Source: Paramacrobiotus metropolitanus
Lineage: Eukaryota > Tardigrada > Eutardigrada > Parachela > Macrobiotidae
Length of the DNA stretch: 64,000 bases
Direction: 5' to 3'
Assembly (NCBI RefSeq): GCF_019649055.1
Contig: NW_026570364.1
Coordinates: 1 to 64,000 of the forward strand
Position numbers and translations under genes: made by a program. Positions within the stretch are counted from its first letter, which is position 1, and the number at the start of each line of letters is the position of its first letter. Below, one piece after another: positions 1 to 64,000 of this stretch. Below the pieces are notes generated by a model. It was given only the letters and a program-made list of their open reading frames with translations, had not been told where the DNA came from and searched no databases.

Positions 1-2
1 CA

Positions 3-152
3 CGCGTGGCCTTCGGTGACGAAAGATTTAAAAGGGCAGGTAAAGCACTCGGGGCTTTCGGTTACTATGTTACTAAACGCTTAAAAGGTGGGACCGCATG
101 GTTTGCTAAGGTAATTAAAGTTATCAGGTTTGTTAAAGAATTATGGTTTTGA
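3..152 (+). CDS. Possible 3' end of a gene running in from the left edge
   Basis: An open frame without a start enters from the window edge and ends at a TGA at 150-152, giving about 49 residues rich in Gly, Lys and aromatic residues (for example GALGAFGYYVTKRLKGG-like composition). I do not recognise it. It could be the last exon of an upstream gene or a chance open frame. The only support is the open frame and the amphipathic basic composition. Confidence 0.2.
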   Translation, partial: RVAFGDERFKRAGKALGAFGYYVTKRLKGGTAWFAKVIKVIRFVKELWF

Positions 153-310
153 AGCTTAATAAGTAGTTAAGATAAGGGTGGGATCCGGTTTATCAGGCGA
201 AGGTTTTCACAGGTGATGGAACTAAGTTTCGGATACTCAGTAAGGACAAAGGCGTAAAAGCACAGGGTTAAGGGGCTGCAAAAGCTTAAAAGTTGCTAGG
301 CGGGTTCCGG

Positions 311-400
311 CCAATCAGAAACGTAAGGTTTTTTCTGGCCAATCAGAAGGTTTTGGAGGCAGGAGCGTCACGGAATCACGGTTCTGCTTTAATATATAGG
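311..400 (+). promoter_or_regulatory. CCAAT-CCAAT-TATA promoter-like block
   Basis: The sequence CCAATCAGAA occurs twice (311-320 and 339-348), followed by a TATA-like AATATATAGG at 391-400. The order and spacing resemble a metazoan polymerase II core promoter. No convincing gene starts just downstream, since the open frame at 495-866 begins only at a TTG. The block may serve an unrecognised non-coding transcript or be part of a repeat. Confidence 0.35.
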
Positions 401-1974
401 ATAGCAACTGCGGCGTCACAAAATATGCCGCTAAGCGGTAATAAGAACCTTGTGGTATAACATAATTATGGCATTTTTGTGAATTACTGCGCATTTGCGC
501 GTGAAGTCTGCAAATTACAGCAAATCAACGGAAAATGCCAAAGCAGAAATCGTAACTGCGTTTAATCAACAAAACTGCAGTGCATCTGTAAATGAAGTGG
601 GCGACTACGGTCGCTTGATAAAAACCGCGTATCGTTATCGCCCAACATTGACGGAAATAATTAATAGAATCAGAAGTAACGATTGCGTTTCGGTCAGATA
701 CAGCGCTGGTACTTGTCGGTTTTTGGAGAGCTTATTACGTAGTATGTATATTGAGAATCATACGATTATGGCAGGGTCATCGCGAGCTTGGAGGGTAGGG
801 TGGATGTACGGCCTTGCGCCCGGCGCCCCAGTTCAAATATGGCCTAAAAGGAATGCAAAACCGTAGAATCATGCCTTTTTTGAGCCAGTGACTTCTACAC
901 TTTTTGTTTTTTTCTTATTTTGTGGTCGCGTCATTCTTCCGCTTTCACCCTCTAGGACGGTGCCCCAACGCCCTCTCGCGACAGCCCCGGATTTTGGTAT
1001 ATAATATGATTGCTCATTCAGTTTACCTAACGAAGTTGCATGGCGTTAAATGGCATATTTTTTTAAAGTGTGCGAAAACAGAAATCTTACACTTTTACCA
1101 TACAGCTGCGAAGTGACGCTTTTACATATTTTGTACTCAGTTTTCCATTCTCAGTGCCCGGCAAAAATAAATTTCAAGATGCTGTTAATATCTTAAGTGG
1201 AGCAAACTGTTTCCCTTAATTTGGATTAATTAAATGCGCAAATTACGCAAACAGTATTTAAAAGTTACAAAACCTGCGCGCGCTGTCATAAGCTATCCGA
1301 AAACAAACTCCACGAAAACAGTCAGTTTTGCTTATAAGTTGTAATTCAAGGACAGATCTGGAGAAAGCAGATCCACGGCATTTTTAAAGCAGCGTATTAG
1401 TCTGACAATTATTAAAGGCAATGCGGCTGCGGTTTTAGGAACTTTACCGGGCAAGAATAAACTCGTTGATAATACTGATTTTGGTTGTTTTTTTAATTTT
1501 TGAATGGGTAATGCCGGCCGTAGTGATTTGACTCATGACTATTATGTCGCGACGTAAAAGTAATAAAGAACAATACTTTTTAGTTGTAATTGCTCTTCAT
1601 ATGAGGTGTCCATGCATTTCGGATGCCGGAAAACCAGAAACGAAATTAATATACGTAGTACAGAGACAACATTTATATACAGAGGTAAATAACCGATTCA
1701 CGTGCGGACATAAAATGGAAATGTCTTATCGCAAAATGTATACCGATTACCGATACGTAAGCTTGTAAGTTGTACCTATGAGGCAATGACATCATTGTAG
1801 CATTGAAAATCACTGTGTCATTGTGTGATAATCACTTAAGAAAAACACTGTGTCATCGTCGATAAGCTAACCATTTTCAATACTTTATAAGTCTTCTTGC
1901 GAGTTACCGTACCGGCCATAGGCAAAGCCAAATTCTTCTCGTACTAATTACATTTAATTGGTACTACCCAGGTT
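401..1974. other. Long stretch without a recognisable gene
   Basis: No open frame here has convincing composition or splice context. Bases 408-464 are similar, in inverted orientation, to 3395-3460, so dispersed repeats bracket the first tetraspan gene. The last 300 bases resemble the region upstream of the second tetraspan gene and probably hold its promoter. Confidence 0.5.
1807..1866 (+). promoter_or_regulatory. Duplicated TGTCAT...GATAA element upstream of tetraspan gene 1
   Basis: Two imperfect copies of CACTGTGTCATYGT followed by GATAA/GATAAGC lie about 110-165 bases before the start codon. The same paired element occurs upstream of the paralogous gene (3883-3939). GATAAG is the classic GATA-factor core. 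Conservation of the pair between paralogues suggests a shared enhancer, although it could simply have been carried along in the tandem duplication. Confidence 0.4.
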
Positions 1975-3103
1975 ATGACGTACAGATATCGTCTTAACCG
2001 TCCTTATAATCAGACACAGACTAATGTTCCAATAACTTCGTTTTACTGCCATGCAGGACAGCTTGCGAAATTTAAACTGGGTATGGGGCTATTATTTGCC
2101 ATCTTTACGATAATCCCCCCAGGTACGTATTTTCATTAATTTACAAGTTAGTAAGTATGTATAAAATGAGAAGTATATTAGATCAAATTAATAAATTATT
2201 GACCATACCGCCGCGTGCGTTGGCGATAAAATCAAAATACTTCTTGCAAAGATTGTGGAAAAAATGTCATGTAATGCGTAATGACGCACAGCATGGACAG
2301 CTAAGTTACGAGTATGAAACCTGATAATGTACCGGATTTTTTTCAATCCGGTACATTATCAGGTTTCAGTGAAGGTAGACAATGCTAACCACATAATTCC
2401 GCTGTGTTTTGATTAATTTTCAATAATATGTATATTTATAGCTGTTTCCGGGGGTAAAGGGATTATCGAAGCAGTGCCTGGAATTATTACAGCAGGTTGG
2501 GTCATCTTCTACAGTGCAGTTGCACTAGTTACTTGGGCACTGTCAAAATCGCGCTCTTCCGAACAAAATCGTGCGAATTGTAACTCCACGATTAATCCAC
2601 AATTCAGTGTACCTGCTACACCACCAGGATTATTCTTCTACAAGGTGTTAACGGTCTTCATGGGGATCAGTATCTTGCTGTCCGTGGCTAGCCTCACAAA
2701 CGCTATCGTCGTGCTGGTCACTGCCGCAGAAAGCGTGGTCGAAGTGTCAGGTTTAATGGGAATCCTTACCGGGGCATTTTTCCTTCTTTTGGAACCGTTG
2801 TCTTTAATCTCCGCCATTTATGATATTAAACACGCCGGGCGACCAAGAACGCCACCAACGTTTGCCATGTCACTGGAGCCCCGACATCGCACAAACAGCT
2901 TACTTCACGAGGCAGCCACGACTGCAAATACGTCATCATCGCATTACCCACAAATACCTCTTACCAATATTATATATTTGCCAAACGTACCACAACATGT
3001 GTATCTAGACAACTTGGGTAGCAGACCAGATGTTCCCTCTTCGGTTAATTATGACAGTCGGTGCGACGTTCTACCAGCTTATTCAGATGTTGTCAAAGTC
3101 TGA
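1975..3103 (+). CDS. Four-pass membrane protein with PPxY-like tail, copy 1
   Basis: Two exons, 1975-2122 and 2442-3103, join in phase 1 across a GTACGT...TATAG intron and give 269 residues. The start is the ATG that opens an exon closely matching exon 1 of the neighbouring paralogue. Four hydrophobic segments are visible: one ending exon 1, one opening exon 2, and two around residues 140-200. A hydrophilic Pro/Ser-rich cytoplasmic-type tail follows, ending in LPAYSDVVKV, a PPxY-like motif of the sort that binds WW domains. The function is unknown. The topology resembles small tetraspan families, but I cannot place it in a named family. It forms a tandem pair with 4027-5152. Confidence 0.8.
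2316..2367. repeat. Perfect 23-bp stem hairpin in the intron
   Basis: Bases 2316-2338 are the exact reverse complement of 2345-2367, separated by a six-base T-rich loop. The hairpin lies inside the single intron of the first tetraspan gene, and I find no counterpart in the paralogue's intron. It is shorter than a usual microRNA precursor and could be a foldback remnant of a small inverted-repeat transposon. Confidence 0.85.
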
Positions 3104-4026
3104 AGCTTTTTTAGTATTTGCTCAATGACGAATCCCGTGCTAATGTAAATTATTGTTCGTATTGGCATGCAAATGTGCAGTGGTTCTAAACTGATGCAAA
3201 CTGTGTTAACTAACAAGACGTTAACTGAGGTTAACTGAGATCTCTGGTACTCCATTAAGCACGACCTTTCACGCTGTTTTAGAAATCAAAATCGACGCTG
3301 ATCCCTGGCGATCTTATTTACGTTGATTTCTTTAAACACTCAAGCTAGAGTTGTTATCAGACGTTTGCGCGCGTTGTAATTAATTTAAATGGCGTATGTT
3401 ATACCACGAGGGTCTTAATCTTCTTATTTACGCTTAGCGGCATTTTTTGTCCTACCGCAGTTTTTGATAGGCATATTTAGTTTATATCCCATAATTATAA
3501 CTGGACATTCACACTACATAGGACACTCGAATTTGATTTTCGCCATGCCCACTGGACCATTACCGATGAAAAAAATTTCTAAGTTTTCCCTTGGCCTACT
3601 CTAGTACTCCGACTCTAAACTCGCATGCAGAAGTACATGACCCATCTGTACCTAATTAATTAATTCATGAGGCGCGCGTGCGTACTGCAGTCAGCTATCC
3701 AACAACCAACTGGTTCGGATACCGGAAAACAAGGAATAAAAATTAATCCAGTACCACAATAACATCAAGCTGTAATAAATTTATTTACCTTTACTTCTAA
3801 ATACCGATTCACGTGCGTGCAGTACAATGGAGATTACTTATCGCGGTACGAGTAACTGGTGTGACATCACTCTAGTATTCCAAATCACTGTGTCATTGTT
3901 GATAAGCACTGAAAAAAACCGTGTCATTGTTGATAAGCCAACCGATTTGGATAAAAGCGAGCCACCGACCGTAGACAAAGTCAAATTTTACTAGCGGCCT
4001 GTAACTGGTGCTAAAGCAATCAGAGA
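3104..4026. other. Intergenic region between the tetraspan genes
   Basis: No gene is seen. Bases 3395-3460 match 408-464 in inverted orientation. From about 3795 the sequence parallels 1690-1974 (the ACCGATTCACGTGCG stretch, then the paired GATAA elements), so the tandem duplication copied roughly 250 bases of upstream DNA along with the gene. Confidence 0.55.
3883..3939 (+). promoter_or_regulatory. Paired TGTCATTGTTGATAAGC element upstream of tetraspan gene 2
   Basis: TGTCATTGTTGATAAGC occurs twice in tandem about 90-140 bases before the start codon at 4027. The two copies here are nearly identical to each other, more so than the pair upstream of gene 1. Each carries a GATAAG core. They are candidate transcription-factor sites. 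Confidence 0.45.
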
Positions 4027-5152
4027 ATGACGAACCATCCCAGTCGTGCGGAAAATCAAGCACAAACAACTTATATTCCAATAACTTCGTTTTATGACGA
4101 TGCAGGGAGCCTAGCAAAAGCTAAAGTGGGTTTGGGGCTATTGTTTTCCATGTGCATCATACTCACCCCAGGTACGTATAAATTTAATAGATTATTCATT
4201 ATATTATTAATAGTATTTTTATTATGTATAAATAATAAATTTTTCACCAAAACACGGCGGTTATGGACTCCAGACTCGAAGCGCGGTTATTTCTTGCAAA
4301 TACTTGCGCGATTCTTGTAATCTGGAAAGAAAGGTTTGTAGTGCGCAGTGGCTTGCCGCACGGGAATATATATAATAGTTGTTAAGTCGCAATGCGAAAA
4401 TGTTGTTATTATGCTTTCAATGGATGTTGGCATTTCCATCCTCGCAAATTATTTTCTAATTTTCTACCTTATTTGCAGTTCTCTGCGCTGGTGATGGGCT
4501 TGTCGAAGCGGTTCCTGGGATTATTACAGCAGGTTGGGTCACCCTCTACTGTACCGTTACGATATTTGTCTGGGCACTGGCAAAATCGTGCTCTTCCGAA
4601 GAAAATCGTATGAACTGCACCTCCACTCTGGAATTACAATCCGATGTACGAGTGCCTACTATACCACCAGGATTACTTTTTTACAAAGTGTACGCTGTCT
4701 TCTTGGGGATCAGTATTGTTCTGTCCTTGGCTTGCTTCGTCCATGCCATTGTCGTGTTGGCCACTGTAGAAACCACCGAAGGCGCCATAGTGTCAGGTAT
4801 CATGGCAATCTGTACCGGGATATTTTTTCTTTCTATGGACATGCTTTCCTTCGTCGCCTCCGTTTATGAAATTAAGAAGGCCGGTCGACCTAAAACGCCA
4901 CCAACCGCGGTCATGTCACCGGAGACTGGTCATCCCACAGGCAGCTTACAGTCTGAGCTCCACGGTGCAACCATGACTGAAAATGTGGTGTCATCACATT
5001 ATCCACAAATGCCTCCTATCAGTATTATACGAATGCCAAGCGTACCTTTTTGCCCAGGAAATTTGGGTAGTAAACCAGAATCCTCTTACTCTGTTAATTA
5101 TTACAATCGCTGCGATATTCCGCCGGCTTATTCACATGTTGTCAAACTCTAA
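4027..5152 (+). CDS. Four-pass membrane protein with PPxY-like tail, copy 2
   Basis: Two exons, 4027-4171 and 4479-5152, join in phase 1 across a GTACGT...TTGCAG intron and give 272 residues. The architecture matches copy 1 throughout: a short N-terminus with PITSFYDDAG, four hydrophobic segments, and a Pro/Ser-rich tail ending IPPAYSHVVKL, a true PPxY. The conserved landmarks, in order, are the EAVPGIITAGW segment, the PPGLLFYKV segment and KAGRPKTPPT just after the last membrane segment. It is a tandem paralogue that has diverged clearly in the loops while keeping splice position and phase. The function is unknown. Confidence 0.82.
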
Positions 5153-6414
5153 AGCTTATCAAGGTGTATTCTCATTGACTAACCCCGTATTCTGAATAGA
5201 AATTGTTGCCTAAATTTGGCATTTAAATGTGCAACAGTTTGAAATAATTTATTTATGTAAACAGTGTTAACTAATAAACCGCTAACTGAGGTTTCTGGAA
5301 CATGACCTTTCAGGTCGTGGTTTCAAAATCTACGAGTACTATTCTGCGCTAACCCGGGCGACCTCATTTACGTATACGTGGATCTTCATGAACACTTAAG
5401 CTAGTTACCTGGCTCCTGCACTATAATAACATCGAAGCTTATTAGATATTTATCGAAGTAGCAATTATGGTGCTATTAATTAATGCTGCGATGAGTTTGG
5501 TAACATTAATTGCGCAGCAGAAATTAATGAACCGTGGTAAATAATTATAAAAACGCATCATAACTGATTCGAGTGGAAGCTAGAAATAGTACGAGGGCCG
5601 CTATTACTGCCATTTATATTAAATGTAGATAAAAATTAAAATCATCACACCTCTTAGGAAATTAAGCGACATGCTTCCGCTGTGCGTACATAAGTTGCGG
5701 AATAATTTTATACAGTGTACCTGCCCAATTACAGTAGCAAAGCCTCGCCCGCATTAATTCGCCTATTAAAGCAACGCGATTCAGTTAAATGAACTGTGGG
5801 AACGACGCCTAGTAATCTGATCCAACGAAGAATTCACGCACGCACATACGGTTTCTGGAATTATTAATATTTCAGAGTGCTCCAGCTGGAAGGTAAACCA
5901 AGAGGCCGGCATCGTCCCGATGTCATCCAGGCGAAAAACTGAATGTAAATTTCAACAAAATGTTATCGCGGCGGTACTGGAAGACATTACAATTGACTGC
6001 CAGATAAAAGTGCAATGGCGTCCTACCCAATACGCCTACTCGTTTTCTGGTTGAATACACGTTTTGGCCGCTACGCAAAGCTACGCCATAGATCAAAGTG
6101 CAATTTTAGACCGCATCACGTGCATGGCAGTGGGATCAAATGGATTTTGGATACTGGTTGTAAAAGGTCAGGAATTACTGACATAACGGATTCCGTGAAC
6201 TGTTGATTTTATTTACGGATTTATTGTTGGCTTTAATGAACTGTTACCATGCATTGCTCCATAGAATGCAGGCAACGTCTCTAGAGAAATCTGTGTAGCC
6301 GTAATTTTTGAAATTTGCAATGTGACCGGGCAGTATTACTGTGTAATTGACTCCATTTTCCCTTATTGCATTCTCCTGTTTTAGGGGATAAGTTGCCAGC
6401 GAATTATTGCCAAA
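5153..6414. other. Intergenic, no gene recognised
   Basis: AT-rich sequence without a credible coding exon. Short open frames, such as 6015-6206, start at non-ATG codons and have no recognisable composition. The last 150 bases before 6415 presumably contain the GPCR promoter and 5' UTR. Confidence 0.5.
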
Positions 6415-7534
6415 ATGTCCAATAATACTAGTTCTTCGCTGCAAATATCGGTTTTCAATGTTACAATACCCGTGATTTTACCTGTCACAAAAACGGAAAT
6501 GATTGTCTGGTTAACCATGCAAATTACTATAGCGCTGACTGGTGCCCTTTTAATCATTTTCTATTTATTCGCCATGCACCGACTACGGAAGTTGACTACC
6601 GGTTCCGGACTGCTCGTAGCTCACGCTCTTATCATAGACCTCATTTTTTGTCTGGGGGGCGTGCCCGTAATTGCTATTCCTGTTTATTTGACACAGATGC
6701 AGGTACACTTCGAGTACAGTTGTATGCCGGTAGATTTCTTCCTGTTGTTTATCATGATCGCCGGCAACTGGACAGCGGTTGTGTTGTCAATTAACCGGTG
6801 GTTAGCCGTGGTGACACCGCATCATTATGCGCGGATAGCTACGCGGCGTATGTCGTTCCTCACCCTGCTCTTCGTTTGGAGTGTGGCACTGGGTTGTAGT
6901 ATTCCCTTTTTGAACACAATTCCTGGTATGGTGCACGGTATACTGCCGTCCGGTATTTGTGGTCTGATTCGGCAGTCGGGCCCGACCACCATGATTTTGG
7001 TAGTGTTTGGAACATATTTACCTCTGGTGTTGATGGCCATTGTCTACAGTAGCCTTTTTATTTATACAAGAATGCAGAATAAATTTAATAAAATCGAGAA
7101 CCAGGCTAATGAAGAGCGTCCATTCCGTGCATTTGAGAGACGTTTGAGGATTGCTAAGGCGTTGTGTTTATCGTTTATCTGGTACTGCCTGTGTATACTT
7201 CCGCCACCAATTTTAACGGTATTTTTTGCCTCTTGGTGGGTGAAAGACATCAGGATGACGCTATACACGAAGACGGCGCAAGTGCTGGCCTATGCGGCAA
7301 GTCCTGTAAGTTAATACCGGGTACTCAAAGGACATTCGCACTTTACTGGATTGGTTTAATTTACACGCCGGTTCGGTTTAACGAAGTACGGATTAACGGT
7401 CCTTTCAGGTATTTTTCTTTGCCGTGGGAACAGAGTACAGAGCCGTGGTGAAAAAGGGCGCGAGAGATTTTCTACGCTCTGTACGCAACGTGTCATCCAT
7501 TCATCCAAGCATCCAGGGCAGCGCCTCCGCATAA
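6415..7534 (+). CDS. Rhodopsin-family G-protein-coupled receptor
   Basis: Exon 1 (6415-7305) joins exon 2 (7409-7534) in phase 0 across GTAAGT...TTTCAG, giving 338 residues. Seven hydrophobic segments are present, with N-glycosylation sites near residues 3-6 and 15. TM2 has the usual Asp (D75 in LIIDLIF). C103 at the start of TM3 and a Cys in ICGLI of the second extracellular loop could form the conserved disulphide. The DRY box reads NRW (127-129), and the TM7 NPxxY motif is replaced by SPVFFF across the splice junction. The short tail is basic and then Ser-rich. The ligand cannot be told. The altered microswitches suggest unusual coupling or a lineage-specific orphan receptor. Confidence 0.85.
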
Positions 7535-7960
7535 ATTCTACAAGCTGATTCCGGTTCCTTTCTTGCCGTGCATCGTAGCCGAAACAGCGCGCATTGTTTT
7601 AAATTCTCGTATTCTGTTTCAATTAATTTCCATTAATCAGCCCAGGTGTTAGCTGCAGGGATTGGTAGCGTTATTTACTAGTTTATTTAAGGCAAAACGC
7701 AGGTAGCGGGTATAAAGATGACAACGGTCACATTGATACTTCGTTTACTGCTTCTTAGTTGTGAAGCTTCTTGTAAGCTTCGAGTGCGTAATTTATTTGT
7801 GATGCTTTTACTAGAGTCGTAGAAATGGCCAGAGATTTACAGTATATAGATCTCTACTGTTTTGTCCGAGTATTTATGCCGCTTTAGAATGTTTTTTTCG
7901 TGATAATTTAACTGGTACAGGAAATACTTAAATGACAATTAACGAGTTAATTGATGTTAA
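7535..7960. other. Intergenic, no gene recognised
   Basis: The GPCR 3' flank leads up to the solo LTR. I see no coding exon. The base just before the LTR is the left TTAA copy (7957-7960). Confidence 0.45.
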
Positions 7961-8417
7961 TGTTAGCTGGAGGACATGCGCTCCCGCTCTTTCTCCTTTC
8001 CCCTTGTGTAGCAAGTTACGTGAGTCTGTTGGTGGCGCTGCGCGCCGCCGTGGCGCTTAGATCAAAGCGGCCGCCGTCATGCACGGGCATGCTGTTTGCG
8101 CTTGACACTGTTCGTGTGCAACCATGGTTGCATTTCTACATTGCTGTCTGTGTCTGCTCCTTCGAGATCGTGTGCGCGCGAGTGATCTCTGTTCTTTACC
8201 ACCCGCCACACCCATCTGTTCCTCTTCTGCTGTTATTTCGCACTTGCTCAATAAAGGGGCCTTCGGTTGCGCAGGGCACTGGTCGCTCTCTTCCGCCGAC
8301 CCCGGTCGGCCGGCTTTTCGCTGACCCACGGTCACCGCACACAGCCGATCACCGAGAGCACCAGCCTCCCAGCAGCCGGGGCTCCAGTGCCCCCTGTGGA
8401 GTCCGGAAGCGGTAACA
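7961..8417 (+). mobile_element. Solo LTR of a retrotransposon
   Basis: This 457-bp block begins TGTTA and ends TAACA, the expected short inverted ends. It is flanked on both sides by TTAA (7957-7960 and 8418-8421), which fits a 4-bp target duplication. It is much richer in GC than its surroundings and contains an AATAAA signal at 8250-8255 followed by a GC-rich U5-like part. No primer-binding site or gag/pol frame follows, so it reads as a solo LTR left by recombination. The open frames inside it are probably accidental. The family is not identified. Confidence 0.55.
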
Positions 8418-8683
8418 TTAACTTTAAAACTTTGAATAACGCTGCTGGTGTTATCATCACGCTTGCCTTATTCGCAATCGTTTTTAACGACATTTTGTCG
8501 GAAAGCACAAATGCATAGCTGGAAAACAACAGTGCACAGTATTACAATTTAACCCATCAAAGTCAGCTACCAGAAGGAGTGCGAATATCAACTTGAAAAC
8601 TGGCACTTCTGAACCAAATAATTTAATCAAGAAAAAGTGATTTTTTGAGAATTTTTGTGACCATAGGTCAAGCAGGGCGATAG

Positions 8684-8707
8684 CCTGCCAAACTGACAGG
8701 GATGGGC
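8684..8707 (+). repeat. CCTGCCA...GACAGGGATGGGCA repeat, copy 1
   Basis: This motif recurs inverted at 9758-9783 and in shortened form at 10101-10125. Here it is immediately followed by another CCTGCCA/TGGCAGG palindrome (to 8724). The T-rich block just upstream (8630-8670) is similar, in direct orientation, to 9575-9630. Confidence 0.55.
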
Positions 8708-9757
8708 ATCCTGCCATTTGGCAGGTAACACGGGGAAATTATTAAATAATTATGGGAGGGTCGCACTGGCGCAGGCAAACACCTCAACGAGAGGCCTCGA
8801 AAACTCTTCAATTCCCAAACAGTGTTATGGTCATCGAGTTGACCAGTGGTCACTAGTAATAAAAATTGTTAAAAACTGCATTTTTGGGCCTCCACATATT
8901 AAAACAGATGCAGTGTCCACGCTTTTCCATAAAATAAACGATATAAAACGATCCTCAGTTAGATAAAAACAACAAATGCGTCCTTACAAGCGCATATGCG
9001 GTGTTTGTCGCTTATGCCCGCGTTATACTGCATGTAGACCAATCTTCGTTGTTGCCGCTTACTGTTTTTTGCCGATTGTTGGTAAGTTTTTAGTGAATAG
9101 AGGTTATAGAGGGTACTCTACAAATTGTCTCCACCATCACTAAGCAGTTCATAAGCCGGTAGCCACAGCGACAACTATCCGCACCGCATCACCTACGTCC
9201 TACAGTATACGGTGTATGCCGCACCGGGACTGAAAATCTATACCCGCATGGTCATTTTCGCAGTTATCCGTTATAGCTCGGTAACTCAATGAAGCCTATT
9301 CGTGACGGAATGCAGAAATGCTGTACAGTTTCAAAATTGGCTAGGTATCTGAACAACATCCATGAAATACGTTTACATCAGTTCAAATCTTATCATTTCC
9401 TCTAACCCTGGACTACGCATAGTGTGTTTTATATTCGTTTCTCGAACCTGAATCTGAATTTTAACATTGCACTCTGCAAAAGCTTTGGTGCCAACAAGCG
9501 GAAACACTTTTCGGTCCATAATTCGCGTTAGTTCTGGTTTTTTGCACTTTATTCGTAAATAATCTTTCAAATTTTCCCCCAAAAAAGCGATTTTTGAAAA
9601 TTTTCGTGCTTACTGGCCACAGGTCATTTCTATGACCATCGAAATAACAGTATTTGTAGCACCAGTTTTGCTCGATTTTTTGGTTCCATGCGTGGCTTTC
9701 CACTAAACTTTTGAAATTTTCTATCGAATTTATAATTTTATTGTTAAAGTTGCACCA

Positions 9758-9783
9758 TGCCCATCCCTGTCAAACTTGGCAGG
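9758..9783 (-). repeat. CCTGCCA...GACAGGGATGGGCA repeat, copy 2 (inverted)
   Basis: This is the reverse complement of copy 1 apart from a short internal difference. The pair could be the ends of a roughly 1.1-kb non-autonomous DNA transposon (8684-9783), but flanking direct repeats do not support a clean boundary. It may instead be two insertions of one repeat family in opposite orientation. Confidence 0.5.
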
Positions 9784-10461
9784 AAATTTTAGAATGACTA
9801 TGCTTGTCCGCTGTCCAGTTATTTTTCGTGTCATTTAATGATTTCGCAATAAGGGCCGCTAGATTGGCCTGAATAATTTATCTTGGAATTACCTAATGCG
9901 GGGAGGCTCCAGGGACAACCAAGACCTTCGCGAACCCAAAATTCGGATTTTGGTCACCTTTGGTCACTTGGTGCATGCCCAGGCCACATTGTATTTGACA
10001 GTCCGATTTTTTAAAATGACGCTTAACATCTCTACTGTGAAATAATACTAAAGAATTTGAGCTAGCTGGGTTACGGGCTCTTGAAGAAAAAGAGTTCCCC
10101 ACCCTGCCATTTGACAGGGATGGACGGGAACGGGTTAAGGATGCGAAATGCAAGTCGCCTCGTAAACAGATCGTCGGTGACATTTGACGACATTATCGAG
10201 CATTTCCACACGACCACATCCAATGGCTACGTGCCGCATCAATTGGTCAGTGCAACTGAATTATCCACGCTGGACTTGTTCCACTTGGCAACTCACGTCT
10301 GCTGAGTTGCAAAAGATGCAAGGTTCCATACAGATATATATAAGGAATATAAGGAACGTTCCAGCTCTATATCGATGTTGCATGAAGCTGTTACGTGTTA
10401 TACAAACTGTTTTGCCACAGTATTCTGCTGGCATTTTCAGCGGTTGAATATTTGCCTTAAA

Positions 10462-11216
10462 ATGGCTCTTCTCGCCCTCCGTATGTTTCTCTGTCTGTTG
10501 TTTGTTTTTTCGTCCGCAAGTGCTTGGCTGGGAATTAATCCCCAAAGAAACGATGGACAAATCGATGAGTCTAATAACCAGCTCGCTACACCAAGACCGG
10601 TAACAAGATAAATACATCTTGTATGTATTTACCATAGCATACCAGTTTTTGTTTAACTTTTACCTAATTTTGAAAATTGTAATTATTTAAAGTTCCCTGT
10701 AAATCTCAGTTCTGGTCAAGATTTGAATTTGCTGTCAATAACTGACCTTTCAGGTGGCACAGAAACTGAACATTCTGACAATGCCGGATCGTATGCTGGC
10801 CATGAAAGCGTACCTGGATACAGCCAACTTGCCGCAAACACCTTATCAACGCAAAATTAACTTGGCTTTCTTACAAGCCATGGCCAAAATGCTGGGTAGG
10901 TCTATATTGTTTTGCCTGTGTTTTTTATCAAAACATAATTTCGTATTTTATTGAGTAGAGTCCCGGGGTTACTACGTTTGCATAAGCCCTCCGGGTGGGG
11001 ACTCTATTTATTTTTCAAAGACCCTTGTGAAAACGCGGTTTTCAAAGGGAGGGGACTCTATTTTCGGGAGACACTTATTGATAAAATACGGTAATTATTA
11101 ATATAGTTCTTTCGAGTGTAAAACGAAACCTCCATGACATTCTGTTTGTAGGCAAAACCCAAATTGTGGAAGTGGATTCTGACGACATTGGTTCGTGGTC
11201 GAGTTCCAATGCATAG
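10462..11216 (+). CDS. Small secreted protein, three exons
   Basis: Exons 10462-10599, 10754-10895 and 11152-11216 join with consistent phases (0, then 1) through GT-AG introns and give 114 residues. Residues 1-21 form a clear signal peptide (MALLALRMFLCLLFVFSSASA). The mature part has no cysteines, a predicted helical middle (around AFLQAMAKMLG) and an acidic Ser-rich end (DSDDIGSWSSSNA). It might be a peptide precursor, since a GK follows AKML, but I see no dibasic cleavage pairs, so that is weak. I do not recognise the family. Confidence 0.65.
10941..11075. repeat. Small inverted/direct GGGACTCTA repeats in an intron
   Basis: Within intron 2 of the small secreted gene, AGAGTCCC and GGGACTCT face each other (about 10957 and 11001), and GGGGACTCTATTT recurs near 11050. 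This is likely the debris of a small foldback element. Confidence 0.4.
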
Positions 11217-12722
11217 AAGCACTATGCAGACCGTTCCGGCATTGCATCACCCTGTCGCAAATCAAATAATGGGCACTGGAACTATCGGTTCATGTTCCCT
11301 GTTCAGAATTTAAATGTTTGCCGTGTGTCGGCAGGCTCATGCAATATTATACCGGTATGTTAATAATTATGTGCATCAGGTCATTCACGTTGTACCTGTC
11401 TGCTTAATATGACGCTTTCGAGACAACGCGGCCGGCACAAAGAAGATATCAACATGTACTCTGTATAATAGTAGCGCTCGTATATCGTACAATGTCGCTG
11501 ATTTTGCTTGCAGCAATCGGGGTTTGTGTACAGTACATTTTTTTGAGTAGCAGTTTGTACAATATCTGTACTCTTGTTGGCTGTTTACTGTACGACTAAT
11601 AATTTATTATTACTGAATACTAGTTGATTACTTTATGCCGGCCATAAGCGCGCATGACGGAGTTACTAGCGTGCATCTCTCAAATGCAAACCGTTGTTGT
11701 GTTTTAGTCTTGCTGCATTTTCATTCGCAAACGTTTAGGTAATTTGTTGGAACAAATTTTATTAATAAGCTTTGGTGGTTTGCTGAGCAAGCACGTGCTG
11801 TATGTACTATGTATCACGTAGCAATTTTATGGTATTAAAGCATGCATTCTAATTAGATGTCCCAATTTTTAGAAACTAGTTTTGCTTAATAAGACTGAAA
11901 TTGGGTTAAGGAGAACGATTTCCTATTACATATTTAAGATTTGCGATAGGGTAATTTTCGCATACTGCTTGACATAAAAGCCGTTCATCTGTAGGACATT
12001 GACAACGCACCGTATACCTTTCATTAAGAATTATGTTTTATCGCTTATGGTAGTGCATCCAAATTATACTTGATAAGTATGTAACACGTATCAGTGCGCG
12101 GCATCAAATTTGCAACCGGTCCAACTTACAGGTAAAATTTGAAGTGTGAGCTGCAGTATGTACTGTACAATAACTACTGTATGGTTGTATGCTAACGCTG
12201 CAGTAGCATAAATTGTATGTAGTTAACAAACATATGCACTTCATGAGGTGTAGCAACGCATGCTCCTGTAGGTAGCAGAGTACTCGTTGAGAAAGAAACA
12301 ATAGAAGCACGTACACGCAAACTACAAGCCGGCACCGGAAATTCTACCTATGGTCAGTGTAAGTACAAAGCATTATACCAGCCACTTGATAACCACGTTG
12401 AGCTTCTCGACATCTTCTTGCTAACAGGGCAGATAAGTGCCGCAAGAGTTGCTGACGTTTCTTTTTCAGCTCAGCATCAACGCTTATACCATAATGCATA
12501 CTGGCCGCAAAAAAAACCATATTGAGAAACCCATGCGGTCGTATTCTTCTTTCCATTTATTCAGACGAAACATTTGGCTGGTGCCGCATAGTTTCTTGGC
12601 CTAATTTTTAAACGTGCCAAAGATTCATTTTATACGACGTTAAAATTGTTAATTATATCACAGAAATTCATGGCGCTAAATTTTAAGCGCCGGAAAATAA
12701 AGTTAATTTAATTGTTATTATT
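11217..12722. other. Intergenic, no gene recognised
   Basis: AT-rich sequence with only short open frames on either strand. It presumably includes the promoter of mannosidase gene A. An AT-rich 100 bases precede the ATG at 12723. Confidence 0.45.
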
Positions 12723-15700
12723 ATGATGATTGCGCGGCGTTTTTTCTTTAGCAGCCAGCGATGGATATTATTATTAAGTTTTTGCGTTTTATTTCTTTTG
12801 GGATCAATAGCGTTTATGCAAATCCATCAGACCCGACTTGCAACCGGAAATGAAGTGTATTACGATGCGCGGAAGGTTGTTGAAGAAATACACCGGAAAG
12901 AGGACTATCGTGAAGAAGTGGGAGACAATAAAAGTGGAAGAGATGCTCACGTAACCAACAATGTGGTGGCTATACCGCCCCCGGAGGGCACCTGTCCCGT
13001 AGCGGAAGGCAATCCGGTGAAAGCCAATTACGATGTTAATGAAATGTCGACGTCGTTAAAGCTCAACGAATTGCAATGGGATGGGGATGTTGGAATATGG
13101 GATGCTGAAGTGGAGAAAAAATTCCAGCTGGTAATTCCCACAAACATATGAGCAGTATCTAATTTGCTGAATTACCAGAAATATGATGATCGATTAATTT
13201 ATTTCATCGAAAAAATTTCTATAAAGGTTTTGAGAATTTTACTGCCGTACACTAAAGAGAAAATTACTAACATTTATATAAACGTTTCGTAGTTTATAAA
13301 AAATACCGGCAGAAATACACTTTTGACACATGTTTCGCAAAGTATTAACAATTTTCTGTAATATTGGTTAACATGCGCACGAAGTAAAACTTAATGTAAA
13401 ACGGTTACAAGGGGCAATATTTTTCTTCTTTAATCAATACTTTATTAACTCGATTACTCACATTTGTGCCACTTAAGAAAACGTTCTTTTTTCAAGATTT
13501 AATGGTGCGAAGCATAGTTTTACCTGTGACATCGTGTGGACATAATGCCATATGGGTTGGCTGTTAGCAAATATTTGAATACCTTTAAAGGACAAACATT
13601 TTACAAACTGGTTATTTCTCACAATTATAATAGCATTTTCTGTTGCTGTCTACCAGCTGGCCACCGTTGTGTACTTGATATGCGTGAAGTGGCGCCATGT
13701 GCCGCTTTCTATTATAAAAAATACATATGTATTTTAACCTAAAACGTGGCATAAGAAGATTTATTTCTGTCGTATAAGAGATCGATTGGCAAAATTTTTA
13801 CATCTCCATTACAGCCAACTTGACCTATCAAAAATTAGCTGAAAACTTGAAGCTTTTGTTGTTTATTCGAAAATCGCTAGTTGGAAAGTAATGCTTTTGC
13901 TGTAAATAAAAATTTTCTAATGTATTCGAAAAACAACTGAGAACAATGGAGTTTAAAAAAAGGATAATTTTACCATCAGATCGACGCGCGTCGGTCTGCA
14001 TTTTTTTTATTTTGATTAGCCCGATTTACTGACAATAGAAAAATTTCAAGTTCGCTGCTCTTGACAAAGTTTTCTTTACAGGATTACAGCAACACTGCAG
14101 AGCACAACCGATCTTTACAAGTGTTTCTTGTACCTTTCTCGCATGCTGATCCAGGATGGTAAGCTAAACAACCACTCTTTAATTTTACTCGTACTATCGT
14201 ACTCGTATAGTGCTAAGCGAATTTGCATCTGTTCTTACAGTGTACCGTATGAACAAAAAAAACGAAGCATCCAGCCTATTTCACAGAGATACATTAAATT
14301 ATTTATTAATTAAACTGAGTACATTAAATCAATTTCAATAAATTTACAGTTGCCCAAAATTAGAACTCTATACAGCTCTTCTTTGGACAGCTCTCAATTT
14401 GTTGAAGTTGTTTGTTGTAAATTTATTGAATTTGTAAATGTTATCGCGTAAACACTATAATATGCGACAGGTTACAAACCGTGGATGGATATATGGATAT
14501 TTACACAAAACATACATTAAATTTAATGGTCGAGCGTTTGACCTTGTGGAAAGATATGACATTCGTCTGGGCGGAAATCAGCTTCTTCGAAATGTGGTGG
14601 AATTTAATTAACGAAACAACCAGGGAACAAGTCCGTACACTGGTCAAGGAAGGCCGACTGGAATTCATCAACGGCGGCTATGTCATGCCGGACGAGGCAA
14701 CTTGCCATTACTACGCTATTATCCATCAATACGTTTACGGTATGGTGAATACTGCAAGCAGTTTGATTTTGCCATATAATTGTTATGGAATAATTTTTAT
14801 TCTGTATTTGCATACATGATACATTTGTTTTATTCTGTTTTTGCATTTACCGTATAAACGCATAATTCTAGGTGAAATACCGGGTTTCTCGATATTTTTG
14901 ACATTCAAAAGTAATGGAAGGGTACTACTAGTCAAAATCAATCCTAATAATATATGCCGAAAGTGAATAGAATTTAATGTGCTCTCATCTTATGGCAGTT
15001 AGTGTAGTATGTAAATATTTAACTACAACGCACCGTTTTCGATGCGTGTTTGCAGCTTTTGGGAGGGTTTGCTTCTAAAAATATGCAGAAATAGTAACTA
15101 ATGTGGTCTGCCGACTCTGCCCAAAATATTTATTATTATAAAAAACGTCAATGTTTATGAGCGCAGCTCCGAATTCTATGCACAATTTATCACAGTAATA
15201 ATGTGGATACTGTTACTCGTAAAATGCGGCATGTTTGTATTTGTGGCTTTTGGGCGACGCCGTAAATTTATTGCGACCTTGATATCTGTAAACATTGAAG
15301 AGTTGTATACTTCGGCAAATTCCTTTATTATTATATACGCGATATTCATTAAAATGTAACGCAGCCTGTAAAATTTCTCGCATGAGCGCCGTAAAAACAG
15401 CCTATAACACAGAAAAATGTATTATTGCTGATATTTCCGGCAGGTCATCAGTGGCTCCATCGTACCTTCAACATAACCGCTAAACATGGCTTCAGCATCG
15501 ATCCTTTTGGTTACTCCTCCACTATGCCGTACATCTTGAAGAATCTCGGCTTCGACTCCATGTACATTAAACGGATTCACTATATCATCCGCAAGCGCCT
15601 CGTTCTCAATGGCGCATCGCAATTCCTGTGGCAGCAGCCTTGGGATAAAGCCAACACCGACTCCATGTTTTGCTACATGAGCCACGCCACGCTGTACGAT

Positions 15701-18700
15701 GTGAAACACACTTGCGGTGTTGACCCGCAAGTGTGCGTACAGTTCGACTACCAATATCTAACGGTACATTTCACGGCATCGTTATAAAAAATTAATAACT
15801 AAAAATAAAATATTTGAACGAGATAATTGTAGCAATATTAACAAAAACAATAAATACATTGAAAAAAATTGTAAAATAGAAAGAAACTGAAATATAAATC
15901 GAAATAAAAAAATATAACTATTACATAAAAATAAAAATAATTTTATACCACTGCTTTAGCGATTAAATGTAACTACTGTATCAAAAATTTCGGCTTTGTG
16001 CGTTATAAAGGATTCTCTTTCATTAAAACAAGCATCTTATTTTTCCAGGAGTATGGACAAAAGTATTACTGCTTGCTCTTCATGGCTTTGTACGATTAAA
16101 TATTTTGTACTTCAGAGTATATTGTTTTATTTTTTAATTACAGCAAATGAATGAAGAGCAATACCGAACCTTAAGCCTGCAACTGATTGATCAGTTTCGC
16201 AAAGTGGCTTATTTGTACCCACACAATATCCTGCTCATTCCGCTGGGTATGGACTTCCGGTGGAGTAACACGTTCGAGTGGGATTCCAAATACGGGAATT
16301 TCAAGAAAATGGCCGACTATCTCAACAGTGATCCGAAATTTCGGGTGCACATTCAGTTCGGCACCTTCAAAAACTATTACGATGCGGTATTTAAAGCCAT
16401 GGGCAAACCGGGAAAAGAGTGGAAGACCCCGGTATTAAAAGGCGATTTCTTCCCGTATGCGGATCGGTACATGGAGTACTGGACTGGCTACTTCACGTCG
16501 CATCCGTATCAGAAATCGCTGAGTCGGATGCTGGAGCAGCAACTGCGGACGGCGGAGATTTTATACAGTATTGCCATGTTGCGCAACTGGAGACTTGATG
16601 ATGCGATGCTTATTAAATATCTCCAAGCAGCCACGAAGAATTTGGGCTTATATCAGCATCACGATGCCATAACCGGTAAGCCCATAACTATGCAAGCGGC
16701 ACTAAAATTGTTACTGTAAAAAAAGACCGAATCATGTCTAACTAGCAAACAGTATTTGACTTTGATGATACGATAATAATTTACTCTGAGCATGTAATTT
16801 TAAATGATAAAAGCTAAAAATAAATCTCTAATTATCTATACACGTGGCAGTTTTCTTCCCTATTTTCTTAAAAACGTCTTCCATATTACCATTCTTAATT
16901 TAATTTTCAGGGACATCGAAACAAGCTGTTTCCGATGATTATGAGCTGCGTTTATTGGACGGCTTGGGCATGACGGACACAGCTATAACGTACATGGCAT
17001 CGGCTCTTTTCTGGCCCGAAGATGTCCTCCATGAATCCTTTGAATCCCATGCGATCATTGAAAAGAATCGCGATCTCCCGGCCAAGCAACTCATTAGACT
17101 ATTAGACCAAACAAAGCGCTACTTGGTCATTTTCAATCCGCTTGCATTCTCTCGACAGCTTGCCGTAGATTTATACGTCGACACCGAAGATGTAATTATC
17201 GAAAACTTGACAGGGAAGTTCATCGAGTATCAAGTCAGCCCCATGCTCGATCCCCAAAGCAGCAATGGGAAGCTTTTAGAGATCGGATTCCGCTTGACCT
17301 TTGTGGCGAAATTCGAAGCCATTGGCTTTCAGACTTTCATCATCCGCGCAGCAAATGAGACCACTGTGCAATCCTTTCTAGCCAAGCATACAACAACTGT
17401 AACGGAAAAGGTCACGGATTTTTCAAAAAATATCATTTTGTCCAATGAATTAATTTCTGCGGAATTTTCTCCCGCGAACGGTTTATTGGAAACCATAACT
17501 GACCTTTCCACCGGCATCCGACGGGCAGTTAGGATGGAATTTAAACGCTATGAGACGACACAGAGTGGAGCGTACGTGTTTATTCCCAACGGAATCGCCG
17601 ATTTACTACCTTATCCGCATTCCGTGCGACTGTTTGAAGGCGCCATTTATTCGGAAATCCACATAACGTTAGCCGGTGTATTATGCCAAGTTGTGCGAGT
17701 GTATCATGTGAATCAGGATCTCGGAAAATATTTGGACGTTAATATGGTGGATAATTTGGCGGCACATCGTAACCTTGAAGCTGTGATACGGTTCACTACG
17801 GATCTGCACAATAATCTAACGTTCTTTACCGACGCCAACGGATTCCAGATGGTCAAACGAAGGGCCTCCCATGATTTGCCCATGCAAGCCAATTACTACC
17901 CGGCCACCAATATGGCTTTCATGCAGGATGACAAAAGCCGGTTGACGATTCATATGGCGCGGGCGCACGGTGTCGGCAGCCAGGATGTCGGGCAAATGGA
18001 AGTCATGTTCGATCGAATCTTGAGTAAGTCTGTAATTAACATTATTGCCCATAGACGGTATAGTTAAGTAAAACGCAAACAAGAAAAACTAAATACACAA
18101 CAGATTGAGTTTGGTATGCTGAATATGTTCGTAAAATTATAACCTTTTTAAGGTCAAGATGATGCACGTGGCGTGGAAGAAGCACTGACCGATTTCCGTT
18201 CGGTCCACACCCACTTCCGTATCCAGTTAGAGACAACCGGCTTCTGTCGTACATGCACGTCGACTGCAGCTGATCCAACCGCGCTGGCCAATCGGCTCAA
18301 TCTCGACTTGAACAATGTGCCAACGGTTTTAACGGCCAACTTCCGTGATAACGAAAAGCATTATGGATCAGCGTTAACCAAATTGTCTGGTGCACTTCCG
18401 TGTAGCACCCACCTGGTTCTGATGAAGCCGCTGTATGATCGTAAACGATTATTCGGAGCCGTACTGCACAAGCTGGGAGCTGATTGTGATAGTGACAATG
18501 GCAGTGATCAAGGAGAATGTGCCAAGGAGGGCGCCGTGCATTTGAACAAGTTTCTGCATCCGAAAATAAAAACGTACATCAAGAGTACGTTAAATTTTGT
18601 TACTCCGCTGGGGAATGCTAGTCAAAACGCTGTTGTGGATTTGGAACGGAAGAAATTAACGGCTGTACTTTTTACTAATGCGGCGAGCCGATCGGCTGAA

Positions 18701-18712
18701 TCTGTTTTATAA
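12723..18712 (+). CDS. Golgi alpha-mannosidase II (GH38), gene A, intact
   Basis: Seven exons (12723-13130, 14082-14158, 14471-14739, 15444-15763, 16144-16675, 16911-18023, 18153-18712) have mutually consistent phases and give 1092 residues, typical for animal MAN2A enzymes. A type II signal anchor (about residues 14-34) and a charged stem precede the catalytic domain. The GH38 zinc site is visible: His157 and Asp159 in SHADPGW, the nucleophile Asp236 in MPDEA, and His531 in HHDAITG. The middle three-helix and C-terminal beta domains follow. The family removes two mannoses from GlcNAcMan5GlcNAc2 in the medial Golgi, allowing complex N-glycans. No breaks are seen. The fucosyltransferase at 59.9 kb acts on products of the same pathway. 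Confidence 0.92.
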
Positions 18713-19614
18713 ATAAGAAATTCAGGAAAAGCATCTCCAAATAAAGGTCTCTTAAATTCGGAGTAAAATTCCTGGATGTAAATTCCTGTCCATGAACTTT
18801 CCCTTCGGAATTTTGCACACGAAATAAAACACGGGCAAAAGTGACACTCATTATCAAGTGGTAACTGTAGACGTCAAGAAGAATTATAAGACATCGATTT
18901 TTAAAAAAAAGCCGCTACATTCAAAAGATCCCGTCATAAAAATCGCATGACTATTACAGTCATATCTGTACTCATACTGTACAGGGAAAAGTGCGCAACT
19001 TCTACGAGAAGGCAGCTACTCCATCTGGTTTGCAGCTGATTTCAGCTTGCTCGCTGTTACATATTGACTTTTTGTTGTCAATCTGGCACATTTCTGATTT
19101 CAACCATGTAAGTAGGTTTAGTATTTTTAGCTTTGTACTGTACTTCGCATTGTCTTTTCAAGATGACTTAAGGCCTATTTATACTTCACTTCAGTCACGT
19201 TTTTCTTTACGTCCGTCAGAAATGCATTTTATGTACGTCCTAATGAACGTACGAAAGAAAACACGGACATAACATATAACGGTGCTAAGATCCGGCTTAT
19301 GTCACGGGCATTCAAGAAGCGGCTTTCTGGTTAGAGCGATCGTCTTGAGCCAATCCAACCTAGACCAACCATCTTAAGTCTCATTAATAATTCGTGCTAG
19401 TCTGTCAGATATTTTTTTGGGTTTACCTTGAAGTTGTGATTGTCTGCTCTGGCACGACTGCATCACTACGAGCACTGAGTGACTGTTTGTACTGACTTTG
19501 TTTTAGCAGATTTTCAACATTAGTGAGCTGCTACCGGTAGTACTGTGTTTGGTTTACTTTACGATAGCCTTGGTAGGTGTTACATATTCTCCAGTATCTT
19601 CGCAGTACAGTACT
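18713..19614. other. Intergenic, no gene recognised
   Basis: This is the 3' flank of mannosidase A and the upstream region of the F-box gene. The open frame at 18991-19272 lacks coding character. Confidence 0.45.
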
Positions 19615-20970
19615 ATGAGCGGAACACCGCGGTTCTTTCGTGAACTGTGGTCGGGTGCGCGCGACACCAATTATGGGAACACGGTACTGGTGCGGCGGGA
19701 CAGCGGCCAGTGGTGGTTGGGATACGTACAGGACATCAAAGAGCAAGACTTCCTCGTCGACTTTGATGCCAGCACAGGGACGGCCGAATGGATCCATTCC
19801 AGCCGTCTCTGGCCGCACCACTACCTGTTCAACGTTTTGGAACCGTATGTGGAACAACCCTCTCTCCGCTCCATGCACGTGGCGCTGCGGGATGGCCAGG
19901 GTGGACCGATGGTGTTTCATTCCGCTACGGTCGTTGCGGAATGGTTTTTCATGTTCCTGGCTGTGCGTCTGGACGAAAACGAGGCAGCGGACTGTTTCTT
20001 TGTTCATCGTGGTCATTGCGCAGCACGCCTGCCAGTGCCCGGTGATGGGCAGAGTTTTTTTGCACGCACTGATGGTTTAAACTACGTTAAGCACGTCATC
20101 AACTTCCCTACAGCTGGTCAGCTTCACCATGTCGATTGGCTGCCTGCGTTTGTGGACCGGGCATGCAGTATCACCTTGGGGGATGGTGATTATTTGGATG
20201 GATATCTGTTTGCGAAGACTGTTCGCGAAGGGCCCACGCGTTTTTACTCGGTCGGACCACCCGAAGATGAAGAACGGAACGCACATGAAGGGGTGCACGT
20301 TGGTGTTCGGGTGTTTGTGCGCGCGGGAATCGACACTGTGACGTTTATTTGTCTAGAGGTCCACAATGATGCAGCGGGACGCAGGATGTCGTGGGATGAG
20401 AATGTTCTCAGGGAGGCGTGCAACAAGTGTCTTGGGAGGCATCCATCGGCAATCACCGACGGATTTCCCGGGGCGTTGGAATACGGTCAGTGCCTGCTGG
20501 GCCGAGTTGTTATAATTTGTGTAAATCCTAACACTGATAGTACATCAGCAAGGTATCAAATACTTCAAGTATGTGTACTTATTTCAACATTCGCACGTAT
20601 TACCTTCTATAAACGTGTGAATCGTAAAAATGTTTTCAAAGGTCCCAGCGTTGTCAAATTGAACGAGTGCTGTCCTTGCAAATTCAATTTACATGTGAAT
20701 TGTAGCAAATTCCTGTAGTAGTGTATCGATAGAAGTGTTTATACGTTTACGTTGTTTTATGTGTTCCCTTTCGATGTAACAATTTTTTAAAGCTTTGTAC
20801 GGTGAATACTCTGCTGCATTCGTGGAAGAAATGGTTATAAACGAGCTTGCGCTTCCGATCCTGACGCATATTTTAACTAACACGGATGTAGTTACCCAGC
20901 TACAATTATCCAGGTAAGTTCATATTAGTCGTTTTCTTAACATTTTCCTAACTTCAGAAGGGTGTTGCAG

Positions 20971-21052
20971 ATTATGGAAAAAATAATAAAAACAGAAACT
21001 GCATGAAAAATAATAAAAACAGAAACTGAAAAATAATAAAAACAGAAACAGC
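20971..21052 (+). repeat. Three tandem copies of an AAAATAATAAAAACAGAAACT unit
   Basis: Three near-identical units of about 25 bases lie in intron 2 of the F-box gene. This is an ordinary short tandem repeat. It ends about 40 bases before the exon 3 acceptor. Confidence 0.75.
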
Positions 21053-21404
21053 GACGTTAGCGATGGCTATTTTGTTTTTGTGTTTTAACCAGAGTCTGTG
21101 CATTGTGGATGCAGATTGTGCGGGAAAAGTCGGACAAGCGTTTTCTCATTCTGGACATCGTCCAGATGTTACCGAAAAAGCCATACGTTCATGAATCTTC
21201 CATTGAGTCCGATTACCGGAAATACGTACTTATGACCACGCTAGATCGCGTTATCACGAAGGACATTACGACGCTGATACTGATGGACAACTCCCAGGCG
21301 ATTACCGACATAGCGGACGAATACTTCGTCAACAGACGTTTTGCATACTGTCATTATCCATCTGTCATCGGTCTCAGACGAGAAATGGAAGCGATCCAAG
21401 CTGT

Positions 21405-21410
21405 GTTAAC
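21405..21410 (+). repeat. Target-site duplication GTTAAC, left copy
   Basis: GTTAAC directly precedes the first base of the Polinton terminal repeat and is repeated exactly after its last base (35664-35669). Six bases is the characteristic Polinton/Maverick duplication length. The site is palindromic. Confidence 0.92.
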
Positions 21411-21547
21411 AGTAGTACGTATGTCCATCCTACACGTACTTTGCGCATGTGCATTTGCATTTGCACGGATGCGCAAGTGTATATGAGCATTTGCACACAT
21501 GCGCATATGTATAAGTGCATTTGCAATTGCACACATGCGCACAAGTA
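21411..21547 (+). repeat. Polinton left terminal inverted repeat
   Basis: 137 bases, reverse complement of 35527-35663 except for one base. Internally it is built of repeated GCATTTGCA and ACATGCGCA words, which give alternating short repeats along the arm. Homology continues more loosely inward to about 21735. Confidence 0.95.
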
Positions 21548-21654
21548 TACGATACACCTGTGCATGTGCATCTGCACGGATATATGCATAACTGGTAATA
21601 ATTTTGTAAATTTGATTTGTATGCTGACCACAACACAGTATGTCGTGATTGAAT

Positions 21655-21735
21655 GTACCATGTACCATGGTACATGGCCTAGGTACATGGTACAGGTACC
21701 GTTACCATGGTAACGCGTACCTGGTGCCAAGTACC
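21655..21735. repeat. Left subterminal GTACC palindrome cluster
   Basis: A run of overlapping palindromes (ACCATGTACCATGGTACAT, GGTTACCATGGTAACG-type) ends in GTACCTGGTGCCA at 21717-21729. A related cluster lies inverted at 35344-35419, and a third sits inside the element at 29791-29817. These are candidate recognition sites for element-encoded proteins. Confidence 0.6.
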
Positions 21736-22567
21736 AGTCGCATAATAACAGATATGCATTGGCCTATGAAAATCTAGTTGGTAGTTACAAACATGTGTGC
21801 ATTCTATCTGAAAGTTACGGAAGAAAACTGTTTTCGGCCATTGTATACTATCCAATCTTTTTTTGAACCATTGCAACTGCTACTGATTTGTTTACCGGGT
21901 GTTGATATGATATTGTTGTACTATTCCATGGATTAACCAGGATTGATAGCCAATTACTTTCAAGCTCTGACGGAATAACGGGTAAGGGGAAAGAAGTAAA
22001 TGTTTGTTTGGTTTACTTTCGTTTCACCCTGAATTCCGATCTTGCGTCAGATTTCGTTCTGTTTGTGTGGATATTTAATTGCATTATTTAAAGCTTTATT
22101 GCATTTGATTTACCAGCTTTACTTAATATATGTCGTCATAAACAACTCCGTTTATCATGGCATCATTTTGTAAATAAAAAACCACAATATCAAACAATGT
22201 TTCGTCGGTACATGTGACAAAAGAAATTGCAAACACTACAATTCCAGTTTCTGGATACAAAACGTTTTAATGTGTGAAAACCAGGCTCTGTAAAGTTTGG
22301 ATTCCAAAACGCCCAGGGTGCCATTGCTATCAAAGGCCAGCAGTGCTTCCCACTATTTGCAAGTATTTAAGCACCGTAGATCCACCCTTTTTCGTCGAAG
22401 AACTCCCGAAATACGGAATGGTCGTTATTGCGGACATCGGGTACCCTCCACATGGTATTCCGGGATCTGCGGTCTGAACAAAGGACTTAGGGTTACATTC
22501 TTTATCGGGCATCTCGTTTATCTTTATTGCCTCACCTTGGTCGAAGAGACGGAACGCAGGATGTGAG
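21736..22567. other. Polinton left region without a recognised gene
   Basis: No credible gene. Open frames at 22274-22566 begin at non-ATG codons and overlap one another. The region may hold the promoter of the left gene block. Confidence 0.45.
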
Positions 22568-22753
22568 TTATAGCGTCATATTACGTAATGTCTGATTCCA
22601 GGAATCACTTTGTAGGACTTTTCCTATTCCTTCCGTAATGATTATAGCAGCGAATACTATAAAAAATAACACGTACAGAATCACTAACAAAACTTTTTCG
22701 CATTTCTTCTGGACGCCAACAGCGTCCGGAAGCATATGCTGTAGCCCAGCCAT
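22568..22753 (-). CDS. Possible 61-residue single-pass membrane protein in the Polinton
   Basis: An ATG at 22753 opens 61 codons ending at 22568. Residues about 20-42 form one strongly hydrophobic segment (VLLVILYVLFFIVFAAIIIT). It is the only minus-strand open frame of note in the left arm. Small membrane proteins occur in virus-like elements, but I do not recognise this one. It may be a chance open frame. Confidence 0.3.
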   Translation of the reverse strand: MAGLQHMLPDAVGVQKKCEKVLLVILYVLFFIVFAAIIITEGIGKVLQSDSWNQTLRNMTL

Positions 22754-22815
22754 GTTATGCACCTTGTGTTGTGTTTGCAGGGCTTAAATAGACTCGTTAT
22801 TGTTTTTGTGCAGAC

Positions 22816-22980
22816 ATGAACATGAACAAAAGAGCGCTGAAAAGGTGTCACCTTTTCTGCTGGCTGAAGCAAGGAATACCAATCGAGAAACCATGCGCGG
22901 AGCGGTGGATAGCTTCTAATTTCAACATCAGATTACTTAATTTGCTGAATTCGCCATTTAAGCACGTAGAACAATACTGA
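22816..22980 (+). CDS. Possible 54-residue open frame ahead of the ATPase
   Basis: This ATG-initiated frame is basic and Cys-containing at its start (KRALKRCHLFCWLKQGIPIE) and stops 17 bases before the ATPase start. There is no family match. The position is compatible with an upstream open reading frame or a small accessory protein. Confidence 0.22.
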   Translation: MNMNKRALKRCHLFCWLKQGIPIEKPCAERWIASNFNIRLLNLLNSPFKHVEQY

Positions 22981-22997
22981 AAACATTATTTTCAAAA

Positions 22998-23684
22998 ATG
23001 TATAGTACTGTTAAAGAATATCCGCGCCTCAGTGCGCCCTTTGGGATGTGTGTTTGTGGACCGACCATGCCGGGTAAATCAGAGTTTGTTTTCTCATTAA
23101 TTGAGCAACGGAACCGCATGATTGATAAACCACCAACAAAAATTATCTATTGTTACGGTGCTTGGCAAAGTGGATTCGAAAAGCTACTATCTGCAAACCC
23201 TTTTATAGAATTTATTAAAGGATTGGACGAATTCTTTGCCTGTTCCGAGTCACTAGATGAAAAGGTGCCTACATTAGTTGTTATTGACGACTTGGCGACT
23301 GATCTCTGCAAAGACGTGCGGTGTGCCAATCTTTTTACACGCGGAATCCATCACAAAAATGTTTCAGTTATCGTGCTTCTACAAAATCTATTTAAGCAAG
23401 GCAAGGTCATGCGGGACATCACCCTCAATCTACAGTATCTAGTCCTTTTCAAAAACGTGAGAGATGTAAATCAAATAGCATTATTGGCCAGACAGACCGG
23501 ACTGAAGCAACTGGTTACTGCTTATAGTAAGGTCACTGCACTACCGTACCAACCTTTAATTTTGGACTTGCGACCAACGTGCCCAGAATACTTACGTATT
23601 CGCTCCCATATCTTTCCCAACGAGCACATGAGGATTTATTTGGATCGAAATTCGTCACAACTGCCAAAATGTCGGAACGCGTAA
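22998..23684 (+). CDS. Polinton genome-packaging ATPase (FtsK/HerA, A32-like)
   Basis: The 228-residue frame starts at ATG 22998. A Walker A motif (CGPTMPGKSEF, about residues 19-29) and a Walker B motif (PTLVVIDDL, about 89-97) are intact, and further helicase-like segments follow. The family pumps double-stranded DNA into icosahedral capsids. The gene is unbroken. Its stop at 23682-23684 overlaps the start of the next gene (23669), as is common in compact virus-like elements. Confidence 0.9.
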   Translation: MYSTVKEYPRLSAPFGMCVCGPTMPGKSEFVFSLIEQRNRMIDKPPTKIIYCYGAWQSGFEKLLSANPFIEFIKGLDEFFACSESLDEKVPTLVVIDDLATDLCKDVRCANLFTRGIHHKNVSVIVLLQNLFKQGKVMRDITLNLQYLVLFKNVRDVNQIALLARQTGLKQLVTAYSKVTALPYQPLILDLRPTCPEYLRIRSHIFPNEHMRIYLDRNSSQLPKCRNA

Positions 23685-23995
23685 AATCGTTAGCACCCTT
23701 TATCATCACCCTACAGAATTTAAAGCCGCGACAACGACGCGTTCTGATGAGTTACATGAGTAAACCGCAGATGAAAGCTTTGGAAGAAATCGCCGTCAAC
23801 ATTGTAAAAAATACTGTCGCATTGACACCATCCCAAATGGATAAATGTAAACGCCATCGCAAAGCATTAAAGCTCATTGCACTGCGACGCTATCCTCTCA
23901 AACAAAAGCGAATAATCTTACAACAAGGAGGATTTATTGGGGCTATCTTACCGGTTATTGCTGGGGTCCTAACATCGTTGATTGGAAATGGATGA
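23669..23995 (+). CDS. pX-like small basic protein with hydrophobic tail
   Basis: The ATG at 23669 gives 108 residues. A basic helical body (QRRVLMSYMSKPQMKALEEI region, then KCKRHRKALKLIALRR) is followed by a Gly-rich hydrophobic C-terminus (GGFIGAILPVIAGVLTSLI). This layout matches the pX/mu-like protein of adenovirus-related adintoviruses and Polintons as I remember it. The likely role is virion core or membrane-active. It overlaps the ATPase end and the next gene's ATG (ATGGATGA arrangement). It looks intact. Confidence 0.65.
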   Translation: MSERVKSLAPFIITLQNLKPRQRRVLMSYMSKPQMKALEEIAVNIVKNTVALTPSQMDKCKRHRKALKLIALRRYPLKQKRIILQQGGFIGAILPVIAGVLTSLIGNG

Positions 23996-24652
23996 GTACT
24001 ATATTGTTCCTAGACGCATTATGGAAGAGCGCCTGCATGAGAAAATACAAGTTAACAAAGAACCTCCGGAAGCCAGAGCTGTTGTTTCTTTGGACGAACT
24101 TGTTGCCAAAACCTTAAGACGAACCGATATAAACGAGTATGAGAAAGCCGACCTGCTAACAAGCATTTTGGAGCGTTTCTTAGCATTGAAACAAAAGTCT
24201 TACCTGACGAAAACCCTGTGCAATTCTCCGATGAAACCGTGTTGCAACCGGCACCATTAGGAGTACAACAAGAGCTGGAAAAGTTTCGCAAACGCAAAAG
24301 AACTGACGAAGATGAAATAGAACAAGTGCCAAAGCAACCGCGCCCACAATTATTTCCATCGACGTTGCCAACCAAAGGGCAAAAAAGGTATCTGGAAGAC
24401 GATCGAGATGGTCCAATAAAACATGGTCGTGTCGCCTTGTTTCCACCAACACTGCCAGCAAAAGGACGAAAGCGTAAAACCGCGGACGATCATCCAAATA
24501 GCCGTAAACAACGCCGGGTACCCTTGTTTCCATTATCCATTGGAAAAAGGAAAACGGAAAGTGCCAACGAAGATACCGGTCGGAAACTGCGTTCCCGAAC
24601 TGTTCAAAGTGGTAGTGGTCAACATAGGATTCAGTGGATAACCTTACCATAA
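23988..24652 (+). pseudogene. Unrecognised Polinton protein, frameshifted
   Basis: The frame starting at ATG 23988 (MDEYYIVPRRIMEERL) stays coding-like to about 24190. The coding character then moves to a second frame that runs to 24652, so a single-base shift near 24180-24200 is likely. The second part is highly charged and contains three spaced copies of an LFPxxLPxKGxKR-type motif, suggesting a DNA- or capsid-binding linker. I do not recognise the family. It lies between the pX-like and integrase genes. Confidence 0.5.
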
Positions 24653-24727
24653 TGTCCAGCTTTCTTCCTACTGTTTTGCGACCGTGTCGGATATTTAAGA
24701 TCAATTGCGTATCCAGTTGTTGCAATA

Positions 24728-25784
24728 ATGGAGAAACTGATGAAAAAATATCTGAACCCTCGCGATCCCGGAAGTCTTGGCGGCGTCGACAGGTTCCGAA
24801 AAAGTTTAAAGACCAGAGCCGACAAACGGAAAGCACAGGCGATCTTGCAGGAGATCGATGCCTACACTGTCAACAAAGAATCACGCAAACGCTTCCCGCG
24901 CAACCGCATAATAACAACTAACCTCCGCCAACAGTATCAAGCGGATCTGGCCGATCTAGCCAAATATTGGAAGGAAAACAATGGATACAAATATTTGCTG
25001 TTTGTTATTGATTGTTTCTCCAAGAAACTCAGTCAGTATTCATCCTCTGAAAACCAAAACGGGTGCTGATACCAAGGAAGCGCTTACCAATGCGTCCAAT
25101 GATTTGGGAGAGCCGGAAAAACTGCAATATGATAAAGGGACTGAGATGTTGAATAGAACGGTGGCCAAGTACTTGAAAGACAAACAAATTCAGTTCTTCA
25201 CTTCCGAGAACGAAGACATCAAGTGTTCCATGGCGGAGCGCGTTATTCGAACCATCAAAACGCGGATATTTCGATTGTTTCGGTCCCGCTTATCGACGCG
25301 CTATATTGACAAATTGCAAGACCTGGTGTACTCGTACAACCATTCCAAACACCGTGCGCATGGTATGCGACCCAGTGATGTACGGCAAGACAATTCGTTG
25401 GCAGTGTACAATGCTTTGTACAAGCACAAAGACGTCAAGAAGCCACGGTACAAAGTCGGTGATGCCGTGCGGATTGCGGTGCATAAAACAAAGGTGGAAA
25501 AAGGGTATACTTACCGTTTCAAAGAAGAAATCTTCTACATCCATCAGGTGATCCCGCATCGTATTCCGGTCTATCGTTTGAAGGATTACCAAGATGAAGT
25601 TATTAAAGGAACGTTTTATGAGCATGAACTGTCACCAGTCTCGAATCCACAGCAGAAGGAACACGCAATTGATTTTATTGTTAAGCGGCGCGGAAAGAAA
25701 GCACTAGTCCGTTGGTTAGGTTACGGACCCGAACACGATTCTTGGGAACCACTATCATGTTTGAAGGAGCGCCTTTCTACATAA
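24728..25784 (+). pseudogene. Polinton integrase (DDE, retrovirus-type) with chromodomain, frameshifted
   Basis: Starting at ATG 24728, the frame carries the first catalytic Asp (in YQADLADLAKYW) and the VIDCFSK segment. It then shifts frame between about 25025 and 25050. The second frame carries the second Asp (QYDKGTE), the catalytic Glu (MAERVIRTIKTRIFR) and a C-terminal chromodomain-like end (ALVRWLGYGPEHDSWEP). The family inserts the element and makes the 6-bp target duplications. The break separates the first catalytic residue from the other two, so this copy should be inactive unless the shift is a sequencing error. The C-terminus overlaps the penton start. Confidence 0.9.
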
Positions 25785-26682
25785 CCTTACCCAGTGATGT
25801 CGCCACAGAGGCGGCCAACACGCCCTCCAACTGGACTACCAAACTGAAGCATCCCATTACCTTGAAGGGCAAATGGGAAATGGCCCTGGTGGAACTGCAG
25901 TATTTAAATTCTTTCTATACTCTACCTACCGAGCAAAAAATTCAACTGGATATTGTCCGCGAATTTCGGGTAAAAAAAGAAGACTATTGATAGCGTCAAT
26001 TACGTTGTACACCAAGAAATTTTGACGGTTCCTCCCGGAAATTATAAGAATGCCGAGCTTTTACTGCAAACCGTCAACAACTTAGCTCCTACAATCGGAC
26101 CGTACATGGTGGATGACGCTGTACATCAGGATAAAAGTGCTTTGCCGGATAACAAAGCTTTCAACTTGCAATTTTTAACCTCAACAAACCACCGAGTGAA
26201 ACTGCTTATTGGCAACGATCGAGTGTCAGTTACGTTTCCCCCTGGATCCGTTACCTTGCAAAAAAATACTAGGGTTTGAACAAGCGGAATTTAAACCAGA
26301 TGTACCCGCAGAAACTCACTCCAATGCACTGGGACCCTTTCCGTTTGTTACCAAAACCAGTAGCATCAAGTACTTGTCATTCCTCAGTAAAGCTCCTCCA
26401 CCTAAACTGACCACCTTCTTGTCGGAACGACCGGTGAACACCATGCTGGGGAACCAAAGCCTGTTTCTGTACAGTGATGTTGCAGACTACAGCCTGATTG
26501 GTGATACTGCCGCGCAGTTTTTGCGCGCTGTACCTATTAGAGGGGAGGTCAACCAAATTGTGGAAGCACGTTTCGACATTCCCCACTATGTTCCCGTATT
26601 ACGCCAACATTTCGAAACTATTCATTTAACTATTGCCAACGACCTGGGTGACGACGCTAAATTTCAGACGCTAAATCACTAG
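25757..26682 (+). pseudogene. Minor capsid (penton-like) protein, two frameshifts
   Basis: The ATG at 25757 (MFEGAPFYITLPSD) overlaps the integrase end. Three successive frames hold the coding sequence, with breaks at two runs of seven A (25972-25978, and near 26262-26270). Recognisable Polinton penton segments include the N-terminal LPSDVATEAANTPSNW..KL and the later FPFVTKTSSIKYLSFLSK. The family forms a single-jelly-roll vertex protein. Both lesions are one-base changes in homopolymers, so polymerase slippage or sequencing error are alternative explanations. Confidence 0.75.
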
Positions 26683-26719
26683 TAAAATTACATTTTCGAC
26701 CACAACGCTTATACTGAAA

Positions 26720-27106
26720 ATGCCCCTCGTCGCCTATGTCCCAGACCCGCGACGCTACGAAAACGTTTTCGTGAGCCAAACGGGAGGAAGTGCTCTCATT
26801 CGCTATCGTGGCACACTACAAAATGGATCCGGGTTCCCACAAATTTTGAAGAATTTATTTGCCAAAATTACCAACTTTGCCAAACCGATACTGCGTAGAG
26901 CAGCGCCGCATGCTAAAGCTGCTTTGGAAGCCGCCACCCCTCACTTGCAAGATGCGGCAACCGGCGTTATTAAAGAAGCAGGAGCGGCGATTGGTAAACG
27001 CCTAGTTTCGCAAGAAGGAGAAGGCGTTCGGAAGAAACAACGTGTTAAACGTAAAGTACATCGCATTAAACGTATTCCGCCAACCAGCATTCCGGACTTT
27101 TTCTAA
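26720..27106 (+). CDS. pVI-like minor virion protein
   Basis: An intact 128-residue frame from ATG 26720 ends four bases before the major capsid gene. It has an N-terminal SALIRYRGTLQNGSGFP segment, then an Ala-rich amphipathic middle (RRAAPHAKAALEAATPHLQD), and a very basic C-terminus ending IPPTSIPDFF. Position and layout match the pVI-like ('ptero') protein of adintoviruses, which links hexon and genome. Assignment rests on context and composition. Confidence 0.6.
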   Translation: MPLVAYVPDPRRYENVFVSQTGGSALIRYRGTLQNGSGFPQILKNLFAKITNFAKPILRRAAPHAKAALEAATPHLQDAATGVIKEAGAAIGKRLVSQEGEGVRKKQRVKRKVHRIKRIPPTSIPDFF

Positions 27107-27109
27107 ACA

Positions 27110-28447
27110 ATGGCAATGCTCATGATGGAACATTCCGAACCGGCCATGCAGCTGGAAAATCAGCTGTTTGCCTTGCCGGCTACATTAACCGACCGCTGGC
27201 GTACCGAACACGAGAAACTGAACCCTACAACTACTTTGACCGACAATGGATCCGCTGGTGACATTAATTTCTTTATACCACCTAGTACGGCTGGTCTGCT
27301 CAGTTTGGCAGATATGATATTGGAGTTGGAAGTGGGCATCAAAGTGCGTAAAACTACCGGTGACTGGGAATTGGTAACCGCGGATGATGGGGTGGCACCG
27401 GTCAATAATTTCTTGCACTCGCTCTTCTCATCCTGTCATGTAACGGTAGCCAATCGACTGATCTCGGATGCCGCCACGTTCTATCCGTACCGAGCATACT
27501 TTGAGTCATTGCTATCGCATAGCAAAGAGGCTCAAAGTAGCCAGTTGACTTCGGCTGCATTCTATTTGGACACGCCCGCCAAACATAACGATGAGACGTC
27601 TAATCAAGGAGAAAAGAGCCGTAAGGCTTTATTTCAAACCGGACAATATGTTCAACTTTCTGGAAGACTATTTTCGGACTTGTTTGACCAAAGCAAACCA
27701 CTGTGCACAGGGGTTCCTGTGAACATCCGTCTGGTAGTCAGCCGCCCTGAATTTGCCCTGCGTGTGTGGGATAAAGATGCCACGAAAACGTTTAAGCCCT
27801 TCATTCGCAATGCTCGGTTGTCTATCCGACGCTACATTCCTCACCGGATTTTCTGACAGCTGTTGCTGGTGAATTGTTAAAGAAAACCGTCAAATATCAT
27901 GTTGAGCGGATAGTTATGCGCGTGTCGGACATTCCGCAAAAGACGCAAAGCACCGTGGTCAGCAATCTACAGATTGGGCAAATACCCAAAGTCGTGTTCG
28001 TTGGATTTGTCGATAGCGAAGATTTTCACGGATCCATCAAAAAGAATCCGTTTAACTTTCAACATTTCAAACATTACACAACTTAGTGTGGAAGTGGATG
28101 GTCAGAGCTTCCCTAGCAAACCCTATATAAGTGATTTTGAACACAACTTATCCTTGGAGTGCTACGATGGTTTGCTCAATACTCTGGGATACCGACCGAG
28201 TTTGCAAGGCGGACTACCGTTCAACCGCACCGAATATAATCAAGGATATACCGTATTTGGTTTTGACCTTACACCAGGACATACTGGCCGCGGACCTTTG
28301 ACCTTGATAAAACAAGGAAATCTGAGTGTATCAGTTTCCTTTGCTAAACCATTGACGACAACAATCATGATGGTGTGCATGCTGATTTATGACAGCATCA
28401 TCGAAATTAATCAACATCGCCAGTTGATTGCGGATTTTTCAACATGA
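27110..28447 (+). pseudogene. Major capsid (hexon-like double jelly-roll) protein, two frameshifts
   Basis: The frame from ATG 27110 contains typical Polinton capsid landmarks (FFIPPSTAGLLSLADMILEL, then SLFSSCHVTVANRLI and YPYRAYFESLLSHS). Coding character shifts frame near 27840-27850 and again near 28035-28060 (close to an AAAAA run). It ends with IMMVCMLIYDSIIEINQHR, a C-terminal segment common in this family. The predicted full length of about 445 residues suits a double jelly-roll capsid protein. This copy cannot encode it without the two corrections. Confidence 0.88.
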
Positions 28448-28899
28448 ACACGGAGCAAATTCACCACTGTCTGCAGGGAAATCCTGTTACCACCCAGCTG
28501 TTCCGCGGTGTGTTTGCCAGTGACCAAGTTCCGCTATGTTTAGCCCCGTACCCTGGAGCATGTGTAGTTAACACGGACCCCTCTGACCAAAATGGCGCAC
28601 ACTGGATTGCTTTGCTACAAACCCAAGCGGGAATCTTGGAAGTGTTTGATTCGTATGGTAAAGCGTTGGAAACGTATTCTCAGCACTTCTCTATGCTTGC
28701 TCAGAATAATACTATTGTCTGTCAAGACGAACAGTTTCAGTCCGAATATAGTACCGTGTGTGGTGAATATTGCTTATTTTTTGTTTTGAGACGCGCTAGC
28801 GGCGAATCTTGCACTAATATTGTACATTTATTTACCGATAATCGAACAAGCAACGACAAGATGGTGTGTCAGTATGTACTATGTAAATTCTTTTTTTGA
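28444..28899 (+). CDS. Adenain-like (Ulp1-fold) capsid-maturation cysteine protease
   Basis: Intact 151-residue frame from ATG 28444, overlapping the capsid stop. Catalytic residues in the expected order are His53 (NGAHWIALL), Asp69 (LEVFDSYGK), Gln99 (FQSEY) for the oxyanion hole, and Cys106 (STVCGEYCLFF). The family cleaves virion precursor proteins in adenoviruses and Polintons. It is the last gene of the plus-strand virion block. Confidence 0.85.
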   Translation: MNTEQIHHCLQGNPVTTQLFRGVFASDQVPLCLAPYPGACVVNTDPSDQNGAHWIALLQTQAGILEVFDSYGKALETYSQHFSMLAQNNTIVCQDEQFQSEYSTVCGEYCLFFVLRRASGESCTNIVHLFTDNRTSNDKMVCQYVLCKFFF

Positions 28900-28917
28900 T
28901 ATCAATACAGCACTAGT

Positions 28918-28938
28918 TGACGGATCTTTTCTCCGTCA
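28918..28938. terminator. Short hairpin after the protease gene
   Basis: TGACGGA (28918-28924) pairs with TCCGTCA (28932-28938) over a seven-base loop. An AATAAA lies about 50 bases further on (near 28990). This may mark the 3' end of the virion gene block. The call is weak. Confidence 0.25.
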
Positions 28939-29056
28939 GATATGTCAACGATTAATGAAATGAACCATGCAAAACGATCTGTTCAAAGAAATAAATAGAA
29001 CAAATGCCGTGTTATACTGTAGTGACAACCATAAAATGCATTACAGAAATCCTAAG

Positions 29057-29624
29057 TTAAACTTGGTTCAGAGAGCAGTTTACTTGCATACGGATTTGAT
29101 TTTCATGTGTATCCAAATACTTCACCACATCCAAACTTAAGGCTTGCTTAAAGCTCAGTTCTTCAAAACCAAACAAAATGCCATGCACAAAACGAGCATC
29201 CAACAGACGTTGCACAGCATCTTTCCATTCCGTATCCGTTAACACGTCCCGGAAATCAGGGCATCTTTCATGAACTCGTTTCACTAGCATCAATAATAGC
29301 GTCGCACAACTTCTCATGACAAAGACCTTTTTTGTCAGCATCCACATCCTCAACGATTTCGTCCACACTGACAATATGTTTGAAGAGAGTGAAATCCCTT
29401 ATGAGTTCTTTCAACGCTTCGTAGCACTTCTCGTTCAATGAAATCCCGTTTCTCGTGGGCATCAAATCACCTTCCTGAGACCGCTGATAGCGGCGAAAGC
29501 TGGCCACGTTAGGACGGCTCCAGCTGAAGTACACCCCTCGGTCCAGTAAGAATAAAGGAGGTAAATTTCCATTGGAATGATCCAGATCGGCTTTTCCCGT
29601 CAGCAGTAACGATACCAAGCGCAT
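29057..29624 (-). pseudogene. Unrecognised Polinton gene, frameshifted
   Basis: A minus-strand frame from ATG 29624 (MRLVSLLLTGKADLDHSNGN) runs to about 29330. Coding character then continues in another frame to 29057, and the switch sits at a run of six T on the plus strand. The frame is also open a short way upstream of that ATG, so the start is uncertain. The second part includes ERCPDFRDVLTDTEWKDAV. I cannot name the family. It is transcribed divergently from the TBP-like gene. Confidence 0.45.
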
Positions 29625-29790
29625 GAATCCTCTTTTGGTAAGGCTTATCGTTTTCGCCCACGTCTGCTTCCATTCGAGTTTCGGACATGTTTTAGAGATG
29701 GTTCCATTTTGTCAGAACTGAACTCAAATGAAGTGTATGTTGAGCGCACGCAAGTTGTAAAACAAATGTTTGAAGGTCAACTGTGGTACA

Positions 29791-29817
29791 TGGTGCCAGG
29801 TAAAGTACCTGGCACCA
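29791..29817. repeat. Internal GTACC-type hairpin between divergent Polinton genes
   Basis: TGGTGCCAGGTA and TACCTGGCACCA form a perfect 12-bp stem around a three-base loop. The words match the subterminal clusters at both ends of the element. It lies in the roughly 260-bp interval between the minus-strand gene start (29624) and the most likely plus-strand start (29883). Confidence 0.7.
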
Positions 29818-29882
29818 GGTACCATAAACCAACGCTGTTGCCAAGTGATAAACGAGTTGTGTATTTCAGTCTAGTCTTGACC

Positions 29883-30833
29883 ATGGCTCTGCCATGTGTT
29901 TTAGATGCTGATTGGTTTATAATTGAAAAGGTACCATATATCAAACAGCTGGCCTTCTCGTGCCCAGAAAAACATGACAGTGGGCAGTACACCTTCAGCT
30001 TACCACGATCAGCCGGTAAACACGCTCGCGAGTTGCAGAAACAGGCCAAGCATTCCCATGGACTTCTCTGGAGCACCTTTGGTGATTATCGACACAATCA
30101 AGTGACGGTTGCCTTGGAAGACATGTTTAACCGTATTGGCCGTCCTAGTAAGCTAACTTTCTATGCCAAGGGTTTGGAGAAGTGCCGTTTACTGGAGCGT
30201 TATGTGCCCCAAGTGGTCAATCTTGAGGAACTAGGTTGCCCCGTCTATCACCGTCTAACAGATGTGCCCCAAACAACACTGCGCAAAGCTATTCGGTTCG
30301 GTTTGTGGTTCTACTGCCATGCCAAAATCATGAATGTCGTTGCCGTTGCGGATTTAAACACTATCCTCAATCTGAAGGAGATTGAAAAGAAAGTACCGAT
30401 GGCGCAGTATATTCCCCGCAAATTTTCCGGCTTACTCCTTCGTATTCTCTCTCCCTACAAAGCACATTGCCAACTATATTCCAATGGAAAAATCACGGTC
30501 AATGGAGCTCGTTCGGAATCTGCTGCCAAAGAATTGGTCGACAAGTTTACCAGCATTCTTCAATCAATTGGGTACCGTTGTATCGTTTCAGGATTTCGAA
30601 TTGTTAATATTGTTGTCACTCATGATTTTGGTGCGCGTATACATATTGAGAAATTCAGCCAACATTACAAGTTGGAATATACTCCTGAACTGTTTAGCGG
30701 TTTACGTATAAAATTGCCTGGGTGTACTGCTGTGCTCTTTCCATCGGGAAAGTGCAACTTTTTGGGATTGAAAGAAATGCATGACATACAAATATCTGTA
30801 GCCTTTGTCGGTCGAATGATTGCAAGGCAATAA
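29883..30833 (+). CDS. Polinton protein with TATA-binding-protein-like C-terminal domain
   Basis: From ATG 29883 the frame encodes 316 residues. It is open upstream to 29709, but that part covers the hairpin repeat and lacks a good ATG. The N-terminal half has a KGLEKCRLLERYV...EELGCP signature that I recall from proteins of other mobile elements, function unknown. From about 30330 to the stop there are two tandem halves resembling TBP. The first has YIPRKFSGLLLRI and LYSNGKITVNGARSE; the second has YTPELFSGLRIKL and VLFPSGKCNFLG. Of the four DNA-kinking Phe positions of TBP, three look like Phe and one is Tyr. The likely role is transcription or origin recognition of the element. The gene is unbroken. 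Confidence 0.75.
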   Translation: MALPCVLDADWFIIEKVPYIKQLAFSCPEKHDSGQYTFSLPRSAGKHARELQKQAKHSHGLLWSTFGDYRHNQVTVALEDMFNRIGRPSKLTFYAKGLEKCRLLERYVPQVVNLEELGCPVYHRLTDVPQTTLRKAIRFGLWFYCHAKIMNVVAVADLNTILNLKEIEKKVPMAQYIPRKFSGLLLRILSPYKAHCQLYSNGKITVNGARSESAAKELVDKFTSILQSIGYRCIVSGFRIVNIVVTHDFGARIHIEKFSQHYKLEYTPELFSGLRIKLPGCTAVLFPSGKCNFLGLKEMHDIQISVAFVGRMIARQ

Positions 30834-30835
30834 AT

Positions 30836-33800
30836 TTATTCAGTTGTGTATCCGTATGGAACAGTATTCCAGTCTTGCGTAATGCGCCGCTTATCATACG
30901 TCACTTGCAAACGCTTAGTAATATCGCTATTGGACAGAACAAGTTTTGACTTGACACGCTTAATAACGTCATCGTAATGCACATCAATACAACCAGAAGT
31001 GTGTAGAATATTCATCATGGACTCCATGTTAATTTTCTCTTTAATCCGATTATTAATGGTGAATCCCTTGATTTTCACTACTGAATTTCCATCGTTGGTT
31101 GTGTAAGCATAAGTTTTGGCGCCCAAGCTGACAAACTGCGTAATATGTTGTCCAGGTTTCAGTTCATTGGTTAAATCGCTCAGAAAACGGCCAGTAGGAG
31201 GGTCAGGCCATCCCGGTTTTGACACAAAGAAAATAGAATCTACAAAATAAATAACTCCAACAACCTGCCTTTTAAAATGCAGTTCTGTAAAATACCTGTA
31301 TCAAAATACAAGAGGCGTTCTTTAACCATATCCATAAACTGGTATAGATGCAGTCGTGCCCAGCAGGTGGTGAACCTAATGTAAAAATTGCGTTAAATTC
31401 TGCATGCAGAATAAAGCTTTTACAAAACTTACGCGGCCAAAACGACATTGGTGTTCGGATTCTGCTCGATGAAACCATCTTCTTTGGTGTACGTAATTTG
31501 CACAACATTGTCATCAAAGAGATCCCACGAGTGCACATGGTGCTTGCCCGACAATAACATTTCATAAAATGTTTTGGGGTCATGGATATACATGGTATTC
31601 AGTTTGTTATCCTGCATTCCTAGTCGGCCCCAAAAACTGTTTAGGCATAAACTTGGCTAAAGCACGTAGGCCGGGATTTTCTTTGATTTTACTGTAATCT
31701 AACTTGACTCCTTCTCGTTCTTCAAAATCAGAAATGTAATTTCGCTTTTCAGTTTCTGTAGTGATACCCGCTGGCCATCCGCTGGCTTCAGTTTTGATCT
31801 TCAAAAAGCGGTCAATGTACTCTTTGAAAAGATGATCATCGAATGTTTCGTAATGCCACACTTCGTATATCCTGCTGACAATGTATCCCCGAGCCATAGC
31901 AGCATGTAACTCTGGCGTACACCACGTTCCTGTTATTTCCCTTTCCGAATCCGAGTGGTCACATTTCTTCGTGTTCTGTTCTTTAACACATGTTGCACAT
32001 AACGGAAAGGTCAGCTTGCCGTTACAACGGTATGGTAAAATGGGTAACCACAAATCTCCCGGTGGTAGTACTGTGCAATAGACCAAACCGAAATATTCAC
32101 GAATGTCTTGAAAGTTGTTAGTTAAAATAACAGGATGTCCAAGCGGATACCGGCGGTTTTTGTTGACAAAAGGATATTCACTGTTGACATCGAAATACTT
32201 GATCTTTTCATCGGATGTTATCGTATGCAACAGCCGCACGGCATTTGTTCGCCCACCATAAAATGCGCTCCGAGGATTCAGCGGTTCAGCCATCTTTATG
32301 TTACTGATGAACTTGCGCATTTCCGAATCGATGCGAACGTTAGCGTCATAATCATGTTCCCAAACAGTGGTTACCGGGTGACCCAGAGAGCGCAGGTACT
32401 GTTCGCGGTCCATCGTCTCTTTGTAAATATCACGCATTGGAAGGTTTCGAAACGGATGCAAAGTTTCAGGGTCCATACAGGTTGGGCAGCCATGATACCA
32501 ACAGCCATAAAATTCATAGATGTGACCAGTATCTTCTTGGTATCCATCCACGTAGTAAGGACCGACTTTCTGCTCCTTACCAGAAACTACAGACTGGATG
32601 GCACAATTTTCTTCATTTTCCATCCACGAAATCCATTTCATGGCCTTCACGGACTGTAAGCGATTGCGAGCAAACCGCTGTTGCGGCACCAGTCCAATTT
32701 GATTTGGTTTCAGAATGAAGGAGCGCCAATACAAATTGCATAATCCAGCGATAGTCAGAGCCGACGTAAACGGTCACAGACCATTGCTAATTTCCATAAA
32801 CAAAGCACGAAACTGTTGGCAACAGGTGCGCAGGACGGTAACGTCATTTTCGCAGTAAGTAACAAATTCTTTGCGAAAATCAAAAAGTCCGTTTTTGGCG
32901 CAGATATCTGCATCGTACCATTCTTTGAAAGAAGTTTGTGTCTTCTTGTCCATTGTCCGGAAGCCGTATTCATCCATGCTAGGATACGGCACAACATGGT
33001 CCCAATTTTCAGGACGATTAAATTTATGTGGAAAGGCCCCTTTGCTGATGTCCGGTAATCCAAATGTCGCTGGCCATTTGGCTAGGCTTTGTGGGTTGTA
33101 ATTAATGCTGTCGCGAAAGTGAATATCATAACCCGGCACATCCAGTTGCAAAATCTTTCCACCATTTATGATCACTTTGGGTGTCACACCGTTTTTTAAA
33201 AGCCATTGTAGAACAAAATATCCATCAAACGCTTTGAAATTATGCGCGCTGATATAATACCCTCTGTGGTTTTCGCTGATCAAAAATTCGCACAGTTTGT
33301 CGGTTATGCACTTCCCTAATGGTTCGTCAGTAGGAGGAAAAGTCCATTGAGTTCCCGCGTCATCTTGCACGACGGCTAAATTTGGAACCAACTGACCATT
33401 ATCCTGGACGTATGTCTCGAAATCAAAATAAAGAAACTGGGCATTTTCATTCCTTTGTCGCTCTTCGGGGGTTACCTTGTGCGGTTTCATAAAACACTGG
33501 TGCGTTTCCGGCAGGACATGGACATTGCAATTTTTGCAGTACATTTCTCCGCATTGGTGGTCATTTGATCCTTTTCGGTTGCGAAGCGAGACTATACAGC
33601 GGCATTCCCGGCAAACTTTGATTGTGCTGCACAATGTTTTTCCACGACTCTTTTTAGGTACTGCTTTGTGGCGATCAAAACATCCTTGCCCAAAAAATAT
33701 CCGATTGCAATCATTGCAGTGTAGAGGATTTGTTGTATCCCGTTCGCAATTCGTTCATAGACATTGATGGCAGATGTTGCTGCAGCGATGAGTCCGCCGA

Positions 33801-35175
33801 TCAGAATAACCTTTACCGCAGTGATAGCACCAATATGATCTTTTAAAAAAAGCTGCGAGCGATAACAGTAAATCATAATGGTGACCATAAAGAAGCAGTA
33901 TGATGTGACGTTCCTGGAATTTTCCGCTGTATACAATGCTGCTCCCTTGGTCTAAACTGACGACGATGATTTGATACCCAGGCAAAACAGCTTCAAATAG
34001 GGGGATATCTATGAGGTTATACGCTTTCTCGGTCAGCTTGGCTCGTCTTATTAATTTTTTAGCTTCGTTCGTTAGCAGTTTTTTACCCTCACGAAGTCGG
34101 CGAATCAGTTTCTTATCCTTGTCAGCATACGCTTTGCCAAACACTAAGGCTCTGGCCATGCAGATATTATCAGTATTTTTTATCTGCACTATAGACTTCA
34201 TCTTTTTAAGTTTCTGGTATAACAGTCGCGGAACTAACCGCCGACACCCCCCAATTGGCAATTGCGTGTATTGCACAGATATTTCAAAAGTTTCGTCGAG
34301 TATAAAGTCCTCGTTTGAATGCAGCACCTTTTCAACTTCATCCATCCATCGCTTTACATCAAGTTGTGAACGCTGAATTGGTGGTGTCCAAATGGGGTGG
34401 TCCAATGCATGGGAATCAATACGCAACCGAACAAGCTCGCTATCCCCAATATCTCGTAAAACAGACTGAAGGATGTGCTCCAAAATAAAGGTTAGCACGA
34501 CTGGAATTTCCACAAAAGGGACATGATCAAGCTGGGAAACCTACAACGGTTCCACAAGTGATATGAGAAATCTGGCTACAATAATCGCATTATTATTAAT
34601 CAAATATGTCAACAGGGTCTTAAAAATAATTGTTTGATTTAAAAGATTTTATAATTATTTTGAGTCATTGTTATTAAATACAAGTTACCCAGCCTGAATA
34701 TATATTGAGCTACCTACAATCTTCACAACAAAGTCGCCGCCTAAAGACTGTGCGATATGAATCTAAAGTTTTTGTTATGGAACTTGGTTAAAGTATTTGT
34801 GCAACTTTTATAATATTGATGACAAAACCAGTAATACTAATAATGATAAAATAATAATCATATGGTTTTTTTAGAAAGACTTACTTTCACGCTAAAACAC
34901 TTGAAATGGAGCTTGTATTTCCGGGAAAACTTTTCGCCGTTGTTTTCGATTGTGACGTGTTCATCGATGTCGAAAGGGTGGTTTTGTGTTTCAATGTCTG
35001 GGTCCGCCGGTTTCTGCCCCCCTGTTTGCTCGGTGCTGCAATCGTTGTAGTCCAATGCGTGTGAGGTGTTACCACCCAATAAATTAACCGCAGACAATGC
35101 ATCATCACACACCCAGTCATCCAAACTTGCTAAAAGTGCACAATCATCTAGGTCTTGTTGGGATAACTGGTCCAT
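30836..35175 (-). pseudogene. Polinton family-B DNA polymerase, with three introns and several lesions
   Basis: Reading leftward, exon 1 is 35175-34885 (ATG at 35175), exon 2 is 34540-31433, exon 3 is 31375-31296 and exon 4 is 31239-30836. The three GT-AG introns (344, 57 and 56 bases) preserve phase. A Cys/His-rich region (CYHCGKGYSDRRTHRC, HCNDCNRIF, CRECRCIV) precedes the exonuclease motifs: FDFET, AHNFKAFDGY and YCENDV. Polymerase motif A is FDVNSEYP, motif B is the damaged area at 31620-31650, and motif C DTDS is split by intron 3. Lesions are in-frame TGA codons at 33755-33757 and 32774-32776, and an apparent one-base insertion at motif B. The expected length is about 1290 residues. The family copies the element by protein priming. 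Confidence 0.88.
31240..31295 (-). other. Intron inside the polymerase DTDS motif
   Basis: A 56-base interval with donor AG|GTATTT and acceptor TTTTGTAG falls within the third codon of DTDS on the minus strand. Removing it restores both the frame and the catalytic motif. A sister 57-base intron lies at 31376-31432 (GTAAGT...CATTAG), and a larger one at 34541-34884 (GTAAGT...TTGTAG). Confidence 0.75.
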
Positions 35176-35343
35176 TTTGATAGTAAAAGCATCAGGAAGA
35201 AGTGCAACCCCGCACGTTAAACATTACTTTTTGAAATAACGCTGTATAGAAAGACTCCCACAGCGCTCGATAAAAGTAAGACAGACTCACAGCGAACTAG
35301 GCTTTCATAATCAAAAAGGTTATTGCACGGTTGTAAGTATAAC

Positions 35344-35419
35344 CGGTACTTGGCACCAGGTACGGTACATGGTACCAGGTACGCGTTACCATGGAAACAG
35401 TACCTGCACCATGTACCAC
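35344..35419. repeat. Right subterminal GTACC palindrome cluster
   Basis: Overlapping palindromes contain TGGCACCAGGTAC (35351-35363), the reverse complement of the left motif at 21717-21729, plus GGTACATGGTACCAGG and GTTACCATGG. It mirrors 21655-21735 with moderate divergence. It lies upstream of the polymerase start and may act in transcription or replication of the right end. Confidence 0.6.
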
Positions 35420-35526
35420 AGTACATAGCACTTTCAGTCGGAGCATACCTTGTTGTGCAATCAGTATACAAATGAAGCTTACAAAATTATTTCGTGCGTG
35501 AAAATACATATGCATCCGCGCGCATT

Positions 35527-35663
35527 TACTTGTGCGCATGTGTGCAATTGCAAATGCACTTATACATATGCGCATGTGTGCAAATGCTCATACACACTTG
35601 CGCATCCGTGCAAATGCAAATGCACATGCGCAAAGTACGTGTAGGATGGACATACGTACTACT
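35527..35663 (-). repeat. Polinton right terminal inverted repeat
   Basis: Reverse complement of 21411-21547 with one mismatch and no gaps. It ends ...CGTACTACT at 35663, directly followed by the right GTTAAC copy. Confidence 0.95.
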
Positions 35664-35669
35664 GTTAAC
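35664..35669 (+). repeat. Target-site duplication GTTAAC, right copy
   Basis: Exact repeat of 21405-21410, abutting the right end of the Polinton. Confidence 0.92.
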
Positions 35670-36445
35670 AGCCAAAGGAATTCGCCTGTCCAAAATCATC
35701 GTAAGGAACGGGTATGATGTTCCTGAAGGAGGATGGGAGTCCTTTCTGGCTGTCACTATCAACGACCATGCCATCGATATCGTCGATAACGAAGACATCA
35801 TGAGCTCGGTGGCCGAAGTGATGGCGGTATGTGACGAGCTGGTGCTTATTAACTACATGGCGTCGCAAGCGATCATTGATACGACATTTATGTTGTTGTT
35901 CTCCTGCAACGGATTTATACCCCGTCCCATGCTGAGAGGCATGCGCTCCGGTCTTACTTTTCTTGATTTGGGTGTGACTATTCCCTTTCTCCGCTTTCGC
36001 CATGAGGAGACAGCTGCTGAACAGCGTCGGCGCTTTCTGGTCGCGGCCAATGACTGCTGTATGACCGTTAGTCAGGATGTTCTACAAAAGGTCACAGAAT
36101 TGTGTGCTCGATGGGTGACGAAGCTGGCCTATCCCGAAGATTGGATTGGCATTCGCAAGTTACTTAAGCTGTGAGCGTTTAAAACTCAAAACTACAACAT
36201 AGTATTAAGAAGTGAAGTTTACAATACGTTATAATTTCTTGTATTTTGTGAAAATTCGGGAAAAACCCGAACGGTGGGCAGAGCGCAGATATTTTTGTTT
36301 AATCAGGTTCAGCAGCTTCGGTCCAAATGATAATCCACAACGATGGGACACGACGGATTTGCGCCAGGTGAACGCTGACAATTTCAGCAGTTTGACCTTC
36401 ACAGCTCTGCACGGGGTCTACAGAGACCGACGACGAACAACCTGA
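35670..36445 (+). pseudogene. F-box gene, 3' part, separated by the Polinton
   Basis: The rest of exon 3 (35670-36170) continues in the same frame as 21410 once the element and one target copy are ignored. It begins AKGIRLSKI. It is spliced in phase 2 via GTGAGC...TAATCAG to exon 4 (36307-36445), which ends with a TGA. With the 5' exons the ancestral gene had four exons and 649 codons before its stop. The C-terminal region is leucine-rich, with no motif I can name. With no promoter or start of its own, this half is unlikely to be expressed correctly. Confidence 0.7.
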
Positions 36446-37689
36446 TGTCAAAGATGACGTAGTTGGATAATGTCAGTATTTGCCACTGGTACTGCAGTTC
36501 CTGTTAGTCGTTTTGTGTTAGTATTCATGTTGAAGTGGGAATGTTGCAATAACCGTGTTCTCTACTAACAAGTCATGTAATAGCGTAACGTCAGTTTTTA
36601 CGGACGCTGGTCGAAGTTTGGGCCAAGTTTGGGCCTTACATTTTGCAGTTCATGTGCTAAACCTTGTTAATACAAAATTTTGACCTTAGTTGACTTGAGC
36701 GTACTGACAAAGTGGATTAGAGTACGCGACTAGATTGTGCGGTGTATTTAACGGATTTCAGCCGAAGGTGTTTCCGGTGCTGTTTTCGATTACGATAAAG
36801 GCGCGCGTTGCTAACTGGATTCATTGGCCAAAATCGCGCAGTAGTATCTGGGCATTCAAGTTTTAAAAAAATAAGAATAATTTAATGGATGCATCCAGTC
36901 ATTGCTTCAAACAGTACAGATGGTCTAATGCTTCTACCGTACGACTATTAGCCAATGTCTTGATCAATAAGCACTTTAGCAGCGTCCTCATTCAACGACC
37001 CGGCAGAAAAATCCTATCGGAAATGAGGACAATATGCAAAAGCGTAAAAAGCATAGGTAGTAGGTTGGCTAAGGGTCATAGTTTTTGTGACCAGACGAAA
37101 GGTTCCGTTACGGCCCGGTAATTTGCAACTGTGCAACGGAGAGACACACACAGCAATGAGAGACCACTGCATATATTTAATTTTTTCCGCATATAAATCC
37201 TTCGTCCCGCGCACTTATTGTTTCGCAGTTGAGTGCATCCAACTTCGAATACTGTAATTATGCAATATACAATGTGCATGCGAGTATGATAGAAGTGAGC
37301 ATTCTCGCTACTCGTTCGCGAAAAAAGATTGCCACAGTGAGATCTTTGAATCATCTTCTGTGTTAACAGAAGACACAACTGCCGCAGGAGATTCTTATAG
37401 TTTCACAAGTGTTTAGGCCGTATCACAGTGCATATGTACCGGCTTGCTTTTTTCTTCAGTAAGAGCAGCATTCTGTTGTATACCGCATGGCATCGTGACC
37501 TAAATGCAGGGCCGGTGGATGGAAAATGTTTTCACGCAGTATATTCGATGTCTCGGTACGAGAAGTGGTAGATTTCTCTTAAATTTTTCCTCTGTGCTCT
37601 AGATTTCTGTGATAGTCCTAGGCTTACTGGAGAATTCATGGCGTGAATTGCAAACGTCGAAAATTCCGGCCACCATCGACTTCAGCATA
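36446..37689. other. Intergenic, no gene recognised
   Basis: No credible coding exon. It includes the upstream region of mannosidase B. An open frame at 36885-37121 has an ATG but no recognisable family or splice support. Confidence 0.45.
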
Positions 37690-40600
37690 ATGATGCGGTT
37701 TTTCTCCTTCAACACCAAACGATGGATTTTGTTACTAAACGTGCTGGTATTGTTTCTCTTGGGATTGACAGCTTATATGCAGGTTCGCCAAACTTACCAT
37801 GCAACCGGCAACGAGGCCCTGTACGAAGAACAAAATCGCCCGGAAGGAGTGCACACGAAGGATAATGCGGCATATTACCGTAAAGAAATGGATGGTAAAA
37901 ATGACGGAAATGCTAAAAAATCTGACAATACCATGGCGGCTAAATCATCGTTGGAAGATACGTGCGCCGCTAGCGAAGGCAATCCGGTGAAGGCCACGTA
38001 TGAGTCAAGCGAGATGGCGTCTTCATTAAAATTTGGTGACCTCACTTGGCACGGAGATAAAGGAATATGGGACGAAGAAATCCAGAAACGCTTTTACGAG
38101 GTGGTTTCCATATAAAAACATTTCGACTTCGGAGTAAACGGTAACAATTCGGCACCTGGTCTTATTTTTGTTGCAGAATTATCTTAACACGGAAGCCGAG
38201 CAGAATCGGTCGCTTAAAGTGTTCCTTGTACCGTTTTCACATGCGGATCCCGGATGGTGAGTACGGTATTTAACCGCTTTCGTACGTAAAGTATCAAAGG
38301 TTATCGAATTATCAAAGGTTGTGGCAGGTTGCAGACTGTAGATGGATATATGGAAGGTTCCACGAAACACACATTAAACTTAATGGTCGAACATCTGACA
38401 CTGTGGAAAGATAGGACATTCATCTGGGCGGAAATCAGTTTTTTCGAAATGTGGTGGAATACGATTAACGAAACAATCAAGGAGCAAGTGCGCACGTTGG
38501 TCGAAGAGGGTCGACTGGAATTCGTTAACGGTGGCTATGTAATGCCGGATGAGGCAAATTGCCACTACTACGCTATTATCCACCAATACGTTTACGGTAT
38601 GGTGAATGCTGCGAATGTTGATCATATTGACCTTGTGCCATAATATGATTATGTACAGAGTCATTGTGGTTCTTTAACTTGCGCCAGTAGTAAACTGCGC
38701 ATTAACCCTACTGTACAAATCTGATTTGACACACCCTTTCGATAGGTCATCAGTGGCTGCATCAAACTTTTAACATCACCGTCAAACACGGATTCAGCAT
38801 CGACCCTTTTGGCTATTCTTCGACAATGCCATATATTCTGAAGAACATGGGTTTCGACAGCATGTACATTCAGCGCATCCACTACGTCATCCGGAAACGT
38901 CTGGTTCACAGCGGTGTGTCACAGTTCTTGTGGCAGCAGCCGTGGGATAAATCCAGTACGGACTCCATGTTCTGTTACATAAACCACGGCACCGTGTATA
39001 CCCTCAAATACACATGCGGTGTGGAACCCCACGTGTGCAAAGAATTCGATTACGAAACTCCAAGGGTACGTATCACTTGAAATATAGAATTTAATACTAT
39101 CAAACTTAGCATTAAGCTAACTACTTATAATATGTAATAAAAAGGCTTGTAAAGGTTATGCTGCGCTTCTGTTGTTGCGCATGATCATTTGGCATTATTT
39201 CGAAGCAACTAGACGAACGACTGGTCCCCACAGTCAGCCGGCAGCTGATGGATCAATTCCGCAAACTAGCCTATCTACATCCGCACAATATCCTCTTAAT
39301 TCCGATGGGTGATGATTTCCGGTGGGGGAACAAACTGGAATGGGACGCTAAATACGGGAATTTCAAAAAGATTGCTGACTATTTGAACAGTGATCCGAAA
39401 TATCGGGTGCACATTCAATTCGGCACATTCAAAAACTATTACGATGCGGTATTTAAAGCCATGGGCAAACCGGGGAAAGAGTGGAAGACACCGGTATTAA
39501 AAGGCGATTTCTTCCCGTACGCCGATCGGTACATGGAATACTGGACCGGCTATTTCACGTCACATCCGTATCAGAAATCGCTGAGTCGGATGCTGGAGCA
39601 GCAACTACGAACGGCGGAGATTTTATACAGTATTGCCTTGTTGCGCAACGAGAGGCTTGATGATGCAAAGCTCACTGAAGGCCTCCAGAAGGCTGCACGG
39701 AATCTTGGATTATATCAACATCACGATGCGATAACCGGTACTTAGGATCTCAACCTTTCACCCTTTCCTATGGATTTCAGCGATTCTGCTAATTGCAGCA
39801 TTGGTTGAATGATTTAGGTACTTCAAAACAAGCGGTTTCCGATGATTATGAGCTGCGCTTGTTGGACGGTTTGAACATGACTGACAAAGCCATTACACAC
39901 ATAGCGGCCGCTCTCTTCTATCCAGAAAGCACCGCACCGAAGTTGTTTGAATCACATTCCACAATAAAAAAATCTGGTGACCTTCCTTCACAGCGGATTA
40001 TTAAATTAAACGAGGAGGGAGCAGCGAAATATGTCGTTATTTTCAGTTCATTAGCCTCCGCTCGCCATGTGACAGCTGATCTGTATGTTGATACCGAAGA
40101 TGTTGTCATTGAGGACGAACAGGGCCACGCCATTCAGTACCAAGTTAGCCCCATGCTCGATCCGCAAAGCAACAGCGGTAAAATCTTGGATAACGGATTC
40201 CGGCTGACCTTCGTGACGGAATTCAAAACCATCGGATTTCAAACCTTTACCATAAGGGCGGCAAACGAAAGTACGCCACCAAGCCAGCATGCGACACGTA
40301 TAACCGAAAAGGTCACCGATTTTTCAAAGGATATCATTCTGTCAAATACACTGGTTTCCGCGGAATTTTCTCCTGTGAGCGGTCTGTTGAAAGCAATAAC
40401 TGACCTTTCTACCGGTATACGACGCCATATACGGATAGAGTTTAAACGTTATGAAACCACTCAGAGTGGCGCGTACATTTTCTGGCCGAACGCCATAGCT
40501 GACCTTTTACCAGATTCACATACCGTACGAATACTGGAAGGGGACATTTATTCGGAAATACATGTCATGTTGCCGGGCATTTTGTATCAGACAGTGCGTT

Positions 40601-42590
40601 TGTTTCATGTTAACGGTGATTTGGGAAAATACCTGGATGTGAATATTGTGGATAATTTGGCTTCGCAACGTAATCTGGAAGCTGTATTGCGGTTGACGAC
40701 AGATCTGCGTAATGACCTTACATTTTTCGCGGATTCCAATGGATTCCAGATGGTTAAGAGAAGAGCCTCTCATGATTTGCCAACACAAGCAAATTATTAT
40801 CCAGCAACTAGCATGGCTTTTATGCACGATAAAAAGAGCCGGTTGACGATCCATTTGGCGCGGGCACATGGTGTTGGCAGTCAAGATGTCGGTCAAATGG
40901 AAGTCATGTTCGATCGGATTCTAAGTAGGTTTGAATTGCACACAAGAGGTGCTAACAAATTTATAAACGCGGAAATTCTTTGCCTTATTACATACAAGAA
41001 ACAGCCTCGGCTTCGCCTCCGCGTTTCTTGTGGTCCCCAGTCTACGGCCGGTTTATTCAAATGATTTCGATCAGCTGTTTAGTTAACATCTTATTCCTTC
41101 AGCAAAACAAAACGGTCCGAAATTAGCGCCAAAACGTAGATAGGATAATAAGTGAATTTACGGCTTTTGTGCACTCATTTACATTGACTTGACGCATTCC
41201 CATTGACTCAGAAAGGAATCTATGTTAACTTTTCCATCCCGACTCTGAGTCTACGAGGTAGAAATTTTCAACGTAAAGAACGCTTGCAGTAGATGCTAGT
41301 GGTAGTTCGGTCACTCGTTCACCTAGCGGGCCGTGTGGCGGGTGCTCTGGACAGCAGCGGTAATTCGGTCACTTGTTCACCTAGCGGGCTGTGTGCTCTG
41401 GACAGCAGCGGTGACCGAAGTGTCACTCGTTCACACACAGCCCGCGTGAACGTGTGCTCTGGACAGCAGCGGTAGTTCGGTCACCTAGCGGGCCGTGTGC
41501 TCTGGACAGCAGCGGTAGTTCGGTCACTCGTTCACCTAGCGGGCTGTGTGCTCTGGACTGTGCTCAGATGATGGAAACGGTTTTTGCTGATTCTATAGGG
41601 GAAAGCTGGGTTCGTGTATCCCTTTTTTGTAATAACAGATCTCGAATGTAGATACCGTATTATATTCCGTATTATACGGAATAATTTACGGACTGTATAT
41701 GCTGTTTAATTAATTACTGTCCTTAGTTTTGCTCGGACTGCAGTGAAAGGTCAGCCCGTTTGAACGATTGCGATGGTCAGCTTCTTTTACAGCTGCCTTC
41801 AAGTGGCTTTTAACGAGCGTTCTTATTCTTAAGTCATGTTTTTGAGCGCTTTAAATTGTTAACGATTTGTTGAAACGAAGCCATCCACTAGCAGCATCGT
41901 TTGTGTTACTGCTAATATTACTGGTTTTCTAGTTTTATAGGAGTAAAATTTTAAATATTTTTTATTTGCTGATCTAAAAAGGTACCAGTTTAAATTTACT
42001 GATTTTTTCTCCATGCAACCGGACTTTGAAATTATTTTCAAGGTCACCTTGAGCTTTCAGCTCTACCGGCACCGGCACGGGGCACGGGAGCCGGAGCGAA
42101 TAATTTTTAAAACAAAATGCATGTGACACAGTTTCCAGACATGCGGAATCGAATGGCCGTATCAGTTTTTCGATTAATTTTTTGGTTTGTTCTGACCAGA
42201 TCGTACGGGGTTTTCCGTTGTAATATAGATCTTTACCTTGATAATACGATGACCTCGGGAACATTGATCAAGAAATTATTGACATTGCGTTACTAGAATT
42301 ATTGCCGGATTTCTTTGTTAATTTGTTTGCAATGTTTTGCCTTTTTAATTACATATCTTATCTTCATTTCAACAGGTCAGGACGATGGGCGCGGTCTCAA
42401 TCAAGCGCTGGCCGATCTCCGCTCTGTCTCCACAAATTTCCGTATCCAGTTGGAGACAATCGGATTTTGCCATACATGCACGACATCAGCTGATCCGACA
42501 GCCTTGGCCAATCGGCTCAATCTCGATCTGAATAACGCGCCAACTGTCTTAACGGCAAATTTGCGAAATATTTTTGCGAAAGTAAAATAA
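37690..42590 (+). CDS. Golgi alpha-mannosidase II paralogue B, 3' end truncated
   Basis: Exons are 37690-38100, 38177-38256, 38328-38596, 38746-39065, 39206-39737, 39818-40924 and a shortened 42376-42590. Phases match gene A throughout, and exons 3-5 have identical lengths. Zinc-site motifs SHADPGW, MPDEA and HHDAITG are all kept, behind a type II signal anchor. The last exon follows gene A for about 64 residues, then switches at 42567 into the inverted duplication. It ends after six unrelated residues (IFAKVK), giving 977 residues and lacking about 115 of the C-terminal beta domain. The catalytic site is complete, but folding may suffer. Intron 6 is expanded to 1451 bases. Confidence 0.85.
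41297..41560 (+). repeat. Minisatellite in intron 6 of mannosidase B
   Basis: About five units of 43-60 bases each carry CTCTGGACAGCAGCGGTAG, TTCGGTCACTCGTTCACC and TAGCGGGCTGTGTG. In the third unit part of the sequence is inverted (CACACAGCCCGC), so the array has itself been rearranged. It is GC-rich against an AT-rich intron. Confidence 0.8.
41974..42264 (-). CDS. Possible gene fragment nested in intron 6
   Basis: A minus-strand frame from ATG 42264 encodes 96 residues. The first 50 (with YYQGKDLYYNGKPRTIWSEQ and IRPFDSACLETV) have protein-like composition, reminiscent of the C-terminal end of a sulfotransferase-type enzyme. The resemblance is loose and from memory. It could be a pseudogene exon or chance. 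Confidence 0.25.
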   Translation of the reverse strand: MFPRSSYYQGKDLYYNGKPRTIWSEQTKKLIEKLIRPFDSACLETVSHAFCFKNYSLRLPCPVPVPVELKAQGDLENNFKVRLHGEKISKFKLVPF

Positions 42591-42605
42591 AACATTCATA
42601 TTCAG

Positions 42606-42693
42606 CCATGAAGATTCAGATAACAAGTGGCTGAGTTTACTGGACGGTCTTGGTGGATTTCTGATGATTGAACGTGGAAGCGTCTCCATAAAG
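42606..42693 (+). pseudogene. Duplicated guanylyl cyclase exon 19 fragment
   Basis: This is an inverted copy of exon 19 of the cyclase gene (46401-46492), including the CAG acceptor and GTAAGT donor. It has a net loss of four bases that breaks the frame. The cyclase exon 20 equivalent has been deleted from this arm. Confidence 0.8.
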
Positions 42694-42937
42694 GTAAGTT
42701 TTCTGTCATGTTAAAACTGATAATCACTGATGCATCTGATATGGTGACAAAAGAAATATAATGTGGTGTAAAATAGCGTCTGAGAAATGTATAATTATTA
42801 CGCTGTTTACGAAAGGTACTCTAAAAGATAAATTTAATTATGTAAGTGCCGGTAAAGGCGATTGCATGGCGTCTCAGAATTGTTGTTCAACGCACTTTTG
42901 TAGCGGAGTTAGAAATGTCATTCTAATTTCTGAATAT

Positions 42938-43982
42938 TTATCCTTTGTACAAATTCTTATTAACATACTCGTAATCTGCAAAAAACGAAAATTTTCCTGG
43001 TGCAAGCAAAAACTTAACCGCCGTTAGTTTCTTTCGCTCTAGTTCCACAACGGCAGTTGTGCCAGTATTCCCGATATGGTTAACAAAGTTAAGCGTGCTT
43101 CGGGTAGCGTTCTGTATATTCGAGCGCAGCTCAAATATATGACATCATCTTTGACACATTCTTGTGGATCGCCACCGTCTCCGCTGTCACAATCGGCTCC
43201 CAGCTTATGAAAAATAGCTCCAAATGAACGTCTTTGTACATATAGCGGTTTCAGCAGCACCAGATGAGTACTGCACGGTAGTGAGCCGGTCAGTTTGGTT
43301 AGCCTGGATCCAAGACTGGTTTCGTTTCCTTGGACGTTGGCTGTTAAAACCGTTGGTGGATAATTCAAATCGAGATTCACACGATTCGCCAAAGCTGTTG
43401 GGTCAGCTGACGTCGCACAAGCACGACAGTAGCCGTTCGTCTCTAGCTGAATACGCAAATGCGTGTGAACCGAATGATAATCATTTAACGCTTCCTGCAA
43501 GCCGCGACCATCGTCCTGAGCTGCAAAAACCAAAATATTGAAAAGAGTTTATAAAGCAAAACCTTAAAGTATATTTTTGAAAATTAAGCTTCTTGCTAAA
43601 TTGTTCAGGTACGCAAATGGATTTCTCAATTAAATTTTCCCGTATTATTTTAAACATTTCATGTTACGTATCGATGTCACATATACGGATCACAAAAAAA
43701 GAAGACGAAATATTTCCAAGATTCTTAACTACTTGTTCACTTACATAAGATACGATCAAACATAACTTCCAGCTGGCCGAGATCGTGACCCCCGACACCG
43801 TGCGCTCGCGCCATATGTATTGTCAACCGACTCTTATCATCCTGAATAAAAGCCATACTAGTTGCCGGATAATAATTGGCTTGCGTGGGGAGATCTTGGG
43901 AAGCTCTCCGTTTGATCATCTGGAACCCATTGGAGTCCGTAAAGAAAGTCAGATTATTGTGCAGATCCGTGGAGAGCCGTAT
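42938..43982 (-). pseudogene. Inverted copy of mannosidase C exons 6 (part) and 7
   Basis: Exon 7 copy runs from 43520 leftward and the partial exon 6 copy is 43982-43745, in the same order and with the same splice signals as gene C. A 7-base deletion near 43127 shifts the frame late in exon 7. It is orphaned from any promoter and upstream exons. Two amino-acid differences from C (for example GGHDLG versus GSHDLG) show that it is not a perfect mirror. Confidence 0.85.
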
Positions 43983-44125
43983 TTGGGCTTATATATATAT
44001 ATAGAAAAGACTTTGAAATTTGATTATGGTTCTGAACGAAATTAGTTATCGCGTAAATAATTATCGAATTATAATTTTAAAGTGAATTATCGTTGATTTA
44101 TTATTGACGCATAAATCTTTTCAAG

Positions 44126-46044
44126 GTACATCAAAACAAGCTGTTTCTGACGACTACGAAGCGCGTTTACTGGACGGTTTGAACAAGACGAGCACAGCCA
44201 TTGCGTACATGGCTTCAGTTATGCACTGGCCAGAAGATATAGATCACGAATCCTTCGGATTCCATGACATCATCGAAAAAACTCGTCTCCCATCAAAACG
44301 CGTCATTCAGCTGAAAGACCACACAAAGCGCAAGTATGTTGCCATTTTTAACTCGATCGCATGCATTCGCCAGATGGCAATAGATCTTTACACTGACACC
44401 GAAAACGTCGTCATCGAAGACGTAAACAAGCAAGCCATCCAATACCAAGTAAGCCCTATGCTCGATCCGCAAAGCATCAGTGCCAAATTTTTAAAAGACG
44501 GATTCCGCTTGACCTTTACTACAACGTTCGAAACCATTGAGTTCCAGACGTTTACCCTACGAGCGGTCAACGACAGTGCGGTATTGGGAAGGCATGTGAC
44601 GCGTGTAACCGACAAGGTCACGAATCTTTCAAAAGACATCATTCTGGAAAACGCCCTTATCTCGGCGGAATTTTCGCCTTTGAACGGTTTATTAGAAGCC
44701 ATAACTGACCGCGCAACCGGAATACGCCGTATAGTGAGAATGGAATTTAAACGCTATGAAACCATGCAGAGTGGTGCGTACATTTCCATGCCGAGTGGAA
44801 TTGCCGATCTCATACCGTATCCACATACTGTGCGGCTCTTCGAGGGAGACATTTATTCCGAAATCCATGTTATACTGCCGGGTGCATTATGCCAGACTGT
44901 CCGCTTGTTTCACAGTGATAAGGATCTCGGTGCATATCTAGACGTGAATATTGTGGATAATCTGAAGGCGCATTATAACTTGGAAGCTGTGATACGGCTC
45001 TCCACGGATCTGCACAATAATCTGACTTTCTTTACGGACTCCAATGGGTTCCAGATGATCAAACGGAGAGCTTCCCAAGATCTCCCCACGCAAGCCAATT
45101 ATTATCCGGCAACTAGTATGGCTTTTATTCAGGATGATAAGAGTCGGTTGACAATACATATGGCGCGAGCGCACGGTGTCGGGAGTCACGATCTCGGCCA
45201 GCTGGAAGTTATGTTTGATCGTATCTTATGTAAGTGAACAAGTAGTTAAGAATCTTGGAAATATTTCGTCTTCTTTTTTTGTGATCCGTATATGTGACAT
45301 CGATACGTAACATGAAATGTTTAAAATAATACGGGAAAATTTAATTGAGAAATCCATTTGCGTACCTGAACAATTTAGCAAGAAGCTTAATTTTCAAAAA
45401 TATACTTTAAGGTTTTGCTTTATAAACTCTTTTCAATATTTTGGTTTTTTGCAGCTCAGGACGATGGTCGCGGCTTGCAGGAAGCGTTAAATGATTATCA
45501 TTCGGTTCACACGCATTTGCGTATTCAGCTAGAGACGAACGGCTACTGTCGTGCTTGTGCGACGTCAGCTGACCCAACAGCTTTGGCGAATCGTGTGAAT
45601 CTCGATTTGAATTATCCACCAACGGTTTTAACAGCCAACGTCCAAGGAAACGAAACCAGTCTTGGATCCAGGCTAACCAAACTGACCGGCTCACTACCGT
45701 GCAGTACTCATCTGGTGCTGCTGAAACCGCTATATGTACAAAGACGTTCATTTGGAGCTATTTTTCATAAGCTGGGAGCCGATTGTGAAAGCGGAGACGG
45801 TGGCGATCCACAAGAATGTGTCAAAGATGATGTCATATATTTGAGCAAATTTCTGCGCTCGAATATACAGAACGCTACCCGAAGCACGCTTAACTTTGTT
45901 AACCATATCGGGAATACTGGCACAACTGCCGTTGTGGAACTAGAGCGAAAGAAACTAACGGCGGTTAAGTTTTTGCTTGCACCAGGAAAATTTTCGTTTT
46001 TTGCAGATTACGAGTATGTTAATAAGAATTTGTACAAAGGATAA
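44126..46044 (+). pseudogene. Alpha-mannosidase II paralogue C, only the last two exons
   Basis: Exon 6 (44126-45229) and exon 7 (45455-46044) are open, with splice phase identical to genes A and B. They encode the middle and C-terminal beta domains, ending in a divergent tail (ADYEYVNKNLYKG). Exons 1-5, which hold the anchor and the whole zinc-binding catalytic site, are absent. The upstream 140 bases are AT-rich spacer of the inverted duplication. Unless the 5' half lies elsewhere, it cannot make an active enzyme. It converges on the guanylyl cyclase gene, with 222 bases between stops. Confidence 0.8.
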
Positions 46045-46531
46045 ATATTCAGAAATTAGAATGACATTTCTAACTCCGCTACAAAAGTGCGTTGAACAAC
46101 AATTCTGAGACGCCATGCAATCGCCTTTACCGGCACTTACATAATTAAATTTATCTTTTAGAGTACCTTTCGTAAACAGCGTAATAATTATACATTTCTC
46201 AGACGCTATTTTACACCACATTATATTTCTTTGTCACCATATCGAGCACTATTTCGATAAGTTGTATCAAAGAACCATCTTGGCCTTGGATAACAGCCAG
46301 TGAGTGACCATTGTTCCCTTTCCCTGTTCGACAAGTTGAGCAGTTTCAAATGCAATATTTTTATCAGTGATTATCAGTTTTAACATGACAGAAAACTTAC
46401 CTTTATGGAGACGCTTCCACGTTCAATCATCAGAAATCCACCAAGACCGTCCAGTAAATCCCGTGTGTCACTTGTTATCTGAATCTTCATGGCTGAATAT
46501 GAATGTTTTATTTTACTTTCGCAAAAATATT
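44992..46531 (-). repeat. Inverted duplication, right arm
   Basis: This arm holds the complete versions: the 3' part of mannosidase C exon 6, exon 7, the intergenic gap, and cyclase exons 20 and 19 in their native context. It is therefore the likely source. The left arm (42567-43982) is the derived, deletion-bearing copy. About 1.0 kb of single-copy spacer separates the arms. Confidence 0.9.
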
Positions 46532-49500
46532 AACTACCGATGTGATAAAGCACTTACGTTCTCCAGTGGATTCCATTCTGGATGCAACATTTACCGTGTC
46601 ACCAAAACTACGGACATAAGCCGTGGTGACCTTTAACTGCTAAAGCAAAATGTTGACTTTTTTTTGCTTTCTGGACTTACAGACAATAACGTGGCATTTT
46701 TAAACCAACGATGCCGGCAACGCAAGGTCCTGTAGTTAACGACCGCTTCTTAATTTTCAGATTCTGCATGACGGTCGTTAACACCTTAAAGATATTTTAC
46801 CCGAATTAACGCCGGCTCGGATTTCGATACGCGTCTGCGGTGAATGCGGCACAACAAATGTTGAAATGCGCATCAATAAATCGAGGCTCATTTCGGCTAT
46901 TTCCGATGCATGACGATTGCCATTTCTTATTGGCAGTCCAGATGAGACCTGCAAATACAGTATGATAACAATTAACGCTTGTCGGTAAAATAAATCCAAC
47001 AACATCATTGTTCTACCATATAGGCGTCGCCGATCGTTTCCACTTTGTACACATCAAATTTCTCCAGAACACCGTCCACAAAAATGTACAAACTGTTTAA
47101 GAGCATCACAACATCCATGGGCGTACCACTGGCGGCTATCGTGGTAAATCCGACGATGTCACTGAAGAAGATCGTTACGCACTCGAACGCTTCGGGATCC
47201 ACGTGAGCGCCTTTCGTCAGTTGGGTTGCTATGAACCTACATCATTATTTCCAGTTTGTTAGAATAATGTGAAAGCAGATTAAGGTAGTTGGTACTGACT
47301 TTGGAAGTAACTGGCTGAGTAAAGCCTCCGAGCGATTCTTCTCATCCAAAAACTGCTGCGTTTGATCGGCGACCTTTTGCTCGAGATCATCGGCATACTG
47401 CTCCATACGCTTTAGAAGCACATCCACAATGTTGTCACCAACATTGCCGACAATCTTTCGCAAGTTGTCCTGGATTTTAGCAAACACCGGTCGCATAACC
47501 GGCGTTTCATCCCAGCAGCGTTCCATTAGTTCGTACAACTCATTGGAGCATGCAGAGCGGGGAACACGCGGACGAACTGGAGGAATATTATTCGCGATGA
47601 TCTAATAAATAAAAATATTTATTCGCGGAAAGGAAAATCTTAGTCAGATTATATAGTACTTCTTGCAATATTTCAGCATCCGATAGTTCCAGTGGGTCGT
47701 TTGGTGTATGATATGGTGGGCTGCGCAAAATGATTTGCTGCAGGATTATTGCAAAGCTGTACACGTCTCCCTTCTGCAAAACACCGGGTTTTAAAACAGT
47801 ATTCCAATCTAATGGCATCTAAAAATACCTGGGTTCCTCGCATCGGCATGGCATGACGCAACAGTTCTGGAGCTCTCCAGAGAAAAGTCTGCAATGAACG
47901 CATGTTGTCGATACCGGGACGCGGAGGAACGAAATCGGATGGATGACGGAAATACGAAATGCCGTAATCGGTGATTTTCAGGGTGAAACGCGAATCGATC
48001 AAGCAAGTCAGAGCCGACAGGAATCCGTGGGAGACGAATGGTGTTGTGTGTAAGTACGCCATTCCCTACGATTATTTAAAAGTAAAACGAACAAGTTGTT
48101 GCGTCAACACTTGCAGCACTGTCGGTAGTGTTCGCCTTACGGAGACCAAATCCCGGATCATGGAGTTTTTGAAGAACCAGTCCAACTTGATTAGCTCGTT
48201 CTCTAACACGTCGGCCAGCGTTCCTTTACGACAGGTCTCGCCGGAAACAAAATGGCAGATACCATCGTTACGAACAACGATGCCGACGAAATGATGCAGA
48301 TTGGTATGATCCATTGTTTTCATCTATATAAAAAGGTCATTCAAGTATACCAGTCTTCACACTTTCAGTCACCTGAGTACGCTTTGTTGCAGATTACAAT
48401 CTCAAATAATAGATAGGTCACTTCGTTGACTTTTATGCATACAAATTCATTGCATATTAACTACTCTGTAGTCTGTATGCGCTGCAGTTTGCCTATACTC
48501 TGTACGCACAATATTGAGCTCTTCGATTAAATCCGGTTTCGGATACTTTGCAACGTCGGAGACATCTTTCAAAGACAACAGCTTTCCACCCACATTCGCC
48601 ATCATGCTCACGAAGGAATATGGCGATTGTTTGCTGGTTTGAGAGATTGTAAGTGCCGATTTGGCAGCCTGAAAAAGTGATTTATGAACAAGTTTTGGCA
48701 TTTATTCAGCATGCCCTTACTTGCACTTTTGATCCGCTGACGGCGCCACCTGTTACGTAAGTAACTTCGTCTTCGGGAATGCGCCACCATAGCGGATCAT
48801 ACTGGGATCGTAGATGCCTGAAGTTAACGAGATCTTACGTCTGAAGCACTCTATTCGGCCGATGAGAATTTCGGGTGAAAAAACACGGACATACCGTAAT
48901 TTTACGTAGAGGACCAAACTTCCAATGAAAATTGTCAGTACAAGAAGTATGGGCACAACTACCGCCACAGTCAGACTGCCGGTTGACATCCGTTCAACAC
49001 ACTTATCACCTCGAAATCCACACACAGGTTCATCGGGTGGAAGACGTCCGTCGGCACTGGGCCACACCACAGTTTGGATGATAGCGAATTTGTCGCTTCG
49101 GTTGTCGTTTCTGTGTTCGTTGTACTGCATGCAGCTCTACATTTTGAATTTAAAATAAACGTTCAAAAGTGTGTGTTAAACGGGTAAAAGTTACCTCGAA
49201 TAGGTTGGTTTTGCATTAAAATACTGAATATCAAAGATCCCATCTCGTTCCCCATCCGGTCCAATCCAGAACGGCTCGCCAAATACTTGAAATTCCTTTT
49301 CCAGTAGGAATGTGCTGAGGAAGCGCCCATCTCGGTAATTCTGTCCTGTTTCCTTCAATTGCTTTATTGCCGTCGCGTACATCCGAATGGTCTCGTAGAG
49401 TGATTTTACCACCGGGTCAATCTGTCAAAATTCTTCATCTATCTGTCTGTTCACAATCCCAATACAACGGTCACAAACTGCCTTTCCCCCACTGTCCCAC

Positions 49501-51301
49501 ACATACGCAATTAAGCGGGGGTTATAGAAGTGTGCTCTTACCGATTCCAAAGGATCGTAAAGGTAATTGTATCTATCACGTGCGATTGTTTTGATCTGTC
49601 GTTCAAAGTTGTATGTAATGGTTGTGTCAATGTCCATTTGGAGTTCGACTTTAAGTAAGCTCCGGTATGCTTGCTGCACTATCTGTATTACAAACATCAC
49701 CATTTCCAAATTATTAAGAGCAGCGGTATTAAGGAATCGAGGTGCAATCAGACTTACCGAATCATATTGATCGTGCACAATCGGTGTGATTGTTCCCCAG
49801 TATGGTAGATCGTACAACTGTACGGCCAAAAACACCTGCAAAAATATTAGCTAGTAATTCTGGTGTTCCATAATTTCCATTAGCATAAGATGCTATTTCT
49901 GGTGAGAGAGACAAGTATGAGGTTTGCACTTACGTGCTCTCCTTTGGTATAGCCCATTTTGCTGGCCGCGATCTTTAAATAAAGTCAATATTAGGGTTTT
50001 CCCGTTTGAAAACCGGCCAACACACGAAAACGTAACAAAATGATATTTTTAGTAGTACACGTATGAAATCATCGGTTATCTGAATCACTTTACGTTAGAA
50101 AATAAAAATACTGTGGATAAGTTACCATGATGTCACGGATTCCAGTAGCATGCACCATGAGGAATATAACTGCAATTGCAAAGCAAGCTTATTGCAGGAA
50201 AAGAAATTGCGAAATGGTACATATGTAATCCTATATGTGCTGCTTCTTTGGAACGCGTGGGAAGCTGGAATGGGATTACAAGGGCAACGAACTTATAGGT
50301 GGATTCTGGCAACACATCCTTCAAGGTTCCAGAAAACATGTTTCATAGAAATCCCCGACATTATATGATGCGGGATTGCCGCCGATTATCATGCACAAGA
50401 GCTACTACTCAGTAGGTGTATAATTATCTGAATACGACGCTCTCCCGAGTGTCACAACGTACAAATTATAGCCACATCATAGCTATGTGGCGTTTAGTGA
50501 CTATGTATTACATAGCCACTAAATGCCAAAAATCTGCAACAGCTTGCAGCTTACCGCGTGATCTTGCGTTCGCTGCTCTCAAAGTCGGAAGGTAATCATC
50601 GGGCGTCATATTTTTACTGCGCACATAATTTACAATGGTATTTTGATAAATTATTCTGCGTCGGGATTCCAGCAAAGTCATAATCGGACCGACCATGCTG
50701 CTAAAGAATGAATACGAGTCGTCCTGCAGAATGGTTAAATGCCGGTAATTAAACTCATCGAGGAAGTATAACAGGAAATCTGTCAGATCGCTGAAACCGA
50801 ATGCCGGACGCGTTAATAATGGATAATCGGAATAATCGGCATCCACTTGGATGGCCCAGACGCCGGCCGCTGGTGCACCGAAGATGGGCACATTTAAAGT
50901 GTCGGCAAAACCATACAGTGCGGCCGCGGTAAATGCACAACCTACAGAAAACTGAATCTGCACTCATGTTCTTTATCATGCAAAATATACGTACTGGGTC
51001 CGAGGAATGCGTCGCATCTGGTTCCCTGTTTAAGGAGATCGTACATGGTCGACACGAGGGTATACATGGTGCGACCACACGATGGACCGGTTGACACATG
51101 GACAATACGAAACTGAATGTCCCTGGGTAATATGTAAGCGTTAGCGTTCTGGACACCAAGATACACCGCAGCAGCAGAGCGGTTCATCGTGGAAAAATAC
51201 GAGTCGTCTTCCCATACAAAACACAGCGTAAGGTTCTCGCATTTAAGCTTCTTTGCAATAACCACCATGATCAAGATCACGAAGAGTAATCTCAACGACA
51301 T
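46267..51301 (-). CDS. Receptor-type guanylyl cyclase, gene 1
   Basis: Twenty exons from ATG 51301 to TGA 46267, all with GT-AG borders and matching phase, give 1056 residues. They comprise a signal peptide, an ANF-receptor-type ligand domain ([20 protein letters not shown], then [20 protein letters not shown]), and a membrane span in exon 8 (near 48.93 kb). Next come a kinase-homology domain ([16 protein letters not shown], degenerate catalytic loop), a dimerisation coiled coil (ends [11 protein letters not shown]) and a cyclase domain. Metal Asp residues are in [10 protein letters not shown] and IGDAYMV. Glu in KVETIGD and Cys in PRYCL predict GTP over ATP. It makes cGMP on peptide binding. 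Exon 20 encodes the KG...THWLL end. Eleven exons have exactly the same length in gene 2. Confidence 0.9.
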
Positions 51302-52515
51302 TCTTTGTACGGCGACAAGAAAGCGTAGCAGGACGGTAACATGACATTTAGACCGACGCAGCGCACTGAACAACAACTTGTTTTCGAAAAACGCACCGTG
51401 CTCATATATGCTGCCATCAAATAATCGAAACCAGTGCTTCACTCGCCCGCATTATGCCGGCATGTTCCCACTTCCCACAATAATTCTGGCTTCCAGTGCG
51501 TCATAAAATTCGCGATTTCGGGTAAATTGTTGTACACTGAAAAATCGACTTCCTTTGACGATAAGAATGAACAGTGAGCCTTATTGTCATTTACAACAGA
51601 GCATTGATGCGTAATTTGTAGGATGCCAGAGCACGCAGCTTTTTGGAAGGAAGCGTACATTGTTAAAGTGTCAGCGAGCTCCACTCAAATTATACCAGTA
51701 AATTTAGCTGCACATCCGATTGCTGAGGAGCGGCTTGCTGTATTAAACTGTTGCTCCTTTCGCCAGATACAGATGCTAGTGCAAATGCATCCACATGATC
51801 TTCTGATCTGCGTGGGCATTGTGCACATGCAGTACCCGACCTTGAACAACTGCCCGTCAGCAAATTTAATAGTGGTTATTTGTTTTCCACAGGCATAAAG
51901 CAGTTCATGCAATGTTCAACCTTAAGAGCGCAGTTATTGTACACTATATAAAGCGATAAATTTTCTGGACATAAAATACAGTTCGACGCAGCATTACTGC
52001 AAGTTAAACGGGTGGGCTTATGTTAAACGGGTGGGCTGCCATTGGCAGTGAAACGCTTGGCCAGTGCCATCATCTTCTCACTCTAATCCAGAAAGCTGAG
52101 CCATGTAACATCCCGATTGCACGTGCCAGGTACCGTGCTACAAATACTTAACGTCCAGCATTTGTATAAATATAACAACAAACGAAGGTAACGCTTTACT
52201 CGTACATGATACACAAACTGCTTGAAAATGAGAAAACTGACAGATTAGTATATCTATCCACAAAACCACGTTTCGTTTTGCATTGACAAAAACAGGCGCT
52301 TTCATTTGCATTTTGAGTGATTCATGACGTGGTATGACTAAACATTAACAACATGAAAAGTTGTGAAAGGCTGGTGCTGTTTTATTATAATCTGGAAGCC
52401 GAAACAAATAATGGGAAAGTGCTTTGTATTTCCACAGTTTACTTATGCGCGACTAATGGTAAATAAGAAAACAGCAAAGCAATATGACATTAAAGGTGCA
52501 GTGAAATTGGTTCGG
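51302..52515. other. Intergenic between the two guanylyl cyclase genes
   Basis: Contains the upstream region of gene 1. A 13-base direct repeat, AAACGGGTGGGCT, occurs twice near 52006-52040. Overlapping short open frames on both strands near 51.4-51.9 kb have no recognisable character. Confidence 0.45.
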
Positions 52516-55500
52516 TCAGGATTTTGATTTCGTCGTCGATATCAGCCAAAAGGTAAGCATTTGCCCTTTCCCCTATTGCAAAATATGTTTGTTATTAGAA
52601 TTTTAACTACGCAACAATGTTTTCATAGCCATACATACCTTTATGGAAACGCTCCCTCGTTCGACCATTAAAAATCCGCCAAGGCTCTCCAACAGGCTGC
52701 GGGTTTCGTTGGTGATCTGGATTTTCATTGCTATAGCACATCCAACACAAGTGACAGTAGTAAATAACGTTTGTTAAATAAAAAAAAGTATTTTGCTCAC
52801 GTTCTCCAGTGGATTCCATTCGTGAAGCAACATTTACGGTATCTCCAAATCTGCGATACAATAACGATGAACCGTATTTAAAAACAGCTGTCTCGCTTAA
52901 ATGATATGAAAACAAACTCAGTTGCAGAATGCATGACTTTCTTACAAACAATAACGCGGCATTTTCAATCCGACAATTCCGGCCACGCAGGGTCCTACAT
53001 AATTATGAGCAAAATGTCAGGTCAAACTGAAGCATTTTTAAGGCAAAATTTTTTCTGCATACATAACATTCCTCTACTACATTTTCTACCAGTGATTTTC
53101 ATTACCGGAATTTATACCGGCTCGAATTTGAATACACGTTTTAGGCGAGTGCGGTACAACGAATGTAGAAATTTGTGTTAACAGTTCCAGACTCATTTCA
53201 GCAATCTCTGATACATGCCGATTTCCATTTCTAACCGGTAATCCAGACGACACCTTGAAATTATGGAATTTCGTTAACTATTTATGATGTATGTCTTGGA
53301 CTACCTATTTCGTGAAGACAGTGCTACGACAAAGTACCATATAAGCATCGCCAATTGTTTCCACTTTATAGACATCAAACTTCTCAAGCGTCCCATCAAA
53401 GAATGTGTATAAACTATTTAATAATCGCACAACATCCATCGGTGTGCCATGCGCCGCAATGGTCGTAAATCCAACAATGTCGCTAAAAAAGATCGTCACG
53501 CACTCAAACGCTTCGGGATCGACTTGAGCACCTTTGGTCAGCTGTGCAGCTATGAACCTGTAAAATGTCTGGTTTGGTCTCTAGATCTACATCAGAAAAT
53601 ACGTTGGGTAAACTCTAACTTTGGCAGTAATTGGCTAAGTAGAGCTTCCGAACGGTTCTTCTCATCCAGAAACTGTTGTGTCTGCTCGGAGACCTTCTGT
53701 TCGAGGTCTTCGGCATACTGCTCCATGCGTTTAAGCAACACGTCCACGATATTGTCGCCCACGTTCCCGATGACCTTACGTAAACTCTCCTTAATTTTAG
53801 CGAAGACGGGACGAATGATGGGTGTCTCGTCCCAGCAACGCTCCATCAGCTCGTACAGCTCTTGGGAGCAAGCGGGACGCGGTACGCGAGGTCGAACTGG
53901 AGGTATGTTGTTCGCTATTACCTTACGAAAAAATCTAGTTTCCAAAAAATCTTAGGATTGTCGCAGTACATTAGCTTACTTCTTGTAGGATCTCGGCGTC
54001 GGATAGTTCAAGTGGATCGTTCGGTAAATGATAGGGCGGCGTGCGCAAAATAATTTGTTGCAAGATTATGGCAAAACTGTAAACATCGCCCTTCTGCAAA
54101 ATAAATTTCATAATATCGTCGCCAGTGAAAAAATGACGAACCATTATTCTATCAAATTATACAACATTCTTGGACAATTGGCATAATACAGACGTAAAGG
54201 ATCCGACTATACCGACTATATCCACTTAACTACGATTTAACTTCAGGCAGTAAGGCAACCGGTTCTTGGAGATTCAAAAGCTAACTAACTACGCACGTGC
54301 ATTACCTATTGCATATTAAAATGTTTTACATTTGATGTCAACTCCGTACCTGTGTTCCACGTATCGGCATGGCATGACGAAGGAGCTCGGGCGCTCTCCA
54401 GAGATACATTTGCACTGATCCAGTGTTATCGATTCCGGGGCGTGGTGCGGCATAATCTCTAGGACGACGAAAGTACGATATGCCATAATCAGAAACTTTC
54501 AGTGTAAAACGCGAATCAATTAAACAGGTCGGAGCCGAAAGAAATCCGTGGGACATTATCGGCGTCGTATGTAGATAGGCCATTCCCTGGAAATTAATGG
54601 TGGAAATCGAAACACACTTGGCTGACAGCATACTACCGGTACAAACGATTAGGTAAACCAACTCTTGAGAGATTCTTACCGATACCAGATCGCGGATCAT
54701 GGAGTTCTTAAAGAACCAGTCCAGTTTGATTAATTCATTCTCCAGTACACTGGCTAATGTGCCTTTACGGCACAATTCACCGGCCATGTAATGACAGATG
54801 CCATCGTTGCGGACGATGATTCCAATGAAATGGTGGAGATTGGTGTGATCGACTGTCTTAATCTAGCATGGCAAATTAAGGCGACCTTTTACCACTTTTC
54901 CCATGGAGCACTTTTTACAGTATCTGCATTCTGTACCAGATTAAGCTCCTCGATTAGTTCTGATTTGGGAAATTTAGGAACTTCTGAAACATCCTTCAAG
55001 GTCATCGGTTTACCATCCAGTGTGCCGACTAATCCACGGACGATAGGAACAGTGGTTCCTTGTTTGCTTATTTGGGAAATATTGTGGGTGGAGTGGTCCG
55101 CCTACTCAAAAGCTGTGAATTATAATGATACTGCACAAAGAGAACGGTGAAAATCGTAATTATACAAAATTGCTTCTTTATATAATTAACCTGCACTTTG
55201 GCATCACTAGTTGCATTCATGGAAAAAATAACGTCGTCTTCGGATATTTTCCACCATAGCGGATCATATTGGTCTTTTAGATGTCTGAAGAAACTACAGT
55301 ACTGAGTAATGTTATGATGGTTTTTGCGCAAAGGTCATTTACCGCAATCGAAAGTACGATATCCCACTGCCGATAGCGATGGCGACAAGTAGAATGACAG
55401 GAACAGCAATGGACACTGCCAGCACTCCGGTAGATATTCGATTAACACACTTATCACCGCGGTATCCACAGACCGGTTCATCCGGTGGAAGTTGGCCGTC

Positions 55501-58347
55501 CGAGCTGGGCCACTGAATACTGTTGATCGCGGCGAACTCAGCACTATTCGGGTCGTTGTTTTTGTGTTGGATGTATTGTAGAAAATCCTGTCAAAATGTT
55601 AAGATTGTGTTTCTGGATTTTCCGAAACAAACGCGATGCCACAAGGTCCCTTATCGATGGCTATGAAAGGCTTGTGTGATTATTACTTTTGATTTGCTAG
55701 ACATCACCAAAATCAGCCCATTCAGTAATTCTCCTGAAACAACGATTAACCAATCAGATTCTACAGGGGTGCTACGCCAAGTTCGGGCAGTTACAAAAAT
55801 TCCTCTGCTTCTATCAATTAAGTCTAATATTTTTAATTTATTCTTGCAAGATAGTTCTTATCCTGGATCACCTTAGATAATTTTGTTTCTCACCAATCAG
55901 ATTCTCTGGTAATTTTAGGTAATACTCGCAGTACAGTGCAGTATCAGATCGACAATAGCAAACCCTGCTTGGCTGTGTAAATAAATCGAGCACGTTCTGT
56001 AAACTATTGATGTAACTGAAAAAATCCAGAATACCTCGAACGTGTTAGACTGTAAGTTATAATACTGGATGTTCATATTGCAGTCCCGTTCTCCATCTGA
56101 TCCAATCCACACACGGCTTCCTCGAAAAACTTCGAAGGACGAATTGATAAAGCGGTTTGTCACTATACCGCCGTCTTTGTAGTCTTGGTGATCGGCCGAT
56201 AAATCCTGGATCACCGTAGCGTACATCATTACGGTTTCATACAATGACGTCACGACCGGGTCAATCTGTGAAAAAGTTAGAGTATCAGTTTCTGCTAACA
56301 ATGAATTGTGCCGTCAACCGCATGTCAGAATCCGATAGGCACTTGCACGATAATATTATATTATGTAAATTGTATTCGACACCATGAAGTAACCGATTCC
56401 TGCTTTATAGTAATTCTTCCCCGCGCTAGGGGTCAAACATCGATTGCACTACATTCAGCTACCATTTACCGTTTCTACGGGGTCGTAATGATAATTAAAC
56501 TTGTCTCGAGCAGTAATTTTGACTTGTCGCTGGAAATTATCCATATCTATAGTACCCGTAGTTGCAATCTGAAGCTGAATCCTCAGGAGGCTTTGGTAGG
56601 CGTGTTGAGCTATCTAGGAAAAACGTAGCATCGTTAGTAAAATAAGTACACACAGTTGCTGAAAAACTTGTGTTTAATATTAATCAAAAGCTCGCTTAAT
56701 TACCAGGTCGTTTTCGTCGTGGGCGATTGGTGAAATTGTGCCCCAGTATGAAAGGTCATATAACTCAAGCGCCAGATAAACCTTGAAACGATTATTTAAT
56801 TAGTTGTAAATACTCATCATTTTGCGGCGGTACGGTAACTACTAATCGTCTCAACTTACGTAATCACCTTGAGTGTATCCCAGGTTGCTCGCAGCAATCT
56901 GAAAGAAATCGACTACATCAGTATAAATTATAATCAGTAGAGCTGAGTTAAAATACGTATATGAATCTACTAAAAAAACTGCATTATTTCTACAACTGCA
57001 CCTGTTATAAAAGGTTTCAGTATATCTATATCTTTCATAAATGTGCATTGGATTGTGCTTTTCATGTAATTACCATGATATCCCGAATTCCATGGGCGTG
57101 TACCATTAGGAATATGACTACAATGCCAACACAAATGGTATTTAACTCACGATTGCTTGTTAATCAAAATTATACAGCTATAGGAATATAAGAGGGTGAA
57201 AGAGGAACATCCGGGAATGCTATTACGCTGCTATAATAATCTAATTATGGCAGAATGTTTCGACAAATAATACACAACAATGCCGTACCGCGAGATCTCG
57301 CACTGGCGGCTCTTAAAAGAGGCCCATAATCGTCTGCTGTCATGTTGTTGCTCCGTACATATGCTACGATCGTATTTTGAAAAATCACGTTGCGTCGTGC
57401 TTGCAGAAGGGTCATGATAGGACTGACTATACTGCTAAAGAATGAGTAGGAATCATCCTGAATTATGGTTATATGACGGTAGTTATACTGATCTAGAAAG
57501 TGAATCAGGAAATCGGTCAAGTCGCTGAACCCAAAGGTTGGACGGGTCAGCAGCTGATAGTCCGAGTAGTCGGCATCCACCTGTATAGCCCAGACGCCGG
57601 CGGCCGGCGCACCAAAAATAGGGATGTTCAGCGCTTGCGCGAACCCGTACAATCCGGCAGCGGTAAAAGAGCAGCCTATAAAAAGTAAAAATTTGACGTG
57701 GCTGTTATTATTTATCGAAAGAAATGGCACTCCTTTACACCTTTATTTTCCAGAATGAGAATGCATCGCTTAAAAAACTACACTTCAACAGTTCAGCTAG
57801 AAAACGGGTCCCAGTTAATACGAGACAAAACAGTACGAAATACCCAAAAGATTCATCATGTTACCACGCATAAATCACTATTTTTAAGAAATGCTAGTTT
57901 TTCTATTACTGTTTTATTTAGCTATGCAGTCTATGTTTTTTGCACAATATTTTGAACCTTATTGACACCCGATATTGCGCAATTTGAACCATGATTAATT
58001 AACATAAGTGCGCTTTAAAAAACCTTAAATCTTCACTTACTTGGGCCAAGGAAAGCGTCACATGTGGTGCCTCGATTAAATAAATCATAGATTTCCGATA
58101 TAACCGAGTATAGTGTGCGACCACAAGATAGACCAGCAGATTGGTAAACAATGCGAAACTGGACATCCGGCGGTAAGATGAAAGTATTGGCATTTTCCAC
58201 ACCAAAATATACCGCTGCCGCTGCGCGTTGCATTGTAGAGAAATATGAATCGTCTTCCCACACAAAACATATTGTCAAGTTCTCACATTTAATCTTGTTA
58301 GCTATCAGAAGCGTGTAAACAAACAGTGAAATTAAAACAGAAGGCAT
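52516..58347 (-). CDS. Receptor-type guanylyl cyclase, gene 2
   Basis: Twenty exons from ATG 58347 to TGA 52516 give 1061 residues, with the same intron positions and phases as gene 1. Domains in order are signal peptide, ANF-receptor domain ([20 protein letters not shown]), membrane span in exon 8 (55343-55587, [16 protein letters not shown]), kinase-homology domain ([16 protein letters not shown]), coiled coil, and cyclase domain with [21 protein letters not shown] and PRYC-LFGDTVN across a splice. All residues needed for guanylyl specificity and metal binding are present. The two genes are head-to-tail tandem duplicates. Sequence divergence is greatest in exons 6-10 (membrane-proximal), suggesting different ligands or regulation. 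No lesions seen. Confidence 0.9.
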
Positions 58348-59874
58348 GATATTCGCGAATATTTTAATAAATAGTTTTATAAGCTGATGATGGCAGTACT
58401 ATCTCCAAAACCCTCTCAGTTTTACAAAAAACAACATTAATTATCACGAAAATTCAATTACAAGCCTATAGACTGGGGAAAAACCCCGAAGATGAGCGGG
58501 ATGCACCGGCTGCAAATGCTTACTATTGTCAAACGAACCGGTGTGCTTGACGCATCCCTAATTATTACAGCAATTTGTTTATTGCTGTGTAATTTGTTTA
58601 TAGATACGGGCTATTTCGATCTTCCAAAAGGTGTGATTTTGCCTTCGCCCCCATTTTAACGCCCTTAGAAACTTACAATGCGATCCATGCGCACAGTTTC
58701 ATGATTGGATTCATTTGCAGCGCAAGCTCAATTAATACACACTAACATGCTGCAGTAATAATGCTGTAAAAGGAACGCCTACAGCCTGGAAAGTAAACTA
58801 GCGTTATCAAAAGAATAGCGTCATCAGGAATATAGCCTCATCAAGAGAAAAACAAAGTTATTTTAATGCAAAGGTCATTGTTAAGGATATCACTATTTTA
58901 GTATAATGTTCGCCGGCTACGAGCAACTTATAGATTTTGTACGTCGGGGATTGATCCAACGCAAATTAACTGTGCGTTTTCACAATTTCCCTATGTAATT
59001 GTTTTCGCTAGCAGTGTCGTTTTTATTGCGCAGGAGTTTACGCTTGTATACCTATGCAAAAAAAACGAAAGCCCTTCTACTTGCAATTAAATATGGGATC
59101 AGTGTGCTTTCGAGCCTTTGATTTCGATCATTTAATGTTTTTCGCCGTTGATTTTCATTAACTTTAAGGCTGAAAATTAAACGTATGCACTCTTCATCGA
59201 TCGCGATTGCCTGTTACTGGTTTAAATTACTATTGGACTAGTTTAAATTGTTTCAAATATTTTCCTCAGAGTAGCAGCAGAATAACAACTTATGGAAAAA
59301 TTATTTCAGTGAGTAATAAGTGTTAATAAACGGGTCAATCTTTTCTTGCATACTTGTACAGGTTTACGGTACACTGGGCTTTACAGTACTCTTATGAGTT
59401 ATGCTAAACTTCTCACAATTATTGTCAGTAGAATGGCGAATCGCATGCACAGTATTATGTGTACGTACAATACACAAAACATCATGATAGCTTACGTAGT
59501 GTATGCATCCATATTCCGTACACGTTGAAAAATGCTTAGAACTACATCGGTATGTACATTAAGATTAGCTCAAGGCTTGTTAAAATATTAAAATAATAAT
59601 TACTGCTGTGGTACATAAAGTTCACGTAGGCTATACCGGCCTCTTCGGTAAAGCAGCAGTCGCATCTATGTAAACTTGTTGTAAACATTCACCTTGCCAC
59701 AAACCTGCATAAAGCCGGCTGCATCCATCGATGCGTCGCTAAACAGTTTACACTCCACAAATGCCGAACATCAAACAACAACAACAAATGCCGATTAAAG
59801 ATTCTTAACACTACGCGTATACGCATTCTGTTCGGGTCTTTGTTCCAGCAAAAAATGATTTTCCTGCATCAGCC
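58348..59874. other. Intergenic between cyclase gene 2 and the fucosyltransferase
   Basis: A divergent promoter region for the minus-strand cyclase and the plus-strand fucosyltransferase. No coding exon recognised in about 1.5 kb of AT-rich DNA. Confidence 0.5.
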
Positions 59875-61568
59875 ATGAAACTAATCCAGATCTGCAAGCA
59901 TCATTCCACGGCATTACTTCTAGTCACTTCTTTGCTTCTTTTTACCGTTTACGAATTATCGGTGGTGCGGTACAATAATTTGATTAACACCATTTTTCCT
60001 AAAGAAAAAAATTTATTGGCGTCCTTACTAGCCAAAAGCGATGCAAATCCGACAGAACCAGCGCCGGTGATTTTATTCTGGACGGAATATTTCAGTGAAA
60101 TTCACCAATTCCAGTCATTATCGCAAGGCGCTGCGAGCGTTGGAAGCCTGTCCGATGTCCGCTGCGAACTGACATCCGAACGGAATCGGCTGAATTCCAG
60201 CGCAGCGGTTCTGATTCACATACGGGATCTCAATAACGAAGAAGGCGGAGCGAACTATGAGTTTCCTTCTTTCCGTTCACCGGAGCAGTATTATGTGTTT
60301 TATCTGCTGGAATCGCCGATGCATACGCAGTACGATCTCACAGTGTTCGATGATGGGTATTTCAACCTGACCTTCACTTATCGGATGGATTCCGATATTT
60401 TTGATCCATATTATTTTATTGATTATCACCCGGTGTTGTGGCGGAGTGAGGAGGATTTCCTCCAGGTTTGGCGGAAGAAATCGCAGGACATTGCGTATTA
60501 CGAGTCGTACTGCAATGCGCCCAGCGGGCGGCGCTCAGTTGTTAACATGCTGGCGCGATATGTGCGTGTAGATATTTATGGTGAATGTGGATTTTTGAAG
60601 TGTCCGAAGAATGAAGAGGAAAAATGCAATGCGATGTTATCGACTTATAAATTTTACTTGGCCTTCGAAAACAGGTATACGATTTCTTGAAAATTGTTAT
60701 AAAAAATTAAAAAATCTTGATAAGCCTTAGCAATGATTAACGCGTAATACACAATAAAATTTTCCAAGATTTTGTTGGTAAAATCGTAATTTCATTTAAT
60801 CGTGGTGGTGCGCATACGGCATACCTACTCGATCTGTCTACCATATTTACGTTTTATCTGAAATACCTAGTTTTATAGCTGATCCAATTATACTAATATG
60901 GCTTAAAAGTATTCTGTGTGTTGTCTCATCATTAATCGCAGCATTACAACTATGTATACTGTAAACACAATAAAATTAATATCATATCATATCTTTGTGT
61001 TTTTATTAAATTTTGATTAAAAACACAATATACTCTGTACATCTGTAGTACAATTATCATTTTAATTTTTTATGGGTATAAACTGTAATTTCTTCGTCCC
61101 TAAAGTTAATTTCCACCGTTTCTCAGTATCTGCAAAGACTACGTCACCGAGAAAATCCACCGAGCCCTCAACCACGGTACCATCCCGGTGGTGTTTGGTG
61201 GCGCTACATACAGTGAAATATTCCCGCCAAATTCTTTCATCAACGCACTGGACTTCCCCTCGATCGCCGCTCTCGCCGACTACTTACATCAAGTCGCCAC
61301 TGACCAGAAGTTATATGCATCATATTTACAGTGGCGCTACGATCCACAATGGCTACGGCTGCATGACCGCTTCTACCCGGCCCGCTCCGGCTGGTGTGCA
61401 CTGTGCCGGCGGATGCAGAAAAAACACCGGACGCGGAAGATCATGTACAATCTCAGCGTGTGGTGGGAGAAGGATGCCCGGTGTCTGAGTGTCGATGCTG
61501 ATTACTGGGACGGAGGCGGCCCGGAGCCGCTGCAGACGGATGGCCAATTAAACGCGCCAGTTTTTTAA
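59875..61568 (+). CDS. Alpha-1,3-fucosyltransferase (GT10), Golgi type II protein
   Basis: Exon 1 (59875-60674) joins exon 2 (61127-61568) in phase 2 across GTATAC...TCTCAG, giving 413 residues. A signal anchor is at about residues 11-30. The GT10 donor-binding signature spans the splice: FENSICKDYVTEK (from residue about 264), then IPVVFGGATYSEIFPPNSFI. Acceptor-side features such as the SPEQYYVFYLLESP segment precede it, and paired cysteines follow (CALCRRM). The family transfers fucose from GDP-fucose to GlcNAc in alpha-1,3 linkage, for example on the core of insect- and plant-like N-glycans or on Lewis-type antennae. The acceptor cannot be told. It complements the mannosidases in the N-glycan pathway. 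Confidence 0.9.
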
Positions 61569-62176
61569 TGACTAATACTGTATCTGTGATTTTACATTGC
61601 ATCGTTAAACTGCGATACCGGTATTAGGTTTTCTTTCATTTTGTGTTAATTTTGATCATGACGTGTTTTTTTTATTACTCAGTTTATGCAGTACCGGCAA
61701 AAAATTAACATTTTCGCTTTGCGGAATAATTTCACTTTTGGAGTGGCAAAAAAATGGTACGGCTAATTGATAATAAACTAATTAATTAGGATTTTTTTAA
61801 TTTTGTATAAATACAAGTTTTCGAAGTACGTCGTTGTTTTGCACCAAAATGACGCAATTTCAGCAATAATTCCATTAAGAAGGTCAGTCATGATACCTTT
61901 CCCATGCACTTGTAAGTTCATGTGCTCGTTATCGCTTTAGCGACCGTCACGTTTTTCGGCTTAAAAATGTGGAAATCGTGCAATTTTTCCGCTGTGCAAG
62001 CAGAATTGAAAACATAAGGTTTATTATTTCTGGCAGTTTTGGAAGCGGTAAGTGTGGTGGAATCATTTCATTTTAGGACATAACACTGCAGAAAATAACG
62101 TTATACAGTGTAGAAAGTTGCGGATTTGCATTGGACTTCGGTTCCGGATTGATCGATTTGGCAAACGGACAGCGCC
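61569..62176. other. Intergenic, no gene recognised
   Basis: AT-rich fucosyltransferase 3' flank and upstream region of the next gene. No exon seen. Confidence 0.5.
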
Positions 62177-63184
62177 ATGAAGGTCATAATAATTTCAGTT
62201 TTCGTATGTATCTTTGTATCTCGAAGTGTACTGTCCGCTCCTGCTGCGCCATCGATTGCCAATCCACCACATCCAGCTGAAGCCCCAATTTCAGGTTGGC
62301 AATTACAAATTACACTGCGAAATGAAAATATAAATAAATATCATGAATATAAATCCGAAAATCATAGATATCCTAAATTTCGTAGTAAATTCTTTCGCCT
62401 GCAGTGAGCTACAAGTTGGCTATGCAGGTTCGGTCAATGCTTATTTCCTTATGTAATTAATAGTTATGCATGCTTAAAATAGTGTTTCTAAAAAGTTTAT
62501 GAGGTATGTCTTAATTGATTAGCCTCAGTTACTTATAACTTATAAGTTATAAGTAAAACGACGGCACTGTGCTGCTCTTGTTCAGAATTTCATTCAAAGG
62601 AACATTTAAGCAGTTTGTTAAATTATTGCCATTTTATTTGCATATTAATAATTGTGTGTCTTGGTTAATATTTGCGGCCCAAAAGTCCCAGGTAAAAACG
62701 CTTTTAACCGTTACATTTATTGCAGAGTCAACACTGACGAGAGCGGGAATAAACACAAGAACACTCTCAGCTTCTCAAGTCAGTATGCTCATCAAAATTC
62801 TGCAAGCTTTACAGAAGCCGACCACCACGACCGCGGCGCCGACGGAACCACCGGCTGATGGTGGGAGCGATAATCCACCGCCACCGCCCGGTGCCACGAC
62901 AGTCAATCCTTTGGTGGCAATTTTTCAGCGTAGGTTCTTCGAGTTCATTTTATTTTTATTTCTGCTTAAATGATGAACTACAGAAACTTCGGAAATGCTT
63001 TTCTCCGACGTTTGTAATTCTTTAATTGAAGATACTCTGTAGAAGTAATTTATTCGAGATGTAGAATCATCCCTATCGCAGATAATACCCGCGGCGTGCA
63101 GTTTATTTAGCTATTTTTGTAGTATTGTTGGGCAAAGGCACCGGTAGTAGCACGACTGGTGGTGGCGCGGGAGCCCCTTCTTAA
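62177..63184 (+). CDS. Small secreted Pro/Thr-rich protein, three exons
   Basis: Exons 62177-62294, 62726-62929 and 63123-63184 join in consistent phase 1 and give 127 residues. Residues 1-20 are a signal peptide (MKVIIISVFVCIFVSRSVLS). The middle contains a helical stretch (SASQVSMLIKILQALQ), then KPTTTTAAPTEPP and a five-proline run, mucin-like and probably O-glycosylated. The end is Gly/Ser/Thr-rich. The first donor (GTTGGC) is weak, so exon 1's end is less certain. The family is not recognised; perhaps a cuticle or matrix component. Confidence 0.6.
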
Positions 63185-63795
63185 CGAGGATACGGACTTG
63201 CAGACTACCCAACATAAATCTGGACGATCGACCATATAATATCGGCTATATGTAATAATCAATTAGTAACCTTTTCCAGTGCTTACTACGGTTTAACTGG
63301 TTAATCGTTGCTACAACTGTAGCCGCTACTAACGTTGGTATATAGTGATGGCTAATTTAGGCTATAATTATGTGTATGTATCTGCACAACTAATTTTTCG
63401 TTATGCCACCGACAGAATGTCCGGTCAGTCGAGTGTTTTTTGGTTTCTTATTCATGTGTGCTTGTACGCATACACCGTAGAATTGGCATAAACTGATTCA
63501 TCAATGTACGTGCTTAAATTAAAGCCTAAAATTTACCTCCTTCATACTCAAACTAATATTTCAGTACAAACTGAAGGAAAATACAGGAATAAGACGATAA
63601 GAATGATTAATTACCCAATGGACACACTAAACACCGTAATTAAAGGTACTCGCCATAATCACGCATTAGATACATTCATCTTGGGTGCAATATGAATAAA
63701 GGCTTTTAAAAAAACTCTATTGTTTTAACAAGTTTCACCGGTCCTATCCTTCCCCGCAGCGATATTATATTACGTAAGAATCTAAAATTCCCTAA
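63185..63795. other. Intergenic, no gene recognised
   Basis: No convincing exon. The open frame at 63504-63695 starts with ATG and is 63 codons long, but has no recognisable features. Confidence 0.4.
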
Positions 63796-63905
63796 TTACT
63801 CCGGTGCAGGGGTGGGTTTGGGTGTCGGTTTCTGGGTATTCTTGACGGCACTGAAAAAGCGATCAATCGGTGGCGGGCCTTTTTGTGAAGCAGGAAACTT
63901 GCCAC
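63796..63905 (-). CDS. Last exon of a gene entering from the right edge
   Basis: A minus-strand open stretch begins after a TTGTAG acceptor at 63906-63907 and ends with TAA at 63796-63798. It encodes about 36 residues with PPPIDRFFSAVKN and a KPTPKPTPAPE ending. The Pro/Thr-rich tail resembles the style of the secreted protein just to the left, so it may be a divergently oriented relative. The rest lies beyond the window. Confidence 0.45.
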
Positions 63906-64000
63906 CTACAATTAAACACAGTTTGAACCACACTAATTGTATTGTTGGCAATGCCATTCACAGTTTCAGCATTTTTGATTTACAGTATAACAGAATTCTT

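Follow-up and report, generated by a model that had tools for sequence, protein, structure and literature searches.

A TATA-binding protein gene with altered contact residues in Polintons of the tardigrade Paramacrobiotus metropolitanus

Introduction

Polintons are usually thought to depend on their host for transcription. The closest relatives of the element described here are the Polintons/Mavericks and the adintoviruses, with which it has PolB, integrase, ATPase, protease and terminal inverted repeats in common. The gene under study encodes a TATA-binding protein (TBP). With cellular TBPs (that of the host and those in the PDB) it shares two PF00352 repeats, the saddle fold, the Phe wedge and the Asn pair, but it is only 25–33% identical to the TBP of the host, has Asn/Leu instead of Thr/Thr and usually a Tyr at the second Phe position. 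In addition, it is encoded by a mobile element and lacks, in the family studied here, the long N-terminal tail.

TBP genes have been observed previously outside cellular genomes. According to PMC11464507, Megavirus chilensis encodes a TBP as well as RNA polymerase and TFIIB, and PMC10675990 describes sporadic TBP genes in mirusvirus-like elements. In both groups, the giant viruses (Nucleocytoviricota) and the mirusvirus-like elements, the TBP is likewise virus-encoded, and several structures named TBP or TFIID match the model of the element TBP; however, the best structure match in the viral library is only 20% identical to it. Ten ORFs of our element's region and nine ORFs of the copies L027 and L037 gave no Pfam match above chance to RNA polymerase or TFIIB. 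A search of the open PMC literature (including PMC11071308, PMC12220804 and PMC8363768), with the subscription literature mostly outside its scope, found no description of a TBP gene in a Polinton. The element TBP presents itself as a new, ancient variant among the element- and virus-encoded TBPs. We consider it probable that it serves as an element-specific promoter-recognition and initiation factor that works with a host polymerase; its DNA target, the polymerase and the timing are what we infer.

The Polinton and its genes

The window, that is the whole stretch of 64,000 nucleotides that was analysed, contains a Polinton: genes for PolB, integrase, ATPase and protease are located between 22998 and 34345, and the outer ends of the terminal inverted repeats are 14.3 kb apart. 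Its features are the following.

21404..21547, + strand: 144-nt left arm of the terminal inverted repeat, with 99% complementarity to 35527-35670
22998..23684, + strand: packaging ATPase (PF04665, E 1.8e-4, just under the cut-off)
24728..25784, + strand: integrase and chromodomain in two overlapping frames (PF00665, E 6e-4, and PF00385, E 4e-5, in 24981-25784, both under the cut-off)
27110..27856, + strand: probable major capsid protein, N-terminal part (248 aa versus a 445-aa ORF in L027)
28444..28899, + strand: adenovirus-type protease with altered C-terminus (PF00770, E 2e-4; 151 aa versus 170 aa in L027)
29060..29690, - strand: remnant of a divergent PC4-like gene in two pieces that lack the N-terminal part (identities of 96% and 88% with a 279-aa ORF of L027)
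29883..30326, + strand: ORF1 without its tail, DEDD-exonuclease-like (residues 1-148 of the merged ORF)
30319..30321, + strand: codon at which TBP usually starts, conserved in 19 of the 20 other copies
30324..30327, + strand: run of four As, in which a missing base merges the frames
30330..30833, + strand: TBP gene, beginning at the first in-frame ATG (residue 150 of the merged ORF) and ending with the stop
31607..34345, - strand: PolB, pieces in different frames (PF03175, E 1.5e-22 and 4.2e-20)
35527..35670, - strand: right terminal inverted repeat arm, pairing with the left arm

The major capsid protein, which has no Pfam match in either the window or L027, is presumed to be such from its position. 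The element is a mosaic: the part from 25.5 to 30.5 kb is about 99% identical to its sibling L027, and the part from 31 to 35 kb has mostly 80–88% identity with the best copies, reaching 94.6% in a single 500-base bin; the switch is near 30.5-31 kb. Directly beside the repeat arms of this mosaic element no identical 6-mers were seen by eye. The ORFs flanking it (21109-21486 and 35554-36174) look, again by eye, like one host coding region that was split by the insertion. In L027, four consecutive genes at 307-3511 are spaced by 2-3 nt or overlap by 4 nt in an operon-like manner; the last one is the protease (Pfam), and we take the first three to be virion-type genes.

The TBP domain and its contact residues

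The initial annotation had read the C-terminal half of the frame as two tandem TBP repeats with Phe at three and Tyr at the fourth of the intercalating positions. Profile and structure comparison bear this out: residues 148-316 match PF00352 in two stretches with 113 bits (cut-off 22.9), the motifs quoted for the repeats are present, the intercalating residues are F181, Y199, F271 and F286, and the predicted saddle fold superimposes on solved TBPs with an rmsd of 1.4-1.5 A over 167 residues in the best rows. The window protein is matched by 35 PDB sequences (best E 6e-20), nearly all of them named TBP or TBP constructs. The TBP models of NCBIfam match below their cut-offs, and PHROGs gave no informative match. 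The identity of residues 148-316 as TBP is far beyond chance.

The residues of the DNA-binding surface were compared in 18 element-type rows, 12 from the P. metropolitanus genome and six from databases. All rows share the first Phe, the fourth Phe and the second Asn. The third Phe is found in 17 rows and the first Asn in 15, and 15 rows have a Tyr at the second Phe position. The two Thr residues which we take, from solved TBP complexes, to contact the central base pairs in the minor groove are replaced: the first is Asn in all 18 rows, the second Leu in 17 and Met in one. The window TBP has Asn and Leu and thus does not carry the canonical TATA-reading Thr pair. Among the 120 database TBPs listed (of 209), 67 have Asn/Leu, 32 Thr/Thr and 21 gaps or other letters at these positions. 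The exchange of these contact residues points to a DNA target that is not TATA.

On the protein-binding side the picture is mixed. The stirrup Glu, which we assume from solved complexes to contact TFIIB, is retained in 17 of the 18 rows, while the three helix-2 positions that are basic in the host TBP and presumably contact partners there are basic in only six, 11 and one of the rows; partner binding may therefore differ. A protein that retains the Phe wedge and some of the stirrup facing TFIIB but loses other partner residues has the pattern expected of a competitor, and the element TBP might act as a decoy directed at the host, competing for TFIIB or TATA boxes and lowering host transcription. 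We regard this as unlikely, since both base-contacting residues are altered alike across the family, which is a better fit to a different DNA target than to competition for TATA. Recognition of the element's own promoters stays the preferred reading.

The neighbouring genes

The domain upstream of the TBP, ORF1, is predicted to adopt an RNase H-like fold of the DEDD-exonuclease type, and among viral structures it is matched best by a protein of Drosophila-associated adintovirus 2 (E 6.6e-8). In the 18 rows of the ORF1 alignment A3 (nine of 21 copies and all nine database relatives), only D8 and D10 of the acidic columns are strictly invariant, and position 115 is always Asp or Glu. We class ORF1 as a conserved DEDD-exonuclease-like protein and not as an active exonuclease.

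In several Polinton families a PC4-like gene diverges from the ORF1-TBP pair; one genome search gave 142 matches, pieces included. Three examples are:

L027:3606-4445, - strand: PC4-like gene (PF02229, E 4.6e-5, 23.3 bits, under the cut-off)
L037:5377-6279, + strand: PC4-like gene (PF02229, 21.1 bits, under the cut-off)
L043:2520-3233, + strand: PC4-like gene (PF02229, E 1.9e-8, 34.1 bits versus a cut-off of 25)

Membership in PC4/SUB1 is thus found over the cut-off in L043. The PC4 domain is what the divergent gene has in common with PC4/SUB1; its protein is longer (237 aa or more). PC4 proteins also bind single-stranded DNA, so that the PC4-like gene could serve replication. A further neighbour is present in L043 (contig C81), where the element TBP overlaps at its 3' end with a BIR (inhibitor-of-apoptosis) gene at 672-1274 on the - strand (PF00653, E 2e-21).

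Promoters and candidate binding sites

TATAWAWR, with up to one mismatch allowed, was not clearly enriched in the 110 nt that precede seven element genes. Counted over families, boxes were slightly above expectation for ORF1 (5/9 versus 3.8 expected) and PC4 (1/4 versus 0.7), and below expectation for TBP (1/9 versus 1.1), MCP (1/8 versus 3.0), minor (0/8 versus 1.9), protease (1/9 versus 1.8) and PolB (0/9 versus 0.7). These counts thus identify no binding site for the element TBP. Several element genes abut or overlap, so promoters would have to be located in upstream coding sequence. In L048 the TBP and ATPase genes are arranged head to head with overlapping ATGs (1025-1028), leaving no promoter space between them.

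Other repeated sequences were found instead. The window contains clusters of GTACC/GGTAC at 21549-21900, 29640-29883 and 35100-35420, near both ends and upstream of ORF1, with 9, 4 and 8 copies versus 0.4-0.6 expected in stretches that were chosen after the clusters had been seen. In the 400 nt upstream of ORF1, palindromic iterons with family-specific sequence are present (L024/L038/L040, L026/L035 and L023; types GGTAATC..GATTACC, ATAATC..GATTAT and GATAACC..GGTTATC). Iterons and clusters are possibly sites of a regulator of the element. A GGTWA/TWACC motif upstream of ORF1 is strong in three of nine families, weaker in one and absent in the rest. In the three strong families a coding control was also about twofold above expectation, no link to TBP was found, and the motif was rejected.

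The element TBP might also have an architectural role, bending DNA not at promoters but at origins of replication, at the terminal repeats or where packaging begins. Its neighbours, an exonuclease-like protein and a possibly single-stranded DNA-binding PC4-like protein, would fit such a function, as would the location of the GTACC-type clusters near both ends and upstream of ORF1. However, neither the clusters nor the family iterons could be tied to TBP, the clusters are inverted-repeat iterons that differ between families, and inverted-repeat iterons are unlike a TBP site. Terminal recognition, which had been suggested at first, likewise found no supporting evidence in these searches. We therefore judge an architectural role to be rather improbable.

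ORF1 and TBP are separate genes

Positions 29883-30833 on the + strand form an open frame of 316 codons. The initial annotation took it for one undamaged gene of a Polinton, in which the TBP is fused to a domain with the sequence KGLEK...LGCP; the TBP repeats and the Polinton context hold, but the fusion and the intactness do not. At least 128 matches to the 316-aa protein were found in the P. metropolitanus genome (170 Mb, 533 contigs), many of them being separate hits on residues 1-148 and residues 147-316. All 20 other copies that were fetched keep the two parts in different frames, the KGLEK...LGCP domain being a separate conserved gene, ORF1. The spacing from ORF1 to TBP is 13 nt in these 20 copies versus 12 nt in the window, which places TBP in the +1 frame. 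ORF1 has its own stop 19 codons past residue 148, or near that position, in 18 of the 20 copies and an earlier one in L026 and L032. The ATG of TBP is located three codons before residue 149, within the ORF1 tail, in 19 of the 20 (L031 has ATA), so the stand-alone TBP gene of about 175 codons starts in overlap with the ORF1 3' end. We thus rejected a fusion as a feature of the family. The offset is not the same everywhere: in family L043, ORF1 and TBP overlap by 13 nt in the +2 frame, and family L046 has the +1 frame, with the ATG of TBP inside the final codons of ORF1.

The in-frame join itself results from a one-base difference. The A-run at 30324-30327 has four As in the window and five in L021, L022, L025, L027, L032 and L034, with substitutions at this site in the remaining copies; with one A missing, the frames of ORF1 and TBP merge. 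The loss also removes ORF1's own tail of 19 residues, and from the usual TBP start at 30319 the window reads MPKS and then a stop, after four codons. TBP can still begin at the in-frame ATG at 30330.

The missing A is either a mutation or an assembly error, and in neither case is the fusion a feature of the element family. An error may be the reason: the exon of the host's own, presumably essential, TBP (C4:406165-406662, - strand; L041) also shows a one-base frame change in the assembly, at a run of six As, which makes homopolymer errors likely. Other single-base lesions in these copies should be viewed with equal caution. In the NCBI protein 'TATA-box-binding protein-like' of P. metropolitanus, 113 consecutive residues from MPKITNVV are identical to L040 (contig C112), and the same stretch is exact also in L005/L024 (three of 50 loci).

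A real, functional ORF1-TBP protein, encoded directly or made by programmed +1 frameshifting, is strongly disfavoured and in our view very improbable. The 316-codon frame is open in the window, the copy L005/L024 is also open across both genes, and the offset is constant at +1 in the 20 other copies and in family L046. But L005/L024 was opened by a different shift, near ORF1 residue 120, the TBP retains its own ATG in almost all copies, the overlap in L043 is in the +2 frame, and each of the 12 relatives found in databases for the whole 316-aa protein is TBP only. The nine database relatives of ORF1 are single genes as well, found in a length-limited search in which a full fusion could not appear.

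Distribution, lineage and selection

The TBP domain is present as a Polinton gene in many related elements. At least 163 TBP places were found in the genome (merged within 1.5 kb, fragments and the one of the host included), and 123 of those listed have a listed Polinton PolB or ATPase no more than 25 kb away, in a zone that makes up 5.5% of the genome. Conversely, a TBP is located within 25 kb of 80 of the 117 PolB places and 108 of the 149 ATPase places listed. All these counts are minimum values: the 40 TBP places for which no neighbour is listed may still sit in Polintons, and PolB or ATPase places without a listed TBP may still have one. A deeper Polinton lineage (L045:857-1600, L047:677-1744 and L050:393-1364) has a TBP of up to 355 aa with a long, probably disordered C-terminal tail; no ORF1-like ORF was found there within the 1.6-2.2 kb read. 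The TBP alignment A2 comprised 14 of 21 copies and nine of 12 database TBPs; L032 was left out for a stop codon, and L022, L023, L028, L033, L035 and L040 for being broken or identical. Scans of the IMG/VR viral contigs with alignments A2, A3 and A4, from which records of the own genome were possibly excluded, revealed no relative, so that relatives outside this genome come from protein searches, mostly without genomic context.

In a maximum likelihood tree of 49 rows, a branch supported at 100/100 separates the host TBP and 14 cell-type TBPs from 34 element-type TBPs. Of the 120 database TBPs listed (from 209 passing the E-value), 36 were used, labelled before tree building as cell- or element-type by their contact residues and not by known context; three cell-type rows have long branches, and the TBPs of giant viruses are outside this tree. 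This suggests that the element-type TBPs are an ancient lineage distinct from the sampled cell-type TBPs.

The element TBP is under purifying selection. The dN/dS ratio (Nei-Gojobori) is 0.08-0.20 in ten of 12 chosen copy pairs; one very close pair has 0.32, and in one pair it is undefined because dS is saturated. In another six of these TBP pairs dS exceeds 1.4, which makes the ratios rough. For ORF1, nine of 12 pairs could not be used, being saturated, free of changes or read through a frameshift. Several copies are indeed broken, some with split TBP frames. That a host TBP was captured recently or is carried as a decaying, functionless passenger is nevertheless hardly credible, since the 18 element-type rows are only 25–33% identical to the host TBP, the element-type TBPs form a separate lineage in the tree and dN/dS is far below 1; a recent capture is refuted by the low identity and the tree.

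Discussion

With its homology, predicted fold, gene structure, conservation, selection and linkage established, a role of the Polinton TBP in element transcription is plausible. We favour an element-specific initiation factor, since a selected TBP is present in most listed Polintons of this genome and a PC4-like gene adjoins it in several families. Such a TBP would bind and bend the promoter DNA of the element with the usual Phe-wedge saddle, and its base reading would be altered by the exchange of Thr/Thr for Asn/Leu. It might recruit host TFIIB and RNA polymerase II via the partly kept C-terminal stirrup, with the PC4-like protein assisting, and the element genes would be transcribed without host TBP/TFIID.

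A broader proposal is made more tentatively: the Polintons of some animals may carry a basal initiation module of their own, consisting of an ancient Asn/Leu TBP that reads a non-TATA promoter, a PC4-like cofactor and a DEDD-fold partner. If this is true, the module would enable the element to take over host RNA polymerase II by its own promoter code, independently of host TBP/TFIID.

The Asn/Leu signature together with ORF1 provides a marker for such elements in metagenomes. A conserved and selected TBP with two replaced contact residues makes it directly testable whether its promoter differs from that of the host TBP. Furthermore, it adds a second evolutionary line of TBP in the genome of a single animal.
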